This document shows, piece by piece, positions 1-64,000 of a DNA stretch of 64,000 bases. The translations under genes and the position numbers were made by a program. The first letter of the stretch is position 1; each line of letters begins with the position of its first letter. The DNA lies in contig NZ_CP166961.1 in assembly GCF_041410465.1 (NCBI RefSeq), positions 992,001 through 1,056,000 on the forward strand. Reading direction: 5' to 3'. The notes below the pieces were generated by a model. It was not told the DNA's origin and ran no database searches. It worked only from the letters and a program-made list of their open reading frames with translations. Source of the stretch: Thalassotalea sp. 273M-4 (GTDB lineage Bacteria; Pseudomonadota; Gammaproteobacteria; Enterobacterales; Alteromonadaceae).

Positions 1-514
1 TCTTTACCTTCATCGTACATTCTTCAGCGCCTAAAATCCCCCCTGCGTTAGCCATCGAATCGGTTTTACCCCCGAGCAAACAATAAAAAAGATGTTACTA
101 GGTAAATAATATAGGCAATTTTACTTTAGGGTGGCAAAGACATGGCAAATGTTTGCCGTTTTGCCTCTTTAACCTATTAAAATTTCCTAAGTGAATGCGT
201 ATAACAAAATTTTGTAACGGATAAACACCTTTAATCCTATCGACATACTCATTAGCCTCTTTTTGTAAGGGGCGAAGGTGGTTGTTGGTTGTTCAGGGAG
301 CGTTTTTTATCGCTTTTTTTTAATGTTTTTTCTTTTGTTTTATGTTTTGTTTTTAAGTTGGCATTAAGTTTGCTTGGTTGTGTTTGCTTAAATAAAATTG
401 TTGGCTTAATTTTTCTTCTAAGAAAAAAGTAATCAGTGCGTTTTTCATGAACAAATGCTGGGTTTAATAAGCTGACTAAGACTTTGGTTAATAACTAATT
501 ATTGGAAATACACA
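1..514. other. Intergenic region upstream of the FlgD-like gene
   Basis: No gene is clearly supported here. A short leftward reading frame is open from an ATG at 53-55 to the left edge (about 18 codons, beginning M-A-N-A-G-G-I-L-G) and could be the 5' end of a gene lying outside the window, but its Shine-Dalgarno match is poor. The stretch from about 300 to 480 is very T-rich. A candidate sigma-54 promoter lies at 132-147. Confidence 0.4.
132..147 (+). promoter_or_regulatory. Candidate sigma-54 promoter
   Basis: TGGCAAAGACATGGCA has the GG-N10-GC spacing of the -24/-12 sigma-54 consensus (TGGCAC-N5-TTGCA), matching TGGCA in the first box and GCA in the second. It lies about 370 bases before the FlgD-like gene and near genes for FlrBC, a sigma-54 activator system. 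The long leader and a single consensus match make this a weak call. Confidence 0.3.
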
Positions 515-1198
515 GTGTCAGATAATAACAATACTTGCATCAAGGCAAGCAGTGAAAATATGACGGAAGAGACCAACTTGCCAAATCAGAATAAAGCCAT
601 TGGTATACAAGGTTTTTTCGCCCAGCTTACGCCAGAGCCCATAGCCGTTGAAAAAAACGAAGAAGAAAATTTTGAGCAGTCGTTAACTCAGCTATTGGCA
701 TCCACCATTAGCCAAGGGCTTGAGGACTTTAAGGATAAATTACAAACCAAACAAGCGATAAATAGTTCAAATAAAGCATTGCAAGCCAGTGCGTTGATTG
801 GACGTAATGTCGCTATCAAGGGTGGAAAAGTACACTTTGAGCTCAGTAGACCGGTTGAAGGTAAAATATTCACCCCTAAGCCTGTGAGCCAGGCCTTAGT
901 ATATGTGGAAAACGCCCAACTTGAGATCATTCGTATTATTCCTTTAGGTGATTTAGCACAAGGGCAAACAACTTTCAGTTGGAACGGTGTTGATCGAAAT
1001 GGTCGTGAAGCTCCAGAAGGGGAATATCGATTTATCGTATCTGCAATTGGCTCATCGGCGGTTATTGAATTAGAAGTCTTTACGCATCATAAAGTCATTA
1101 AAGTGGGACTAGATGAAAGCAGTGATGATATGAAATTAACCTTTGAAAACGATCAGTCAATGTCGCTGTCTTCGATATCTGAAATAGAGTTAAGTTAA
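515..1198 (+). CDS. FlgD-like flagellar hook-capping protein (divergent)
   Basis: A 227-residue protein, GTG start at 515 after a weak TTGGAAAT. The second half resembles the FlgD core: NKALQASALIGRNVAIKGG (about residues 84-102) corresponds to the FlgD segment before its beta domain, followed by an Ig-like domain ending GQTTFSWNGVDRNG and PEGEYRFIVSA (about 149-177). FlgD is the scaffold on which hook subunits polymerise. The N-terminal half lacks the usual FLKLLVAQLQNQDPLNP-type signature; it holds an acidic NEEENFEQSLTQLLAS stretch instead. It stands alone, without flgB, flgC or flgE beside it, 165 bases before flrB. It may be an accessory or second hook cap, or a regulator-linked paralogue. 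The FlgD fold is fairly sure; the role is not. Confidence 0.6.
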   Translation: MSDNNNTCIKASSENMTEETNLPNQNKAIGIQGFFAQLTPEPIAVEKNEEENFEQSLTQLLASTISQGLEDFKDKLQTKQAINSSNKALQASALIGRNVAIKGGKVHFELSRPVEGKIFTPKPVSQALVYVENAQLEIIRIIPLGDLAQGQTTFSWNGVDRNGREAPEGEYRFIVSAIGSSAVIELEVFTHHKVIKVGLDESSDDMKLTFENDQSMSLSSISEIELS

Positions 1199-1363
1199 AA
1201 TTATTTTAACTATACCAAGCCGTTACAAGTGGTTAAAGGTTGACCGTTCAGGTTGGAATTTGATTTAAATCCTTTTTGTAATGTTAAAAATTGCATATTA
1301 TGACAAAAATTTATTCTTAAAGATTAGAGCTCAAAAGAATATAGAACAAACGGAGAGAGTACT

Positions 1364-2458
1364 ATGAGCATGACTGGTGGGGTGACCATGCTATCCACAG
1401 CGTCAACTGCTTCAACATCAGGCACCGGGTTGTTGGTAACCGAATCTTACAGTGGTGAACTTGATACCTTGCGTCTGCAAGCAAATCAATTTAATCAATT
1501 ATTTGATGTTATGCCGGCGGGTGTGGTGATTATCGATGGTGATGGCGTCGTAGTGAAAGCGAATAAGACAGCCATATCGCTATTTTCGATGGACTTGGTA
1601 GGCCAAGCTTGGATTGATGTGATAAAACAAGCATTTAAACCTCGTGCCGATGATGGTCATGAAGTGTCCCTTAAAGATGGTCGCCGAGTAAAGCTAGACG
1701 TGTCCTCATTTGCATCACAAGCAGGTCAGTTGATTCTTATCACCGACTTAACCGAAACCCGTTTGTTACAAGAAAAACTGGGCAAGATGGAAAAACTATC
1801 TGCATTAGGTAAGATGGTGTCTACCCTCGCGCATCAAATTAGAACGCCTTTGTCGGCAGCCATGTTGTATTGCTCTAATCTAGGAAACGCTGACTTGCCT
1901 GAAGAAAAGCGCAGTAGTTTTCTCGATAAACTTGCTGATCGTCTGCAGACATTAGAGCAACAAGTGAACGACATGCTTTTATTTGCTAAAAGTGGTGGTA
2001 AACAGGTGGTGGCTGTTATTGACGCGCAAGATTTGATCACCGAAGCTGTTCGCGGTTGTGACACTGAAGTGGAAAAAGCCAATGCCACTTTAAACGTTGC
2101 AATAGAAAGCATAAACCAGCCTGTTGTCGGCAATAAAAACGCTTTGGTTGGGGCTATTCAAAACCTTATTCATAATGCTCTTCAGGTCAATTCAGAGCAA
2201 GTTTGCATCGAGCTTAAAGCCTATCAACAAGATGACTTTTTACATGTTCATGTGCTTGATAACGGCAGTGGTGTTGACCTTACTAAAAGCGATGAAATAT
2301 TTGAGATGTTTTACACCTCAAAAGAGCAAGGTACTGGCTTGGGGTTAGCGGTAGTGAAATCGGTGGCAAAAGCCCATCATGGCGATGTGAGTGTGAGCAA
2401 TAGAACGGAATCTGGTGCAGACTTTTGTCTTAAATTACCACTGTTTAAAGGCTCTTAA
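1364..2458 (+). CDS. flrB: Flagellar two-component sensor histidine kinase FlrB (FleS)
   Basis: A 364-residue cytoplasmic kinase with no membrane segment, starting at ATG 1364 after GGAGAG. An N-terminal PAS domain (about residues 40-130, FDVMPAGVVIIDGDG) is followed by a HisKA domain with the phospho-acceptor His157 in TLAHQIRTPLSAAM, then an HATPase domain with the N box NLIHNALQ, the G1 box DNGSGVD and the G2 box GTGLGLAV. FlrB/FleS kinases phosphorylate the response regulator encoded next door to switch on class III flagellar genes. The flrC gene follows after 44 bases, so they are probably co-transcribed. The usual upstream sigma-54 activator flrA is not adjacent. Confidence 0.88.
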   Translation: MSMTGGVTMLSTASTASTSGTGLLVTESYSGELDTLRLQANQFNQLFDVMPAGVVIIDGDGVVVKANKTAISLFSMDLVGQAWIDVIKQAFKPRADDGHEVSLKDGRRVKLDVSSFASQAGQLILITDLTETRLLQEKLGKMEKLSALGKMVSTLAHQIRTPLSAAMLYCSNLGNADLPEEKRSSFLDKLADRLQTLEQQVNDMLLFAKSGGKQVVAVIDAQDLITEAVRGCDTEVEKANATLNVAIESINQPVVGNKNALVGAIQNLIHNALQVNSEQVCIELKAYQQDDFLHVHVLDNGSGVDLTKSDEIFEMFYTSKEQGTGLGLAVVKSVAKAHHGDVSVSNRTESGADFCLKLPLFKGS

Positions 2459-2502
2459 TGGTGAATATCAACACACTGATAAGATCTTATTAAGGGACAG
2501 AC

Positions 2503-3843
2503 ATGAGCAACAAAGTCGTACTTGTCGTTGAAGACGATCCTGGCTTACGTGAAGCCATTGTTGACACGTTAGTGTTATCAAATTATCAGTGTGTTGAAGC
2601 CAACAGCGCGGAAGCGGCATTGGTCATTTTAAATCAACAATCAGTTGATATGGTGGTCAGTGATGTGCAAATGGGCGATATGAGTGGTCTGACTTTACTT
2701 AAAAATGTAAAAGTAAAATGGCCCGAACTTCCTATGCTCATTATCACCGCTTACGCGACCATCGATGATGCGGTACAAGCAATGAAAGACGGTGCTTGTA
2801 ACTATATTGCCAAACCCTTTTCACCCGAAGTGCTGATTAATATGGTCGGGCAATACATGCCATTGACCAAGGTAAGCGACACCTTTGCTCCGATTGCCGA
2901 AGATCCACACAGTATAAAGCTGTTGCAATTGGCGCGCAAAGTGGCCTCTACCAATGCCTCTGTTATGGTACTAGGGCCAAGTGGCTCGGGTAAGGAAGTA
3001 TTGGCAAAATATATCCACCATCATTCTCCGCGAAAAGGCAATCCCTTTGTTGCCATCAACTGCGCGGCGATACCTGAGAATATGCTAGAAGCAACCTTGT
3101 TTGGATACGAGAAAGGCGCCTTTACCGGGGCAATTAATGCCTGCCCAGGCAAATTTGAACAAGCGCAAGGCGGAACCATTTTATTGGATGAAATTACCGA
3201 AATGGATTTGGCTTTGCAAGCTAAGATTTTACGGGTAATACAAGAAAAGGAAGTGGAAAGACTGGCTGGTCGAAAAGTGATAGAGCTCGATGTGCGAGTT
3301 ATTGCTACCAGTAACCGAGATTTAAGAACGGCGGTTGAAGATGGCGTATTTCGTGAAGATTTGTATTACAGACTGAATGTATTTCCACTTAAATGGTTAC
3401 CATTAGGTGAACGCTCTAAAGACATAATTCCGTTAGCTGAGCATATCATTCGTAGTCATAATGAGTTCAACGTCGTGTTAACAGAAGCGGCTAAGTTAAA
3501 GTTAAATACTTACACTTGGCCAGGCAATGTGCGTGAACTTGATAATGTGATTCAACGCGCTTTGATCCTAAAAAATTCTAATCAAATAGAAGCCGATGAC
3601 TTATTAATTGATGATTTCACCTCTGTTGCAGTGATTAATTCAACGTCTGAGCAAACGGAGGAAGAAAGCTTAGGCAATGAGCTCAAGAATCAAGAATTTC
3701 AAATTATTCTTGATGCCTTGCACGCATGTCATGGCTCGCGTAAAGATGTGGCGACCCGGTTAGGCATTAGCGCTCGAACGTTGCGTTATAAATTAGCTAA
3801 AATGCGCGCAAGTGGCATAGACCTACCAGAAAAAGTGTCGTAA
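2503..3843 (+). CDS. flrC: Sigma-54-dependent flagellar response regulator FlrC (FleR)
   Basis: A 446-residue NtrC-type activator. The receiver domain (1-120) has acidic residues E10, D11 and D12, phospho-acceptor D54 (VSDVQM), T82 and K104 (AKPF). The AAA+ domain has Walker A GPSGSGKE at 158-165, the sigma-54 contact loop GAFTGA and Walker B GGTILLDEI. A Fis-type helix-turn-helix closes the protein (GSRKDVATRLGISARTLRYK). It activates sigma-54 promoters of hook and basal-body genes in response to FlrB. The start ATG follows AAGGGACAG. In many relatives fliE follows flrC; here mlaA does, so the flagellar cluster is split or rearranged. Confidence 0.9.
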   Translation: MSNKVVLVVEDDPGLREAIVDTLVLSNYQCVEANSAEAALVILNQQSVDMVVSDVQMGDMSGLTLLKNVKVKWPELPMLIITAYATIDDAVQAMKDGACNYIAKPFSPEVLINMVGQYMPLTKVSDTFAPIAEDPHSIKLLQLARKVASTNASVMVLGPSGSGKEVLAKYIHHHSPRKGNPFVAINCAAIPENMLEATLFGYEKGAFTGAINACPGKFEQAQGGTILLDEITEMDLALQAKILRVIQEKEVERLAGRKVIELDVRVIATSNRDLRTAVEDGVFREDLYYRLNVFPLKWLPLGERSKDIIPLAEHIIRSHNEFNVVLTEAAKLKLNTYTWPGNVRELDNVIQRALILKNSNQIEADDLLIDDFTSVAVINSTSEQTEEESLGNELKNQEFQIILDALHACHGSRKDVATRLGISARTLRYKLAKMRASGIDLPEKVS

Positions 3844-4080
3844 AAAAGTTTCATGACCAGATGCGAGTATTCTCGTCGTTGTCGCTTTAAAGAAGCTGGC
3901 CATTAACATATAATGCGAGTCCATTTTGTTGGCGTTTTTTTAGTGAACCGTCAATTATATATATCCGTACTGCTTTCTTAAATAATTGAAAACTTGTATA
4001 AAAATATTAACTCTTAGCTGATTTCTTTAGGTTATACTTAAAGCGTTTTTGTCTTTTCAGCAAGATCCGAGGTTTAATGA

Positions 4081-4842
4081 ATGCTATCTTTTTCTTTTTA
4101 TAAACAGCTCCTGATTGTGCTGACCTTTTCTTTATTAAGCGCGTGTGCAACAACATCATCTGATCAACAAACAGTGAAAGATGAGCGCGATCCTCTTGAA
4201 TTTATTAACCGCCCAATTTGGACTTTTAACTGGGATTATGCTGATAAATACGTATTCAAGCCAGCGTCTGATGCGTATGTTGCTTATATACCCAAACCGA
4301 TTCGTTCTGGTGTTTACAATGCCGCTCTTAACTTAAATGAGCCGTTTACTATCGTAAATAATTTATTGCAATTAAAGTTTCATCGCGCTGCCAAAACAAC
4401 AGGACGTTTTGTGTTAAATTCAACGGTAGGACTATTGGGCTGGTTTGATGTCGCCAGACACGCCGGATTAACCCGTGAAGAAGAAGAGTTTGGTGAGGTG
4501 TTAGCGACCTACGGTGTCGGCGAAGGTCCTTACTTGATGATGCCACTTCTTGGGCCAACATCGGTAAGGGATGAAGTCGGTGATTTTGTTGATGATTACT
4601 ATTGGCCTTTATCAATCATTGATTTTTGGCCTAATGTGGCCATAAAAATGGTTGTCGGTTTAGAGTTGCGAGCGGAATTAAGTGAACAAGAAGCTTTATT
4701 AAAAGAATCTCTTGACCCGTATGAATTTGTGAAAAATGCGTATTTTCAAAATATAAGATATCGCGTCTATGATGGCAATCCACCATTGATTATCAATCAA
4801 CAAGAAGAACAAGAGTTGGATGACTTATTGGAAGAGTTGTAA
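4081..4842 (+). CDS. mlaA: Outer-membrane lipid asymmetry lipoprotein MlaA (VacJ)
   Basis: A 253-residue lipoprotein. The signal peptide ends in the lipobox LLSAC, placing the acylated Cys near residue 22. The body matches the MlaA/VacJ family: DPLEFINRPIWTFN, IPKPIRSGVYNAALNLNEPFTIVNNLLQ, TGRFVLNSTVGLLGWFDVA and GVGEGPYLMMPLLGPTSVRD. MlaA sits in the outer membrane with porins and removes misplaced phospholipid from the outer leaflet, passing it to MlaC. The C-terminus is acidic (QQEEQELDDLLEEL). It is a single-gene unit followed by a strong terminator; the mlaBCDEF transport genes are not nearby. Confidence 0.92.
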   Translation: MLSFSFYKQLLIVLTFSLLSACATTSSDQQTVKDERDPLEFINRPIWTFNWDYADKYVFKPASDAYVAYIPKPIRSGVYNAALNLNEPFTIVNNLLQLKFHRAAKTTGRFVLNSTVGLLGWFDVARHAGLTREEEEFGEVLATYGVGEGPYLMMPLLGPTSVRDEVGDFVDDYYWPLSIIDFWPNVAIKMVVGLELRAELSEQEALLKESLDPYEFVKNAYFQNIRYRVYDGNPPLIINQQEEQELDDLLEEL

Positions 4843-4866
4843 ATATAACACTTGTATTTTGCTCTT

Positions 4867-4893
4867 AAAAGGTGGCTTTGCCACCTTTTTTTA
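4867..4893. terminator. Bidirectional intrinsic terminator
   Basis: AAAAGGTGGC-ttt-GCCACCTTTTT is a perfect GC-rich stem with A and T tracts on either side. It lies between mlaA and the convergent small membrane gene, and can serve both. Confidence 0.85.
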
Positions 4894-5199
4894 TTGCTGT
4901 TGTTGCTTAAATACTTTGATTGCAGACGGTATATGTTTATGTAAAAAAAGCAACGACACCGGTCTTAGAATAAGCATATAACCGATTAACACCCCAACAA
5001 GAGGAAGTACAAACCACCAAGAGTCGATGTAGGCCAACATCATGAATGGTGGAATTAAAATGGCTAATTTGATCAAGTTTAAAATTAATTTAGCCAATGG
5101 CGTTAATTTACTGCTTGCAATAGCCATAATTTGTTGTCTTTCGGCAAAACTAAAAGGCTCGAGCTCAGCTATTTGATTGGTAGAAAAATACAGTTTCAT
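4891..5199 (-). CDS. Conserved small inner-membrane protein, function unknown
   Basis: A 102-residue protein with an N-terminal soluble segment (MKLYFSTNQIAELEPFS) and two adjacent membrane helices (about residues 38-56 and 62-84), then a basic, Gln-rich tail. The stretch SFAERQQIMAIASSKLTPLAKLILN resembles small membrane proteins seen in Shewanella-type genomes (possibly DUF6170), from memory and unverified. It converges on mlaA with a shared terminator. Function unknown. Confidence 0.65.
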   Translation of the reverse strand: MKLYFSTNQIAELEPFSFAERQQIMAIASSKLTPLAKLILNLIKLAILIPPFMMLAYIDSWWFVLPLVGVLIGYMLILRPVSLLFLHKHIPSAIKVFKQQQQ

Positions 5200-5375
5200 G
5201 ATCTTTAAGCTAATATAATTGGGTAAAAATTTTATCGATCATAACGAAAAAAACGGCTTTGGTAATCAAACTTTATTCAAATTCGTCAAAATTGTTACTT
5301 TCTCGGAAGAACCAGTACCTTATTCTTTCTAATTTTGATAGAATTTCGCAAAATTTTACATACAGGTTAAAAATA

Positions 5376-5840
5376 ATGAACGTAATCGAAGGTTCTTTTA
5401 ATGCATCAGGCAAAAAATTTGCCATTGTAGTTTCTCGTTTTAACAGTTTTATTGTGGAAAGCTTACTTGAAGGCGCTGTTGACGCTCTTAAACGTCAAGG
5501 GCAAGTGGCTGAAAATGATATTACAATTATTCGTGTACCTGGCGCATACGAATTACCAGTAGCAGCTAAGCGCGTTGCTAAAAAGGGCAACTTCGATGCC
5601 ATTATCGCTATTGGAGCTGTAATCCGAGGCGGTACTCCTCATTTTGATTTTGTAGCAGGTGAATGTAACAAAGGCTTAGCCCAAGTGGCGATGGAATTTG
5701 ACGTACCTGTTGCATTTGGTGTGATCACCACAGATTCAATTGAACAAGCGATTGAGCGTGCGGGCACCAAAGCGGGTAACAAAGGTGCAGAAGCTGCATT
5801 AAGTGCGATCGAAATGGTTAACGTTTTAGACCAAATATAG
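5376..5840 (+). CDS. ribH: 6,7-dimethyl-8-ribityllumazine synthase
   Basis: Penultimate enzyme of riboflavin synthesis; condenses 5-amino-6-ribitylaminouracil with dihydroxybutanone phosphate. The start at 5376 gives 154 residues, the family length, beginning [23 protein letters not shown] after AGGT. An upstream in-frame extension to 5259 is possible but has no homologous sequence. Family signatures are [29 protein letters not shown] and [17 protein letters not shown], the last with the catalytic His. It heads the classical ribH-nusB-thiL-pgpA operon, with nusB 12 bases downstream. The usual preceding ribD, ribE and ribBA genes are absent from this spot, and no FMN riboswitch was seen upstream. 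Confidence 0.95.
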
Positions 5841-5852
5841 GCGGCAAACTAA

Positions 5853-6266
5853 GTGAAACCTACTCCTAGAAGAAAGGCTCGTGAAATCGCAGTACAAGCA
5901 GTGTATTCATGGCAACTGACTAACAATGACATTACGGATGTCGAAGCAAACTTTCTTGCAGATAACGCAAAACGTCGTTTTGAAACAGAATACTTTGCGC
6001 AACTTCTACGTGGTGTTGCCGCAAACGTTGCAGACATTGATGCAGCAATTCGCCCCCATGTTGACCGTCCTCTTGACGAAGTTGATCATGTCGAAAAAGC
6101 GATTTTACGCGTGGCAATCTTTGAACTAAAAGAATGTTTGGATGTACCATACAAGGTGGTTATAAACGAAGCGATAGAGCTGGCAAAATCTTTTGCTGCC
6201 GATGACAGCCACAAGTTTGTTAACGGCGTTTTGGATAAAGCAGTTAAAAATATTCGTGTTGAATAA
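5853..6266 (+). CDS. nusB: Transcription antitermination factor NusB
   Basis: A 137-residue all-helical RNA-binding protein that pairs with S10 (NusE) at boxA in rRNA operons. GTG start, giving the typical basic N-terminus [21 protein letters not shown]. The C-terminal family block is [32 protein letters not shown]. It lies in the rib operon between ribH and thiL with gaps of 12 and 15 bases. Confidence 0.95.
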
Positions 6267-6281
6267 CACCCCCTAGTTTTC

Positions 6282-7247
6282 ATGAAAGAATTTGAATTGA
6301 TAAAAGAGTTCTTTACGGCGCAACCTGTGCAGCGTAAAGACGTCATAAAGGGAATTGGTGACGACTGTGCCTTGGTCAATGGTCCCGATGATAAGCTTAT
6401 TGCTGTGACCACTGACACTTTGGTCAGTGGTGTACACTTTCCTGTTGATACCCCGCCAAGAGCGATAGGGCACAAATCTGTTGCGGTCAATTTAAGTGAT
6501 TTAGCCGCTATGGGGGCAGAACCCTGCTGGATTTCCATCGCCATCACATTACCCGAAGTTGACCACACTTGGTTGCAAGAGTTTACTGCTGGCGTATTTG
6601 AGTTGACACAATATTATAATGTTCAGCTTATTGGTGGAGATACAACTCAAGGTCCTTTAAGTATTACTATTACCGCACAAGGTACAGTGCCTAAAGATAG
6701 AGTACTTAGACGTGATGGCGCTAAAAATGGCGATTACATCTTTGTTACCGGTACCCTAGGTGATGCGGGATTAGCGTTAGCGGCTATCAATAAACAAATT
6801 TCTTTATCCAATGATGATTTTGCGGTTGTAAAAAAACAACTAGACTGTCCAAATCCACAAGTGCTGACAGCTCAATTGATCCGTGAATTTGCAACTTCTG
6901 CCATTGATGTGTCAGATGGCTTACTCGCAGATTTAAAACACCTTTGTTCAGCCTCTAAGCTTGGCGTAGATTTAAAATGCGAAGACATTCCTATATCTGC
7001 CATATTAAAAAACAACCTCAGTGAACAAGATGCAATTAAACTGGCTTTGACATCGGGTGATGATTATCAATTGATTTTCACCGTACCTGCGACCAATAAG
7101 GTTGGCATGGAAACGGCGATGGCACATGCCAATGTTGACTTTACCTGCATCGGTCAAATGAACAATTCCGGCGATGTTGTGGTCACCTTTAATGAGCAAC
7201 CTTTTGAACTGCAAGCCCGTGGTTTTGAACACTTTGGTGTCAATTAG
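6282..7247 (+). CDS. thiL: Thiamine-monophosphate kinase
   Basis: A 321-residue enzyme that phosphorylates thiamine monophosphate to the active cofactor thiamine pyrophosphate. Motifs of the PurM/ThiL fold: KGIGDDCALV near residue 25, the metal-binding segment VTTDTLVSGVHFP, HKSVAVNLSDLAAMGAEP, GGDTTQGPLSITI and AIDVSDGLLADLKHL. The start ATG follows nusB by 15 bases. The gene order nusB-thiL-pgpA is the usual one in gammaproteobacteria. Confidence 0.95.
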   Translation: MKEFELIKEFFTAQPVQRKDVIKGIGDDCALVNGPDDKLIAVTTDTLVSGVHFPVDTPPRAIGHKSVAVNLSDLAAMGAEPCWISIAITLPEVDHTWLQEFTAGVFELTQYYNVQLIGGDTTQGPLSITITAQGTVPKDRVLRRDGAKNGDYIFVTGTLGDAGLALAAINKQISLSNDDFAVVKKQLDCPNPQVLTAQLIREFATSAIDVSDGLLADLKHLCSASKLGVDLKCEDIPISAILKNNLSEQDAIKLALTSGDDYQLIFTVPATNKVGMETAMAHANVDFTCIGQMNNSGDVVVTFNEQPFELQARGFEHFGVN

Positions 7248-7258
7248 AGCAATACATA

Positions 7259-7732
7259 ATGAATAAAAAAACGCCATCACAGCTGTTTGATATTAAAAAC
7301 CCAATTCATTTTTTAGCCTTAGGCTTTGGCTCAGGTTTAAGCCCTAAAGCCCCTGGCACGATGGGCACTTTAGTTGCCATACCTTTGTTTTATTTTTGCT
7401 CTTTTTTATCGCTTAACGCCTTTATTGTGCTGACTTTGGCGATGAGTATTTTAGGCGTCTGGATTTGCGAAAAAGCATCAAATGATGCAGGCGTACATGA
7501 CCACGGCGCGATTGTTTGGGATGAAATTGTTGGTTATTTCATTACCATGATAGCTATTCCTGTTAGCATTGAAACCTTGGTCGTGGGGTTTTTACTGTTT
7601 AGGTTATTTGATATTGTCAAACCTTGGCCAATTTCGTGGGCAGATCGCAAAATTAGTGGTGGTTTAGGGATTATGGTTGACGATATCATCGCGGGCATTC
7701 TTGCTTGTACCATTATGCACTTGATTTATTAA
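7259..7732 (+). CDS. pgpA: Phosphatidylglycerophosphatase A
   Basis: A 157-residue inner-membrane phosphatase that converts phosphatidylglycerophosphate to phosphatidylglycerol. Family features: LGFGSGLSPKAPGTMGTL near residues 21-38, the acidic motif VWDEIVGYFITM, LFRLFDIVKPWPISWADRK, and the catalytic-site segment GGLGIMVDDIIAGI, with hydrophobic helices between. It is the last gene of the ribH operon, 11 bases after thiL. Confidence 0.94.
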   Translation: MNKKTPSQLFDIKNPIHFLALGFGSGLSPKAPGTMGTLVAIPLFYFCSFLSLNAFIVLTLAMSILGVWICEKASNDAGVHDHGAIVWDEIVGYFITMIAIPVSIETLVVGFLLFRLFDIVKPWPISWADRKISGGLGIMVDDIIAGILACTIMHLIY

Positions 7733-8063
7733 TTATAATCAATATTTTCCTCTCTTAGTCATGTTATCCTCATCCTTGTAGGATATTGGTTTAAATTATT
7801 GAGCTAAATGATCATCATTATTTAGCGTAACATCTTGATAATGTTTAAATCAAAATAAACGCATAGAAATGTTATTTAGACGGCTAAAACAGAGCAAACC
7901 CCATTGGGTATTTGCTTTACATCCTGCTCGTTAACTGCTTTATTTTACCCATTAACCAATGAACCCTGGCTTGGTTAATCGTGTTAATTGTTATGGCCAG
8001 GCTTTTATGCTCATCGACTTAAATGTTTTTTCCGATGTGGCATCAGGATAAGCACTTTCTATT
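7733..8063. other. Intergenic region with a weak hairpin
   Basis: This 331-base gap holds a hairpin at 7893-7916: AGCAAACCC-catt-GGGTaTTTGCT with one bulge, followed by TTTAC. It may be a late terminator for the rib operon, but it lies about 160 bases after pgpA and lacks a proper T run. No convincing gene was found. Confidence 0.35.
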
Positions 8064-8510
8064 ATGACTCTAACCACACCCGCATTATTGTTCCCCGCGA
8101 TTTCGTTATTATTACTCGCTTACACCAATCGATTTTTAGTGTTGGCTCAACTTATTCGACAGCTAAATGGTGCTCATAAAGATGAAATGCGAGAAGTTAT
8201 CTTGCGTCAAATCACCAACCTTAAAAAGCGAATTGTTTATATAAAACTAATGCAAAGCTTTGGTTGTTTTAGCTTTATACTTTGTACTTTTTCAATGTTT
8301 GCGGTATTTGTTGAGTACCAACTTATCGGGCAGTTTCTTTTTGGTAGTAGTTTGATATTTTTATCCTTGTCATTGCTGTTTTCTTTATATGAAGTGGTGA
8401 TTTCAACGAATGCAATTAATGTTGAATTAGAAAATATTGAATTGCAGCCAAGCAGTTTATATTCACCAATGCGAAAGAAAATTCGCCGTCGCGATAATGA
8501 CAAGCAGTGA
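8064..8510 (+). CDS. DUF2721 family membrane protein
   Basis: A 148-residue protein beginning MTLTTPALLFPAISLLLLAYTNRFL, the characteristic DUF2721 opening (membrane helix around 8-25), then an amphipathic charged helix and two membrane helices at about 67-85 and 92-110, and a basic tail ending RKKIRRRDNDKQ. No biochemical role is known to me for the family. Single gene between pgpA and a convergent gene of unknown function. Confidence 0.72.
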   Translation: MTLTTPALLFPAISLLLLAYTNRFLVLAQLIRQLNGAHKDEMREVILRQITNLKKRIVYIKLMQSFGCFSFILCTFSMFAVFVEYQLIGQFLFGSSLIFLSLSLLFSLYEVVISTNAINVELENIELQPSSLYSPMRKKIRRRDNDKQ

Positions 8511-8541
8511 TCAGGTAAGCAGTAAATAGTCAAAATAAAAA

Positions 8542-8581
8542 CGCCTTGGTAATTTGAATCTTTGCAGATCAAACCAAGGCG
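8542..8581 (-). terminator. Intrinsic terminator for the leftward gene
   Basis: CGCCTTGGT at 8542-8550 pairs with ACCAAGGCG at 8573-8581, with an inner TTTGA/TCAAA stem. Read leftward it is followed by TTTTTATTTTG, so it ends the gene at 8645-9814. Confidence 0.75.
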
Positions 8582-8644
8582 CGGTCATGTTTTATGGGAA
8601 CCCCAGATTGTAAGCTTTAAGGAAATTAAAGCTTAGCGGTGTAT

Positions 8645-9814
8645 TTAGCCAAAGATGCTTCGCATCAATGAAATGGCTTGTTCAACCGGTTTGCCATCTT
8701 TTACGCTATTTACCAGTGAATTTCGCATATCCAGTAAGTACTCTGGAACATCATCTGCGGCTAAAGCCTTATCAACAATTTGCTCCGCCGACTCTTTACT
8801 GCGTTTAACACTTTTCGCTACCCCAACTTTGGTTTTTGTTGGTTTGTCACGCATTCGTATGTAGTTTGAATTTTCTGCCAGCGATTGATCGGCAAAAAAG
8901 AACACATCGATTAATGCCGCACGTACTTGCCACAACGTAAGTTCTGCTTGCTCTTCTGGTTCTGGACTCGTGTACCATGGACAGGTTTGCAAAGTCATGA
9001 TCAATTCATGCCAGTAGCTATCAAAATCTTGGTTATTAAACTTCGTAACATTTAAGCCTTGGCATATCGGATCAATTTTGTTGTTTGCTAAAGCAACAAA
9101 GACATCTGGTCGGCGCATTGCTAACAAACGCGTCGCGGCAACCATTGATGGTTTATCTTTGTCTGTGTGCTCATTAAAAATGGCTTTAAAGCTGTTAACA
9201 AAGCCTTGGTAATGCACATATTCAACATCGCCAGTTAATGGGATATGGGCTAATGCCTGATCAAACAACTGTGGATGGCTTTGCAATAAGGTATGAAAGC
9301 TTTTAGCTCCACGAGTTGAAGCAAACCACTCAACGTCAAAATCGTAAACACTAATGTCATGTTGGGCAGTATGTTTACCACAAAATGTCATTCTGTCTTC
9401 ATCGACCATTTCGGCCAGTGTTTTTTCTTCTAACCCTTTTACATAGGTCAATAGGCGCATACGCTCATCAATGGCATGTAAGGTTTTTTGTTGCTCCACT
9501 ACGTTAGTGAAAATTGGCCATGGAGCAATACGCATCATCTTTAGTTGTGATACAGAAACGCCCAGTTCCAATGTTTCTTGTAGTTTCTTTAATGGCTTTA
9601 ATTGTGCTGGCTCTAATAAGTCCATATTCATTTTGTGTTTGCATAAACGATGCAATTCTTGACACCAACCAAGAAAATCTTCAGGGTGATTCTCTACTTT
9701 AATTGCCATTAAGTTTAAAGCCAGATCGGCAACGTACTTTAAGGCTGATTCATAGATTTGGTGTTCGGCTTGACCAAGGGACATTTTACCGGGAGAGGTG
9801 AGCAACTTTCTCAT
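8645..9814 (-). CDS. Conserved protein of unknown function, 389 residues
   Basis: I do not recognise this family. The ATG at 9814 gives a protein starting MRKLLTSPGKMSLGQAEHQIYESALKYV; a TTG 20 codons upstream is the alternative. It looks soluble and mostly helical, with no signal peptide. There are scattered cysteines (FLGWCQELHRLCKHK, MTFCGKHT, LQTCPWY) and a Lys/Arg-rich linker near residue 330 (KPTKTKVGVAKSVKRSKE) before a short helical C-terminal segment ending VEQAISLMRSIFG. It is monocistronic with its own terminator, and divergent from the acetyltransferase gene. Confidence 0.6.
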   Translation of the reverse strand: MRKLLTSPGKMSLGQAEHQIYESALKYVADLALNLMAIKVENHPEDFLGWCQELHRLCKHKMNMDLLEPAQLKPLKKLQETLELGVSVSQLKMMRIAPWPIFTNVVEQQKTLHAIDERMRLLTYVKGLEEKTLAEMVDEDRMTFCGKHTAQHDISVYDFDVEWFASTRGAKSFHTLLQSHPQLFDQALAHIPLTGDVEYVHYQGFVNSFKAIFNEHTDKDKPSMVAATRLLAMRRPDVFVALANNKIDPICQGLNVTKFNNQDFDSYWHELIMTLQTCPWYTSPEPEEQAELTLWQVRAALIDVFFFADQSLAENSNYIRMRDKPTKTKVGVAKSVKRSKESAEQIVDKALAADDVPEYLLDMRNSLVNSVKDGKPVEQAISLMRSIFG

Positions 9815-10146
9815 ATAACTTTGAAAACTCCGCACTAGGATTAGGCATTTAAATTGAGCGCTGATGATACGCAAAATAAAAATCTAAACAAGGCTTCAAA
9901 CGTTCTATTTTGTTAAGTATCTGGTTATAAAAATGTTAAACAAGAAGGGTGGTGTTCAAATAAAAAGCAATAATGTGTTCGCGTATATTTTAAGGTTAAA
10001 TTTGTTCGATAAGTGTTCAAAAAGTCTGTATTTCAACTGCTTAAAGTTGGTTGCGTTTTTATAACATAAGCAAAGCCAAAGCTTGCGTGGAAATGGGACT
10101 GAGGTAACATTATTAACAAATGTTTCTATTTGGTGACAAAAAATCA

Positions 10147-10656
10147 ATGACGATGCTGATGACTAAGCGCTTAATACTACGACCGATCACCACAGATGAT
10201 GATCAATTTATGCTGACATTACTGAATGAGCCGTCATTTATTGAACACATTGCGGACAGAGGTGTGCGAACTTTAGCGCAAGCTAAAAACTATATCAAAG
10301 AACACCTTTTAACTATGTCTAAGGGTAATGGTTTTACTTTATTTGTCGCCACCATCAAAGATACTGGTCAAACGATTGGTTTTTGTGGCTTATTACAGCG
10401 AGAGTATTTTGATAGCCCTGATATTGGTTTTGCCTTTTTACAATCACATTGCCAATGTGGTTATGGCTATGAAGTCGCATTGGCTGTGCTTAATTATGAA
10501 ATCAAGCGAGCTGATTTACCTAAAATTCTCGCCATGACCTCGGTAGATAATTTAGCCTCTATGGCACTACTGAAAAAATTAGGCTTTGCTTTTGTCAAAC
10601 AAGCGAATATTGCGGGCTATGCCAGTGAAAGTAAAATTTTTCAATACTTAGCTTAA
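10147..10656 (+). CDS. GNAT-family N-acetyltransferase (RimJ/RimL type)
   Basis: About 169 residues from the ATG at 10147; an ATG at 10120 adds nine residues. The opening MLMTKRLILRPITTDDDQFMLTLLNEP is typical of the RimJ/RimL GNAT subgroup, and IGFAFLQSHCQCGYGYEVALAVLNYEI covers the acetyl-CoA-binding region, though the RxxGxG/A motif is degenerate. SVDNLASMALLKKLGFAFV is the usual C-terminal motif. Substrate unknown: ribosomal protein N-termini, antibiotics or small amines are all possible. Confidence 0.8.
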   Translation: MTMLMTKRLILRPITTDDDQFMLTLLNEPSFIEHIADRGVRTLAQAKNYIKEHLLTMSKGNGFTLFVATIKDTGQTIGFCGLLQREYFDSPDIGFAFLQSHCQCGYGYEVALAVLNYEIKRADLPKILAMTSVDNLASMALLKKLGFAFVKQANIAGYASESKIFQYLA

Positions 10657-10699
10657 AAAGGTAAAGCTAACGGTTGATGTTAAGTCACTCACATCCATA

Positions 10700-11431
10700 C
10701 TACATTAAGCGACTCGACTTGACCCTTTGCCCCATTTTTTTCGCAAGGATCATATACACCAATAAGAACAAGGCCATAGCAATAAGGCTGATTTGGGCTC
10801 CAAAGGCGGCAAATAAATCTGGAGCTTTTAAAAAGGTTGTCATTAAAGATTCTTGATAATAGAAAAACCATTGATGATTTTCTGGAAATACAGACTCATG
10901 CAAAAACGCATAAAGTTTGTCAAAGCCAAAGGTGAAATAACTTAATAAAGTGACCGCAGATAAGGTGGAAAAAAAAGCTAGCTGCCACTTGGTTGGCGGA
11001 AATGATAGTGAGCCACGCCAATAAATTGGGGTTAACACCACCACCACGATAAGGGCAAACCACCAAAGCGAGGTTAAATTTCTTATTAAAATATTTACAT
11101 CTTTAAGGTGAATCACCTCGCTTATTGTGAGTAAGCGGTTTTGGTTAGAAGGGGTTTGATATTGAATTTGCGCTAATATTTCTGGTTGTTCATGAACCGC
11201 ATTATTAAGTTGTGCAAATAAATCTAGATGTTGCGCTTTGTCTGTTTGGTGAAAATCTTGTTTTTGATGTTGGTTTTGCGGTGCATATTTATCGATATGG
11301 CGATCGACTTGAAGAAGCTCGTACCAAACGGGGTAGCCAAAGTCGACCATCTTATTGCTTTGATAGCTGAGTCCACTACAGGTAATAAACAACGCAAGGC
11401 TAAAAACAAACCAAGTAAGCAGTCGAATCAT
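10700..11431 (-). CDS. DUF1461-type integral membrane protein
   Basis: A 243-residue protein from the ATG at 11431, preceded by AGGGAC with good spacing. It has an N-terminal membrane helix, a periplasmic segment rich in Gln and His (residues about 40-105), and then four membrane helices, the TIGR01906/DUF1461 layout. The segment FPENHQWFFYYQESLMTTFLKAPDLF fits the family's conserved loop between the third and fourth helices. Function unknown. It is divergent from the hexose-6-phosphate epimerase gene. Confidence 0.65.
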   Translation of the reverse strand: MIRLLTWFVFSLALFITCSGLSYQSNKMVDFGYPVWYELLQVDRHIDKYAPQNQHQKQDFHQTDKAQHLDLFAQLNNAVHEQPEILAQIQYQTPSNQNRLLTISEVIHLKDVNILIRNLTSLWWFALIVVVVLTPIYWRGSLSFPPTKWQLAFFSTLSAVTLLSYFTFGFDKLYAFLHESVFPENHQWFFYYQESLMTTFLKAPDLFAAFGAQISLIAMALFLLVYMILAKKMGQRVKSSRLM

Positions 11432-11482
11432 ATACAAAGTCCCTAAAATTGAGTTGTTATTATATGTTAAGGCCAAATTTAT

Positions 11483-11502
11483 ATACCCTTAATAAAGGGT
11501 AT
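11483..11502. promoter_or_regulatory. Perfect inverted repeat in a divergent promoter region
   Basis: ATACCCTT-aata-AAGGGTAT, an 8-bp perfect dyad between the divergent DUF1461 and YeaD genes. It lacks a T run and could be an operator rather than a terminator. Function inferred only from position. Confidence 0.35.
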
Positions 11503-11615
11503 CAGCATGACAGTGTTGGCGAAAGAGTCTGTGCTTGAAAAAAACAAATTCGTTGTCATCACGCTGTACTATTGAGGTCAATGTACATATAGTTAGCCTC
11601 ATTGATATTATTTAA

Positions 11616-12512
11616 ATGAGACTTAAAATAACAATGCAATCTAAGCGAGATAAACTGACTATTCAAGGCGTAGGTAAACTCAGCCTGCATCAAATAAAGC
11701 CTGATATTGAGCATTTGTATATAGAACATCAAAAGTTTCAAGCCACCATTTCTTTGCATGGTGGGCAGGTGCTAACGTACGTACCGAGAAATCAACAACC
11801 GGTTTTATGGTTATCGAGAAACAGTGTTTATGATAACCAAAAAGCAATTCGAGGTGGTATACCAATTTGTTTTCCTTGGTTTGGTCCTAAGGAAAACTGT
11901 CCTCAGCATGGATTCGCTCGGAACATGTTATGGAAATTAACGACTTATGATATGACACCTGAGCAGGTTGTTATAAAATTAGAGCTTGAAGGTGAGAAGC
12001 TATTACCTGAATGGCCTTATAAATTTCAGTTAATTCAAACCTTAATTTTTGCTGATAATTTTACCCAAAAATTAGAGGTAAGAAACTTAGACCAACAAGC
12101 ATTTGAGATAAGCTACGCATTGCATAGTTATTTTAACGTAAGCAACCCAGAGAAAACTTCAATACCTGATTTAAATTCGGTAGTTTTTACTGAGCAAGGG
12201 GCTGATGATATTCAATGTAGCCCTGTTGATGTCAATGATTGTGTAGGCCCTATTGACCGGAACTATGTATCTGATGACAGCATCAATATACTCGATAGTG
12301 GCTATGAGCGAGTAGTAAGCGTGCAAAAGAAAAACTCTAATCATTGGGTCCTTTGGAACCCAGGTCAAGAACTCGCTAATAAAATGGCGGATGTGCACCC
12401 GCATGGCGAGCAAGAGTATGTTTGTTTGGAAGCCGCTCAACTGACCCCTATTAGTGTGCTTCCCCAAGAGACCTATAGTTTTGAACAAACGATTCGTATT
12501 TCAATCCTATAG
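11616..12512 (+). CDS. yeaD: D-hexose-6-phosphate epimerase-like protein (YeaD family)
   Basis: A 298-residue aldose-1-epimerase-fold protein of the YeaD group, which interconverts the anomers of hexose-6-phosphates. Visible motifs: [20 protein letters not shown], the substrate-binding [23 protein letters not shown] with the catalytic-site His, ALHSYFNVS, and the C-terminal EYVCLEAAQ with the catalytic Glu. The true start may be the internal ATG at 11634, since neither has a good ribosome-binding site. Its 3' end overlaps the convergent mutH gene by 6 bases. Confidence 0.88.
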
Positions 12513-13190
12513 ATTTACGCGTAAGTGGTTTTGCAACAGTTGATGAGTAAAAGCAATTTTTAAATAAAAGCCTCTAGGCAAAGTCATAAAAGGGCGCCCA
12601 TGCTTATCAAAAGCTTGGGTTTTGGCTGATGAATTTGCCGCCTTTGGACGAAGTTGCATGACTTGGCCTATCCGAGCATTAATTTTTTCTACTTCGCCAA
12701 GAGCAATCATATCGGTTAACTCTTGCCAGTCTTGTGCTAATAATGATTCTTCTTCGGCACTCGGTTGCCATAAAAAAGGGGTGCAAACGATGCGCTCCTC
12801 TATGGGAATGTCGCGTTCACTAATCACCGGTACCCAAAGTACTTTAGCCAGTTTATGTTTGACGTGGCTATTCTCCCAGCAAACACCGGTTAAACCGGTA
12901 AGTGGTGCAACACACACAAAGGTGGTTTCTAATGGTTTGCCTTGTCGGTTTATTGGCAAGGTTTTGAGCTCAATGCCAAGTTCAGGAAAATCAGGAATAG
13001 GTAAAGAGCCAGCACTCGCACCTAAAATTCTTTCTAATAAAAGGCCTATCCAGCCTTTTTCTCTATTTAGATTTTTGGGCACCTGAATGTTTTCATTTAA
13101 AGCCAGTTCACCTAAGGTGCTACCCGCTATGGTTTGTGCTCGTTTAAGGAGTTCATTAACCGTTTCAGGGCGATTACTATTTACATTCAT
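12507..13190 (-). CDS. mutH: DNA mismatch repair endonuclease MutH
   Basis: A 227-residue strand-specific endonuclease that nicks the unmethylated strand at hemimethylated GATC sites when activated by MutS-MutL. The restriction-enzyme-like catalytic D-E-K triad is visible in [14 protein letters not shown]. Other family blocks: [35 protein letters not shown] and [26 protein letters not shown]. Its presence implies Dam-directed repair in this organism. It is divergent from rppH, as in many gammaproteobacteria. Confidence 0.95.
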
Positions 13191-13334
13191 TACTTCAAAT
13201 CAAGCTCTTAGGTATTTTTTCATATTATGCAAAATTTAAGTTTTTTTTAAAATTATTTTGTCAGTTTATTTGCTAGCAAGTGCAGTTTATGGAACAATCA
13301 TTTTATATATTTTTTAATTTGAACGGGAGTTCAT

Positions 13335-13895
13335 GTGATTGATGCCGAAGGCTATCGAGCCAATGTCGGCATAGTAATTACAAATGGCAAAGGTCAAGTT
13401 TTTTGGGCCAAACGCCTAGGGCAGCATTCATGGCAGTTCCCGCAAGGTGGTGTTGATGACGGGGAAAAAGTAGAACAAACCCTGTACCGGGAATTATACG
13501 AAGAAGTGGGGTTAAAACCGCACCAAGTTGAAATACTGGCAACCACCAAGCATTGGGTTAAATATCGCTTACCCAAACGGTTAATTCGTCATGAAAGTAA
13601 ACCTGTTTGCATTGGTCAAAAACAAAAGTGGTTTTTATTAAAGCTTACTTGCGCCGAAGAAGATGTGGATTTATTACACTCTGGTCATCCAGAATTCGAT
13701 GACTGGCGTTGGGTAAGTTATTGGTATCCTGTTCGGCAGGTTGTATCATTTAAGCGTGATGTGTATCGAAAAGTTATGAAAGAGTTTGCGCCAATCGCAC
13801 TTTCTTTAACCAGCAACGAAAACAATAAGCGTAACTTTAGAAATCGACGAACGCCTTCGCAACGACGAGAGCAACGCAAACGACAAGGCTCGTAA
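13335..13895 (+). CDS. rppH: RNA pyrophosphohydrolase RppH
   Basis: A 186-residue Nudix hydrolase that removes pyrophosphate from 5'-triphosphate mRNA and so triggers RNase E decay. GTG start (GTGATTGATGCC) after CGGGAG. The Nudix box GX5EX7REUXEEXGU runs from [14 protein letters not shown] to RELYEEVGL, about residues 37-58. The N-terminal [15 protein letters not shown] and [16 protein letters not shown] are characteristic of RppH. The C-terminal tail is very basic ([16 protein letters not shown]). ptsP lies downstream but is separated by a terminator. Confidence 0.95.
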
Positions 13896-13907
13896 TTACT
13901 ATGTAAA

Positions 13908-13992
13908 CCCCATATGGGGCGTGAATTATAAAACAATATCAAAAGTTTATTGCTCTAGAGCAATCATTGTAATAACGAATGGTTTTATTACA
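13908..13992. repeat. Cluster of short perfect palindromes after rppH
   Basis: Three dyads lie close together: CCCCATATGGGG at 13908-13919, TTGCTCTAGAGCAA at 13950-13963, and TGTAATAA / TTATTACA at 13968-13975 and 13985-13992 with a 9-base spacer. A fourth, TGTAA-tgat-TTACA, follows at 14051-14064. The first could weakly terminate rppH. The others look like protein-binding sites or RNA hairpins upstream of ptsP. Confidence 0.5.
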
Positions 13993-14078
13993 GTGTGAAT
14001 GATTTACATTATTAAACAAATGAAGAAAACGGCCGAAATCATGGCTCAATTGTAATGATTTACAACGACAGTTAGTGA

Positions 14079-14113
14079 AGCCGTATAACCTTTGTTATGC
14101 GGCTTTTTATTTT
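14079..14113 (+). terminator. Intrinsic terminator or attenuator just before ptsP
   Basis: AGCCGTATAAC-cttt-GTTATGCGGCT (11 bp with one G-T pair) followed by TTTTTATTTT. It ends only about 10 bases before the ptsP start at 14124, overlapping its leader. It therefore either ends an upstream transcript or attenuates ptsP. Confidence 0.75.
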
Positions 14114-14123
14114 AAGGGGACTT

Positions 14124-16382
14124 ATGTTAACAACGTTAAGGCGAATTGTTTTAGCCTTTTCACAAGAGCCCGAGCTTGAATTAGCTCTGCAAAAGATGGT
14201 GGGGCAAGTGAAAGAAGCGATGTCGGCAGAATGTTGTTCTGTTCACATTGCGGATTATAGTCAAGGTCACTTTTTGTTAACCGCTTCTGAAGGTCTAGCT
14301 AAAGAATCATTAGGTCGGGTTGCGATAGGCTTTTCTGAAGGCTTAATTGGTTTGGTTGGTCAACGTGAAGAGCCTATTAACATTGCCAACGCCCAGCAAC
14401 ATCCTCGCTTTAAACATGCACCGGAAGTTAAAGAAGATGAATTTAACGCGTTTTTAGGGACGCCGATTATTCATCAGCGTAAAGTGCTTGGGATCATATC
14501 GGTCCAGCAACGAGAAGCCCGTCAATTTAATGAAAATGAAGAAGCCTTTTTGGTTACCCTCGCAGCTCAATTAGCGACGGCAATGGCCAGTTCAAACGTA
14601 AAACTAACGGCGAATGCTCTAAACGCGCAACAAAAGAGAAATTTATTAGGCATCCCAGGCTCACCTGGGTTAGCTATTGGTCGATGCCATGTGGTTTACC
14701 CGCAAGTACAATTAGATGATGTAAGCCTTACCAAGGTATTTGACTACGAAGGGCAAACTCAACTGCTGCAGCAAAGCATTGAAAATACAATCTTAGATTT
14801 CGCGACCATGCGTGAGCGCTTGCAAGGGACGATCGCGCAAGACACCCTAGATATTTTTGACGTTTATAAACATATTTTACAAAGTAAAAGCTTTCAAAGT
14901 GATATTGATGCCCATATTTCGACTGGATGGAATGCCGAAAGTGCGTTGAAATTGGTTATTGACAGCCAAGTTGTGCAGTTTAACTCTGTAGAAGACCCTT
15001 ATATTCGAGAGCGAGCAAGCGATATTGTCGATTTAGGTAATCGTTTGTTATTACACTTACGAGAGACCAGCAGTATCGGCAAACAGGCACCTAAAAACAT
15101 GGTGTTAGTTGCCAATGATGTCACCGCATCAATGGTCGCTGAATATCAACATCAAGGTCTTAAAGCGATTATCTCGTTAACTGGTTCAATTAACTCGCAT
15201 GCGGTTATTTTGGCTAAAGCGCTTGGTATTCCGGCTATTATGGGCTTGGGCAGTATGCCTTTATCCCGTTTTGATAGCCAAAAGGTCATCATTGATGGTT
15301 ATTCTGGCGAAATTTTATTGTCACCTGATGCTACCTTACTATCTGAATACCAACAATTAGTTAGCGAAGAGCAAGATTTTCAAAATGTGGTAAAAGAGGT
15401 TATCGACTTACCTGCCATTACCCAAGACGGTAAGTCAATTGAACTATTACTCAATGCAGGGTTGGGCTCTGAGTTTGACATAGCAATAAAAAATGGGGCT
15501 ATTGGTATTGGTTTATACCGCACTGAAATTCCATTTATGGAACGTAATTGCTTTCCGTCTGAACAAGTACAAATTAGCTGGTACCAAAAGATTTTAAAAT
15601 CATTCGTTCGCCAACCTGTGGTTATGCGCACTCTTGATGTGGGTGGAGACAAAGCTTTACCTTATTTCCCTATCATTGAAGATAATCCATTTTTGGGCTG
15701 GCGAGGTATTCGCATTACTCTAGATCATCCTGAAATCTTTTTGGTTCAAGTACGGGCGATGTTAAAGGCGAATATTGGTTGTGGCAACCTAGAGATCATG
15801 TTGCCGATGATAACCAGTTTGACCGAAGTCGAAGATGCGACACGACTGATCAGGCAGGCCTATCAAGAAGTCTGTGCTGAGAGTGACCAAAAGGTACCGA
15901 AACCCAAAGTAGGGATCATGATTGAAGTCCCTTCTATGCTATACCAACTGCCTGAATTTGCCGAAAAGGTCGATTTTTTCTCCGTAGGTAGTAATGATTT
16001 AACTCAATATTTATTAGCGGTTGATCGTAACAATCCAAGAGTCGCCGGAATTTACGATACGTATCACCCAGCGGTGCTAAGAGCGTTAAATCAAATCGCT
16101 CAAGAATCGCAAAAATCCTTAATAGAATTAAGCTTATGTGGTGAATTGGCCAGTGACCCTGCAGGGGCAATGCTCTTATTGGCTATGGGTTATGATAAGT
16201 TAAGTATGAACTCTCATGCGATTCCCAAAATTAAATGGGTTATTCGCCATATTCAGCATCAAAAAGCCAAGCTGATTTTAGATAACTGTTTGATCTTATC
16301 GACCTCAGAACAAGTGCATCAATATTTGAGTCAGGAGCTGGAAGAGCTTGGGCTTGGTGGTTTTGTACGTGCAGGTAAGTAA
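14124..16382 (+). CDS. ptsP: Phosphoenolpyruvate-protein phosphotransferase PtsP (EI-Ntr)
   Basis: About 752 residues from the ATG at 14124, which follows AAGGGGA; an upstream in-frame start would sit inside the terminator hairpin. An N-terminal GAF domain (1-150) is followed by the enzyme I phosphohistidine domain with the active His near residue 359 (GSINSHAVILAKALGIPA), then the PEP-binding TIM barrel with GIGLYRTEIPFM, RTLDVGGDKALPYF, MIEVPSML and SVGSNDLTQYLLAVDRNNP. EI-Ntr starts the nitrogen PTS relay to NPr and EIIA-Ntr, which regulates potassium uptake and carbon-nitrogen balance. Order rppH-ptsP-TauE-lgt-thyA is standard. Confidence 0.93.
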   Translation: MLTTLRRIVLAFSQEPELELALQKMVGQVKEAMSAECCSVHIADYSQGHFLLTASEGLAKESLGRVAIGFSEGLIGLVGQREEPINIANAQQHPRFKHAPEVKEDEFNAFLGTPIIHQRKVLGIISVQQREARQFNENEEAFLVTLAAQLATAMASSNVKLTANALNAQQKRNLLGIPGSPGLAIGRCHVVYPQVQLDDVSLTKVFDYEGQTQLLQQSIENTILDFATMRERLQGTIAQDTLDIFDVYKHILQSKSFQSDIDAHISTGWNAESALKLVIDSQVVQFNSVEDPYIRERASDIVDLGNRLLLHLRETSSIGKQAPKNMVLVANDVTASMVAEYQHQGLKAIISLTGSINSHAVILAKALGIPAIMGLGSMPLSRFDSQKVIIDGYSGEILLSPDATLLSEYQQLVSEEQDFQNVVKEVIDLPAITQDGKSIELLLNAGLGSEFDIAIKNGAIGIGLYRTEIPFMERNCFPSEQVQISWYQKILKSFVRQPVVMRTLDVGGDKALPYFPIIEDNPFLGWRGIRITLDHPEIFLVQVRAMLKANIGCGNLEIMLPMITSLTEVEDATRLIRQAYQEVCAESDQKVPKPKVGIMIEVPSMLYQLPEFAEKVDFFSVGSNDLTQYLLAVDRNNPRVAGIYDTYHPAVLRALNQIAQESQKSLIELSLCGELASDPAGAMLLLAMGYDKLSMNSHAIPKIKWVIRHIQHQKAKLILDNCLILSTSEQVHQYLSQELEELGLGGFVRAGK

Positions 16383-16458
16383 GCCATTTTAAATTAGCCT
16401 TCCTTAAAGTCTTTGTAAACCTTTAAGCTTTTGCAAACAAAGTTGTGATGTATTTGTT

Positions 16459-17253
16459 GTGATATTTTTGTCGGTATTTATTCCCTGTTTGTTATTGGGG
16501 GCGATAGTTGGCTTATTGGCTGGCATGTTAGGTATTGGTGGTGGTTTGCTTATTGTACCTGTTTTGGTATGGTTATTGCCCCAACTTGGTTTTCCTTTAG
16601 AAGTCATCTTACCGGTTTCTTTAGCAACATCACTAGCCACCATTGTCATGACGTCTGCAAGCGCAACATTGAGTCATTACAAAGCCGGTAACATTCCTTG
16701 GGGTTTAACCAAAAGCTTAGTTTTATTTACGGCTATTGGCGCCGTATTGGGGGCAAATTTAGCTGACATTTTGCCCGCACAAGTACTAACGTCGTTGTTT
16801 GCATTTTTTGTTATTTGTCTGGCATTGTATATGCTGTTTTCTATACGAATAACGACGCAAAGGCAATTACCATCAACCATGGTGTTAAAGAGTGTGGCAA
16901 CGTCGACCGGCATTATTGCCAGTTTAATGGGGATTAGTGGTGGGGCTATTTTGATCCCTTATTTAACGCATTGCGGAGTTAATTTACGTCATGCCATTGG
17001 CGTTTCTACATCATGTGGTATGATTGTAGCCCTCTTTGGAACACTGGCATTTATGATTGCCGGACTTAATAATCCGCTTTTGCCCAGCTTTAGTGCAGGC
17101 TATATCTACCTTCCCGCGGTTATAGGGATAGCATTTAGCTCAACATTAACGGCAAAGTTTGGAGTTAAGCTAGCGTCAAAGCTACCAGTAAAAACAATAA
17201 AAAAAGCATTTGCTGCCTTTCTGATCTGTGTAGCAATAAATATGATGATATAA
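16459..17253 (+). CDS. TauE/SafE family (DUF81) membrane permease
   Basis: A 264-residue protein with about eight membrane helices. GTG start. The repeated family motif appears twice: GLLAGMLGIGGGLLIVPVL near residue 20 and SLMGISGGAILIPYL near residue 155. TauE/SafE proteins are predicted exporters or importers of sulfonates, sulfite or other organosulfur anions; the substrate cannot be read here. Located between ptsP and lgt, 12 bases before lgt, as commonly seen in Shewanella-type genomes. Confidence 0.85.
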   Translation: MIFLSVFIPCLLLGAIVGLLAGMLGIGGGLLIVPVLVWLLPQLGFPLEVILPVSLATSLATIVMTSASATLSHYKAGNIPWGLTKSLVLFTAIGAVLGANLADILPAQVLTSLFAFFVICLALYMLFSIRITTQRQLPSTMVLKSVATSTGIIASLMGISGGAILIPYLTHCGVNLRHAIGVSTSCGMIVALFGTLAFMIAGLNNPLLPSFSAGYIYLPAVIGIAFSSTLTAKFGVKLASKLPVKTIKKAFAAFLICVAINMMI

Positions 17254-17265
17254 GATGGATCACTT

Positions 17266-18075
17266 ATGACCTTAGCTGCAATTCAATTTCCACAAATTGA
17301 CCCCATTATTTTTTCAATAGGCCCTGTCGCTTTAAGATGGTATGGCCTGATGTATTTGATTGGCTTTATTCTAGCCATGTTTATTGCCAATAAGGCCGCC
17401 GATAAAAGCCAAGGTTTATGGTCCCGAGATCAAGTAAGTGATTTACTTTTTTATGGATTCCTAGGTGTTATTTTAGGTGGCCGAGTCGGTTATGTGCTGT
17501 TTTATCAGTTTGATTATTTCTTATCTGATCCTTTATACCTATTTAAGATTTGGACTGGCGGAATGTCATTTCATGGTGGTTTACTCGGGGTTATTGGCGC
17601 TATTTTCCTCTTCGCTCGCAAAGAAAAGAAATCTTTTTTACAAGTAGGTGACTTTGTTGCCCCACTAGTACCTCTTGGGCTTGGCGCAGGGCGAATAGGT
17701 AATTTTATCAATGCAGAGCTATGGGGCCGAGCAAGTGATGTCCCTTGGGCTGTCGTATTCCCAACCGACCAATTACAACTACCAAGACACCCTTCACAAT
17801 TGTATGAGTTCTTCTTAGAAGGTGTAGTGCTGTTTGCTATCATTTACTTTGTTGGTAAAAAGACTAAAGCTCCAGGGGTAGCATCAGGCTTGTTCCTTGC
17901 CGGATATGGTCTATTTAGAATGTTTATTGAATTTTTCCGTGAACCCGATGCGCATCTAGGATTTATTTTCTCCTTCTTATCTATGGGACAAATATTATCA
18001 TTACCTATGGTACTTGCAGGCGTGGGGTTGATTATTTGGGGTCTGCAACAACAGCCTAAAAAAGCCGTATTATAA
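17266..18075 (+). CDS. lgt: Prolipoprotein diacylglyceryl transferase
   Basis: A 269-residue inner-membrane enzyme that transfers diacylglycerol from phosphatidylglycerol to the lipobox cysteine, the first step of lipoprotein maturation. Seven membrane helices are expected. Signatures: [21 protein letters not shown], the essential HGG in [13 protein letters not shown], the Lgt signature [16 protein letters not shown], and HPSQLYE. Its products here would include MlaA and the GH3 enzyme. lgt-thyA is a conserved pair, 19 bases apart. Confidence 0.95.
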
Positions 18076-18094
18076 ACGAATATAGAGAACGACA

Positions 18095-18946
18095 ATGAGA
18101 CAGTATTTAGATTTATGTCAACGCATTATTGATCAAGGAGTATGGGTCGATAACAAGCGTACAGGTAAGCGTTGCTTAACCGTTATTAATGCCGATCTGG
18201 AATATCAGGTTGGTGAGAATAAGTTTCCTTTGATCACTACCCGTAAAAGTTTTTATAAAGCAGCTATCGCTGAGTTATTAGGTTATATCAAAGGCTATGA
18301 TAATGCCGCTGATTTTAGGGCTTTAGGTACCCGAACTTGGGATGCTAATGCCAATGAGAACAGTGCCTGGTTAAATAACCCATACCGTAAAGGCGAAGAC
18401 GATATGGGCCGTGTTTATGGTGTACAAGGGCGTTCGTGGAACAAACCCGATGGCGGCCACATTGACCAGCTTAAAAAAGTCGTCGATAACCTTAAAAACG
18501 GTATTGATGATCGCGGTGAAATTATTACCTTTTACAACCCTGGTGAGTTTCATATGGGGTGCCTAAGACCTTGTATGCACACCCACAACTTTTCATTGCT
18601 TGGTGATACGTTATACCTAACCAGCTTTCAACGTTCATGCGATGTGCCGCTAGGGCTAAATTTCAATCAAATTCAAGTTTTCACCTTTTTAGCTTTAATG
18701 GCGCAAATTACCGGTCATAAAGCAGGAACCGCATATCATAAAATTGTTAATGCGCATATTTATGAAGATCAACTTGAGCTTATGCGCGATGTTCAATTAA
18801 AACGAGAACCATTGGCATCACCACAATTAAAAATAAATCCAAAAATTAAATCACTTAAAGATCTCGAAACTTGGGTGACAATGGATGACTTTGAAGTGGT
18901 GGGTTATGAACACCATGACCCTATTCAATACCCATTTTCGGTATAG
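18095..18946 (+). CDS. thyA: Thymidylate synthase
   Basis: A 283-residue enzyme converting dUMP to dTMP with methylenetetrahydrofolate. Family features: [35 protein letters not shown], the catalytic Cys in [11 protein letters not shown], the dUMP-phosphate site [15 protein letters not shown], and [10 protein letters not shown] near the C-terminus. The sequence is the longer Vibrio/Shewanella-like type rather than the 264-residue E. coli type. It is co-transcribed with lgt and followed by a strong hairpin. Confidence 0.95.
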
Positions 18947-18957
18947 CTTTGTCAAAT

Positions 18958-18989
18958 TTGCACTAGGTTATTTTTATAACTTAGTGCAA
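18958..18989. terminator. Strong hairpin after thyA
   Basis: TTGCACTAGGTTA pairs with TAACTTAGTGCAA (13 bp with one G-T pair) around a TTTTTA loop. No T run follows, so it may block exonucleases or act as a non-canonical terminator. It marks the left edge of the accessory stretch before rpsT. Confidence 0.5.
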
Positions 18990-19453
18990 CCAATCAAATC
19001 TCAAGATTTATCAATTCTTTAAAGACAATAATTGACTCTTTAATTCTTTTAGATGAGTTTGTCAGGGGAATTGATATAACAGCAACCGTAGTTAAAATCT
19101 CAAACGGTTACTAATATTTACTTATTAATGATAGAAAAGGGACATGTCATTTTGAGTAAGGAAACTTTACCTCATCACTTTGCACTTATGATAGTCATAA
19201 CCTTATTTACTAAAACTATTCAACACACTAGTTGCTATCCAAATAATATTTAATAAATTCTTAACCATGGCTTAGATTTAGAAATTAAAGAATTCTCTAG
19301 TAAAGTATAAGTGCTTATCTAGATAATAACGTTGGCTGATTTAAAGGATTTAATAAATATAAATCAGTCACTAGAAATGTACGTCTTAGCTTTTAAGCTA
19401 AGGTGTACAAATTTGAACACAACAAACATAATCGATATACGAAGATTATGTTT
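18990..19453. other. AT-rich gap between thyA and the GG-leader peptide gene
   Basis: No supported gene. A 41-codon reading frame at 19128-19253 (starting MIEKGHVILSKET) has an AAAAGGGA-like sequence inside it but no recognisable features. Base composition is clearly more AT-rich than in thyA, consistent with acquired DNA. Confidence 0.4.
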
Positions 19454-19657
19454 ATGAAAGAATTAAACCTCGATGAAGTACAAGCTGTTACTGGTGGGAT
19501 TTCTCAAGAAGGGGCTATAGGAACTAATATAAGCATTGTTGGAATTGGTGTCGCAATTGCTGTTGCAGGGTCAGCACCGGCTTGGTTTCCAATTACAATG
19601 ATCGGATTAAGCATTGTAACAACCAGTACTTATATATATAAAAGCCTTGCTTACTAA
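19454..19657 (+). CDS. Double-glycine-leader bacteriocin-like peptide (singleton)
   Basis: A 67-residue precursor from the ATG at 19454, preceded by GAAG at 9 bases; an ATG at 19448 is the alternative. The first 15 residues, MKELNLDEVQAVTGG, form a double-glycine leader of the kind cut by the C39 peptidase domain of bacteriocin ABC exporters. The 52-residue core is hydrophobic, Gly/Ala/Ile-rich (GIGVAIAVAGSA) and cysteine-free, with two potential membrane helices around a PAWFP kink. This fits an unmodified class II microcin or bacteriocin. No exporter is nearby; similar leaders occur at 51745 and 51911. A hairpin and a tiny membrane peptide gene follow. Activity and target are unknown. Confidence 0.68.
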   Translation: MKELNLDEVQAVTGGISQEGAIGTNISIVGIGVAIAVAGSAPAWFPITMIGLSIVTTSTYIYKSLAY

Positions 19658-19665
19658 TCATTTTT

Positions 19666-19689
19666 ATCAGGCTCTTTATAGAGCCTGAT
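19666..19689. terminator. Perfect hairpin between the peptide gene and the next small ORF
   Basis: ATCAGGCTCT-ttat-AGAGCCTGAT, a 10-bp perfect stem directly after the peptide gene. There is no T run, so it may reduce rather than stop transcription into the next gene, an arrangement that raises the peptide-to-immunity ratio in some bacteriocin operons. Confidence 0.55.
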
Positions 19690-19707
19690 GTTAATAGGAT
19701 TTTATCT

Positions 19708-19836
19708 ATGAAACATGAAAACTGGCGGAAACAGGGGCATTCAGCCTGGAAACGTAATAAAAACGCTAATTATTATCTCTTCACTATAAGTCTTACTATC
19801 GCCATTGGGATTTCTATTTGTCTTATTTTATTTTAA
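19708..19836 (+). CDS. 42-residue membrane peptide, possible immunity protein
   Basis: The ATG at 19708 opens 42 codons. A basic, Trp/His-containing N-terminus (MKHENWRKQGHSAWKRNKN) precedes one membrane helix (about residues 22-42, ending ISICLILF). TAGGAT at 8 bases before the start is an acceptable ribosome-binding site. It lies 50 bases after the double-glycine peptide gene. A single-helix basic peptide next to a bacteriocin gene could give self-immunity, but this is inference from position and shape only. Confidence 0.45.
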   Translation: MKHENWRKQGHSAWKRNKNANYYLFTISLTIAIGISICLILF

Positions 19837-19885
19837 ATAATAGAATTTTAGTATTGCCTTGGTTGTGAAAGTTCAGAATCAAAGT

Positions 19886-19933
19886 TAGTTTAATTAAGTT
19901 TAGTTTAATTAAGTTTAGTTTAATTAAGTTTAG
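19886..19933 (+). repeat. 15-bp tandem repeat, about 3.2 copies
   Basis: The unit TAGTTTAATTAAGTT is repeated exactly three times from 19886 to 19930 with a partial fourth. Each unit contains the palindrome TTAATTAA. It lies in non-coding DNA 50 bases after the small membrane peptide gene. Confidence 0.85.
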
Positions 19934-20463
19934 ACAATATTATAGCCCACAAAAATTTTTAGCTGGCCCTATGCTCATTCATCTGATTTTTATCGGTGGC
20001 TAGTGCCTGTTTTTGTTAATTTGCTAGCACCAATAATAGATGTTTTACCGCCACTTTAGTTTGCGGTGCCAATAAATGTGAAAATTTAACATGTCACGGT
20101 TTGTTGCATCGAATTTACTGAGTTTTATGAATTAATCGACAATTTCAACAAGAAGAATTAGTTCGGTTGTTACTTATGATATAACTCAAGTAACGTAATA
20201 TTTTAAGGCTGGCAAAGAGAAAAAATAGGTTAAACGATAAAACATTACGAACTAAATTCAACTGCAGCGTAACTCAATATCTCCATAAGTAATAACTATT
20301 TATACTGAATATCTTATAGTATCTTAAAAATAAGCTTTATGTGCTGAGGCTTTTGCTTTAATCTAAAAATCTAAATATTAGTTAATTAGATGTAGTTTTA
20401 ATTGATTTTGTTCGTGGTAAAGATTCTAGTTTAACCAATGTTCAATATAATAAAGAGAGCTAA
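19934..20463. other. Non-coding AT-rich stretch before the gtr cluster
   Basis: About 530 bases with no supported reading frame. The sequence just before the glycosyltransferase gene (AAAGAGAGCTAAATG) supplies its ribosome-binding site. No hairpin or promoter stands out. The low GC matches the gtr genes that follow. Confidence 0.4.
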
Positions 20464-21396
20464 ATGAACAGTCGCCCTTTTCTTTCAATTGTAATCCCTG
20501 TTTTTAATGAGTATTCGAATATTGATAGATTACTCAGATGTTTGAGTGAAAACGTCGGATCTTTAAACGTTTCATTTGAAGTCATTCTAGTGGACGATGG
20601 TAGTACTGATGATACTTGGGGATTAATTAAAAAACTGGGGAAAGAATATAAGTTTTTAAATGGGTTTAAACTTGCTAGAAATTTTGGTCACCAACACGCT
20701 CTTTTAGCCGGATTGTCAATGGCTAAAGGGCAAGCCATCATATCGATGGATGGGGATTTGCAACACCCACCAAGCTTAATAAAAGATCTTTTGCATGAGC
20801 ACAAAGAAGGAGCATTAATAGTAAATACTCAACGTGATGATATTGAAGTTTCACCTGTTTTCAAACGTTACACTTCGTCTCTATTTTATCGTGTTTTTTC
20901 GTTTTTTACTGATGTTGAAATGAATCATGGAACATCTGATTTTCGCTTACTTGATCGTAAAGTATTAGACGAATTATTGAAATTAAAAGATGTAGACTTG
21001 TTTCTTCGTGGTGCCGTAGAGTGGTTAGGCTATAAGTCTACTACTATTCCATATAAAGCTGAAAAACGTTTTTCTGGCGACTCTAAATATACTCTAATGA
21101 AAATGATAAATTTTGCGAAAGGGTCGATAATATCATTCTCAACAAAGCCATTAATTATCGGAATTGGTTTAGGTGTTATAACCAGTTTATTGGCATTTTT
21201 CGAACTTATATATGTTCTTATTCAGACGTTTAGAGGTGAAGTAGTTCCTGGTTGGGCCTCTACAGTAGGGATAATTTCTTTTCTATTTGGTATCTTATTT
21301 ATTATTCTAGGGATTATTGGGGCTTATATAGCTAGAATACATATTTCATTACAAAATAGACCTAGGTACTTAATCCAAGATGACACCGAAAGCTAA
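20464..21396 (+). CDS. GtrB-type family 2 polyprenyl-phosphate glycosyltransferase
   Basis: A 310-residue GT2 enzyme of the bactoprenol glucosyltransferase/dolichol-phosphate-mannose synthase group. The catalytic domain has VIPVFNEYSN, LVDDGSTDDTW, the metal-binding SMDGDLQHPP and GTSDFRLLDRK. Two C-terminal membrane helices (about 228-255 and 264-290) follow, the GtrB/ArnC layout. It should attach a sugar to undecaprenyl phosphate on the cytoplasmic face. It overlaps the GtrA gene by 17 bases and starts a three-gene unit of low GC inserted between thyA and rpsT. Confidence 0.88.
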   Translation: MNSRPFLSIVIPVFNEYSNIDRLLRCLSENVGSLNVSFEVILVDDGSTDDTWGLIKKLGKEYKFLNGFKLARNFGHQHALLAGLSMAKGQAIISMDGDLQHPPSLIKDLLHEHKEGALIVNTQRDDIEVSPVFKRYTSSLFYRVFSFFTDVEMNHGTSDFRLLDRKVLDELLKLKDVDLFLRGAVEWLGYKSTTIPYKAEKRFSGDSKYTLMKMINFAKGSIISFSTKPLIIGIGLGVITSLLAFFELIYVLIQTFRGEVVPGWASTVGIISFLFGILFIILGIIGAYIARIHISLQNRPRYLIQDDTES

Positions 21397-21784
21397 GATT
21401 TTTTTTCTTTTAAAAGATGATAAATTATCCAAGTTCTTTATTGTTGGCTTAAGTAATACATTAATTAGTTATATTAGCTTTTTATTTTTTTTTAGTCTGC
21501 TTGGGCTTCCTGTTTTCATCTCTCAGTTATTTTCTTACAGCATTGGTATTGGTTGGAGTTATGCTTGGAATAATGCTTGGACATTTAAAAGTCAGAAAAA
21601 AATTAGGTTGACTTTGTTTCTTTTTATATTTTGCCAAATTCTATTGATGATTTTAAGTGCATTATTGCTCCATATTTTAAACTTTTATTTTCAATCCTAT
21701 ATTAGCTTGTTGTGGCTTACCGTAATGGCTTTTATCACTGTGCTAAATTTTACCATCAACAAATTCTGGATATTCAATAAATGA
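21380..21784 (+). CDS. GtrA family flippase-like membrane protein
   Basis: A 134-residue protein with four membrane helices in the GtrA arrangement. Visible family blocks are FIVGLSNTLISYISF at the start, YSIGIGWSYAWNNAWTFK in the middle and TVLNFTINKFWIF at the end. GtrA is thought to flip the undecaprenyl-phosphate-linked sugar made by GtrB to the periplasmic side. The start overlaps the upstream gene and its stop overlaps the next start (ATGA), indicating translational coupling. Confidence 0.88.
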   Translation: MTPKAKIFFLLKDDKLSKFFIVGLSNTLISYISFLFFFSLLGLPVFISQLFSYSIGIGWSYAWNNAWTFKSQKKIRLTLFLFIFCQILLMILSALLLHILNFYFQSYISLLWLTVMAFITVLNFTINKFWIFNK

Positions 21785-23496
21785 TGAAGTTTTCATGGTG
21801 GGGTGTAATCCTAGCAATACTTACCCTTTTCGTAGCTTTATCTTTTGGCTTTACATATGGCGAGAGTAATCAAAATACATATTTAATTAACGCTTTACAA
21901 ATTATCGATCCAAGTTTATTTGTAAATGATTGGTTTGCTAGCAAAACTGTACATTATCACGACTTATTTCATTTAATTATATTGATATTCAATTTTTCTA
22001 AGATCCCACTTAATTGGGGGACTGCTGTTCTTGAAGTTATTACCAAAATTATTTCTATCTATGTAATATACATGTTAATTAGAAGCCTCACACCAAGATA
22101 CGCAAACTATGTATTTCTTTTTGTTTTGACTGTTATATTAATAGATCGAACCCAAAGTGTCGGGCATAGTTATATATATTCCAGTATTTTTCAGCCATCT
22201 TCAATTGGCAGTTTATTTACAATCCTAGGTCTTTTTTTCTTTACAAGACAGAATTACTTTTATTCGGGGGCTTGCCTTGCTTTTGGGGGGCTCTTTCATA
22301 TTAATTTTTTACTCATTGCCTTTGTATACCTAGGAGTGGCCCATTTAGTTTTAGGTAGAGAGAACTTCTTTAATCGATGTATCCTTCAATTCAGCCTAAT
22401 GTTAATGGTTTTTCTTTGGAAGCTCCCATTTTTAATGAGCATGATAGATTCTCAGTATGCTGATAAAGCTGGTGATATATTTTTATTTATTCGTTCTCCT
22501 CATCACTATAATCCGAGTCATTATTCTATGGACTTTTTGAAATTATTGGGGTGGGGGGCTATAGGTTTTTCAGGCTTACTTATTATTGACAAAAAGTCCT
22601 TAATAAACATGAGAATATTCGCTTTATATTGGGGGCTAACATTAACACTTTTCTTTTCATATATATTTACGGCAATAGTATTTACACCTGTTATATCTAA
22701 ATTGTTCTTTTGGCGAATAGCACCCTTTTGGGAATTACTTTCTCTGATTATTTTCTTATCAGCATTCTTTGAGGTAGCACTTTCCCAAAACCTACTACAC
22801 AAAGGCAATAGAAGGTTACTCTATTGTGCTGGCCTTTTTTATCTTGGTTGCATTTTATATTTTAGGCATATGTTATATTTTCAAGACATTTACATAGCTA
22901 AGGTGCTTGTTTTGTTACTTTTTATAATGCCAGTGTCGATTTTATTCGTTTATAACCTTTTTGAGGTAAAAGCCAGTCGGGGCTACAAAGGCAAACTCAT
23001 ATTGTTAAGTAGTGTTCTATCTATTTTAGTGGCAAGTATAAATACAATAAATAAAGAAAAAAATAATTCTCTTAAGTTTTCACTTAAACCTCTGCAATCC
23101 GAAGAGATTGAACTGTATGATTGGATCTCGCTTACTTCTATTGATAGCGTTTTTCTAACCCCCCCACAAATGTACAAATTTAGATTTTGGTCGAGACGAG
23201 CTATCATTGTCGATTGGAAATCAACCCCTATAGATCCTAACGGGGTGGTTGAATGGTATTCAAGGATGGAAGATGTTTCTGGAATAAAGGGAGTTAAAAC
23301 TCGTGTAGATGCAACCACTGGATTTAATTCTATGACAGAAGAGAGAATTAAACAGCTAAAAAATAAATATCACTTTAATTATCTGGTAATGTTAAATAAG
23401 GAACATAAATTAACTCAAAAACAGAATAACGACAAACTTCCTTTTCCTGTCGTCTTCACTAATAACAAATTTAGCGTATATTTGATTAATGTATAA
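21781..23496 (+). CDS. Multi-pass membrane protein, probable GT-C-fold glycosyltransferase
   Basis: A 571-residue protein with about ten membrane helices and a C-terminal soluble domain (from about residue 430). In gtr clusters the third gene is the strain-specific transferase that moves the sugar from the lipid carrier onto O-antigen or another surface polymer; position and topology suggest that role. The early loop NDWFASKTVHYHDLFHL has acidic and His residues resembling GT-C catalytic loops, and IRSPHHYNPSHYS recalls the DUF6798 group (from memory). The C-terminal part (DWISLTSIDSVFLTPPQMYKF) is typical of membrane glycosyltransferases. Substrate unknown. The end of the AT-rich insert lies just downstream. 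Confidence 0.6.
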   Translation: MMKFSWWGVILAILTLFVALSFGFTYGESNQNTYLINALQIIDPSLFVNDWFASKTVHYHDLFHLIILIFNFSKIPLNWGTAVLEVITKIISIYVIYMLIRSLTPRYANYVFLFVLTVILIDRTQSVGHSYIYSSIFQPSSIGSLFTILGLFFFTRQNYFYSGACLAFGGLFHINFLLIAFVYLGVAHLVLGRENFFNRCILQFSLMLMVFLWKLPFLMSMIDSQYADKAGDIFLFIRSPHHYNPSHYSMDFLKLLGWGAIGFSGLLIIDKKSLINMRIFALYWGLTLTLFFSYIFTAIVFTPVISKLFFWRIAPFWELLSLIIFLSAFFEVALSQNLLHKGNRRLLYCAGLFYLGCILYFRHMLYFQDIYIAKVLVLLLFIMPVSILFVYNLFEVKASRGYKGKLILLSSVLSILVASINTINKEKNNSLKFSLKPLQSEEIELYDWISLTSIDSVFLTPPQMYKFRFWSRRAIIVDWKSTPIDPNGVVEWYSRMEDVSGIKGVKTRVDATTGFNSMTEERIKQLKNKYHFNYLVMLNKEHKLTQKQNNDKLPFPVVFTNNKFSVYLINV

Positions 23497-23573
23497 TTTT
23501 TAGTTGACACAATATCACTCGAATTGAGTATCAGTGAGCATTATCTAGTTTGAGAAGATAAAACTAAAGATAT

Positions 23574-23602
23574 AAAAAAACCGGCCTAAGCCGGTTTTTT
23601 TT
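23574..23602. terminator. Bidirectional terminator between the gtr cluster and rpsT
   Basis: AAAAAAACCGGC-ctaa-GCCGGTTTTTTTT: a short GC-rich stem flanked by A and T runs. It ends rpsT leftward and the gtr unit rightward. Confidence 0.88.
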
Positions 23603-23620
23603 ATGCGAATCAAAACAAAA

Positions 23621-23881
23621 TTAAAGAGCTTTGATTTTAGCATTCAAGCGGCTCTTAGCACGAGCAGCTTTGTTTTTGTGAATTAAACCTTTACTTGCGT
23701 AACGGTCTAAAATTGGAGCAGCAACAGCAAACTCTTGTGTTGCAGCTTCTTTGTTACCAGCTTCTAGAGCAGCGTAAACTTTTTTCAAGTAAGTGCGCAT
23801 CATTGAGCGACGACTTGCATTGTGTTGGCGACGCTTCTCAGATTGGATAGCGCGCTTCTTAGCAGACTTAGAGTTAGCCAA
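23621..23881 (-). CDS. rpsT: 30S ribosomal protein S20
   Basis: An 86-residue, highly basic protein that binds 16S rRNA. The opening [21 protein letters not shown] and the block [17 protein letters not shown] are diagnostic of S20, as is the C-terminal [24 protein letters not shown] precedes the ATG. It is divergent from murJ, the usual gammaproteobacterial arrangement. Confidence 0.97.
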
Positions 23882-24243
23882 GGTGAACTCCTAAAAATTT
23901 AATAAATATAGCCATAATTTAAGGCGGTGAAATATGCCTGTTTTTTGATGTTTTGTCAAACACTTTATCGATTAATCATACGATTGATGGATACTTCAAG
24001 AGAAATCCACAGACATTATCTGTAAACAGGCGTCGTTATCAGGGGGGGATGATACCATTAAAAAGGGGCTTGGGTACATCATCAATCCACATTTTCTGTA
24101 TGTATTTGTAAAGAAATGAACAAACATAGGCCGGAAATCTCATATTAATGGCAGATTAGATGTACACAGATTTAAAAATACCCTTACAATAGAGCATTAT
24201 AATAACTTAGCCGTAAGCGCATTTTTAAACAGGAGCTTCAGTC
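23882..24243. other. Divergent promoter region rpsT/murJ
   Basis: A 362-base spacer with no reading frame of note. It must hold the leftward rpsT promoter and the rightward murJ promoter. A run of G (CAGGGGGGGATG near 24040) is unusual but not interpretable. AGGAG at 24232-24236 is the murJ ribosome-binding site. Confidence 0.4.
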
Positions 24244-25809
24244 TTGAGCAGAAAATTGCTTAAATCAGGGATGATCGTCAGTTTTATGACTTTGGTATCT
24301 CGAGTCCTCGGATTGGTTCGCGATATTGTGATAGCTGACAAAATTGGTACCAATGCCGGTGCTGATGTTTTTTTCTTCGCAAATAAAATCCCAAACTTTT
24401 TACGTCGATTGTTCGCAGAAGGGGCTTTTGCCCAAGCTTTCGTTCCTGTCTTAAGTGAGTATCAAGAAAAAGATGCGCAAGATGGTACGCACCATACTCA
24501 AGAGCTGATAGCGAAAGTCAGTGGGACTTTAGGGGTTATCGTTAGTTTAGTTACTGCCATTGGGGTGATCGCTTCGCCTGTTTTTGTTGCTCTATTTGGT
24601 TTTGGCTGGTTTTTAGATTGGTTTAATGATGGGCAAAGCTCGGACAAATTTGAACTTGCTTCCATACTATTAAAAATTACCTTTCCCTATTTGTGGTTTA
24701 TTAGTTTAACTGCGTTGTCCGGTGCAATATTAAATACTTTAGGTAAGTTTGGGGCGGCGGCGTTTACCCCTGTGTTGCTAAATGTGTGCATTATAGGTGC
24801 CGCTATTTATGCCTCACCAATGTTTGAACAGCCTGCTTTTGCGTTAGCTTGGGGCGTGTTTTTTGGTGGCTTGACGCAGTTTTTATTTCAAATTCCTTTT
24901 TTAATTAAGGCTGGGGCGTTGGTGAAACCAAGTTGGGGATGGCAACACAGCGGGGTAAAAAAAATCCGCAAATTGTTACTGCCTGCTTTATTTGGCGTGT
25001 CGGTGACCCAAATTAATTTACTATTAGACACTTTAATTGCCAGTTTCTTAGTGACAGGTTCAATCAGTTGGTTATATTACGCCGATCGTTTACTTGAATT
25101 CCCACTAGGTTTATTTGGTATTGGTATTGCTACGGTTATTTTGCCAAGTTTGGCAAGGCTGCACACCAAGCAAAATGCCGTGGAGTTTTCTGCCACATTA
25201 AATTGGGCGATAAAGGTGATTAGCTTGTTAGGTTGGCCAGCAATGGCTGGGCTGATGGTGTTGGCGCAACCGATTATTATTGTGCTGTTTATGCGAGGTG
25301 AGTTTACCCATATTGATGTAACCCAAGTTTCATACGCATTGTTTGCTTATTTATCGGGGCTGTTAAGTTTTATGGTCATAAAAGTGTTAGCACCTGGTTA
25401 TTATGCCCGCCAAGATACCAAAACTCCGGTCGTTATAGGGGTTAAAGCGATGATTGCCAATATGGCGTTTAACCTTTGTTTAGCCCCATTTTTAGGCTAC
25501 ATTGGTTTGGCAATGGCAACAGCCTTATCTGCCACCCTTAATGCGGTATTATTGTATCGTGGGTTAAAATCTCTCGGCGTTTATCACTTAGATAAGAGCA
25601 CCAAAATTACGGTCTTTAAATTAATACTGTCATCAGCAATCATGGCGATGGCGCTATATTATTTTTCACCACCGTTTGCACAGTGGTTATTGTTTAGTAG
25701 CATGGAAAAAATATGGATGCTAAGCAAACTGATTATTATCGGTGCAATTGGCTATTTTATCAGTGTGTTGCTCTTTGGCGTTAGGGTAAAAGACTTTACA
25801 GTAAAATAA
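24244..25809 (+). CDS. murJ: Lipid II flippase MurJ
   Basis: A 521-residue protein of the MOP superfamily with about 14 membrane helices; it moves lipid II across the inner membrane for peptidoglycan synthesis. TTG start after AGGAG. Family signatures: SGMIVSFMTLVSRVLGLVRDI, DVFFFANKIPNFLRRLFAEGAFAQAFVPVL, and YYADRLLEFPLGLFGIGIATVILPSLARLH. It is the first gene of the murJ-ribF-ileS-lspA-fkpB-ispH block, separated from ribF by about 210 bases that probably carry another promoter. Confidence 0.95.
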   Translation: MSRKLLKSGMIVSFMTLVSRVLGLVRDIVIADKIGTNAGADVFFFANKIPNFLRRLFAEGAFAQAFVPVLSEYQEKDAQDGTHHTQELIAKVSGTLGVIVSLVTAIGVIASPVFVALFGFGWFLDWFNDGQSSDKFELASILLKITFPYLWFISLTALSGAILNTLGKFGAAAFTPVLLNVCIIGAAIYASPMFEQPAFALAWGVFFGGLTQFLFQIPFLIKAGALVKPSWGWQHSGVKKIRKLLLPALFGVSVTQINLLLDTLIASFLVTGSISWLYYADRLLEFPLGLFGIGIATVILPSLARLHTKQNAVEFSATLNWAIKVISLLGWPAMAGLMVLAQPIIIVLFMRGEFTHIDVTQVSYALFAYLSGLLSFMVIKVLAPGYYARQDTKTPVVIGVKAMIANMAFNLCLAPFLGYIGLAMATALSATLNAVLLYRGLKSLGVYHLDKSTKITVFKLILSSAIMAMALYYFSPPFAQWLLFSSMEKIWMLSKLIIIGAIGYFISVLLFGVRVKDFTVK

Positions 25810-26021
25810 GGTTTAAAGGCATAATTTTGTTGGGGTTGGTGAAATAAACAGCAATTACCACTGATCTTACGTTATTGTGCTGATTATTCGAGCTCACTAA
25901 GATATAATTCGTCGGTTTTTATGGTGAAATACCCCATTTATTTATATCAAGGGTTAAAATTTAACATCAGAGGATAAAAACGCTTCGATATGGATCTTAG
26001 CTACGGGATAAATAAAGGTTG

Positions 26022-26960
26022 ATGGAACTAGTGCGAGGAATACACAATATACGTGATGTACATCGAGGTTGTGTATTAACAATTGGCAATTTTGATGGTG
26101 TTCATTTAGGGCATCAGCGGGTCATTTCTGCGTTGGTTGAAAAAGCAACACGGTTAAACTTGATACCTGCCGTTATGGTGTTTGAACCACAACCTCAAGA
26201 ATTGTTTAACCCGCAAATGGCACCAGCAAGATTAACCCGTTTACGCGATAAATATCGCTTATTACAAGAATTAGGCGTAAAACGTTTAATCTGTGTAAAT
26301 TTCAACCATAAGTTTGCCAGTCAAAGTGCAGAATACTTTGTTGAGCATTTGTTAGTTGAAAAGCTAGGTATAAAACATTTGATCATTGGTGATGATTTTC
26401 ATTTTGGAAAAAATCGTCAAGGTGATTTTTCAATGTTAGTAAAAGAAGGTCAGCGTCTGGGCTTTGGGGTAAATGATACCGCTAGCTACATGGTACAAGA
26501 CTGTCGAATTTCCAGTACTGAAATTCGTAAAGCACTACAACAAGACCATATCGCTGAAGCCGAGCGTATGTTGGGGCGTCAGTATAGTATTTCTGGTCGA
26601 GTAGTGCACGGTGATAAACAGGGGCGAAACCTTGGTTTTCCCACCGCAAACGTATTATTAAAACGTTGTGTTTCTCCAGTAAAAGGGGTTTATGTTGTTC
26701 AAGCCAAGCTGGCAAACAATATGTATTATGGCGTAGCTAATATTGGCTCTCGTCCTACCATTAATGGGGTAAGGCAACAATTGGAAGTGCATTTGTTTAA
26801 CTTCCAAAAAGAAATTTATGGTCAGCAAATTGATGTAACCTTGTTGCATAAGTTGCGTGAAGAGCGTCGATTTGACTCTTTAGCTGCGCTGACCGAACAA
26901 ATTGCGAAAGATAGTGAACAGGCTCGCCAATATGTGCAGGCCTTAATTAACCGAAATTAA
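26022..26960 (+). CDS. ribF: Bifunctional riboflavin kinase/FAD synthetase
   Basis: About 312 residues. The ATG at 26022 gives MELVRGIHNIRD, matching the family N-terminus; a TTG one codon earlier is possible. The N-terminal adenylyltransferase domain has TIGNFDGVHLGHQ and the ISSTEIRKAL block; the C-terminal flavokinase domain has GFPTANV, KGVYVV and the LRxERRFDS segment. It makes FMN and FAD from riboflavin supplied in part by RibH in this window. ileS follows after 15 bases. Confidence 0.95.
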   Translation: MELVRGIHNIRDVHRGCVLTIGNFDGVHLGHQRVISALVEKATRLNLIPAVMVFEPQPQELFNPQMAPARLTRLRDKYRLLQELGVKRLICVNFNHKFASQSAEYFVEHLLVEKLGIKHLIIGDDFHFGKNRQGDFSMLVKEGQRLGFGVNDTASYMVQDCRISSTEIRKALQQDHIAEAERMLGRQYSISGRVVHGDKQGRNLGFPTANVLLKRCVSPVKGVYVVQAKLANNMYYGVANIGSRPTINGVRQQLEVHLFNFQKEIYGQQIDVTLLHKLREERRFDSLAALTEQIAKDSEQARQYVQALINRN

Positions 26961-26975
26961 CGGATAAATGATTCA

Positions 26976-29798
26976 ATGAGTGACTATAAACACACCTTAA
27001 ATTTACCTGATACCGCGTTTCCAATGCGCGGAAACTTGCCACAGCGCGAGCCAAAAATGCTAAAAGAATGGGCTGAAAAAGACCTGTACGGCAAAATTCG
27101 CGCCGCCAAAAAGGGCAAAAAATCATTTATTTTGCACGATGGTCCTCCATACGCCAACGGCAATATTCATTTAGGTCACTCAGTTAATAAAATCTTAAAA
27201 GATATCATTGTAAAGTCTAAAACCTTATCTGATTTCAACTCACCTTATGTGCCTGGCTGGGATTGTCATGGATTACCAATTGAGTTAGTGGTAGAAAAAA
27301 AATGGGGTAAGCCAGGTAAAAAGCTAAGCTCAGCAGAATTTCGCCAAAAATGTCGTGAATACGCGCAAAAGCAAGTTGACGGTCAACGTGAAGACTTTAA
27401 ACGTTTGGGCGTATTTGCCGATTGGGAAAACCCATATTTAACGATGAACTTTGACACCGAAGCAAATATTATCCGCGCCTTGGGTAAAATTACTGAAAAC
27501 GGTCATCTTCATCAAGGTTTTAAACCTGTTCATTGGTGTACAGACTGTGGCTCGGCATTGGCTGAAGCTGAAGTGGAATACAAAGACAAAGTGTCACCAG
27601 CTATTGATGTGAAATTTGCTGCCGATGATTCTCTTGCGAACTACTTCTCACACCCAGAAGGACATGCAGGGCATGGTCCGATTTCGATTGTTATCTGGAC
27701 AACCACACCATGGACTTTACCGGCTAACCGTGCGGTGTCTGTTCACCCTGAATTGCAATATGCATTAGTGCAAGTTGAAACTGAGCAAGGGCCACAGCGT
27801 GTTATTTTAGCATCAGATCTTGTACAAGATTGTATGGACAGATTTGGTATTGAAAAATTCCATAACCTTGGTTTCTGTAAAGGTTCTGCATTAGAAAACA
27901 TTCGTGTAAGTCACCCATTTTATGACTTTACCGTACCGATTGTTTTAGGCGAACACGTCACCACTGATTCAGGTACCGGCTGTGTACATACGGCGCCAGG
28001 TCATGGTGTTGATGACTTTAATGTAGGTCGCAACTACAATTTAGAAGTGGCAAACCCGGTTGGCGCTAATGGTGTTTATCTTGAAGATACTGAGCTGTTT
28101 GCCGGTCAACATGTATTTAAAGCGAATGACAGCGTCGTTGAAGTGTTAAAAGAGCGTAGTGCCTTAATGCATCATCATGCTTATGAGCACTCTTACCCGC
28201 ATTGCTGGCGCCATAAAACCCCAATTATTTTCCGTGCAACACCGCAATGGTTTATCAGCATGGATCAAAAGGGGTTACGTCAAGACTCGTTAGCTGAAAT
28301 TGGTAAAACTAAGTGGATCCCTGATTGGGGCCAAAGTCGTATTGAAAAAATGGTCGAGGGGCGCCCTGATTGGTGTATTTCTCGTCAGCGTACTTGGGGT
28401 GTACCAATTGCCTTATTTATTCACAAAGATACCAGCGCATTGCACCCTCGCAGTGTTGAGTTGATTGAAGAAGTCGCAAAGCGTGTGGAGAAAGAAGGCA
28501 TTCAAGCATGGTTTGATTTGGAGCCAAAAGAATTATTAGGTGATGAAGCCGCTGATTATGTCAAAGTACCAGATACTTTGGACGTATGGTTTGATTCAGG
28601 TGTAACCCATTACTCCGTTATTAATGCCCGTGAAGAATTTGACGGCATCGCTGACTTGTACCTAGAAGGCAGTGACCAGCACCGAGGTTGGTTTATGTCA
28701 TCGATGATGTCATCTGTTGCGATGACAGGTAAAGCACCTTATAAAGAAGTGCTTACTCATGGTTTCACGGTTGATGTTAAAGGGCATAAAATGTCTAAAT
28801 CACTGGGTAATGTTATTACCCCGAGTGAAATCACCAACAAAATGGGTGCCGATATTTTACGTTTGTGGGTTGCATCGGTGAACTACACCCAAGAAATTAC
28901 CGTATCTGATGAGATCTTTAAGCGCCAAGCTGATGCTTATCGTCGTATCCGTAATACGTCACGTTTCTTGTTGGCCAACATCAATGGTTTTGAGCCGGCC
29001 AAACATACCGTAGCGTTTAATGATATGGTCGCTTTAGATCGTTGGGTTGTCAGTCGTGCTGCGGAACTTCAAGACGAAATTATTGATGCCTACAACAAGT
29101 ATGAATTCCATAGCGTGGTACAAAAGATCATGAATTTCTGTACTTCGGAGTTAGGTGGTTTCTACTTAGACATTATTAAAGACCGTCAATATACGGCGAA
29201 AGCCGACGGTAATGCACGTCGCTCATGTCAGACCGCTTTATACCTGATTGCAGAAGCATTAGTTCGTTGGATGGCACCTATTATGTCGTTCACCGCACAA
29301 GAAATTTGGTCGGCATTACCGGGTGAGCGCGAAGAATTTGTTTTCACAGGTGTTTGGTTTGAAGGTCTAGAAAAGCTGGCGCAAGATGGTCACTTTAATA
29401 ACGAATTTTGGAATACCTTGCTAAACGTAAGAACCGAAGTAAACAAAGCCCTAGAAAAAGCTCGTCGCGATGAGGTTGTGGGGGCTACATTACAAGCTGA
29501 GGTCACTTTATATGCAACGCCTGAATTAGCTGAAAAGCTAGAGATGATTGGCGAAGAGTTACGCTTTGTGTTGCTTACCTCAGCCGCGAAAGTGGTTGGC
29601 GTCAGCGAAAAACCCGTGGATGTTATTGATACTGAAGTGGAAGGTTTATGGTTAACCCTAAGCGCCTCAACAGGAACTAAGTGTGAGCGTTGTTGGCACT
29701 ACACTGACGATGTTGGACAGGATGAGCAACACCCTGAACTGTGTTCACGATGTGTCACTAATGTCGATGGTGAAGGCGAATCACGTCAATTTGCTTAA
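26976..29798 (+). CDS. ileS: Isoleucyl-tRNA synthetase
   Basis: A 940-residue class I aminoacyl-tRNA synthetase. HIGH motif HLGH at 65-68 within [17 protein letters not shown] near residue 605 ([10 protein letters not shown]); the editing (CP1) domain contains [17 protein letters not shown] and [12 protein letters not shown]; the C-terminal zinc-binding knuckle is CERCWHY...CSRC near 900-925. The length and zinc motif match the bacterial type 1 enzyme. It lies between ribF and lspA as in most proteobacteria. Confidence 0.97.
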
Positions 29799-29829
29799 GA
29801 TAAAACAATAGAAAGACAAGGCCGTTAAT

Positions 29830-30357
29830 ATGTCAATGAAGTCATTGTTTAATGAAACCGGGTTACGCTGGTGGTGGTTAGCGCTTGCTATGCTGGTATT
29901 AGACCAAGTCAGTAAGCACACTGTGGTTGCTTTAATGGACTATAGAGAGTCTATTTCAGTGTTGCCATTTTTTAACTTTACATACGTGCATAATCCAGGT
30001 GCGGCCTTTAGTTTTCTTGCCGACCAAGGCGGTTGGCAACGCTGGTTTTTTTCCGCTATAGCCGTTTTTATCAGTGCGCTATTGGTGTTTTGGATGGCCA
30101 AAACACCAAAACATCAAACATTAATAAATCTTGCTTTTGCGCTCATTTTAAGTGGCGCATTAGGCAATTTAATTGATCGCGTTTTATTTGGTTATGTTAT
30201 CGATTTTCTCGACTTTTATGTCGGAACGTATCATTGGCCAGCATTTAATATTGCTGACAGCGCCATATTTATTGGTGCCGCTTTGATGATTATCGATGCC
30301 TTTAAACAAGACAAACAAGATAACCAAAAAAACAGTAGCCAAATTGGAGTTAAGTAG
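29830..30357 (+). CDS. lspA: Lipoprotein signal peptidase (signal peptidase II)
   Basis: A 175-residue inner-membrane aspartyl protease with four helices. It cuts prolipoproteins after Lgt has modified them. The conserved blocks are VLDQVSKHTVV, FTYVHNPGAAFSFLAD, and the two catalytic aspartates in GNLIDRVLFGYVIDFLDF and FNIADSAIFIG. The last codon is followed one base later by the fkpB start, so the two are coupled. Confidence 0.95.
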   Translation: MSMKSLFNETGLRWWWLALAMLVLDQVSKHTVVALMDYRESISVLPFFNFTYVHNPGAAFSFLADQGGWQRWFFSAIAVFISALLVFWMAKTPKHQTLINLAFALILSGALGNLIDRVLFGYVIDFLDFYVGTYHWPAFNIADSAIFIGAALMIIDAFKQDKQDNQKNSSQIGVK

Positions 30358-30358
30358 T

Positions 30359-30793
30359 ATGAGCACTAAGGTCGTAGACACTCATTCATCCTTATTGATG
30401 CATATCACCATGACATTGTCTGACGGCTCTGCTGCCGACAGTACGAAAGTAAATAATAAACCCGCTCGCGTGAACTTAGGTGATAACAGCCTCTCTCCAG
30501 CCTTTGAGCAACAGCTTGTAGGCTTAAAAGAAGGTGATAGCAAAGAGTTTACTTTAGAAGCTAAAGACGCTTTTGGTGAGGTAAATCCAGACAATATTCA
30601 CTATGTTGACCGTACTAAATTTTCTTCTGAGGCACCGGCTGAAGTTGGCAGTATCGTAACGTTTACCCAACCAGGTGGTGAAATTCCCGGGGTTATTAGG
30701 GAAGTGAATGATTTGTCTGTTACTGTCGATTTTAATCATCCATTGGCAGGTCAAGCAATAACATTTAACGTCGATGTGGTCGAAATCCATTAA
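30359..30793 (+). CDS. fkpB: FKBP-type peptidyl-prolyl isomerase FkpB (SlpA)
   Basis: A 144-residue SlyD-like FKBP isomerase. The ATG at 30359, one base after the lspA stop and preceded by GGAG, is the likely start; a longer in-frame start lies inside lspA. Motifs: HITMTLSDGSAADST, SPAFEQQLVGLKEGDSKEFTLEAKDAFGE, and NHPLAGQAITFNVDVV, the last typical of the FkpB/SlyD insert-in-flap fold. It is a cytoplasmic prolyl isomerase. Its place between lspA and ispH is conserved in gammaproteobacteria. Confidence 0.93.
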   Translation: MSTKVVDTHSSLLMHITMTLSDGSAADSTKVNNKPARVNLGDNSLSPAFEQQLVGLKEGDSKEFTLEAKDAFGEVNPDNIHYVDRTKFSSEAPAEVGSIVTFTQPGGEIPGVIREVNDLSVTVDFNHPLAGQAITFNVDVVEIH

Positions 30794-30867
30794 CGGCTAC
30801 TGGAACCATCTCGATAAATACGACTCAAATGAGTCTGCAAGAAATTTAAATAGGTTTTAACAAAATT

Positions 30868-31797
30868 ATGGAAATCATTTTAGCCAACCCTCGTGGCTTT
30901 TGTGCCGGTGTCGACCGAGCAATCAGTATTGTTGACAGGGCTTTGGATATTTTCGATGCGCCGATTTATGTGCGCCACGAAGTGGTACACAATAAATTTG
31001 TGGTCAACGGATTAAAAGAACGTGGTGCCATTTTTGTTGATGAGCTAGACGAAGTACCTGATGATAATACGGTCATTTTTTCAGCCCATGGTGTGTCTAA
31101 AGCCGTTCGTCAGCAGGCTAAAGAACGTGGTCTGAAGGTGTTTGATGCAACGTGTCCGCTAGTGACCAAAGTGCATATGGAAGTGAGTCGTGCATCACGT
31201 AAAAATCATGAATGTATTTTAATTGGTCATGCTGGTCATCCTGAAGTGGAAGGTACTATGGGCCAATATGAGTCTAAGATTGGCGGTATCTACTTGGTTG
31301 AGTCCGTTGCTGATGTCGACAAACTGGAAGTGAAAGATGCCGACAATTTATTTTATTGTTCTCAAACCACCTTATCGGTGGATGATACTTCTGAAGTTGT
31401 AGATGCTCTTCGCGCTAAGTTTCCTAATATTGATGGGCCACGTAAGGACGATATCTGCTACGCCACCCAAAATCGTCAAGATGCTGTGCGTTCAATTGCT
31501 GGTAAGGCCGACTTGCTGTTGGTCGTTGGCGCGAAAAATAGCTCGAATTCAAACCGTTTACGTGAGTTAGCGGAAAAAATGGGCACTCGCTCGTATTTGA
31601 TTGATGGGGCCGAAGATATTGATTCTACTTGGCTTGACGGCGTTGACAAAGTAGGGGTAACAGCAGGTGCATCTGCTCCCGAAATTTTAGTAAGTCGAGT
31701 GATAGAAAAATTAAAAGGCATGGGAGGCAAAGTGGTTATTGAAAACCCTGGCCGTGAAGAAACCACGGTATTTGCTGTTCCTGTCGAGCTAAGGTAA
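30868..31797 (+). CDS. ispH: 4-hydroxy-3-methylbut-2-enyl diphosphate reductase
   Basis: A 309-residue iron-sulfur enzyme that makes IPP and DMAPP, the last step of the MEP isoprenoid pathway. The three cluster-binding cysteines lie in [13 protein letters not shown] (Cys12), [11 protein letters not shown] and [10 protein letters not shown]. Other catalytic residues: [23 protein letters not shown] and NSSNSNRL. It is the last gene of the ileS block, followed by a strong terminator. Confidence 0.96.
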
Positions 31798-31846
31798 TCC
31801 TGCTCAATACCCATTGCTCAAAACTTTCATGTTTAAAGTCGAGAAT

Positions 31847-31872
31847 AAAACCCGGTAACTGCCGGGTTTTTT
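31847..31872 (+). terminator. Intrinsic terminator after ispH
   Basis: AAAACCCGG-taactg-CCGGGTTTTTT, a GC-rich stem with a T run, 50 bases after the ispH stop. Confidence 0.88.
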
Positions 31873-32010
31873 GTGCCTAAAGGCGCAAAGAGCCATATAG
31901 ACATTTTCATGGGATCAGGGCAAATGTAAATAAACCGCTTATCCTGTACGCGGGTTTTTATCCTTTGGTGTAAGCTTATGGTACAACCATGTGTTTAGCA
32001 GGAGGCTAAC

Positions 32011-32571
32011 ATGAAACAAGGTAAAGGATTTACCCTGGTAGAGCTTATGCTCACCTTAGCTATTGTTGCCATTATTTTTAAAATTGTGGTGCCATCATTT
32101 CAACAACTTTTCTTACAACACCAAGTTCAAGCTGAAAGTCAAAAGTGGTTCAGCGCTTTTCACCTAGCCCGCCAAACGGCAATCAGTCAAGGCCATATCG
32201 TCACTTTATGTCCTTCGAAAAATGGCAAACAATGTGGCAAAAGTTGGCAACAAGGGGCAATTATCTTTGTGGATGAAAACCGAAACCATTTACGTGATGA
32301 TACCGAGCAAGTAACCCAGCATATTGCCCCCGCAATAGCTAAATTTCACCTCAGTTGGCGAGCTTTTCAAAATCGAAATTATGTGCAGTTTCAACAAAAT
32401 GGTTTTACTTGGCATCAAAATGGGACTTTAAGGCTATGTGTTAATAGCGGTGTTAGTGAATTTAATCGCGCATTAATTGTGACCCGAACAGGCCGGGTCA
32501 GGCTATCTCGCGATAATGATGGTGATGGTTATCATGAAGATGCCAAAGGCGAGCAAATCACCTGTAAATAG
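32011..32571 (+). CDS. FimT/GspH-family minor pilin (set 1)
   Basis: A 186-residue pseudopilin. Prepilin motif KQGKG-FTLVELMLTLA: short basic leader, cleavage after Gly, Phe+1 and Glu+5, followed by the membrane helix of a class III signal. The body fits the GspH domain (HLARQTAISQGHIVTLCPS, a disulfide-type CPSKNGKQCGKSW loop, LIVTRTGRVRLS). Strong ribosome-binding site AGGAGG. It should be processed by PilD and help initiate type IV pili. It converges, one base apart, on the leftward minor pilin operon, and a paralogue sits at 41877. Confidence 0.85.
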   Translation: MKQGKGFTLVELMLTLAIVAIIFKIVVPSFQQLFLQHQVQAESQKWFSAFHLARQTAISQGHIVTLCPSKNGKQCGKSWQQGAIIFVDENRNHLRDDTEQVTQHIAPAIAKFHLSWRAFQNRNYVQFQQNGFTWHQNGTLRLCVNSGVSEFNRALIVTRTGRVRLSRDNDGDGYHEDAKGEQITCK

Positions 32572-32572
32572 G

Positions 32573-33010
32573 CTACCAGCAGTCATTATTAACCTTATCT
32601 GCGGCATTGAAGGCTTGCTTTTTTAACGTGTGATCCAAGGTGAAACGCTTACAATCATTATCATTGGCCTGAGATCCCATCGCTTTAGCGCTAATAATGA
32701 ACCCATCATAACCATCAATGGTAACACGCTTTATTTGACTGCTTAGCTGGTAATAGCCCTTCTTGGAAACATCACTGGCAAGTCCAAGACTGTCTTTACC
32801 ACTAAGCTTTGGGCTGTAATGATGATGCTGACGATAATATTTTTGTTGTGCGATGGCTAACTCAAGTAAGGCGTGAGTGGCTTCGGTGCGTCTTACTTTA
32901 ATTAGATATTGATTAAAACCAAGGTAGGCAATATTTAGCAAAAGCATAAAAATGGCCATACTGACTAATAACTCGATTAAGGTAAAGCCTAGGAGTTTAA
33001 AGGTATTCAT
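32573..33010 (-). CDS. PilE-like type IV minor pilin (set 1)
   Basis: About 145 residues from the ATG at 33010, which has GAGG six bases upstream; an ATG at 33022 overlaps the preceding stop. Leader MNTFKLLG, then FTLIELLVSMAIFMLLL. The C-terminal region (KYYRQHHHYSPKLSGKDSLGL, then DCKRFTLDHTLKKQA and NDCW) has the paired cysteines and terminal NCW-like ending of the PilE minor pilin. Same family as 35307-35726. It is the last gene of the leftward operon. Confidence 0.82.
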   Translation of the reverse strand: MNTFKLLGFTLIELLVSMAIFMLLLNIAYLGFNQYLIKVRRTEATHALLELAIAQQKYYRQHHHYSPKLSGKDSLGLASDVSKKGYYQLSSQIKRVTIDGYDGFIISAKAMGSQANDNDCKRFTLDHTLKKQAFNAADKVNNDCW

Positions 33011-33018
33011 ATCGCGCC

Positions 33019-33498
33019 TCATTGAGCTGGTATAACAACAAGATCGCGGGTTAATGAGAACCCCAATTGTTGGTTTTTAATGAAGGTGTAAACACTAAAA
33101 ATATGATTAAGTTCGGTCTTGTTTTGTTTATGTTGAGCACCAAGGTAAACAACAATGTATTGGCCATTTTCAGCACTATAGGTATTCGCTTTGCTATCCC
33201 AGTTAAAATCAATCGGGTCAATAACCAGACTGGCAGGATAAAACCCTTGCTGTTGCTGGCTAAGGTCTGCTTGTAGGGTTATTAACTGTGTTATCTGTTC
33301 CTTGGCTGTTGCTTCGATTTTTCGAGTTATATCGTCAAGTTGGTGTTGGCGATGCACTGACGATTGCATACTTTGGCGAACCAATATATTGGCAAAAGCT
33401 TGGGTGCTTAAAATACTGACTAAGGCTAAAATGATCAGGCAACTGGCTAAAATAAAACCACCAGAGCGCTGTAAATTAAAGATGCTTTTTATGTTCAT
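33019..33498 (-). CDS. PilX-like minor pilin (set 1)
   Basis: A 159-residue protein with a PilX-type start: NLQRSGGFILASCLIILALVSILS, a prepilin-like membrane segment in which the +5 position is not the usual Glu. Loss of Glu+5 is typical of the PilX/GspK group. The remainder is soluble and Gln-rich (EQITQLITLQADLSQQQQG). Assignment is mainly by position between PilW-like and PilE-like genes and by the N-terminus. Confidence 0.65.
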   Translation of the reverse strand: MNIKSIFNLQRSGGFILASCLIILALVSILSTQAFANILVRQSMQSSVHRQHQLDDITRKIEATAKEQITQLITLQADLSQQQQGFYPASLVIDPIDFNWDSKANTYSAENGQYIVVYLGAQHKQNKTELNHIFSVYTFIKNQQLGFSLTRDLVVIPAQ

Positions 33499-33530
33499 AT
33501 ATTCTGGGCCTCCATGCCCAAGTTAACGGG

Positions 33531-34454
33531 TTAAATACGAAAGTAGAATTGATACTTACGGCGCAGAAAACTATCGTTAAATTGCCATTCTTTATCACCT
33601 AGTTGAAAGTTCTTCTTGATGGAAACGTCTGTGATCGGGCATTCAGAGCGAAGTAATAGCTCAATATAAATACCCTTTACTTGGTGCCACTGACTAATTT
33701 GGTGGGGGTGAGCATACATATCCGGTTTTGAGTCTTGATCACTGTCAATGCTAAACATTAACTGTAATTGCTCAACACCGCTTACCAGTTCTTGTTGCTG
33801 GGGGCGCCCGTTCGTGAGCGTTTGCCAATACAAAGCGGGTATTGCTATTTTTCGGCATTGCCTTTTCGTCTTGCCAATATAATAACTATGGGCAAAGATT
33901 GCTCTGTTGATGCTACTGCCAATAAAATTATTAACGGCAGCATGTTGTTGGCTGCCGCGATAGAATTTATACTCCAAGCCTCGACTTCTGAGGTAAAATT
34001 CATCCTTATCTATTTTGCTCGGAATGGGTGTTTGCAAGCCCCGTAAGGTGAGGATATCTGAGGCCAAATAATCATCACCTTTTACACACTGATAGTCATC
34101 ACTGGTATCATTTAAAGCATAAACCGCCTGTTGTATTTGCCGAGCCCATGCGGTATTGCCCGTAGGGCACAAAGAATATGATAGAGGGGGTAAGTTCGCA
34201 CTACCTGAAATAATACTATAGGCTTTTAGCACTCGCCAAAGTCGAGCTTGTTTTATATCCTTGGACAGTAGATGCTGAACAAAACGTGCATTTTCATCTA
34301 ATTGAATGTCTTGATTGGCATAAAGGACATGCCGATTGATAGCAACAATTTGGGCAATGGCAATGGCTAAAATAAATAGCCCCAATGTGAGTGCAATCAT
34401 CACTTCGACCAAGCTAAAACCGTGTTGAGGATGCTGCCTATAGAAGAGGCTCAT
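33531..34454 (-). CDS. PilW-like minor pilin (set 1)
   Basis: A 307-residue pseudopilin. Prepilin motif QHPQHG-FSLVEVMIALTLGLFIL. Family features: ARFVQHLLSKDIKQA after the helix, a CPTGNTAW...QCVKGDDYLASD cysteine loop, and LVSGVEQLQLMFSIDSDQDSKPD, which corresponds to the VEGVE-MQ-YG-D segment of PilW proteins. It overlaps the PilV-like gene (ATGA) and precedes the PilX-like gene by 32 bases. Confidence 0.8.
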   Translation of the reverse strand: MSLFYRQHPQHGFSLVEVMIALTLGLFILAIAIAQIVAINRHVLYANQDIQLDENARFVQHLLSKDIKQARLWRVLKAYSIISGSANLPPLSYSLCPTGNTAWARQIQQAVYALNDTSDDYQCVKGDDYLASDILTLRGLQTPIPSKIDKDEFYLRSRGLEYKFYRGSQQHAAVNNFIGSSINRAIFAHSYYIGKTKRQCRKIAIPALYWQTLTNGRPQQQELVSGVEQLQLMFSIDSDQDSKPDMYAHPHQISQWHQVKGIYIELLLRSECPITDVSIKKNFQLGDKEWQFNDSFLRRKYQFYFRI

Positions 34455-35056
34455 AACCGCAACTCAAATTCGACACATTGGTAATTTTGAGCAGGGGCTG
34501 GGCAAAGCGTCGAATTTGTCTTCTTTTCTAATTGCCAATAAATACTTACGAACAGCGTTTTATCGGTGGTTTTAACTAACGCCACAGCGCCAGGAATGGT
34601 GTGAAATAAATGAGTTTGCCAACGATTTATCTCATAGTGCGCCAGTTCAATCTCACTACACCTAGTTTGAGCACAATCTGCACTCGCGTTAATTGTTTGA
34701 CCATACGTTAAGGCATAACTGTTTTTGGCGCTCAGGTTGTTTTGGACCATATGGAGTAATTGCTGACTGAGTAAGTTGGCCTGATTTTCATGGTGGGCTT
34801 GATGCATATGCTGTAAACCAGACAAGTTAAGTTTTAACACCGACAACATGGCAAAGCCGACAATAAATAACGCCACTAGCACTTCCAATAAACTAAATCC
34901 CGAACCTGATACAGGTGATGCTCTTAACAACAAATGTTTTTGGCAAGGAGGGGAAGGTGAGCGCGTTAATTTTAGCGCACATAAAGACCGTACATAAATG
35001 CGATAAAACATTGGTTTAGATGAGCATAGCTCACCAGATAGGAAACTGGTTGGCAT
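34451..35056 (-). CDS. PilV-like minor pilin (set 1), start uncertain
   Basis: The prepilin motif VSGSG-FSLLEVLVALFIVGFAM is clear, and the rest (HHENQANLLSQQLLHMVQNNLSAKN, DCAQTRCSEIELAHYEINRWQ, CPAPAQNYQCVEFEL) fits PilV. The start is unclear: no well-placed ATG gives a short leader. The ATG at 35056 (AAGG upstream) would give an unusually long leader of more than 50 residues; a TTG about 11 codons before the cleavage site is the compact alternative but lacks a ribosome-binding site. First gene of the leftward set. Confidence 0.7.
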   Translation of the reverse strand: MPTSFLSGELCSSKPMFYRIYVRSLCALKLTRSPSPPCQKHLLLRASPVSGSGFSLLEVLVALFIVGFAMLSVLKLNLSGLQHMHQAHHENQANLLSQQLLHMVQNNLSAKNSYALTYGQTINASADCAQTRCSEIELAHYEINRWQTHLFHTIPGAVALVKTTDKTLFVSIYWQLEKKTNSTLCPAPAQNYQCVEFELRL

Positions 35057-35235
35057 AAAACATAACATCCTTGTTATTGAGTACAAGGCTAATTATGGAC
35101 ACTAATTGGGGCTTTGCAAAATATTGATGGCTATTAATTCAGGTTGAGTCTCTCGTTGGGTTAAATTAAAGCTTGGGTAAAGTGGTATTGGTTTGATCAA
35201 GGGCAAGAAATGGCGAGAGGTTACAATCAAGATAC

Positions 35236-35263
35236 TTGGTTTTGATTTTTATAGTGGTACACT
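35236..35263 (+). promoter_or_regulatory. Candidate sigma-70 promoter of the rightward minor pilin operon
   Basis: TTGGTT, a 16-base spacer, then TACACT, ending 43 bases before the first pilin gene. The motif TAGTGGTACA occurs twice around it (near 35252 and 35293) and could be a regulator site. Prediction from consensus only. Confidence 0.4.
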
Positions 35264-35306
35264 GCGCACTAATCATCAAATAATGATAAATTAGTGGTAC
35301 ATAAGT

Positions 35307-35726
35307 ATGATGTTTAATAAACGCCAACCCGTTAACGGCTTTTCTCTGATTGAATTATTGGTCGCCATTGCTATTGTTGGGATTATCGCAACCATAGCTA
35401 TGCCTACATACACCAGTTTTGTTTCTAAAAGTAATCGCACGGAAGGGCAACGAGAGTTGCTTAAAATGGCCAACTTGCAAGAACAATACTTCGCTGATAA
35501 TCGCAAATATACGCCAAATTTATCGGTATTAGGGTTTTCGTCAAATGCCGTTGTAACAGAATCTGGCTACTACCAAATTAGTGCTACGACCACCAATAAC
35601 CATACCCAGTTTACCCTTACAGCCCAAGCATTGAACGCTCAGGCCGTAAACGATAGCGAATGCAAGCAACTGACGGTTACCGAAACCGGGAAAAAATCGG
35701 CAACCAGCGAAAATTGTTGGGATTAA
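35307..35726 (+). CDS. pilE: PilE-like type IV minor pilin (set 2)
   Basis: A 139-residue pilin. Prepilin motif QPVNG-FSLIELLVAIAIVGIIATIAMPTY. C-terminal domain with SNRTEGQRELLKMANLQEQYFADNRKYT, then SECKQLTVTETGKKSATSENCW, the typical PilE minor pilin disulfide loop. It begins the rightward set, 216 bases before pilV. Paralogue of the gene at 32573. Confidence 0.87.
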   Translation: MMFNKRQPVNGFSLIELLVAIAIVGIIATIAMPTYTSFVSKSNRTEGQRELLKMANLQEQYFADNRKYTPNLSVLGFSSNAVVTESGYYQISATTTNNHTQFTLTAQALNAQAVNDSECKQLTVTETGKKSATSENCWD

Positions 35727-35942
35727 TTGCAATCGTTTGAGACTTTCGTTAATTTACCGTAGCCGATAATTTCTAACTACCTACTCCCTGATGGATTATC
35801 ATTTTGTGCTTTTTGTATCTCAGTTGTTTCTCCGGCCTTTAAACGCTGGAAATTAAACTTAACTTAGGTCAATATTTCATCAACTTCTTTCCATTAATAT
35901 GGGTCAGTAGTAAATAATAATAATGAATAATGTGGTTATAGA

Positions 35943-36494
35943 ATGCGTATAAAATCCAACCAAATGGGTTTAACTTTTATTGAAGTACTGGTGGCGGTCT
36001 TTATTTTAACCTCCGGTATTTTTGGTGCTATTGGAATGCAAATTGCCGCGCAAAAAAGTAACTTTGATGCCAAAGAACGCTCTATCGCGTCGGCCTTAGC
36101 GCAAGACATTGTAGAAAGTATGCGCGCCAACAAGTCAGAACAATCATCATTAGACATCTACCAAGGTACCTATGGAACAGGCCTAATTACCCAACCTAGT
36201 AAACGCTGCCACTCGCCATCGTCTTCATGTAATTCAAATGAAGTTGCACGCAATGACGTGTATGAATGGGAGCAAAAATTGATGGGAAGCGATATTTACG
36301 AAGGCACTGTGCTAAAAGGCGGCTTGATCAACGGTCGAGGGTGCATTAGTCGTAATCAGAACCAAATTAAGGTTGTCGTAAGTTGGCAATCGCGCACCGA
36401 AATTAACGATGGCGGTGCAAATACCGGTGGCAGTGATTGTGGTACGGCCAACGCAGGTCGTCGACAAGTGTTGCTCGATACCTTTATTTATTAA
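35943..36494 (+). CDS. pilV: Type IV pilus minor pilin PilV (set 2)
   Basis: A 183-residue pseudopilin. Prepilin motif IKSNQMG-LTFIEVLVAVFILTSGIFG, with Leu rather than Phe at +1. The ERSIASALAQDIVESMRANKSE segment is the standard PilV post-helix region. The C-terminal half has cysteines in RCHSPSSSCNSN, GRGCISRNQNQIKVVVSWQ and GSDCGTANAGRRQVLLDT. It precedes pilW by 10 bases in the pilVWXY1 operon. Confidence 0.87.
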   Translation: MRIKSNQMGLTFIEVLVAVFILTSGIFGAIGMQIAAQKSNFDAKERSIASALAQDIVESMRANKSEQSSLDIYQGTYGTGLITQPSKRCHSPSSSCNSNEVARNDVYEWEQKLMGSDIYEGTVLKGGLINGRGCISRNQNQIKVVVSWQSRTEINDGGANTGGSDCGTANAGRRQVLLDTFIY

Positions 36495-36504
36495 GGCGAT
36501 GAAG

Positions 36505-37500
36505 ATGAAATCAAGAGCGCAGTCTGGTTTTACCTTAATTGAGTTTATGATAACACTGGCAATCGCTTTGTTTTTGCTTGCTGGCGTGCTTTCGGTATTT
36601 GTTGGAATGAAAAGCACCACAGATGATTCAACCCGCTTTGGTGAACTGCAGGAAAATGGTCGCTTTGCGGTAAGTCTTTTAACGGAAGAGTTATTGCGCA
36701 CTGGATTTTGGGGCGACTTTCCTTCAGATTTAAATGCCGACAACCTCAGTAGTACACCAGCGCCAATTGCACCGGCATCCGATTGCATAGGTGAGGGCGC
36801 TAATAATGCGACGTTTCCAACCAGTGTTGGTCATTACCGAACATTATGGGGAGCGACGCTCACTAGCAATACAGCGATGGGATGTATTGACGATGCCAAG
36901 ATAAACTCTGATCTTATTCAAATCAAGCGAGTCATTGCGGCGCCCATCGCTCAAGCCGATTTAAAATCTGATCGTTTCTATTTGTATGCAAACTTTAACT
37001 CGGCAGAAATTTTAACGGCAACACAAGCGCCAACTTTGACCATTTCCAACCCAAGATATTGGGAGTTTCAACATCACATTTATTATGTTTCACAAGAGCA
37101 GGTAAACGGTGAAAACATACCGGTCTTAATGCAAAGTCAATTAACCAATACCAGCACCCCAATGACGATGACCCCGATTGTTGATGGCATTGAAATGATT
37201 CGATTTATGTACGGGGTCGATACCACGGGCGATGGTATGGTAAATGGCTATTATTCTGCCTCGTCAATGACTGATAATATTTGGGATCATACCGGTTATA
37301 ACCGCATCCTAGCCGTGAAAATGTACGTCCTAGTGCGAGATTTATATCCCGATAACTCCTATGAAAACACCAACACTTATGTGCTTGGCGATCGTCATGT
37401 CAGTTTTGTTGATAACACGGGCAAAGGGGATAAATACCGCCGTCTTTTATTAAGTTCAACAATAAATTTATATAATAGCCGGGAGGAATCATGGCCATAA
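36505..37500 (+). CDS. pilW: Type IV pilus minor pilin PilW (set 2)
   Basis: About 331 residues from the ATG at 36505, which has AAGG eight bases upstream (36499 is an alternative). Prepilin motif SRAQSG-FTLIEFMITLAIALFLLAG. Family features: RFGELQENGRFAVSLLTEELLRTGFWGDF, a cysteine pair across SDCIGEGAN...MGCIDDAK, and DGIEMIRFMYGVDTTGDGMVNGY. It overlaps pilX by 10 bases. Confidence 0.87.
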   Translation: MKSRAQSGFTLIEFMITLAIALFLLAGVLSVFVGMKSTTDDSTRFGELQENGRFAVSLLTEELLRTGFWGDFPSDLNADNLSSTPAPIAPASDCIGEGANNATFPTSVGHYRTLWGATLTSNTAMGCIDDAKINSDLIQIKRVIAAPIAQADLKSDRFYLYANFNSAEILTATQAPTLTISNPRYWEFQHHIYYVSQEQVNGENIPVLMQSQLTNTSTPMTMTPIVDGIEMIRFMYGVDTTGDGMVNGYYSASSMTDNIWDHTGYNRILAVKMYVLVRDLYPDNSYENTNTYVLGDRHVSFVDNTGKGDKYRRLLLSSTINLYNSREESWP

Positions 37501-37961
37501 GAAAACAGCAACAGGGCATGGTGTTAGTGGTCGCGCTGGTATTTTTGGCTGCCTTAACCACACTGGCATCGGTATTGATGCAAAACTCGACTACAGATAT
37601 GAAAATGGCAGGGGCCAGCGAAGAAAAAATGGTGGCAACTCAAGATGCCTTAAGCGCCGTCGAAAAAGTTGTATTTAATGAGGTGCATAAAGTTGATGGT
37701 AATAACGACTTCTCGCTAGAAACCGCAGCTTATCCGTTACCAACAGAAAATATTGGCAACGATGTAAAAGTCGATATCGACATCGCAAACGTTGACTCTA
37801 TTGAGGTAGATTGTCCGCGCAGCAGTATGGCGTCATCGGTAGATTTATTTAAATGTAACATGTTGGTATTGGATGTGAAAAAAACTTACGGTCGTAATAA
37901 GTCACAAACCATAGAGCTCAGATCCGGAATTGCTCAACAACTATTAAAAATTGGTAACTGA
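37491..37961 (+). CDS. pilX: Type IV pilus minor pilin PilX (set 2)
   Basis: A 156-residue protein with the PilX-type N-terminus KQQQGMVLVVALVFLAALTTLASVLMQNSTTDMKMAG, lacking Glu+5. GGGAGGAATC before the ATG is a strong ribosome-binding site. One CPRSSMASSVDLFKC cysteine pair lies in the C-terminal half. PilX cooperates with PilV, PilW and PilY1 at the pilus tip and in the priming complex. Confidence 0.83.
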   Translation: MAIRKQQQGMVLVVALVFLAALTTLASVLMQNSTTDMKMAGASEEKMVATQDALSAVEKVVFNEVHKVDGNNDFSLETAAYPLPTENIGNDVKVDIDIANVDSIEVDCPRSSMASSVDLFKCNMLVLDVKKTYGRNKSQTIELRSGIAQQLLKIGN

Positions 37962-37974
37962 CTAGGATAGTCAT

Positions 37975-40900
37975 TTGAAACGCATTATTTTCAGGGCTCA
38001 AGCCTTTATTACATTATTGTTGGTTATATCGTCAGTGTTTGCTGAGGATATCGAATTGTACGTCGGTAATGAGGTACAACGCTCGGCAACCAAACCCCAA
38101 GTGCTGATTATTTTTGATAATTCGGGAAGTATGAGCACAATGGAAACCTATGAGGTTGACTTTACCGGCACCAGTGCTCTTGATGACAGTGATTGGATTT
38201 ATTATACCCATAACCCAACCAATGATATGCCAACACTTGGGGAAACTCGTCGTCGTTTTAGAGCGTCCAAGCTAGGGTGTTATTTTAGTCGTGATATTTT
38301 AAAGCAGCAGGGGACTTACACCGGTAAACTGAGAAAGTATGCATCGGGTGGTCGTAATACGAAATGGCAAGAATTAAGCAACGATGGTTATGCCAATGAG
38401 TCCTCGATTGACACCGTTGATTGTTTAGACGATATCGTTAATTCAATTGATGCCAACTCATCAGGTTATGACGTTGGCTACCCAACCAATGATCGCTCAT
38501 TAAAACCTTACACCACAAATGAAAGTAAAATAATAGAAAACCTGTTTCACAAAGGACGAGCCTACACCTTATATACCAAAGAGTATTTACAGTTTTTACA
38601 AGATAATAATGTTGGCCTATCGCGTTCGCGTATTGATATTGCTAAAGAGACGGTTACTCGATTAATCGAATCATCCCCAGGTGTTGATTATGGTTTGATG
38701 GTTTTTAATACCGATGCCGGCGGTCGAGTGGTGTTCGATATTGCCGATATGTCGGTCAATGATGGGGCCAATAAAGTTGATTTCTTAGCCAAGCTAAACA
38801 GTTTAAGAGCGGAAAATTGGACTCCGCTTTGTGAAACTTTGTTTGAAGCCAGTCAGTATTTTGGTGGCAAAAATGTTTATTACGGTGCCAAGGGGGGCAC
38901 TCAGCAACCCCCAAGTATTCAAACGTCGGGTAATTACACATCGCCTTTTGCCAATTGTTCAAATGAAATATACACCATTATGATCACCGATGGTGCGCCT
39001 ACCCAAGATACCGAGTTAAACAGTTGGTTTGCCAATAACCTCGCCGGTTTTGACTCCAGTAAGCGGATGTATATAGATGGCGCTTATAATTATTTACCGG
39101 CATTATCGCATTGGATGAAAACCAAGGACATTAATCCGAATATTCCAGGCGATCAACATTCAACTTTTTATACTATAGGCTTTGGTCAACGAGCGATTGA
39201 TGAAGCCGGACAACTGTTATACCGTGCGGCCATTAATGGTGGCGGGCAGTATTACCCTGCGACCGATGCCACTCAGTTGTTGACGTCATTGCAATCGGCT
39301 ATTTTGGAGATTCTACAATTAGACACCAGTTTTACCGCACCATCGATTGCCTCGAATAACTACGACAGAACCGAAACACTTGACTCGGTTTATTACGCCA
39401 TGTTCTTGCCAGACAAAGGCAGTCGCTGGCGTGGAAACTTAAAAAAACTGAAGCTGGTTAACGATCAACAAATTGACCGTGAAGGAAAATTAGCCATAGA
39501 CATTCAGGGGAATATTGCTAATAACGCAAAAACGTTTTGGTCTGATAATGGCAATCGCTCCGACGGTAACGACGTCAAACAAGGCGGGGTTAGCGAAGTC
39601 CTCCAAAATGCCTCAAATCGACGTATTTTTAGTGACTTAGGTGGTAATAATGCTTTGGTACCATTTACCAAGTCAGCCGCGGTAAGTTCATATGGCAGTG
39701 AAGCCGCATTGGCCTTATATATGGGGCTTGGTGCCGATGTCGCGGCCATCGAGGATACACTTCATTGGGGCATGGGGTTTGATATTGACGATGAAGACGC
39801 TGACGATGTGATTTTAGAGTCTCGCGAAACTATTTTTGGCGATCCTCTGCACTTTAAACCTTTAGTCATAAACTACGGTGGGAGCCCAACCGATCAAGAT
39901 GTGCGCATTGTTGTCGGGACCAACTCTGGTGCTCTGCATATGTTTGAAGACGAGGGCGATACGGTAAAAGAAAACTGGGCGTTTATGCCTAAAGAGTTTT
40001 TCCCAGATTATCGACTGTTACGAGGGAGCGACAGCCAAACCGAAAAAGTTTACGCCATTGATGGTTTAGCCACGGTGCATTTGCAAGATAAAAACGGTAA
40101 TGGTGAGATAAACCATTTAGATGGTGATATCGCATGGATGTTCTTTGGTTTGCGTCGAGGAGGTAGCAGCTTTTACGCTTTGGATGTTAGCGATCCGGAT
40201 AATCCAAAGTTCATGTGGAAAATTGATGCGAACGACTCCCGCTTTGGCTTCTTAGGGCAATCTTGGTCAAAAATGAAAATAGGCTATTCAAAAGCCAATA
40301 TTCAGTCAGGTGTTCCCCGTCCAACCGTGTTTTTTAGTGCGGGTTACGATACCAATAAAGACAGCGCCATTGTTGGTATTGGCGATACCGTAGGAATGGG
40401 CATGTACATGCTCGATGCACAAACCGGTAAATTGATCTGGAGTTTAACCCCCGGGTTAAAAACAGGAACCAATACCCCATTTACGGGGGATGATAGTATT
40501 GTTGCTTCGCCTGCATTATTAGACAGCGACTCAGATGGCATGGTTGATCGAGTTTATCTAGCGGATACTGGTGGTAACCTTTGGCGGGTCGATATGCCAG
40601 GAGCTGATCCTTTTCATTTAACAACGCCTTGGACTTATTATAAATTGGCTTCGGTTGGTGGCGATCTCCAATTAGAAGATAGACGCTTTATGAGCGAACC
40701 CGCATTAGCCAGAACCTACATGGACGTGACAGAAAGTTTAGTTGTTGATGATGGCCTAGGTAATACCCAAACCCAAGTTATTCGCTATAAAAAACCATTT
40801 GAGTCGATTCTTGTTGGCTCTGGCGATAGAACCAACCCACAAGCAACCGATAACCAAGACCGGTTATTTATGTTTAAAGATCCAAACGTGATCACTAAGT

Positions 40901-41439
40901 CTTACTTAGGCGATGATAGACCAAGCCCTATTGTAATGGATGACTTGTACGATTATACCGACAACCCTTATGGTCAAACCTTTACCGACCTTGCCGATAA
41001 AGAAGCGCTCGATATAGCCGTTAGTGCATCTTCAGGCTGGTATGTTGACCTTGTTGGCACTGGTGAAAAGTCGTTAGCAGCGCCAACGGTTGTTGCTGGT
41101 GTGGCTTATTACACGACCTTTTCACCATCTGTTGAAGTTGCCGCTGACAGTTGTGCTTTAAGCACCGGTTTGGGCTCGTTATACGCCCTTAATTTGGAAT
41201 TTGGTACCAATATTTTTAATTGGCGCAAATTGGATATTGGCGACCGGGTACCAGATACCCCAACCTTGGTTGTACCGCATTCGGATGATGGCCATAATGT
41301 GATGAAATTCATTGGGGTGGGGATTGGTGACGGTACTGGGACTATTACGCTTTGTGATGGTTTTGGTTGTAATGAACCCATTCAAGGCATTAGTTTAGAA
41401 ACCATGCGCACTTACATGTTTATTAAAGAGCACCACTAA
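37975..41439 (+). CDS. pilY1: Type IV pilus tip/biogenesis protein PilY1
   Basis: A 1154-residue secreted protein. TTG start with AGGA 8 bases upstream; signal peptide ending near VFA (residue 23). A von Willebrand A domain starts at about residue 40 and has the MIDAS sequence D48-x-S50-x-S52 in IIFDNSGSMS. The C-terminal beta-propeller (about 640-1150) includes VVGTNSGALHMFEDEGD and a calcium loop DSDSDGMVD at about 850-858, close to the regulatory calcium site of P. aeruginosa PilY1; a second acidic loop DKNGNGEINHLDGD precedes it. PilY1 is the adhesin and mechanosensor that regulates pilus extension with the minor pilins. Only this set of minor pilins has it. Confidence 0.92.
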   Translation: MKRIIFRAQAFITLLLVISSVFAEDIELYVGNEVQRSATKPQVLIIFDNSGSMSTMETYEVDFTGTSALDDSDWIYYTHNPTNDMPTLGETRRRFRASKLGCYFSRDILKQQGTYTGKLRKYASGGRNTKWQELSNDGYANESSIDTVDCLDDIVNSIDANSSGYDVGYPTNDRSLKPYTTNESKIIENLFHKGRAYTLYTKEYLQFLQDNNVGLSRSRIDIAKETVTRLIESSPGVDYGLMVFNTDAGGRVVFDIADMSVNDGANKVDFLAKLNSLRAENWTPLCETLFEASQYFGGKNVYYGAKGGTQQPPSIQTSGNYTSPFANCSNEIYTIMITDGAPTQDTELNSWFANNLAGFDSSKRMYIDGAYNYLPALSHWMKTKDINPNIPGDQHSTFYTIGFGQRAIDEAGQLLYRAAINGGGQYYPATDATQLLTSLQSAILEILQLDTSFTAPSIASNNYDRTETLDSVYYAMFLPDKGSRWRGNLKKLKLVNDQQIDREGKLAIDIQGNIANNAKTFWSDNGNRSDGNDVKQGGVSEVLQNASNRRIFSDLGGNNALVPFTKSAAVSSYGSEAALALYMGLGADVAAIEDTLHWGMGFDIDDEDADDVILESRETIFGDPLHFKPLVINYGGSPTDQDVRIVVGTNSGALHMFEDEGDTVKENWAFMPKEFFPDYRLLRGSDSQTEKVYAIDGLATVHLQDKNGNGEINHLDGDIAWMFFGLRRGGSSFYALDVSDPDNPKFMWKIDANDSRFGFLGQSWSKMKIGYSKANIQSGVPRPTVFFSAGYDTNKDSAIVGIGDTVGMGMYMLDAQTGKLIWSLTPGLKTGTNTPFTGDDSIVASPALLDSDSDGMVDRVYLADTGGNLWRVDMPGADPFHLTTPWTYYKLASVGGDLQLEDRRFMSEPALARTYMDVTESLVVDDGLGNTQTQVIRYKKPFESILVGSGDRTNPQATDNQDRLFMFKDPNVITKSYLGDDRPSPIVMDDLYDYTDNPYGQTFTDLADKEALDIAVSASSGWYVDLVGTGEKSLAAPTVVAGVAYYTTFSPSVEVAADSCALSTGLGSLYALNLEFGTNIFNWRKLDIGDRVPDTPTLVVPHSDDGHNVMKFIGVGIGDGTGTITLCDGFGCNEPIQGISLETMRTYMFIKEHH

Positions 41440-41456
41440 CGAAAGGCGTCGTACAG

Positions 41457-41774
41457 ATGAAAAAATCATTGACCTGGCTAAGCTTAACTTTGTTTCCATT
41501 TACTATGGTGGCTCAGCCATTACCTGATAGAAACGAACAGTTTGTTGATACCAAATGTTTTGTTGAAGTATTTGGAGGCAATCGCACCATTGCCATGGCC
41601 AATGTGAAACGAAAAAATATTTCGCTTTTAACACACATGTTGGTGGGACGAAAAATTGAAACTCAACTATCACCTCGATCTCGTGAAGTATATAAAGTGT
41701 TTGAATGCGTAGAAAAAACGAAAAAGTTTTCTAGTCGGCAAGCACGAGAATTAGATAAAGCGTTACCAAGATAA
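41457..41774 (+). CDS. Small secreted protein, probable TapY2-type pilus accessory
   Basis: A 105-residue protein with a signal peptide (MKKSLTWLSLTLFPFTMVAQ) and a basic mature part with two cysteines (TKCFVEVFGG...FECVEKTKKF). It follows pilY1 by 17 bases and ends at the operon terminator. From memory it matches the TapY2 family seen after pilY1 in Shewanella-like genomes; the name rests on position and general resemblance. Confidence 0.6.
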   Translation: MKKSLTWLSLTLFPFTMVAQPLPDRNEQFVDTKCFVEVFGGNRTIAMANVKRKNISLLTHMLVGRKIETQLSPRSREVYKVFECVEKTKKFSSRQARELDKALPR

Positions 41775-41786
41775 AACGCTGTGCAC

Positions 41787-41815
41787 AAAAAAGCCCGTTT
41801 AATACGGGCTTTTTT
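41787..41815. terminator. Terminator of the pilE-pilVWXY1 operon
   Basis: AAAAAAGCCCGT-ttaat-ACGGGCTTTTTT; strong stem with A and T runs, between the rightward pilin operon and the convergent FimT gene. Confidence 0.88.
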
Positions 41816-41876
41816 ATTGGCAGTTGTCTTAAATTTATTGCAGTAGCCTTAGATTTACTGGCTTTGCTTTCGCTCT

Positions 41877-42425
41877 TTAGCTACAGCGAATGCTATCACC
41901 GCTGCGAAACAACTCTTTTTTAGCGCTTTCTATGTACGTGCTGGCGACACTGCGACCGGTACGAGAAATTTCAATGCCTCGAGAATGGCGTAGCTTCGAT
42001 TCAGGACAGTAGTGAAACTGAACGAGATTGCTCAAGTTACTGTTACCGGTAGGTGAGTAACTGATGATGCTCCCGGTAAAAAGGGCAATGTCGTTACTGT
42101 TAATCGCATCTTTAATCTTGATTAAGGTATCCGAGTCATTAAATTTGCCATTGTTGTCAAGATCGGTAAAAACCGACAACTCTCTGCCCCAATTATCGGT
42201 GCAAACACCATTTATATCCAAGGGACATAAAATAGTCGTATGACCAGAGTTTATCGCTGTATTACGAGCACTTAGGATCATGTTTTGCATTTCAGAGATT
42301 TGATTGTCAACCCTGATTTTAATTAAAAACTGATTAAAATTAGGCGCCGCGATCCCCATCATAATGCCAAAAACCGCTAGGGTAACCATCAATTCGATTA
42401 ATGAAAATCCTTTATGTGCTCGCAT
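41877..42425 (-). CDS. FimT/GspH-family minor pilin (set 2)
   Basis: About 182 residues from the ATG at 42425, preceded by GGAGC. Prepilin motif MRAHKG-FSLIELMVTLAVFGIMMG, with a short leader and Glu+5. GspH-type body: EMQNMILSARNTAINSGHTTILCPLDING, a CTDNWG cysteine, SNLVQFHYCPES and ISRTGRSVAS. Paralogue of 32011-32571. Convergent with the pilY1 operon, mirroring the other set. Confidence 0.85.
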   Translation of the reverse strand: MRAHKGFSLIELMVTLAVFGIMMGIAAPNFNQFLIKIRVDNQISEMQNMILSARNTAINSGHTTILCPLDINGVCTDNWGRELSVFTDLDNNGKFNDSDTLIKIKDAINSNDIALFTGSIISYSPTGNSNLSNLVQFHYCPESKLRHSRGIEISRTGRSVASTYIESAKKELFRSGDSIRCS

Positions 42426-42445
42426 ACAATGCTCCAAAACCGAGA

Positions 42446-43276
42446 TTAATCGTAAATGCTTGGAATAGGCTTACGCTTATGTTGTGTTTTATTAAAAATA
42501 TCAATCAGTTTGGCGGATACTTCTGCCGGTACATCTCTACCTTCAAGAAAATCATCAATTTGGTTGTAGGTCAAGCCCAAAGCATTTTCGTCTGCTTTAC
42601 CTGGTTCTAATTCTTCCAGATCAGCAGTAGGCGCTTTAGTGATTAGTTTTTCAGGTGCACCTAACGTTGCGGCTAAAAGTCTAACTTGACGCTTATTTAA
42701 ACCAAATAATGGCACCATGTCACAGGCCCCATCACCCCATTTCGTATAAAATCCAGTAATGTTTTCAGCGCTATGATCGGTACCTATAACCAGACCACCT
42801 AAAATACCGGCTAAATGGTATTGCATGACCATACGAGTACGCGCTTTAACATTGCCTTTAGAAAAGTCTAAGCGTTTATCGTCGGCATCGAGTAAGCCCA
42901 CTTCCTCAAGCACGGTTACCGCCTCTTCGTGAATGCCGTCAGCACCTTTCATAATATTGGCTGAAACCGTTACCGAAGGCTGAATAAAGTCCAGTGCCAA
43001 TTGGGCATCGTCTTCATCTGCTTGAATGTTATATGGTAAGCGCACTGCAATAAACTTATAACCACCACCATGTTCTTGGTTTAACTCGTTCACGGCTAAC
43101 TGGGCTAATCGACCACAAGTTGAAGAATCTACACCGCCACTGATCCCAAGAATTAAATGGTTTAAACCAGAGTTAATTAACTGTTCTTTAATAAAATCAA
43201 CACGTCGGGTAATTTCGGTTTTCGGGTCTATTTGAGGAAGTACCTTCATTTCGGCGATAATGGCTTCTCGATTCAT
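42446..43276 (-). CDS. nadE: NH3-dependent NAD+ synthetase
   Basis: A 276-residue enzyme that amidates nicotinic acid adenine dinucleotide to NAD+. The PP-loop ATP motif is [19 protein letters not shown] near residue 45. Other blocks: [35 protein letters not shown] and [17 protein letters not shown]. The single-domain length means it uses ammonia, not glutamine. Monocistronic. Confidence 0.95.
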
Positions 43277-43940
<664 letters not shown>

Positions 43941-43976
43941 CAGCCACTTTAGTTAGCCTAACCAGTTTATAGCGAC

Positions 43977-44003
43977 AAAAAAGCCAAGCCTAGCTTGGCT
44001 TTG
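43977..44003. terminator. Bidirectional terminator glnB/RDD gene
   Basis: AAAAAAGCCAAGC-cta-GCTTGGCTTTG: a 9-bp GC-containing stem, with the better T run on the leftward strand. It separates two convergent genes. Confidence 0.8.
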
Positions 44004-44005
44004 TA

Positions 44006-44500
44006 TTACCCTAAACTTGCTCGATTGGCCTCGAGTGTAAGCACAACCACTTCCGTTTGAGTAAACTTATCTTGTAAAGCCAGTTTATTTTTACGATCAA
44101 ACAGCACCCACAAATTACCTAATCCTAAGCAGGTAAATAAAATGCGTTTCCAGCCAGTGGCAAATGAAATTAACCCGCCACCTTGGTTTTGAACACGCAG
44201 GCGCCAAGCTCGCATGCCAATGGTTTGACCGCTTTTTTGCCAAAAATAAACAAAAAAGAACGCCACCCAAAATAGGTTCCAACTGTAAATAATAGAGCTA
44301 TAAAATAGAGAGTTTTGCTGTAGGTCGCTGGCATGAGTAAACCCCTGATGAGCTATGATGCCTTGAGCAAACAATAAGCCAAAAACACCAAACGAAATAG
44401 CACCTGCACACATGTATACAGCAATTGATAACAAAAAGTCGTAAATATAAGAACCCAAGCGACGACGAAAGCCGGCACGAGGAAAAAGCGTGTCAGACAT
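44006..44500 (-). CDS. RDD family membrane protein
   Basis: A 164-residue protein with three membrane helices. The family's Arg and Asp residues are in GFRRRLGSYIYDFLLSIAVYM, and the second conserved part is GQTIGMRAWRLRVQNQGGG. Members are small transporters or channels of uncertain substrate; some act in sodium/proton exchange. Convergent with glnB. Confidence 0.83.
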   Translation of the reverse strand: MSDTLFPRAGFRRRLGSYIYDFLLSIAVYMCAGAISFGVFGLLFAQGIIAHQGFTHASDLQQNSLFYSSIIYSWNLFWVAFFFVYFWQKSGQTIGMRAWRLRVQNQGGGLISFATGWKRILFTCLGLGNLWVLFDRKNKLALQDKFTQTEVVVLTLEANRASLG

Positions 44501-44812
44501 ATTTTTTTGAACTCATAAAAAAATTGGCGATTAGTGTAACATTGAGAGCACAAGAGCCCAAATAAGTTCGTCAAAAAATTGCTTTTTACAGCAAAAGAAA
44601 GCAGCTAATAGAGTATTCTTGTTTTGATCCTGAAATCCCTCTTCATTTGCGCTTAATGGTTCTGACTTGTCGGCTTTGTTAAATAACAATATAGGATTAC
44701 AATAATGACATCGTTTTTTGCTGATTAAGATTAGATCACACTGACTTTTCAACAACATGGAAGTTTGATTTCGATTTTTTAAGCCATTGGAGTATTTTAA
44801 GAGGAAGTTATT
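44501..44812. other. Divergent intergenic region RDD gene/MaoC gene
   Basis: A 312-base AT-rich spacer. AAGAGGAAG at about 44800 is the ribosome-binding site of the MaoC gene. Nothing else was recognised. Confidence 0.35.
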
Positions 44813-45487
44813 ATGAATGTGGTAGAGTTTATTCGTGAACAGAATGAGCAATTTAAGGCTAAGTTGGATTCGAAATTTCGGAATTTAACGGATTTATTTA
44901 ACGATAAAATCACCGTACCTTTATTTAATACCCTAAATAATCCTTGGCTTAGTCGAATTGGCATTAATGAGACCGAAGAGCCTTGCGAACAACAAAATGA
45001 TACTCCTGTGGTTCAAACCCCTGAAGCCGCAGCGATGTACGAAAAATTAAAAGCCCAACTAGGGCAAGAAACCTTCCTGGGTGAATGGTTTACCATAGAT
45101 CAGGAATGCATCAGCCAATTTGCCCAAGTTACGGGGGACGATCAATGGATTCACACCAACCCAGAGCGCGCCGCCAAGGAATCTCCGTTTAAATCGACAA
45201 TAGCGCACGGTTTTTTAACGCTGTCTTTATTGCCAAAACTTTCAGATACCGTCAATCCAAAAAACAATCCCTATCCAGAAGCACGAATGGTGATTAACTT
45301 TGGCTTGAACCAAGTACGATTTCCATTTCCAGTAAAAGCGGGCTCAAGAGTGCGGGTAAGAACCAAATTAATTGGTCTGGTGCCAATGAAAAAAAGCATT
45401 GAAGTGATAAACGAAATGAGCATCGAAGTTGAAAACAGCAAACGCTTAGGTTGTGTCGCAGAAACCGTCCTACGTTTATATTTCTAG
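44813..45487 (+). CDS. MaoC-like hotdog-fold enoyl-CoA hydratase
   Basis: A 224-residue protein. An N-terminal helical region (1-80) precedes a MaoC domain with the hydratase signature FAQVTGDDQWIHTNPERA (catalytic Asp/His pair) and TIAHGFLTLSLLPKL. R-specific enoyl-CoA hydratases link fatty acid oxidation to polyhydroxyalkanoate or other acyl-CoA use. It is monocistronic, just upstream of tRNA-Leu. The substrate cannot be told from the sequence. Confidence 0.83.
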   Translation: MNVVEFIREQNEQFKAKLDSKFRNLTDLFNDKITVPLFNTLNNPWLSRIGINETEEPCEQQNDTPVVQTPEAAAMYEKLKAQLGQETFLGEWFTIDQECISQFAQVTGDDQWIHTNPERAAKESPFKSTIAHGFLTLSLLPKLSDTVNPKNNPYPEARMVINFGLNQVRFPFPVKAGSRVRVRTKLIGLVPMKKSIEVINEMSIEVENSKRLGCVAETVLRLYF

Positions 45488-45548
45488 TCGAGTTAAACAC
45501 CATATTGTTTGAAAAATCAGCATTCGGATTTAAATAAAAGAAAAACAC

Positions 45549-45576
45549 TTGCACCATATAATATCTTCTCTATAAT
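45549..45576 (+). promoter_or_regulatory. Promoter of tRNA-Leu
   Basis: TTGCAC, a 16-base spacer and a perfect TATAAT, followed by a GC-rich discriminator (GCCCTC) typical of stringently controlled stable-RNA promoters. The -10 box ends 31 bases before the mature tRNA. Confidence 0.75.
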
Positions 45577-45607
45577 GCCCTCATCAACTTAATGTTGAGC
45601 ACGTGTT

Positions 45608-45694
45608 GCCGGAGTGGTGGAATTGGTAGACACGACGGATTCAAAATCCGTTGCCTTTGCGGGCGTGCCGGTTCAAGTCCGGCTTCCGGTACCA
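45608..45694 (+). tRNA. tRNA-Leu (anticodon CAA)
   Basis: An 87-nt class II tRNA starting GCCGGAGTGGTGGAATTGG and ending in an encoded CCA. The anticodon stem ACGGA/TCCGT encloses the loop TTCAAAA with anticodon CAA. A long variable arm (TTGCCTTTGCGGGC) follows, and the T arm is GCCGG-TTCAAGT-CCGGC. It reads UUG codons. Its last 56 bases are repeated exactly at 51275-51330. Confidence 0.96.
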
Positions 45695-45699
45695 TAATT

Positions 45700-45726
45700 A
45701 ACCTGCTGATTTTAAGCAGGTTTTTT
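45700..45726 (+). terminator. Terminator of tRNA-Leu
   Basis: AACCTGCT-gatttta-AGCAGGTTTTTT, starting 6 bases after the tRNA. Confidence 0.85.
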
Positions 45727-46018
45727 AGTTTTTGGGGTTCCCCAATTATCACATAGTCCTCAGTGACAACCTCGAAGTGAGACGATTTTTTGCCACACTC
45801 TGACTTCTTTCCCTTTTTTGTCCTCAGCATTTAACTACCGAAATTAAGTTGAAAAACTTCTAATAGCCTATTACCCCATTACGTTAAGGAAGGGGGCTTA
45901 TCTTAAAGTGCTTTCAAATTGTTTAGGGTTGTGACGAACTTTATTTTTACATCTAAACTATATTAGAAGTTATAAAAGTAAATATGTGTCAACGGCTAAA
46001 TAAACGAATAGGTGCCAC
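45727..46018. other. Gap between tRNA-Leu terminator and DUF3604 gene
   Basis: About 290 bases with no supported gene. It is the left end of the segment bounded by the tRNA repeat. AGGTG just before 46019 is the next gene's ribosome-binding site. A leftward reading frame here is only the antisense of the tRNA. Confidence 0.4.
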
Positions 46019-47965
46019 ATGAAATTCCTTAAACAATCAGCGGGCTTGACAGCTACGCTTTTGCTCACAGTTACGTGTCATGCAAATGCTAAAAACACGG
46101 AAGAACAAATCTTAGCTGTTACCGACTCTCCGCCACCTTCATTAAAAAAAGTTGAATACTCGCCGTATCCAGATGACGATTATCCAAATCAAGTGCTTTT
46201 TGGCGATACACATTTACACACCGCTTTCTCTGCTGATGCGGGGCTAGTAGGTGCGACCACAACCCCAGATGATGCTTATCGTTTTGCCAAAGGTGAAACC
46301 GTTGTTTCCTCTAATGGCTTACGAGCTAGGTTGCAACGCCCGCTTGATTGGTTAGTGGTTACCGACCATGCCGAAAATTTAGGCTTGCCCATTGCTCTGG
46401 AAGAAGATAATCCGGTATTAAAGGAAAATGAGTGGGGGCGCACTATTGCTCAAACATTTAAACCTCGTACTCAAGATGCCCGTCTTGAAGCTTACATTCA
46501 ATGGTTTGGCGCAGTGAATACCCCTGGCGGTGGCGACCCTATGGCGGGAACCGGCTTTGGTGAAACAATGTGGAAACGGATCACAAAAGCCGCAGAAGAG
46601 CATAATGATCCTGGTGCGTTTACCGCGTTGATAGGGTTTGAATGGACGTCAGGGCCAGATGGCAATAACTTGCACCGTAATGTGATTTTTCGTGATGGAA
46701 AGGATTTAGCGGATAAAATTGTGCCAATAAGTGCCTACGATTCAGACGACCCCGAAGTATTATGGAGTTGGATGAACGACTTTGAAAAGAAAACGGGCGG
46801 AAGTTTGCTAGCAATTGCTCACAACGGTAACCTTTCAAACGGTTTGATGTTTGATGATGTTACCTTATCTGGCAAACCTCTCGATGCAGATTACGCTGAG
46901 CGCAGACAAAAGTGGGAACCCGTTTACGAGGTTACACAAATTAAAGGGGATGGCGAAGCTCATCCGTTGTTGTCGCCAAACGATGAGTTTGCTGATTACT
47001 ATACCTGGGACAAGGGGAGTTTTGGCAAACAACGAAAAACGCCTGATATGTTACCTCGGGAATATGCGCGTTCGGCGTGGAAACGTGGCTTGGCCTATGA
47101 AAAGCAACTCGGTGTTAATCCCTTTAAGTTTGGCGTTGTCGGATCGACAGATGCACACACTGCATTGTCTACTGCCCAAGAAAGCAACTTTTTTGGCAAG
47201 GTAGCCATGGTAGAGCCAACAGCCGATCCTGTTCGATTTGAAGAAGCGATTACCGGTCGCTTTTCTGAAGACGACCCATCTGATGATTTAAAGCATATGG
47301 ATGCCTTGGCCTCGGGTTTAGCAGCCGTGTGGGCACGAGAGAATACCCGTGAGGCCATATGGGATGCCTTAAAACGAAAAGAAGTATATGCGACTACGGG
47401 TACTCGCATTCGTGTGAGGGTGTTTGGCGGCTATTCGTTTACTGCAGACGACCTGTTCCGATCTGATTTTGCCAAATATGGTTACGATGCAGGTGTGCCA
47501 ATGGGGGGGGATTTAACGTCGGCACCAGCAAAAAAAGCACCGTCATTTCTTATTCGCGCATTACGCGACCCCGATGGTGCGAACCTTGATAGAGTGCAAA
47601 TCATCAAAGGCTGGCTAGATGCCGAGGGCAATCCTCAGGAGCGTATATGGGATGTAGCGGTCTCTGATGAACGAACAATCGGCGTTGATGGTCGTAGTCC
47701 TGAACCCGTCGGCAATACGGTTAACGTGCAACAGGCATCGTACAACAATACGATTGGTGATCCTGTGCTAAGTGCCTTTTGGCAGGATCCTGAGTTTGAT
47801 CCAAAGTTACGCGCTTTTTATTACGTGCGCGTCATCGAAATTCCAACACCTACTTGGATCGCGTATGACGCCAAAGTGTTTGGCGTGAAAATACCAGAAG
47901 GTGTTGCCACATACTCACAAGAGCGCGCGTACACGTCACCAATTTGGTATACGCCTAAAAGTTAA
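46019..47965 (+). CDS. DUF3604 secreted protein, PHP-like predicted metal hydrolase
   Basis: A 648-residue protein with a signal peptide (TATLLLTVTCHANA). The DUF3604 core has a metal-binding type motif FGDTHLHTAFSADAG near residue 61-75 and WLVVTDHAENLGLP, plus further His/Asp clusters (AHNGNLSNG, VVGSTDAHTAL), resembling the PHP phosphoesterase fold. It should act in the periplasm. The substrate is unknown. The family is common in marine and soil bacteria, and from memory is often found next to the two genes that follow. It is the first gene inside the segment bounded by the tRNA-Leu repeats. Confidence 0.82.
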   Translation: MKFLKQSAGLTATLLLTVTCHANAKNTEEQILAVTDSPPPSLKKVEYSPYPDDDYPNQVLFGDTHLHTAFSADAGLVGATTTPDDAYRFAKGETVVSSNGLRARLQRPLDWLVVTDHAENLGLPIALEEDNPVLKENEWGRTIAQTFKPRTQDARLEAYIQWFGAVNTPGGGDPMAGTGFGETMWKRITKAAEEHNDPGAFTALIGFEWTSGPDGNNLHRNVIFRDGKDLADKIVPISAYDSDDPEVLWSWMNDFEKKTGGSLLAIAHNGNLSNGLMFDDVTLSGKPLDADYAERRQKWEPVYEVTQIKGDGEAHPLLSPNDEFADYYTWDKGSFGKQRKTPDMLPREYARSAWKRGLAYEKQLGVNPFKFGVVGSTDAHTALSTAQESNFFGKVAMVEPTADPVRFEEAITGRFSEDDPSDDLKHMDALASGLAAVWARENTREAIWDALKRKEVYATTGTRIRVRVFGGYSFTADDLFRSDFAKYGYDAGVPMGGDLTSAPAKKAPSFLIRALRDPDGANLDRVQIIKGWLDAEGNPQERIWDVAVSDERTIGVDGRSPEPVGNTVNVQQASYNNTIGDPVLSAFWQDPEFDPKLRAFYYVRVIEIPTPTWIAYDAKVFGVKIPEGVATYSQERAYTSPIWYTPKS

Positions 47966-48122
47966 TGAAAATGATAAACACAAGGACATACGGCACTTTT
48001 TTGGCAACAAAAATTGAAGCTTGCAATTAACTGCATAAAAAAATTACCGGTAATACGCTGCGTTAACAAGGTGTTATCCGTATAGCCGGTATTTAAAAAA
48101 ATAACCTAGGTAGTGAGAAGCG

Positions 48123-48974
48123 ATGTATAAAAATTTTATTAGGGAGCCATTATTTCATTTTTTATTGATTGGTGTTGCTCTTTTTATTTTATATTCCGTG
48201 GTTAATCCCGAACAAGGTGGTGACAAACGTATCGTGGTTGATGATGGCCGAATTAACCACCTTAGCGCGATGTTTGAAAAAAACTGGAATCGTCAACCGT
48301 CAGAGCAAGAGCTAAAAAAAATTATCGATGATTATGTGTTAGAGGAAATTTATTATCGTCAAGCACTAGAAATGGGTATTGATAAAAATGATGTTATGAT
48401 CCGCCGGCGCCTTAGGCAAAAAATGGAATTTTTTACATCGGCGGCAGCCTCCATGGTAGAGCCTGAAACGGTAGAGCTTGAAGCTTATCTGCATCAAAAT
48501 GCCGACAAGTATAGAACAGACAACCGTTATAGTTTTGAGCAAATTTATATCTCTACAGACCGCTCACATACTAAACTTACAACAAAAATTACCCAAATAC
48601 AAAAGGCGTTACAACAGAGTTATATGCCAAGAGGTGATGCATCACTATTGCCTAACAAGGTTGATCAAGCCTCCGCCTTCAATGTTGACCGCTCCTTCGG
48701 TAAGGATTTTTCTCACAAACTCGATACGTTGGCGCTAAATGAATGGAGCGAGCCACTCACATCTGGCTTAGGCGTGCACTTTGTTAAGGTGACTGCACGA
48801 CAAGCAGGTGGCTTGCCATCCCTTCAAGACGTACAGGAACAGGTCACTCGAGACTGGATGTATCAAAAAACGCAAATACTTCGCGCAGATATCGAACGTA
48901 AAATGCTGGATGAATACGATGTCATCGTTAGCTGGACCGCCGCCACAAGAAGCAGTTTAACAGGGGACAGATAA
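48123..48974 (+). CDS. PpiC-like periplasmic peptidyl-prolyl isomerase/foldase
   Basis: A 283-residue membrane-anchored protein: one N-terminal helix (EPLFHFLLIGVALFILYSVV), then a SurA-like helical region (QPSEQELKKIIDDYVLEEIYYRQALEMG), then a parvulin-like domain (RYSFEQIYISTDR..., LALNEWSEPLTSGLGVHFVKVTARQAG). Such proteins help fold or insert secreted proteins. It ends one base before the HupE/UreJ-family gene, so the two are coupled; the DUF3604 gene is 157 bases upstream. Confidence 0.75.
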   Translation: MYKNFIREPLFHFLLIGVALFILYSVVNPEQGGDKRIVVDDGRINHLSAMFEKNWNRQPSEQELKKIIDDYVLEEIYYRQALEMGIDKNDVMIRRRLRQKMEFFTSAAASMVEPETVELEAYLHQNADKYRTDNRYSFEQIYISTDRSHTKLTTKITQIQKALQQSYMPRGDASLLPNKVDQASAFNVDRSFGKDFSHKLDTLALNEWSEPLTSGLGVHFVKVTARQAGGLPSLQDVQEQVTRDWMYQKTQILRADIERKMLDEYDVIVSWTAATRSSLTGDR

Positions 48975-48975
48975 C

Positions 48976-49980
48976 GTGTCGTTTTATCACAAACTATTAT
49001 CGCTATGTCTTTTCGGTGCGTTGTTATTGTCACCTTATGCACAGGCAGATGAATTGCGTCCAGCCTATTTGCAATTTACCGAGACCAAAGCCGGTGTTTA
49101 TGATGTATTTTTTCGAGTGCCTGCTCGGGGTGAGGAGATGCGGTTAGCGCTGGAGGTAGTCTTTGATCCAGAAATCGAACGGCTAAACGAACCTTTAGGT
49201 GGCTTTGACGGCACTGCTCATAATCAATTTTTTACCATTGCACGTTCCGAGGGGTTAAACGGTGCAACGGTCACCATTGCTAATTTGGAGAGAACCAGTA
49301 CAGAGGTGCTATTACGAATAGCCTATCAAAACGGCGCCCAAGTAATGCATCGATTAACGCCTGACAGTCCCAGTTATGTTGTCGCGGTAAATGACACTTG
49401 GTTGGATGTCGCGACAACCTATTTTGTTTTGGGCGTTGAACATATTCTGTTTGGTATTGATCATTTGTTGTTCGTCTTTGCGCTGTTATTACTCATTGAT
49501 AGTACACGCAAACTTATTTATACGATTACATTTTTCACCATTGCCCATAGCATTACCCTATCGTTAGCATCGCTTGGTGTGGTGGATATACCCATTCCTC
49601 CTGTTGAAGCCATTATTGCGTTGAGTATTTTGTTTGTAGCGTTAGAAGTTGTCAAAGTAAAGCAAGGTCATAACAGCCTGACATTTAGAAAACCGTGGAT
49701 AGTCGCATTTAGTTTTGGTTTATTGCATGGTCTTGGATTTGCTGCCGCTCTTGGCGAAATAGGCTTACCGCAAAATGCCGTGGCATCAGCACTGGTGCTA
49801 TTTAATGTTGGTGTTGAAATTGGTCAGCTACTTTTTGTTTTCTCATATATGTCGTTGGTATGGCTAGCATCAAAACTCCGCGTTAACCTCTCAAAAGCTT
49901 GGCAGAGGGTTCCTCCTTATGTCATCGGCTCTCTCGCTTCCTTTTGGGTAATTGAGCGAACCTTGAGTTTTTGGAGTTAA
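48976..49980 (+). CDS. HupE/UreJ-family membrane protein
   Basis: A 334-residue protein with GTG start. A signal peptide (LFGALLLSPYAQA) and a soluble domain (30-140) precede about six membrane helices of the HupE/UreJ_2 family: FVLGVEHILFGIDHLLFVFALLLL, with His and Asp residues in the helices, HSITLSLASLG, and FSFGLLHGLGFAAALGEIGLP. Canonical HupE carries nickel, but this extended variant occurs away from hydrogenase or urease genes, so the substrate is unknown. A terminator follows at 50112. Confidence 0.82.
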   Translation: MSFYHKLLSLCLFGALLLSPYAQADELRPAYLQFTETKAGVYDVFFRVPARGEEMRLALEVVFDPEIERLNEPLGGFDGTAHNQFFTIARSEGLNGATVTIANLERTSTEVLLRIAYQNGAQVMHRLTPDSPSYVVAVNDTWLDVATTYFVLGVEHILFGIDHLLFVFALLLLIDSTRKLIYTITFFTIAHSITLSLASLGVVDIPIPPVEAIIALSILFVALEVVKVKQGHNSLTFRKPWIVAFSFGLLHGLGFAAALGEIGLPQNAVASALVLFNVGVEIGQLLFVFSYMSLVWLASKLRVNLSKAWQRVPPYVIGSLASFWVIERTLSFWS

Positions 49981-50111
49981 ACGAGCGATCGTTGTGAGAG
50001 TTGAATGGACATTAAGTTGTCTAGATACCTTTTAGTTAGATTTGGATTTGTAAATTCTTCCTGACTAGATTTAGCCTATCCTCTTTGCATAGGTTTGAAT
50101 AGTTAGCCTTT

Positions 50112-50141
50112 GCAACAGATGAACGCAACTGTTGCTTTTTT
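50112..50141 (+). terminator. Terminator after the HupE/UreJ gene
   Basis: GCAACAG-atgaacgcaa-CTGTTGC followed by six T. It ends the DUF3604/PPIase/HupE unit. Further short inverted repeats lie around it (CATAGGTT/AACCTATG at 50088 and 50162; ACATCCAC/GTGGATGT at 50151 and 50184), just before the exporter remnant. Confidence 0.75.
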
Positions 50142-50187
50142 AGGGGATAGACATCCACACTAACCTATGCGATAGATAGTACGGTGG

Positions 50188-50562
50188 ATGTCGGCTGTTA
50201 TCCGTCTTTTGCTTGTCAGCAAACATTTAGCGGCTATTCACGATGATATTAGTAACATAACAATGAGATATGACTCATTAGTAGGTGATATGGGAGCGAA
50301 CTTATCAGGTGGACAAGTGCAACGGTTATTAGTGGCTCGAGCCTTGTACCAATCTCCTTGTGTCTTGTTTATGGATGAAGCAACAAGCCATTTAGATAAA
50401 GATAATGAAATTAAGATCAGTGAACAGATTCAGCATTTACCAATGACTCGAATTATAATTGCCCACCGCCAAGAAACCATCAATATGGCGGAGCGGGTTT
50501 ACTATTTAGAAAATGGTAGGCTAACAAATTTGAACGATATATGCTCCAAAACTGCTAGCTGA
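50188..50562 (+). pseudogene. Truncated bacteriocin-type ABC exporter (C-terminal ATPase remnant)
   Basis: The 124-residue frame contains only the end of an ABC ATPase. From about residue 14 it matches the peptidase-containing bacteriocin exporter type: LAAIHDDISNI, YDSLVGDMGANLSGGQVQRLLVARAL (signature motif), CVLFMDEATSHLD (Walker B) and IIIAHR (H loop). The C39 peptidase domain, membrane domain and Walker A are all missing, and the first 13 residues (MSAVIRLLLVSKH) do not fit, so the break is at about 50215. It cannot work alone. It lies 1.2 kb before two double-glycine peptide genes, which it may once have served. Confidence 0.8.
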
Positions 50563-51274
50563 GATATTTAATGATATATGCATAAATGTGTGAAAAATTG
50601 ATTAAAGTATTTAGATTTTCACAAGTTTAGTTTAAATATGACAGTGAATCCACAGCAATTGACTATGACAAAACCTATGATATGAACCAAAAAACTGTCT
50701 AGGTTAGCCTGGTCGATTCACAATAATATATAAAAGCGATTAAGACAGATTCGCAACGCTTGGCGTTCTTGGTTCAAGTTGAGTTTTATGTATACAGCGC
50801 AGTGGTTTAGGTCAGGTGGAGGCGTTGCTCAATCCATAGTGCGGCGTTACCTATGCCCGAAAATGGCTATGGATTCTATTGGAGAGTGCAACGCTATCCT
50901 TACACAAATTTGAGGAGCGACCGCATTAAACAAAAAAGCGTGAATATTTTACGGCAATAATCTGGGGTAGATATTAAAAGGGACAAATACGGGGCAAAAT
51001 CTAAAGTTTAACGAGCGCTAATGAGAATACCTAGAATAAAAAAAGTATTGTAACGTGTTGTTTTGAAGGTTAATAATTATATAAAATAATCTTCATACTA
51101 CTTGGCTTTAAAATGCCGTTTCAAAAATTCTCGGTACTAAGCAATATTGAGCTATGATGCGCGCTACCGAAGCGAGACGATGTTTTGCCAAAGTGACAAA
51201 CTGTTGACACAGTTTACACAGTGTCATTACTAATAAAGTCAATACTTTGAGTCATTGGTTGCCGGCTTAGCCAA
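50563..51274. other. Non-coding stretch with an imperfect long hairpin
   Basis: About 700 bases without a supported gene. At 50822-50895 there is an imperfect dyad: GCGTTGCTC and AATCCATAG pair with CTATGGATT and GAGTGCAACGC around a 27-base loop. It could be a remnant of a mobile element or a folded site. The sequence just before the tRNA fragment (TTGCCGG at 51260) resembles the tRNA 5' end. Confidence 0.45.
50822..50895. repeat. Imperfect inverted repeat
   Basis: Inner arms AATCCATAG (50831-50839) and CTATGGATT (50867-50875) are perfect. Outer arms GCGTTGC and GCAACGC are also complementary, with a short unpaired stretch on the right side. No attC core or IS terminal repeat could be confirmed. 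Confidence 0.6.
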
Positions 51275-51330
51275 ATTCAAAATCCGTTGCCTTTGCGGGC
51301 GTGCCGGTTCAAGTCCGGCTTCCGGTACCA
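51275..51330 (+). repeat. Duplicated 3' end of tRNA-Leu (putative right attachment site)
   Basis: These 56 bases are identical to 45639-45694, the anticodon loop to CCA end of tRNA-Leu(CAA). Upstream, a short TTGCCGG matches the tRNA 5' end but the D arm and 5' anticodon stem are missing, so it is not a functional tRNA. It is followed by its own terminator. Exact 3' tRNA duplication is the hallmark of site-specific integration by a tyrosine recombinase; the segment between the copies is 5.6 kb. No integrase gene is visible inside it. Confidence 0.85.
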
Positions 51331-51335
51331 TGATT

Positions 51336-51363
51336 AAAACCTAGCTATTGCTAGGTTTTTTTG
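51336..51363 (+). terminator. Terminator after the tRNA-Leu fragment
   Basis: AAAACCTAGC-tatt-GCTAGGTTTTTTT. Its position matches that of the terminator after the intact tRNA, but the stem sequence differs. Confidence 0.85.
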
Positions 51364-51744
51364 TTTTTGACGTTCCAAAAATATCACTTACACATTTCTA
51401 GGAATTTTTCGCAAGGCGTTATTTGGCGAAAACCTATTTTTTATTTCTCTTAAATACTTTTTTAAAAGCTAAATTTAATAGCTTATTTCACTTTAAAGAA
51501 GAGCTGGGGCAAATGTTAATGAAACGCATCTGTCATCTCCCCCTTGTCTGACTTTCGATATATCACCCTTAATATAGTTTGAATATTTTGTTATTAAAAA
51601 GAGTTAGTAGGTTTATATTCTCAATACTATGATGTATTAAAGCTACTTTATCTACTGGGTGTTCTTATAAATTCATTTCAGTGCTTCGATTTTGTAGCTT
51701 ATTTAACGTTGTTATTTAGACGACATGGAAAAGGAGGCCTCTTT
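51364..51744. other. Leader region of the GG-peptide operon
   Basis: About 380 bases of AT-rich DNA with no supported gene. It should hold the promoter for the two peptide genes. AAGGAGG at 51731-51737 is the strong ribosome-binding site of the first peptide. Confidence 0.4.
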
Positions 51745-51909
51745 ATGAGAGAGCTAAATAAACAGGAAGTAAGTCTTATTAGTGGTGGAATAGTTGTATT
51801 GATACCACCTGTTCTAACATTCGCCGTTAAAGTATTTGGCATGGGAATAGGTGTCATTAGTGGTTCTTTAGCAACATATTCAGCTTATTTGACGATTAAG
51901 GAAAGGTAA
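51745..51909 (+). CDS. Double-glycine-leader bacteriocin-like peptide A
   Basis: A 54-residue precursor from the ATG at 51745, with AAGGAGG seven bases upstream. An in-frame ATG/TTG further up lies before the ribosome-binding site and is rejected. Leader MRELNKQEVSLISGG (15 residues) has the L, E, V/I and GG positions recognised by C39 peptidase exporters. The 39-residue core is hydrophobic with a glycine-rich stretch (FGMGIGVISGS) and a polar tail (TIKER), and lacks cysteine. One base separates it from peptide B, so the two are probably made together as a two-peptide pair. Confidence 0.75.
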   Translation: MRELNKQEVSLISGGIVVLIPPVLTFAVKVFGMGIGVISGSLATYSAYLTIKER

Positions 51910-51910
51910 T

Positions 51911-52093
51911 ATGAGAGAGTTAACAAAGAATGAAATTAACGACGTCAATGGTGGCATATCGAGTACCACAGTTAAAGCGGGTGTTAAACTGTTAGGCGGT
52001 GCTTTGCTAAGAGGTATAGCCATAGGAAGTGGTATTGGCGTATTTATAGGGGTAGGCATGATTGCTTACGATGTATACCAAGTAATGGACTAA
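51911..52093 (+). CDS. Double-glycine-leader bacteriocin-like peptide B
   Basis: A 60-residue precursor. Leader MRELTKNEINDVNGG is nearly the same as that of peptide A. The 45-residue core has an amphipathic basic start (TTVKAGVKLLGGALLRG) and a strongly glycine-rich helix (IAIGSGIGVFIGVGM) with overlapping GxxxG motifs, which in class IIb bacteriocins pair the two peptides in the membrane; it ends AYDVYQVMD. No cysteines. AAGGAAAGG at the end of gene A is the ribosome-binding site. A terminator follows directly. Confidence 0.75.
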   Translation: MRELTKNEINDVNGGISSTTVKAGVKLLGGALLRGIAIGSGIGVFIGVGMIAYDVYQVMD

Positions 52094-52098
52094 GTAGT

Positions 52099-52127
52099 AA
52101 AAGGTAGGTTATTTACCTACCTTTTTT
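52099..52127 (+). terminator. Terminator after the peptide pair
   Basis: AAAAGGTAGGT-tattt-ACCTACCTTTTTT, directly after peptide B and 15 bases before the next gene. The downstream membrane gene would therefore be read through only partly, or have its own promoter. Confidence 0.85.
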
Positions 52128-52141
52128 CGGGAAGTGGAACA

Positions 52142-52477
52142 ATGGACGTTTTGTTTGAAAAACCTTATACCGTTTCTTTATCATTGATTTATTTGATCCT
52201 AGGGGTGTATTTATTAGCCTTAAAGATCGAACCCTTTTTGCTTTTAATCGCTTTTCTGCTTATTTTGAGCTCGTTGTTTTTTTTATGTTCGGTATTGAAA
52301 TCGAAAAAAGATTTTTACAAAATCGGACAGTATCTTATATTCCTCGTTTTTTTGGTGTTTTATCTAATCGTGGTATTGGAAATTCCGTGGGGTTATCATC
52401 TCGCTTATATTTTGAGTTTTCTCATGTGTCATCAAACCCTAAATACATTGTTGGTAATTGAGTTTGATGAACGTTGA
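52142..52477 (+). CDS. Four-helix membrane protein, possible immunity protein
   Basis: A 111-residue protein with four predicted membrane helices (about residues 11-28, 30-50, 63-80 and 83-103) and short loops. I do not recognise a family. The size, topology and place after two bacteriocin-like genes resemble known immunity proteins, though the terminator between them weakens the link. Start ATG after GGGAAGTGGA. Confidence 0.55.
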   Translation: MDVLFEKPYTVSLSLIYLILGVYLLALKIEPFLLLIAFLLILSSLFFLCSVLKSKKDFYKIGQYLIFLVFLVFYLIVVLEIPWGYHLAYILSFLMCHQTLNTLLVIEFDER

Positions 52478-52640
52478 TACAGGTACAATACGGGGGGCTG
52501 GTTTAATAAAGGTGTTTAGCGTATATTGCTGTCCTTTTTGATTGGATTAGAGAAGTATCTCCTTATTTTTTTCAATCATATAAACATCCAATTTAATAAA
52601 CCTACCTTCTAATTATGAAAGATAAAATGGAAGATAAACG

Positions 52641-53183
52641 TTGAGTATGAAATCAAATGTCTGTGCAATGAATGCAAACTTAGAATCTTACACCGATGCT
52701 AGTGTGCATACTAATACCATCTATTTGGCGGGCGGATGTCTTTGGGGAGTGCAAGAGTTTTTAAAACACTTACCAGGGGTACTGAAAACCGAAGCCGGGC
52801 GAGCGAATGGCACAACGCAATCGACTAATACACCCTATGATGGCTATGCTGAGTGCGTTAAAGTTGAGTTTTGTCCAAAAGAGGTGACAATTTATGCTCT
52901 GATGGAGTATTTCTTTGAAATTATTGACCCTTATAGCCTAAATAGGCAAGGCGATGATGTAGGCAAAAAATATCGCACCGGCGTTTACAGTCAATATCCT
53001 CAACATCTTGAGCAAGTAAAGCACTATATTGCGACGCGTCAAGATAGAGAAAAAATTGTGGTAGAAGTTTTGCCGTTACGCAATTATGTGAAAAGCGATG
53101 ACGAGCATCAAGACCGGCTGACGCTCCACCCCCAAGATTATTGTCATATCCCCATTGATTTACTGCACAAATATAAACGCTAA
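52641..53183 (+). CDS. msrA: Peptide methionine (S)-S-oxide reductase MsrA
   Basis: A 180-residue repair enzyme. The TTG at 52641 has GGAAG seven bases upstream; ATG at 52647 is the alternative. The active site Cys33 is in GGCLWG, with Leu in place of the usual Phe of GCFWG. Other family blocks: GRANGTTQSTNTPYDGYAECVKVEF, the DPYSLNRQGDDVGKKYRTGVYS segment and HPQDYCHIP. The Phe-to-Leu change beside the catalytic Cys is unusual, and the protein is short for MsrA. It reduces methionine-S-sulfoxide in proteins after oxidative damage. Confidence 0.88.
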   Translation: MSMKSNVCAMNANLESYTDASVHTNTIYLAGGCLWGVQEFLKHLPGVLKTEAGRANGTTQSTNTPYDGYAECVKVEFCPKEVTIYALMEYFFEIIDPYSLNRQGDDVGKKYRTGVYSQYPQHLEQVKHYIATRQDREKIVVEVLPLRNYVKSDDEHQDRLTLHPQDYCHIPIDLLHKYKR

Positions 53184-53208
53184 GATAGGTAATAGAAGCT
53201 AAAATGAT

Positions 53209-53243
53209 AAAAGCCCCAATGTGAAATCACATTGGGGCTTTTT
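53209..53243. terminator. Bidirectional terminator after msrA
   Basis: AAAAGCCCCAATGTG-aaat-CACATTGGGGCTTTTT, a 14-bp perfect stem with flanking A and T runs. Confidence 0.9.
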
Positions 53244-53313
53244 GATTAAGTACTTAAAAATCATCTACTAAACGGGCACTTTTCATAAAGTTTTTGCTGC
53301 CAGCATAGGTGTT

Positions 53314-54183
53314 TTATCGACCCTTTACTCGTTTACCAACCATGAGTGCGACAACAATGGCCAAAGAGCCAAAGGCAAGCTTTGCTAAGTCTTTAGATGA
53401 GACCTCATCAGCTTCGCCAAAAACAAATAATGATGCAAACATAGCTAACGGCACAACCGCGTTGTTAAAGGCTGATAAGGTCCCCACGGTTGTCTTAGTG
53501 CCACCTTTATTCCAAAAGAAGAATCCAAGCCCTGATGCAATTAAGCCAAGGTATATAAGCACCGCCCATTGCTTGGCGCTTGCATCCATTGGTACTGGCG
53601 ATTGTTTAAAAACAACCAAGGTAATGAAGGTTGTAAATAGCACGGCCCCTAGATACAACAGACCGAAAATCGCACTGTCATTAATCTTGGGTCTGGATTC
53701 TCTAAAGTTTCGGTAATACACCTGACCAAAAGCGAATGACAAATTGGCGATTTGCATCAAACCAAAACCTAACCAAATATCTTCAGTCGCAAAGTTATCC
53801 GCCTTTATTATGGCAGCACCAAGTACAGATAATGAGGCTGCCAATAAGTACCAAGGGCTCAATTTACGTTTGCTTAAGTCGTAAATAATGACCACATATA
53901 ATGGTGTAAGTACACTAAATAGCGCCACTAAATGCGAGGGTAAGTAGCGAAACGCTAACATATAGCAGGTATACATAACTCCATATTGTACTGCTCCTAA
54001 AGCAAGCAATTGTCCTTTTTCTAAATTGTTGGTTTGATTGAGTTTTATAAACGGTAAAAACACAATCGCGGCTAGTAATAGGCGCATATCAGCAATTTGC
54101 ATTGGTTCAATACCTTTAAGAGTATTGCCAATTAGGCCAAAGGAGAATGCCCAAATTAGAGTTGTTATTGTTAAGTACTGCAT
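53314..54183 (-). CDS. EamA-family (DMT superfamily) transporter
   Basis: A 289-residue protein with about ten membrane helices in two repeated EamA domains. Typical elements: TLIWAFSFGLIGNTLKGIEPMQIADMRLLLAAIVFLPFI at the start, AFRYLPSHLVALFSVLTPLYVVI, and in the second half FFFWNKGGTKTTVGTLSAFNNAVVPLAMFASLFVFGE. Members export amino acids, nucleotides or other metabolites; the substrate is unknown. Confidence 0.87.
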   Translation of the reverse strand: MQYLTITTLIWAFSFGLIGNTLKGIEPMQIADMRLLLAAIVFLPFIKLNQTNNLEKGQLLALGAVQYGVMYTCYMLAFRYLPSHLVALFSVLTPLYVVIIYDLSKRKLSPWYLLAASLSVLGAAIIKADNFATEDIWLGFGLMQIANLSFAFGQVYYRNFRESRPKINDSAIFGLLYLGAVLFTTFITLVVFKQSPVPMDASAKQWAVLIYLGLIASGLGFFFWNKGGTKTTVGTLSAFNNAVVPLAMFASLFVFGEADEVSSKDLAKLAFGSLAIVVALMVGKRVKGR

Positions 54184-54270
54184 TTAACTACCTGTTGTTG
54201 CAAGTTGGTCTTGTAAGTTGCTTCTTACCCAAATGATTATTGCGGTTTCGCTTTCGCTCAGCAAATAGCA

Positions 54271-56118
54271 TTACCAGTTATAATTAACCGTGAATGAAAA
54301 TTGATCGCCACGTCCAGGCGTGCCGGGGATCTCTTCAAACGACTCTGCCCATAAATTATCAACGGCTAATACGATGTCCAACGCGTCAAATTGAACCGGA
54401 GAGTAGGTCAGGGTTAAATGGGTGAATAAAGCACTGTCATCGCCATTTCGTAATGCATTGTCTTCCTGTTTGCGCCATTCGTTGTCAATTCTAATTTCGA
54501 GCATTTCGCTTGGAGCCCAGATTGCACCTAAAGTAACGCGATGCGGTGGGTAGTTTAATGCGTAAAAGCTCGCATCAATGCCTTCTTCCACGTAATCTTC
54601 AGACTTATCTAGGAAAGTATAACTTGCAACCAAAGTGGTGGTATCGAAAGATTTAATCGCAATAAACTCTAGCCCTAGGGTTTCCATATCAACTTGGTTT
54701 GCTATTCGAGCAGAAGTTGAATCAAAACTGTATGTCCAATCGGTCAGTTCATTATCCCAACGGTAAAAAATGGCAGAGTCTAGACGCCAATCTAGCTTGT
54801 CTAAAGATAACCCCAATTCTAAGTTTTGACTGCTTTCTCGTTGCAAATCATGGTTACTTCTAAATAATCCACCCGTTTCACTCCCGCCAATTGCAGAATA
54901 CCCCGCTACCTGTGTTGCTTCAGCGTAAGACAAATAAAACTTGCTGGTTGTGTTATCAGCATTGACGGTGAATAAAGCCAAATCACTGATAATGGAAACG
55001 TTTGAGTCATCGCGGTTGCTGTCGTCAAAAGCACCACCTAGACGAAATGTTAAGCTTTGATTGCTTGCAAGTTGCGTGTTGTACTGTGGCACAATGCTGA
55101 ACTTATAGTAATCACGAGACGTGAAATTATTTTCAAGAGAGGTCGACGAAATCGCATCCGTCATCAATTGACCGGCATAATTAATCGCAAAGTCGCTGTT
55201 TAATTGATGGTTGCCCGACCAAGCCAAAGACTTGACTTCAGTCTCGTGAAAGGCTTGAAAAATTTCAGGTTTTTCTCTGGAGTAAACATAATGATCATTG
55301 TGTTTACGATAATACGCTGATACTTCAAAACGGCTGTTAGTCGCATATTTTTGCGCATGATTTAACATCAGTAACCGTGTTCTTAAGTCTTCGGTTTCGT
55401 TTACATTCCACGGCGTATACATGTTCGGCCAACCAAAGAACTTTTCTTGGTAACCAAAAAACAGGTCGGTTTGCGAGTCGTTGTCAATGTGTTGAATACG
55501 AGCAGAACCGCGCTCAAATTGGTGGTCGCCGTTTTCGACTGTACCATCACTTTCTGAACGAGAGTACTCACCTTCAACTCCCCAACTGCCATTGGTTGAA
55601 CCGCTAGGCCATTTATACGCGTTATAAATACGTTGGATATTAAAGTCGTTATTGCCGACACCTGCAGATACGCCACCACCCGATTGAATCGGTTTCCATT
55701 GATATGACACAGTACCCACAGAGCTATTTACCCCATATAAAGCGTTGTTTGCACCGGTGAGAATAGACGCTGGTGTCAACATTTCAGGCGCAATAGGGAT
55801 TTCAGCAAAATAGTGTCCAGTTTGTGGGTCGTATAATGTGGTGCTGCCCACTCTAAATCCAGTGTTTTCAAAAATACCACCACGAATGCTCACGTCTGCC
55901 TGAGCTTCTGCCATGTTGCGCGATTGCAAGTCAACACGAGGATCATATTCCAGATTTGAGATCGGGGCGGCAAATGTGCCAACAGGAAGGGTGTTTGCTG
56001 TTGCCTTACCCTCCACGGTAATATTTTCAATATCGTTTAATTTTGTTTCAACATCGGTAGATGCCAAAGAGGCCATAGAGATTGCACTTAATAATAAAGT
56101 GTTAACAGCTTTGAGCAT
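54271..56118 (-). CDS. TonB-dependent outer-membrane receptor
   Basis: A 615-residue receptor with a signal peptide (LLLSAISMASLA) and a possible TonB box near residue 32 (IENITVEGK). The plug domain contains RNMAEAQADVSIRGGIFENTGFRVG and ASILTGANNALYGVNSSVGTVSYQ; the rest is the beta-barrel, ending in an aromatic strand (QFSFTVNYNW). BtuB-sized. The ligand could be a vitamin, siderophore or oligosaccharide; nothing nearby settles it. The leader contains a transcription-terminator-like hairpin (56178-56198), suggesting conditional expression. Confidence 0.87.
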   Translation of the reverse strand: MLKAVNTLLLSAISMASLASTDVETKLNDIENITVEGKATANTLPVGTFAAPISNLEYDPRVDLQSRNMAEAQADVSIRGGIFENTGFRVGSTTLYDPQTGHYFAEIPIAPEMLTPASILTGANNALYGVNSSVGTVSYQWKPIQSGGGVSAGVGNNDFNIQRIYNAYKWPSGSTNGSWGVEGEYSRSESDGTVENGDHQFERGSARIQHIDNDSQTDLFFGYQEKFFGWPNMYTPWNVNETEDLRTRLLMLNHAQKYATNSRFEVSAYYRKHNDHYVYSREKPEIFQAFHETEVKSLAWSGNHQLNSDFAINYAGQLMTDAISSTSLENNFTSRDYYKFSIVPQYNTQLASNQSLTFRLGGAFDDSNRDDSNVSIISDLALFTVNADNTTSKFYLSYAEATQVAGYSAIGGSETGGLFRSNHDLQRESSQNLELGLSLDKLDWRLDSAIFYRWDNELTDWTYSFDSTSARIANQVDMETLGLEFIAIKSFDTTTLVASYTFLDKSEDYVEEGIDASFYALNYPPHRVTLGAIWAPSEMLEIRIDNEWRKQEDNALRNGDDSALFTHLTLTYSPVQFDALDIVLAVDNLWAESFEEIPGTPGRGDQFSFTVNYNW

Positions 56119-56177
56119 TACATTTCCTTATACACTATTTTTTATAAATTTTTCGTTTTCTTGCTTTGTTCTAGGTG

Positions 56178-56198
56178 AAAAAAGCGGAGCTCATCCGC
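56178..56198 (-). terminator. Terminator-like hairpin in the TonB receptor leader
   Basis: Read leftward: GCGGA-tgagc-TCCGC followed by TTTTTT, about 60 bases before the receptor start and downstream of a TATAAT at 56257-56262. A surrounding repeat, TCTTGCT before and AGCAAGA after, could pair to form an alternative structure. The layout suits transcription attenuation. No known riboswitch family was recognised. Confidence 0.5.
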
Positions 56199-56705
56199 GT
56201 GAAAAGAGCAAGACAATACATTTGATACAGGTTGCCGTAGTGGCTAAAACGAGGGGATTATACTGAGTTCAAACCAATGAAAATACACCACCCATACAAA
56301 TGGGTTACAGCTGATTTATTTATAACCAATGGAGCGTGACGGGAGTTTATTTCATTTTAGATCTATAGTCTGCTGATGTATTTAAAAACTCATAACGACA
56401 GACAGGTTCGTAGGCGATAACTAAAGACGAAAACTAAAGGCGAAAACTAAGCTTATCATTTACATCGCTTTTCACAGTCACTCAAGTTAGTCACTAAAGT
56501 TGTTGTCCTAATTCACACATTCGTTACGAATATTCCCATGGGTTTAAGGCGGATTTTTTAAAGGCGAAGTTAAATATTTTCTATGTCAACAACCACAACA
56601 AAATGTTTCAGCTTTAACAGCAAAGGTTTGCGTAATCTTTTGTCTTCATCTAAATTTAAGGCACCGACAATAGTGAATCTTGCTCTAAAAAGCAGGGAGT
56701 GATTA
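56199..56705. other. Divergent intergenic region with a 13-bp tandem repeat
   Basis: About 500 bases. A leftward -10 box TATAAT (complement at 56257-56262) probably drives the receptor. At 56413-56451 the unit GGCGAAAACTAAA is repeated three times with small changes. A hairpin ACCCAT-acaa-ATGGGT lies near 56290. No gene was found. Confidence 0.5.
56413..56451 (+). repeat. 13-bp imperfect tandem repeat, 3 copies
   Basis: GGCGATAACTAAA, GACGAAAACTAAA and GGCGAAAACTAAG in tandem, in non-coding DNA between divergent genes. Could be regulator sites or slippage products. Confidence 0.7.
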
Positions 56706-57101
56706 ATGCAAAAATTGTTCTTGTTACTGGCCTTAGTGTCGCTGTCATTTGCTAGCTCAATCAGTATGGCAAAAGAAGAGCTAACAAATGTCGCTAAAGA
56801 GCAGGCAAAAGGTGAGGTGGTAGCTGAATCTGAAATCGATCAAGGGTTAAAGAATTTTGGTTATATTTCTGGTTTGGCATTAAGTTGTGTGGCTAAGGCA
56901 CAAAAAGTTGAGCTAGAGAACGAAGTATTAAATCTCAATGGCGATATTACCCGAACTTTGGGGGCTGATAGAGCCTTTCTATTTGCCGCAAGCTTTGGCT
57001 ATGGCACTAATATTGAACTTAATCGAGAAGAGTGCAAAGAAATTTTAGCTACCTATGAGCAACGAGTCGCGGCCTTTAAACAAGGCTTAGGAGAGAAGTG
57101 A
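56706..57101 (+). CDS. Small periplasmic protein, function unknown
   Basis: A 131-residue protein with a signal peptide (LLLALVSLSFASSISMA). The mature part is helical and acidic, with two cysteines (LALSCVAKAQ and REECKEILATYEQRV) that could form a disulfide. I do not recognise the family. It overlaps the next gene by one base (TGATG), so the two are co-translated. Confidence 0.65.
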   Translation: MQKLFLLLALVSLSFASSISMAKEELTNVAKEQAKGEVVAESEIDQGLKNFGYISGLALSCVAKAQKVELENEVLNLNGDITRTLGADRAFLFAASFGYGTNIELNREECKEILATYEQRVAAFKQGLGEK

Positions 57102-57478
57102 TGAAAAGCTTCATTGTTGTCTTGATCGCAATGGTACTAGCAAGCTTAGTCTCTAGTTATGCGTACGCTGGTCGATACGAAGTTCGCAAAGAGATTCGAG
57201 AAGGGTATCGAGAAGTTAATCGTGAAAAACGCGAGGCCGCTATTGAGGTATTGCGTTGTAAAACTCGGCGTTGCGCTGCCAGAGAAATACGCGAGGGGCA
57301 CCGCGAAGTGGCTCGTGAAAAACGAGAAGCTCGTCATGAAATTCGTCGTGCTATTCGCAAAGACAAATACAAAGACGACAGATGGCGCAATGAGAGGGAT
57401 CTTATTGGAGGCATTATTGTTGCCGGTACCATTGTTAAAGTGGTTGAAGTAATTGCAGAAAGTGATAAAGATAAATAA
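57101..57478 (+). CDS. Highly charged periplasmic protein with duplicated segment
   Basis: A 125-residue protein. The ATG overlaps the upstream stop (TGATG). A signal peptide ends at AYA (residue 23). The mature part has a near-exact duplication: EIREGYREVNREKREA at 31-46 and EIREGHREVAREKREA at 62-77, linked by a CKTRRC cysteine pair. Alternating Arg/Glu suggests a salt-bridged single alpha helix or coiled coil. A hydrophobic glycine-rich segment near the C-terminus (LIGGIIVAGTIVKVVEVIAE) follows. I know no function. Confidence 0.65.
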   Translation: MKSFIVVLIAMVLASLVSSYAYAGRYEVRKEIREGYREVNREKREAAIEVLRCKTRRCAAREIREGHREVAREKREARHEIRRAIRKDKYKDDRWRNERDLIGGIIVAGTIVKVVEVIAESDKDK

Positions 57479-58011
57479 CGTATCACAACAATCATCACTA
57501 AAGTGTCGAGCCTTTTGAAAGTCGATTAGTGTATTTTTTTAGTTTTACTTGCCGTTTTATACAGATGTTAGTTTTAATACCCAATCCCCATTTATTTAAC
57601 GTGGTGGTGTTTTGCATAGCATGGATGACATATCATGTGCTCGGTTATCATACGCTTTAGCCGACAATTACACGTTGGCTAGCGTTTGCTCCCTTTTCTT
57701 AGCTGTTATATACCATTTGACTGTAACACTTCCTACACCAGTTGATAAAAGTTCGAGCAAGAAGCTTTATTGGCCTGAATGCTTTTTTCATTATCTAGGC
57801 GCTTTTAAACGGAGCTTTAGTTAAAAGTCAAAAACAAACATTTTTTCGTTTCCTAAGGGGCTGTTTTATAACTTTAAAAGTGGTTTGGAGCACAATCATT
57901 GCTATTTTTTTAATATAAAATTCAAACTAGAAACATTGAACTTAGAGAATATTCAACTTTACTTAGTACATAAGTTGATTTGTATTCAAACTATTTTGAA
58001 GGGGAGGTTAT
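57479..58011. other. Non-coding gap before the BCCT gene
   Basis: A 533-base AT-rich stretch. A 70-codon frame at 57612-57824 has a TTG-type start, no ribosome-binding site and no recognisable features, and is not called. GGGGAGG just before 58012 serves the BCCT gene. Confidence 0.4.
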
Positions 58012-59964
58012 TTGTCATCCGTACCTGCAAAACTCAATCAGAAAGTTTTTGCACCTGCCACCTTAGTCATCGCGAGTTTATTAGCCTTTACCTTGATTTG
58101 GCCTGAATATGCCGCCAAAAAGTTTAACGCCATTCAAGCCAGTATTACTTTAAACGGTAGCTGGTTTTATGTTTTAACCGTGGCGATTATTTTAGGTGTA
58201 GTGGTATTTTTAAGCTTGTCAAAATTTGGTGATATCAAGCTTGGGCCCGATCATTCGACTCCCGACTACTCTGTTGGTACGTGGATCTCTATGCTGTTTG
58301 CCGCCGGTATGGGCATTGGCTTAATGTTTTTTGGCGTTGCCGAGCCTTTGATGCATTATTTAGCCCCACCAACGGCTGAACCGGGCTCATTAGAAGCAAT
58401 AAAAGAAGCAATGCGAATCACCTTTTTTCATTGGGGATTTCATGCCTGGGCAATATATGCTTTAGTTGCTCTAATTTTAGGCTATTTTGCCTATCGACAA
58501 AACCTTCCTTTGACCTTGCGCTCAGCGTTGCATCCACTGATTGGCGATAGAATCTATGGTTGGCCAGGTCACCTAGTAGACGTCTTTGCTGTGGTTAGTA
58601 CGGTGTTTGGTACCGCAACCACCTTAGGCATAGGTGCAACACAAGTTAATTCGGGCTTAAATTACCTTTTTCAATTTGATATTAGCCAAGTAAATCAATT
58701 GATTATCATTGTAATCATTACCTTTTTTGCTTCGGTTTCAGTTGCCACGGGGTTAGATAAAGGGATCAAAATTTTATCTGAGCTCAATATGGGACTAGCT
58801 ATTTTGTTGCTTTTACTTATTTTCTTTCTGGGGCCAACGGTATTTTTATTACAAGCATATTTACAAAATATTGGTGAATACTTGTCGAGTATCGTGTCAA
58901 AAACCTTTAACTTGTTTGCTTACGAGAAAAAAGATTGGATTGGTGGTTGGACAATATTTTATTGGGGCTGGTGGTTAGCTTGGGCACCCTTTGTTGGCTT
59001 ATTTATTGCCCGTATATCTAAAGGACGAACCATTCGTGAGTTTATTTTAGGCGCATTATTTGTTCCTACGGCCTTTACTTTACTGTGGATGACGATTTTT
59101 GGAAATTCAGCTATTTCACTCGTGGTTGATGAAGGTGTCACCAAAATAGCAGAAATGGCCAGTGAAAATTCGTCCATTGCGTTGTTTGTGTTCTTAGACA
59201 CATTACCTTGGTCCAATGTTTTGATTGTTGTCTCTATTATTATGATCATCATTTTCTTTGTCACCTCATGTGACTCAGGAGCCATGGTGATTGATATGTT
59301 GTGTTCAAATGGACGCAACGACACCCCAGTTTGGCAACGCTTATTTTGGGCCGTTTCTATGGGGGCAGTAGCGGGGACTTTGAGCTTGGTCGGTGGTTTA
59401 GAGGCCTTGCAAACCGTCACCATAGCCAGCGCTTTACCCTTTGCCGTTGTTCTTTTGTTTGCTTGTTATGGCTTAGCTAAGGCATTACGTATTGAATCCG
59501 CCAAACGTGATAGTTTACAGCTTAATTTAAGCTCTAATAACATTTACAGTGGCAGTGATGACTGGCAACAAAATTTGAACAACATTCTCTCCACCCCTAG
59601 TAAAAGTAACGTTAATGTGTTCATTAGCCGAACCGTTAAAAGAGCGTTTTATAAAGTGAAAGGGCAGTTTGAATTAAATGACGTTGATGTCAGCATTAAA
59701 ATGGAAAAAACAGGGATTGAAATGAAGGTGTGTCATGGCGATGAATACGACTTTGTTTACAGTGTCTTTAAGAAAAAGTACAGCTATCCAGAATTTAATG
59801 TCAGCGAAGGTGTTGAGCCCGAAATATATTATCGCGCCGAAGTGCATCTTGTCGAAGGTGGTCAAGACTACGACATCATGGGGTGGTCGGAGCAAGCGGT
59901 GATAAACGATATTGTCGACCAATATCAAAAGCACTTGCACTTTTTACACTTGCTACGGGAATAG
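58012..59964 (+). CDS. BCCT family betaine/choline/carnitine transporter
   Basis: A 650-residue inner-membrane carrier with 12 helices, TTG start after GGGGAGG. The family signatures are clear: TWISMLFAAGMGIGLMFFGVAEPLMHY, TFFHWGFHAWAIYALVALILGYFAYR, and the betaine-box region WTIFYWGWWLAWAPFVGLFIARISKGRTIREF. The long cytoplasmic C-terminal domain (about 500-650) resembles BetT-type osmoregulated carriers. Import of choline or glycine betaine fits a marine osmolyte user; no bet genes are nearby. Confidence 0.92.
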   Translation: MSSVPAKLNQKVFAPATLVIASLLAFTLIWPEYAAKKFNAIQASITLNGSWFYVLTVAIILGVVVFLSLSKFGDIKLGPDHSTPDYSVGTWISMLFAAGMGIGLMFFGVAEPLMHYLAPPTAEPGSLEAIKEAMRITFFHWGFHAWAIYALVALILGYFAYRQNLPLTLRSALHPLIGDRIYGWPGHLVDVFAVVSTVFGTATTLGIGATQVNSGLNYLFQFDISQVNQLIIIVIITFFASVSVATGLDKGIKILSELNMGLAILLLLLIFFLGPTVFLLQAYLQNIGEYLSSIVSKTFNLFAYEKKDWIGGWTIFYWGWWLAWAPFVGLFIARISKGRTIREFILGALFVPTAFTLLWMTIFGNSAISLVVDEGVTKIAEMASENSSIALFVFLDTLPWSNVLIVVSIIMIIIFFVTSCDSGAMVIDMLCSNGRNDTPVWQRLFWAVSMGAVAGTLSLVGGLEALQTVTIASALPFAVVLLFACYGLAKALRIESAKRDSLQLNLSSNNIYSGSDDWQQNLNNILSTPSKSNVNVFISRTVKRAFYKVKGQFELNDVDVSIKMEKTGIEMKVCHGDEYDFVYSVFKKKYSYPEFNVSEGVEPEIYYRAEVHLVEGGQDYDIMGWSEQAVINDIVDQYQKHLHFLHLLRE

Positions 59965-60014
59965 TTGCGAGCATATACCTTGTTTGGTGTAGTACGATTA
60001 CCTTTATAAAAAAT

Positions 60015-60099
60015 AACGTTTATTAGGCGATAATTTTTGGTTAACGGTTAACGGTTAACGGTTAACGGTTAACGATTAAAAGCCAAATAAACGTTTTTT
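60015..60099 (+). terminator. Intrinsic terminator with a repeat array in its loop
   Basis: AACGTTTATTAGGC at 60015-60028 pairs with GCCAAATAAACGTT at 60082-60095 (14 bp with one mismatch), followed by a T run to 60099. The 53-base loop holds five GGTTAAC units. It lies 50 bases after the BCCT gene. Confidence 0.7.
60039..60073 (+). repeat. (GGTTAAC)5 tandem repeat
   Basis: Five exact copies of the heptamer GGTTAAC. Each contains the palindrome GTTAAC, so the array can also fold on itself. Likely to vary in copy number between strains by slippage. Confidence 0.95.
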
Positions 60100-60335
60100 C
60101 ATCTTTCTTATAATGACAAACGATATGACCAGCTCGATATGGCTAGCTGATAGTGATGTTTTATGAAGATGCGCTTGTGTGATGCCCAATTTATATCATG
60201 TACGAGGCATTAATTTGTCGGTGTTTCTTTGATAAACTTGATGAAAGTCTTATTAATATGTTTTTATTGCGTATAAACTAAAATAATCTCTGCTGTAAAA
60301 ACATTGTCAGCTACAAACCCATTAGAACGTTACCT
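60100..60335. other. Leader region of the GH3 gene
   Basis: About 235 AT-rich bases with no gene. They should contain the promoter of the beta-glucosidase gene. No catabolite or sugar-regulator operator could be confidently recognised. Confidence 0.35.
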
Positions 60336-62921
60336 ATGAAAAAGAATCCCTTTGCAATCAAGTATTGTTTGTTCCCCTTATCCCTTAGCGTGTTGATTTT
60401 AGGTTGTACAAACACAGAATTGCCTGCCACTAACAGTAGCCAAAATAATGCTTACATAAGCACAAAAGCGAAACGGTTAGCGAATGTGGATGCCAATGTC
60501 GAAGCCATTTTGCAACAAATGACTCTTGAAGAAAAAATATCAATGGTGCATGCCAGTGGTAAGTTTCACGTTGATGCTATTGAGCGCTTAAACTTACCCG
60601 AGTTATGGCTTTCAGATGGACCACATGGGGTGCGTTATCAGCATGAAAAATACAGCTGGGCACCCGCCGGTTGGGATAACGATCATGCTACTTATTTACC
60701 GCATTTAACCTCGGTTGCGGCAAGCTGGAACATAGAAATGGCTTATGCCCATGGCTCAGTACTTGGCGCTGAAGCACGCGATCGTGGTAAAGACATTATT
60801 TTAGGACCCGGCGTAAACCTTGCTCGTTTGCCTTTGTATGGCCGTAATTTTGAATACATGGGCGAGGATCCTTTTTTAGCTTCGGCTCTTGTCGTGCCAG
60901 AAGTTAAAGCCATTCAAGCGCAAGATGTGGCGGCCAATGTTAAACATTATGCTTTAAATACTCAGGAATTAAATCGCATCGGGGTAAACGCCAAACCCGA
61001 TGACCGAACTTTACGAGAAATTTATCTTCCGGTTTTCGAGGCCGCGGTAAAAGAAGGTGGGGTTTATTCCATTATGGGGGCTTATAACCAGTATATGGGT
61101 ACCAATGCCAATCAATCTCGTAAATTGGTCAAAGACATACTGAAAGACGAATGGGGCTTTGATGGGGTGTTATTAACAGACTGGAACGTCGATATTAATA
61201 CCTATGATGCGGCGATGAATGGTCTAGATTTAGAAATGGGCACCAATGTTGAGAGCTACGATGACTTTTTCTTTGCCAAGCCATTACAAGCGATGGTTGA
61301 GTCGGGCAAAGTGCCCATGTCGGTACTAGATGATAAAGTGCGACGCGTGTTGCGGTTAATGCACCGTGTTGGCTTGATGGACCCTGAGCGAAAGCCTGGT
61401 TCTCGTAATACCATAGAGCATCAACAAATTGCCCGTAAAATTGCCAGTGAAGGGGTAATTCTTCTTAAAAATGAACAACAAGTGTTGCCATTGGGAGCGG
61501 ATATTAACAATATATTGGTATTAGGGCCTAATGCTGACCGTGTACATGGTCTTGGTGGCGGTTCCTCTGAGGTAAAAGCATTATATGAAATAACCCCATT
61601 ACAGGGGCTCAAAAATGCTTTGCCAAATGCCAATATTACTTTTTTACGAGCGCGCGCTGATAAGTTAATGCCTATTGCCGCCGACTATATTGTCAGTCGG
61701 CATTGGACGGGCACCCCTGCTTGGACATTTACAAAATATCAAGACGCGACGAAACAGGTCAAACTGGAAGAAAACTGGATAGTTCAAGGCGAATATAGCC
61801 ATAGCGCCAATGAAGCTGGTATTTATATTGAAATGGGGGCCGATATAAAACCGATAAAATCCGGCATACACCAGTTAAAATTGTCGTTAAACGGCAATGC
61901 CAGCTTAAAGATTAACGGCAAGCAAATATTTAATAATGAAAGTGACAAAACACACATTTTCACAAAACAGGTAGAATTAGATGCCAACCAAACTTACCGT
62001 TTTGAGCTGACTTATCAAAGTCCTGAACAAGGCGCTGGGCAATACCTGCTTGGTTGGGATGCCCCTGGTAATCCTTTTGTTGAACAAGATGTGTATTTAA
62101 AGGCGGCACAAGAAGCCGATGCCGTGATTTATTTTGGTGGTTTAAGCCATGGTGATGACAGAGAAGCCATCGATAGAAAAGATATGCGTTTACCTGGTGG
62201 GCAAGACGAGGTCATTAATAAGCTTTTAGCGGTCAATGATAATACTGTTATTTTTATGGTGGCGGGCTCGGCTGTTGAAATGCCTTGGCATCAAAAGGCC
62301 AGCACCATCGTTTGGGGCTGGTATGGTGGCATGGAAGCGGGCAATGCATTTGCCGATGTGCTATTTGGTGATGTAAATCCATCGGGCAAGTTACCGATCA
62401 CATTACCAGAAAAATTAGAGCACTCAGCCCCCATCGCTTTAAATGATTACAATGCCAAAGAATCGTTATACAAAGAAGGCGTTTTTATTGGTTATCGTTG
62501 GTTTGAACAGCAAAACATTAAACCGATGTTTAGTTTTGGCCATGGCTTATCGTATACCCAGTTTAAGCTTGATCGTCTTAGAGTAAATAAAACAACCTTG
62601 TTTGCGGACCAAGACTTAGAAGTCAATGTAAGGGTGGCTAATGTCGGCAAGTACCCTGGTGCCGAAGTGGTTCAGGTTTACTTACAAGATGTTAACGCCA
62701 GCGTACCAATGCCGATAAAAGCATTAAAAGGCTTTACTAAGGTTTACCTTGAGCCGGGAGAGGTAAAAACAGTGACGATTAACATTAACCCTAGAGCGTT
62801 TGCGTTTTGGCGTGAAGATCAAGGAGCTTGGGTGACGGAGCCTGGAGAGTTTGTGGTTCATGTCGGAAATAGCTTGGACAATATTGTTGCAAGCCAACGC
62901 GTTGATGTTTTAGCTCGTTAG
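60336..62921 (+). CDS. Glycoside hydrolase family 3 lipoprotein with PA14 insert (beta-glucosidase-like)
   Basis: An 861-residue enzyme anchored as a lipoprotein (lipobox LILGC, Cys24). The N-terminal TIM barrel carries LSDGPHGVRYQHEKYSW, YGRNFEYMGEDPFLAS, KHYALNTQE and the nucleophile Asp282 in GVLLTDWNVD. A PA14 domain (about 460-590) interrupts the second alpha/beta domain, and an Fn3-like domain closes the protein (about 760-855). This layout is shared by GH3 beta-glucosidases that cut plant or algal oligosaccharides, the PA14 part shaping the substrate pocket. It probably faces the periplasm. Monocistronic. Confidence 0.9.
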   Translation: MKKNPFAIKYCLFPLSLSVLILGCTNTELPATNSSQNNAYISTKAKRLANVDANVEAILQQMTLEEKISMVHASGKFHVDAIERLNLPELWLSDGPHGVRYQHEKYSWAPAGWDNDHATYLPHLTSVAASWNIEMAYAHGSVLGAEARDRGKDIILGPGVNLARLPLYGRNFEYMGEDPFLASALVVPEVKAIQAQDVAANVKHYALNTQELNRIGVNAKPDDRTLREIYLPVFEAAVKEGGVYSIMGAYNQYMGTNANQSRKLVKDILKDEWGFDGVLLTDWNVDINTYDAAMNGLDLEMGTNVESYDDFFFAKPLQAMVESGKVPMSVLDDKVRRVLRLMHRVGLMDPERKPGSRNTIEHQQIARKIASEGVILLKNEQQVLPLGADINNILVLGPNADRVHGLGGGSSEVKALYEITPLQGLKNALPNANITFLRARADKLMPIAADYIVSRHWTGTPAWTFTKYQDATKQVKLEENWIVQGEYSHSANEAGIYIEMGADIKPIKSGIHQLKLSLNGNASLKINGKQIFNNESDKTHIFTKQVELDANQTYRFELTYQSPEQGAGQYLLGWDAPGNPFVEQDVYLKAAQEADAVIYFGGLSHGDDREAIDRKDMRLPGGQDEVINKLLAVNDNTVIFMVAGSAVEMPWHQKASTIVWGWYGGMEAGNAFADVLFGDVNPSGKLPITLPEKLEHSAPIALNDYNAKESLYKEGVFIGYRWFEQQNIKPMFSFGHGLSYTQFKLDRLRVNKTTLFADQDLEVNVRVANVGKYPGAEVVQVYLQDVNASVPMPIKALKGFTKVYLEPGEVKTVTININPRAFAFWREDQGAWVTEPGEFVVHVGNSLDNIVASQRVDVLAR

Positions 62922-63025
62922 TACCTATATTCCCAATAAAGACGGCAGTTCACACTGACAACTTAGGGCACATCGCTTTTGTTGTTGTCACTGTTTGCTA
63001 GGCGCTCATTAGTGTAAATAATGTA

Positions 63026-63058
63026 ATAAGGGCGAGCAATATTATTACTTGCCCTTAT
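63026..63058. other. Inverted repeat after the GH3 gene
   Basis: ATAAGGGC (63026-63033) pairs with GCCCTTAT (63051-63058). No T run follows, so terminator function is uncertain. Confidence 0.45.
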
Positions 63059-63137
63059 GTCAAGGTGTTAATTTCAACGGTAAATTATTTGCCTTATTGG
63101 ACAGATAAATTTAGCTGCAATATCCGCTTAGTACAGT

Positions 63138-63692
63138 TTATTTTTGGCGGTAAATATCGTTAACAGCTTCGCTACCATCAACGGTTTCATTCGCTTTCTT
63201 TAACGCGTCTTTATCTGCTATAGCCTGTTCTTTGGCGCTTTTTCTTGCCTTTACTTTGGTTTTTTTCTTGTTGCCTTGCGTTGTTGGTGCTTCTTGTTCT
63301 AAGAGTTCACGCTCAAAGTCAAACATCACTTCATTATGGTTATTGTCGAGTTCATCAGCATCAACATCACCATCAACAGTGTCTTGTTCCTTGCCATGGT
63401 GGGGCTCGTTCAACGCTTTATTTGTAGTGGCCGTTGTTTGTTTTTGTTGTTGCTTTTGACTGTACTGCTGAAGGCGACTTTGATCACGCTCTTTATTACG
63501 ATTCACTAAGTTTTCTATTAACTGTGCTAAATGTTGTTCGGCCCAGGCGCTGGCCTCGTCTTTAGTAGCAAAACCGGTTTGTCTTTTTGATACAACTTTT
63601 TTACTTGAAGTGGCTTGACGTTGAATTTCAGCGGTCCACGTATTGTTACGTTTTTCACTGACGCGAAAGGTATATTTAGGGGATTTGCTCAT
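63138..63692 (-). CDS. DUF3622-like protein with charged low-complexity tail
   Basis: A 184-residue protein. The first 60 residues (YTFRVSEKRNNTWTAEIQRQ, VVSKRQTGFATKDEASAWAEQHL) resemble the small DUF3622 domain of marine gammaproteobacteria, from memory. The rest is low-complexity and probably disordered: a Gln-rich stretch (QQYSQKQQQKQTT), an acidic block (DGDVDADELDN) and a Lys-rich block (KKKTKVKARKSAKE). Possibly nucleic-acid-associated; function unknown. Confidence 0.65.
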   Translation of the reverse strand: MSKSPKYTFRVSEKRNNTWTAEIQRQATSSKKVVSKRQTGFATKDEASAWAEQHLAQLIENLVNRNKERDQSRLQQYSQKQQQKQTTATTNKALNEPHHGKEQDTVDGDVDADELDNNHNEVMFDFERELLEQEAPTTQGNKKKTKVKARKSAKEQAIADKDALKKANETVDGSEAVNDIYRQK

Positions 63693-63781
63693 GGCTATCT
63701 CTTGTTGAAGGCAATAGCTCTATTTTACACTAAAAGCTAAGGTAAGGTGCGAGCTTTTAATCGCATTTTTCAATCATCTTG

Positions 63782-64000
63782 TTATGGCTGGTTTGATGAG
63801 CCGAATAAGTTTACTTCAGCTTGGGTTAAATGGCGCGCCTCGCCAACAGCAAGATTATTGTCAAGTGACAAATCGCCAATGGCTTGTCGGTGCAATTGAA
63901 TTACCGGGTTTTGAAATCGACCGAACATCCGCTTTATTTGATGATACTTTCCTTCTTTTAACCACACTTGAGCTTGATAAGTCGATGTGATCAGCATTTT
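63782..64000 (-). CDS. RsuA-family pseudouridine synthase, C-terminal part (partial)
   Basis: The leftward frame is open to the right edge of the window, so the N-terminus lies beyond it. The visible end, VWLKEGKYHQIKRMFGRFQNPVIQLHRQAIGDL followed by NNLAVGEARHLTQAEV, is the characteristic C-terminus of the RsuA/RluB/RluE/RluF family. RsuA modifies U516 of 16S rRNA. Which member it is cannot be settled from this fragment, though RsuA is the best guess. Confidence 0.8.
   Translation of the reverse strand, partial: KMLITSTYQAQVWLKEGKYHQIKRMFGRFQNPVIQLHRQAIGDLSLDNNLAVGEARHLTQAEVNLFGSSNQP

Follow-up and report, generated by a model that had tools for sequence, protein, structure and literature searches.

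Class II microcins, as set out in the accessible part of PMC9746304, combine a precursor peptide with an immunity protein, a C39 exporter, an adaptor and TolC. Cdz-like proteins, in the available text of PMC5380434, have a leader ending in G[GAS], a glycine zipper flanked by a charged residue or proline and a charged or polar C-terminus, within a length of 60-151 residues. The locus described here comprises two small precursor genes, A and B, followed by a gene for a membrane protein, ORF3. The set belongs to a known general kind of system. Judged by its sequence, it is probably a class II bacteriocin of two unmodified peptides, with leaders of the colicin V type, accompanied by its immunity protein. 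The components of a class II microcin appear to be present at the level of the genome, with a candidate in the immunity role and precursor models that score under their cut-offs. In open-licence papers on bacteriocins and microcins of Alteromonas, Alteromonadaceae, Pseudoalteromonas, Glaciecola and Rheinheimera, no such pair appears in the titles or the starts of the abstracts, nor is one described in the accessible portions of PMC10456417 and PMC8339730.

Precursor genes and their membrane-protein neighbour

The source genome is one contig of 3.37 Mb, and the window, the whole stretch of 64,000 nucleotides that was analysed, lies at C1:992001-1056000. The original prediction of two adjacent precursor genes, one base apart, was confirmed (Table 1), as were the overlapping GxxxG motifs of B and the cysteine-free, mutually unrelated cores of 39 and 45 residues. 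The possibility that the cores are duplicates of one another was rejected, relatedness between them not being detectable by core comparison. The leaders had been called almost identical; they fit one consensus, MREL-x-x-x-E-(V/I)-x-x-(I/V)-x-GG, yet only 8 of the 15 positions are identical. When ATG-initiated ORFs were searched with a strict form of the leader pattern, three matches were found in the window, against none in 60 Markov copies.

Table 1. Positions of the features in the window
Feature	Position	Strand	Detail
Third GG-leader peptide, same kind, separate locus	19448..19657	+	MKELNLDEVQAVTGG leader
tRNA-Leu(CAA), probable integration site	45608..45694	+	
CvaB-type exporter gene relic	50188..50562	+	50224-50559 = C-terminal 112 residues of CvaB
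63-nt att-like copy of the tRNA-Leu(CAA) 3' end and adjoining bases	51275..51337	+	98% identity to 45639-45701
AGGAGG, ribosome-binding-site-like, 5' of A	51732..51737	+	sequence
Precursor peptide A, 54 aa	51745..51909	+	leader 51745-51789; core 51790-51906 (39 aa)
Precursor peptide B, 60 aa	51911..52093	+	leader 51911-51955; core 51956-52090 (45 aa), GxxxGxxxGxxxG
Terminator-like hairpin followed by a T run, B-ORF3 gap	52099..52127	+	-14.9 kcal/mol
ORF3, 111-aa hydrophobic membrane protein, candidate immunity protein	52142..52477	+	hydropathy

Both precursors have an N-terminal signal ending in GG, class II microcin signals ending in GG or GA, and as adjacent, different GG peptides they conform to class IIb, the unmodified state being suggested by the absence of cysteine from the cores. 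Tandem GxxxG motifs, the helix-helix feature of class IIb, occur in the core of A as well as in that of B. The cores are hydrophobic (GRAVY 1.23 for A and 1.08 for B), with net charges of +2 and +1. These values bear on the idea that A and B act on the producer, like the Neisseria Nap peptides, in regulated self-lysis rather than attack. The Nap precedent, in the part of PMC11798529 available, consists of several GG peptides and an immunity-like gene on an acquired island, with no antimicrobial activity and with autolysis in stationary phase, and by analogy GG peptides can act on the producer. The Naps are described as cationic, however, with a pI of 9-10, whereas the A and B cores, at +2 and +1, are more hydrophobic, and we consider self-lysis very unlikely here.

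Family models recognized the precursors weakly. Pfam Bacteriocin_IIc gave A 16.7 bits, under its cut-off of 27.1, and TIGR03949 gave 11.8 and 12.7 bits, under a cut-off of 21.5; neither of these curated class IIb models thus accepts either peptide. Pfam MccV gave B 17.7 bits, under a cut-off of 27, and did not match A at E 1. AlphaFold predicted a single long helix for each precursor, with a mean pLDDT of 72.4 and a pTM of 0.39 for A, and 63.7 and 0.25 for B; at this low to moderate confidence the helices agree with a helix-pairing mechanism but prove nothing, and the models are too poor a basis for fold searches. Promoter-like sites numbered 8, against a shuffle mean of 10.2, and since they are no commoner than in shuffled sequence no promoter is claimed. 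The Rfam scan gave no match relevant to the pair.

At E 1, ORF3 found no match among the Pfam and NCBIfam models. Simple hydropathy gave two clear membrane segments, and four for its counterpart in Glaciecola. Its size, position and hydropathy fit what is expected of a cognate immunity protein, which has 51-216 aa, is encoded close to the peptide and usually spans the membrane, and it is a candidate for this role. A kinship with the membrane ORF beside the second peptide pair of the same genome was considered and rejected (Z -0.2). The hairpin in the gap has a z of -2.34, with 6 of 200 shuffles equally stable, and is absent from the list returned by a consensus terminator scan. Because it sits between B and ORF3, expression of ORF3 may depend on read-through or on a separate start.

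The neighbourhood also bears on whether A and B might serve as signals, in the form of GG-leader pheromones that the population detects. GG peptides are known in communication as well as in competition (PMC7018657, accessible part), but the cores here are long and membrane-like, the neighbouring membrane ORF has the size and place of an immunity gene, and none of the four flanking full genes, when run against Pfam, is a regulator. We regard signalling as a shade less probable even than self-lysis.

Relatives of the cassette and of its leaders

Glaciecola sp. KUL10 has the same order A-B-ORF3 and conserves both cores; the 20 kb examined around its cassette gave no match to an exporter. Rheinheimera soli has a CvaA/CvaB-type system in which the genes for the adaptor and the C39 exporter flank a relative of A and a peptide weakly similar to B. 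A and B thus appear to be inherited together, being adjacent in Glaciecola and, more weakly, in R. soli; the exception is genome G146, which has a lone, broken B relative. This relative, at L154:9014-9184 (-), contains an in-frame stop and lies inside an exporter operon; no A remnant was recognised in G146. A lacks some C-terminal residues that its relatives have. The recurrence of the pair supports the predicted class II bacteriocin or microcin, and because the set recurs in a related bacterium it is probably real.

Profile searches of 395 genomes found few further relatives. At E ≤ 1e-5, a two-row profile of A matched 3 genomes, two of them its own rows, and a three-row profile of B matched 5, namely its three own rows, G146 with its in-frame stop, and G057 (5.6e-6). 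Weaker A and B matches, with E between about 1e-4 and 1, were not taken for homologues; they include leader-only hits to other GG peptides and glycine-rich stretches in long proteins. At E ≤ 1e-10 a two-row profile of ORF3 matched 2 of the 395 genomes, which were the rows of the profile itself; a further match, in G225, had an E of 1.4e-5. In a third genome an ORF3 relative occurs by itself, in the manner of orphan immunity genes. Nothing was found with B alone in genome contigs, with A and B in plasmids, or with B alone in phages.

Similar leaders were found on many different cores in the sampled relatives, often beside C39 exporters. Genes of this kind, which had been called rarely described in marine Alteromonadales, proved common among these relatives. 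Across 92 distinct precursors from 52 loci, mean pairwise identity was 0.55 for the leaders, a value inflated by the search pattern itself, which fixes some leader positions, and 0.19 for the cores, against 0.17 for shuffled cores. The proposed test of conserved leaders and variable cores, run in part, supports the original interpretation; the expectation that the peptides always come in pairs was not borne out, since an adjacent pair was found in 13 of 43 peptide-bearing loci.

Several other GG-peptide loci were observed. The core of the third peptide of the window is strongly conserved in R. soli (L113) and in G057 (L066), and downstream of it, at 19708-19836, is a 42-aa ORF with a single membrane segment. 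The source genome has a second GG-peptide pair, L064:9382-9694 (-), equivalent to C1:3231381-3231693, whose frames overlap by 8 nt; two membrane ORFs, 105 and 123 aa long, come after it. A pair conserved in two genomes, at L065:3332-3643 (-) and L127:9925-10267 (+), adjoins CvaA/CvaB-like genes in both, and its second peptide has a glycine-zipper core. At L126:9573-11225 (+), about eleven GG-leader ORFs stand in tandem directly 3' to an exporter gene; several have near-identical short polar cores, as against the hydrophobic cores found elsewhere.

A distant exporter and a local relic

The genome has one C39 peptidase domain, in a 729-aa exporter encoded about 196 kb from the pair and outside its operon. 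Its Cys27, His100 and Asp116 are intact and spaced 73 and 16 residues apart, the same spacing as in CvaB according to the accessible part of PMC9746304. The exporter gene overlaps by one base a gene for an HlyD-type adaptor, which matched TIGR01843 at E 6.7e-39 with 134 bits, under the curated cut-off of 208.65, and which we take as the membrane fusion protein. Two genes exceed the PF02321 cut-off, which identifies them as TolC-type at family level only. The leader pattern detected no GG peptide when applied to the 20 kb surrounding this exporter. A low-complexity GKCGEG-repeat protein with a signal-peptide-like start, at L002:12197-12670 (+), adjoins it.

Nearer the pair, only the 3' end of an exporter gene is found. 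The relic (50224-50559) shares 87.5% identity with the exporter of L069, a multi-peptide cluster, and 61% with the genome's own exporter. Exporter proteins of the fetched loci, used as queries, revealed no further remnant in 45-54 kb, and a tblastn search of the whole window with the own exporter gave no credible match besides the relic. The relic DNA matches exporter genes of congeners, and in five of these (G139, G210, G178, G115 and G261) the fetched stretch also carries GG peptides. Since the relic is an exporter 3' end and congeners have exporter genes at the same DNA, a local exporter was probably once present and has since been lost.

The att-like copy lies 5.6 kb downstream of tRNA-Leu(CAA), and the A-B pair is placed just past it, ahead of msrA. 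In congener G115 the tRNA-to-msrA interval holds an att-like copy, a phage-type integrase (Phage_integrase, E 1.4e-16) and other cargo. The interval thus looks like an integration hotspot common to the two genomes.

Such a history raises the question of whether A-B is a decaying leftover of a cvaA-peptide-cvaB operon whose product is no longer made. The truncated exporter gene, the att-like repeat and hotspot rearrangements, the C-terminal residues missing from A and the broken B relative in G146 would all fit decay. On the other hand, the reading frames, start sites and glycine motifs of A and B are all intact, genes for a C39 exporter, an adaptor and TolC-family proteins remain in the genome, and Glaciecola retains the same cassette with no exporter match nearby. 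Decay is therefore, in our judgement, unlikely.

Mode of action and comparison with known systems

The two-peptide bacteriocin is preferred because one leader consensus is shared by two precursors with unrelated glycine-zipper cores, because the membrane-protein neighbour keeps its place in a second genus and relatives lie inside exporter operons, and because the genome has one C39 exporter with an adaptor gene. Export, cleavage, pairing, synergy, killing and immunity are inferred from these features. In the proposed mechanism the distant exporter would bind both leaders and cut after GG, and the cores would leave through the adaptor and a TolC-like channel, export thus occurring in trans. On reaching a related competitor, the two hydrophobic helices would pair within its membrane through the GxxxG faces and make that membrane permeable, and ORF3, in the inner membrane, would shield the producer.

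The toxin might instead be contact-dependent and Cdz-like, with glycine-zipper aggregates on the producer surface that kill only on touch and with ORF3 providing immunity from the inner membrane, as CdzI does. By eye, both cores fit the Cdz-like features (leader end, glycine zipper and charged or polar C-terminus), and such systems are reported to be widespread in γ-proteobacteria, 14% having two adjacent proteins (PMC5380434, accessible part). A, however, falls short of the Cdz-like length range, which B just reaches, and within 10 kb of the pair, about the distance used for Cdz-like systems, the window has the relic and no full exporter. Aggregation and contact dependence, moreover, cannot be read off sequence. 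We hold this mode of action to be a serious alternative, if less likely than not; it is a mechanistic variant that overlaps the preferred two-peptide bacteriocin, and our estimate covers the mode of action.

More tentatively, one stand-alone C39 exporter may serve five or more GG-peptide genes dispersed over the genome, among them A, B, the one at 19448 and the pair at about 3.23 Mb. Peptide-plus-immunity cassettes might thereby be exchanged through the tRNA-Leu hotspot without an exporter, some of them being obligate two-peptide glycine-zipper toxins, possibly held at the surface. If this is true, an exporter-less cassette using one shared exporter would show how peptide weapons can pass between bacteria. 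With A-B-ORF3, the family of Glaciecola and Rheinheimera has a defined two-peptide bacteriocin that can be put to the test, together with a candidate immunity gene; precursors with this type of leader are common and diverse in the sampled loci of the family.

Like class II microcins (microcin V / colicin V), the system has GG-leader precursors, a C39-peptidase ABC exporter with an HlyD-type adaptor, and a small membrane protein adjoining the peptide genes; it differs in having two adjacent precursors with short cores, an exporter elsewhere in the genome rather than local, and MccV scores under the cut-off. With the class IIb bacteriocins (lactobin A / cerein 7B family, TIGR03949) it shares the arrangement of a membrane protein encoded after two neighbouring GG-leader peptides that are unmodified, unrelated to each other and rich in GxxxG motifs, but its host is Gram-negative, with an adaptor and an outer-membrane channel, and the TIGR03949 cut-off is not reached. 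The nap island of Neisseria gonorrhoeae likewise has several GG peptides and an immunity-like gene on acquired DNA, but its three peptides are cationic and are reported to promote lysis of the producer (PMC11798529, accessible part). Cdz of Caulobacter crescentus (CdzC/CdzD/CdzI) is also a glycine-zipper toxin made of two proteins in a Gram-negative host, secreted by a type I system and accompanied by a small membrane immunity protein, as described in the available part of PMC5380434, whereas A and B are shorter and their exporter is not adjacent; the A/B family may already be among the Cdz-like systems of that study.
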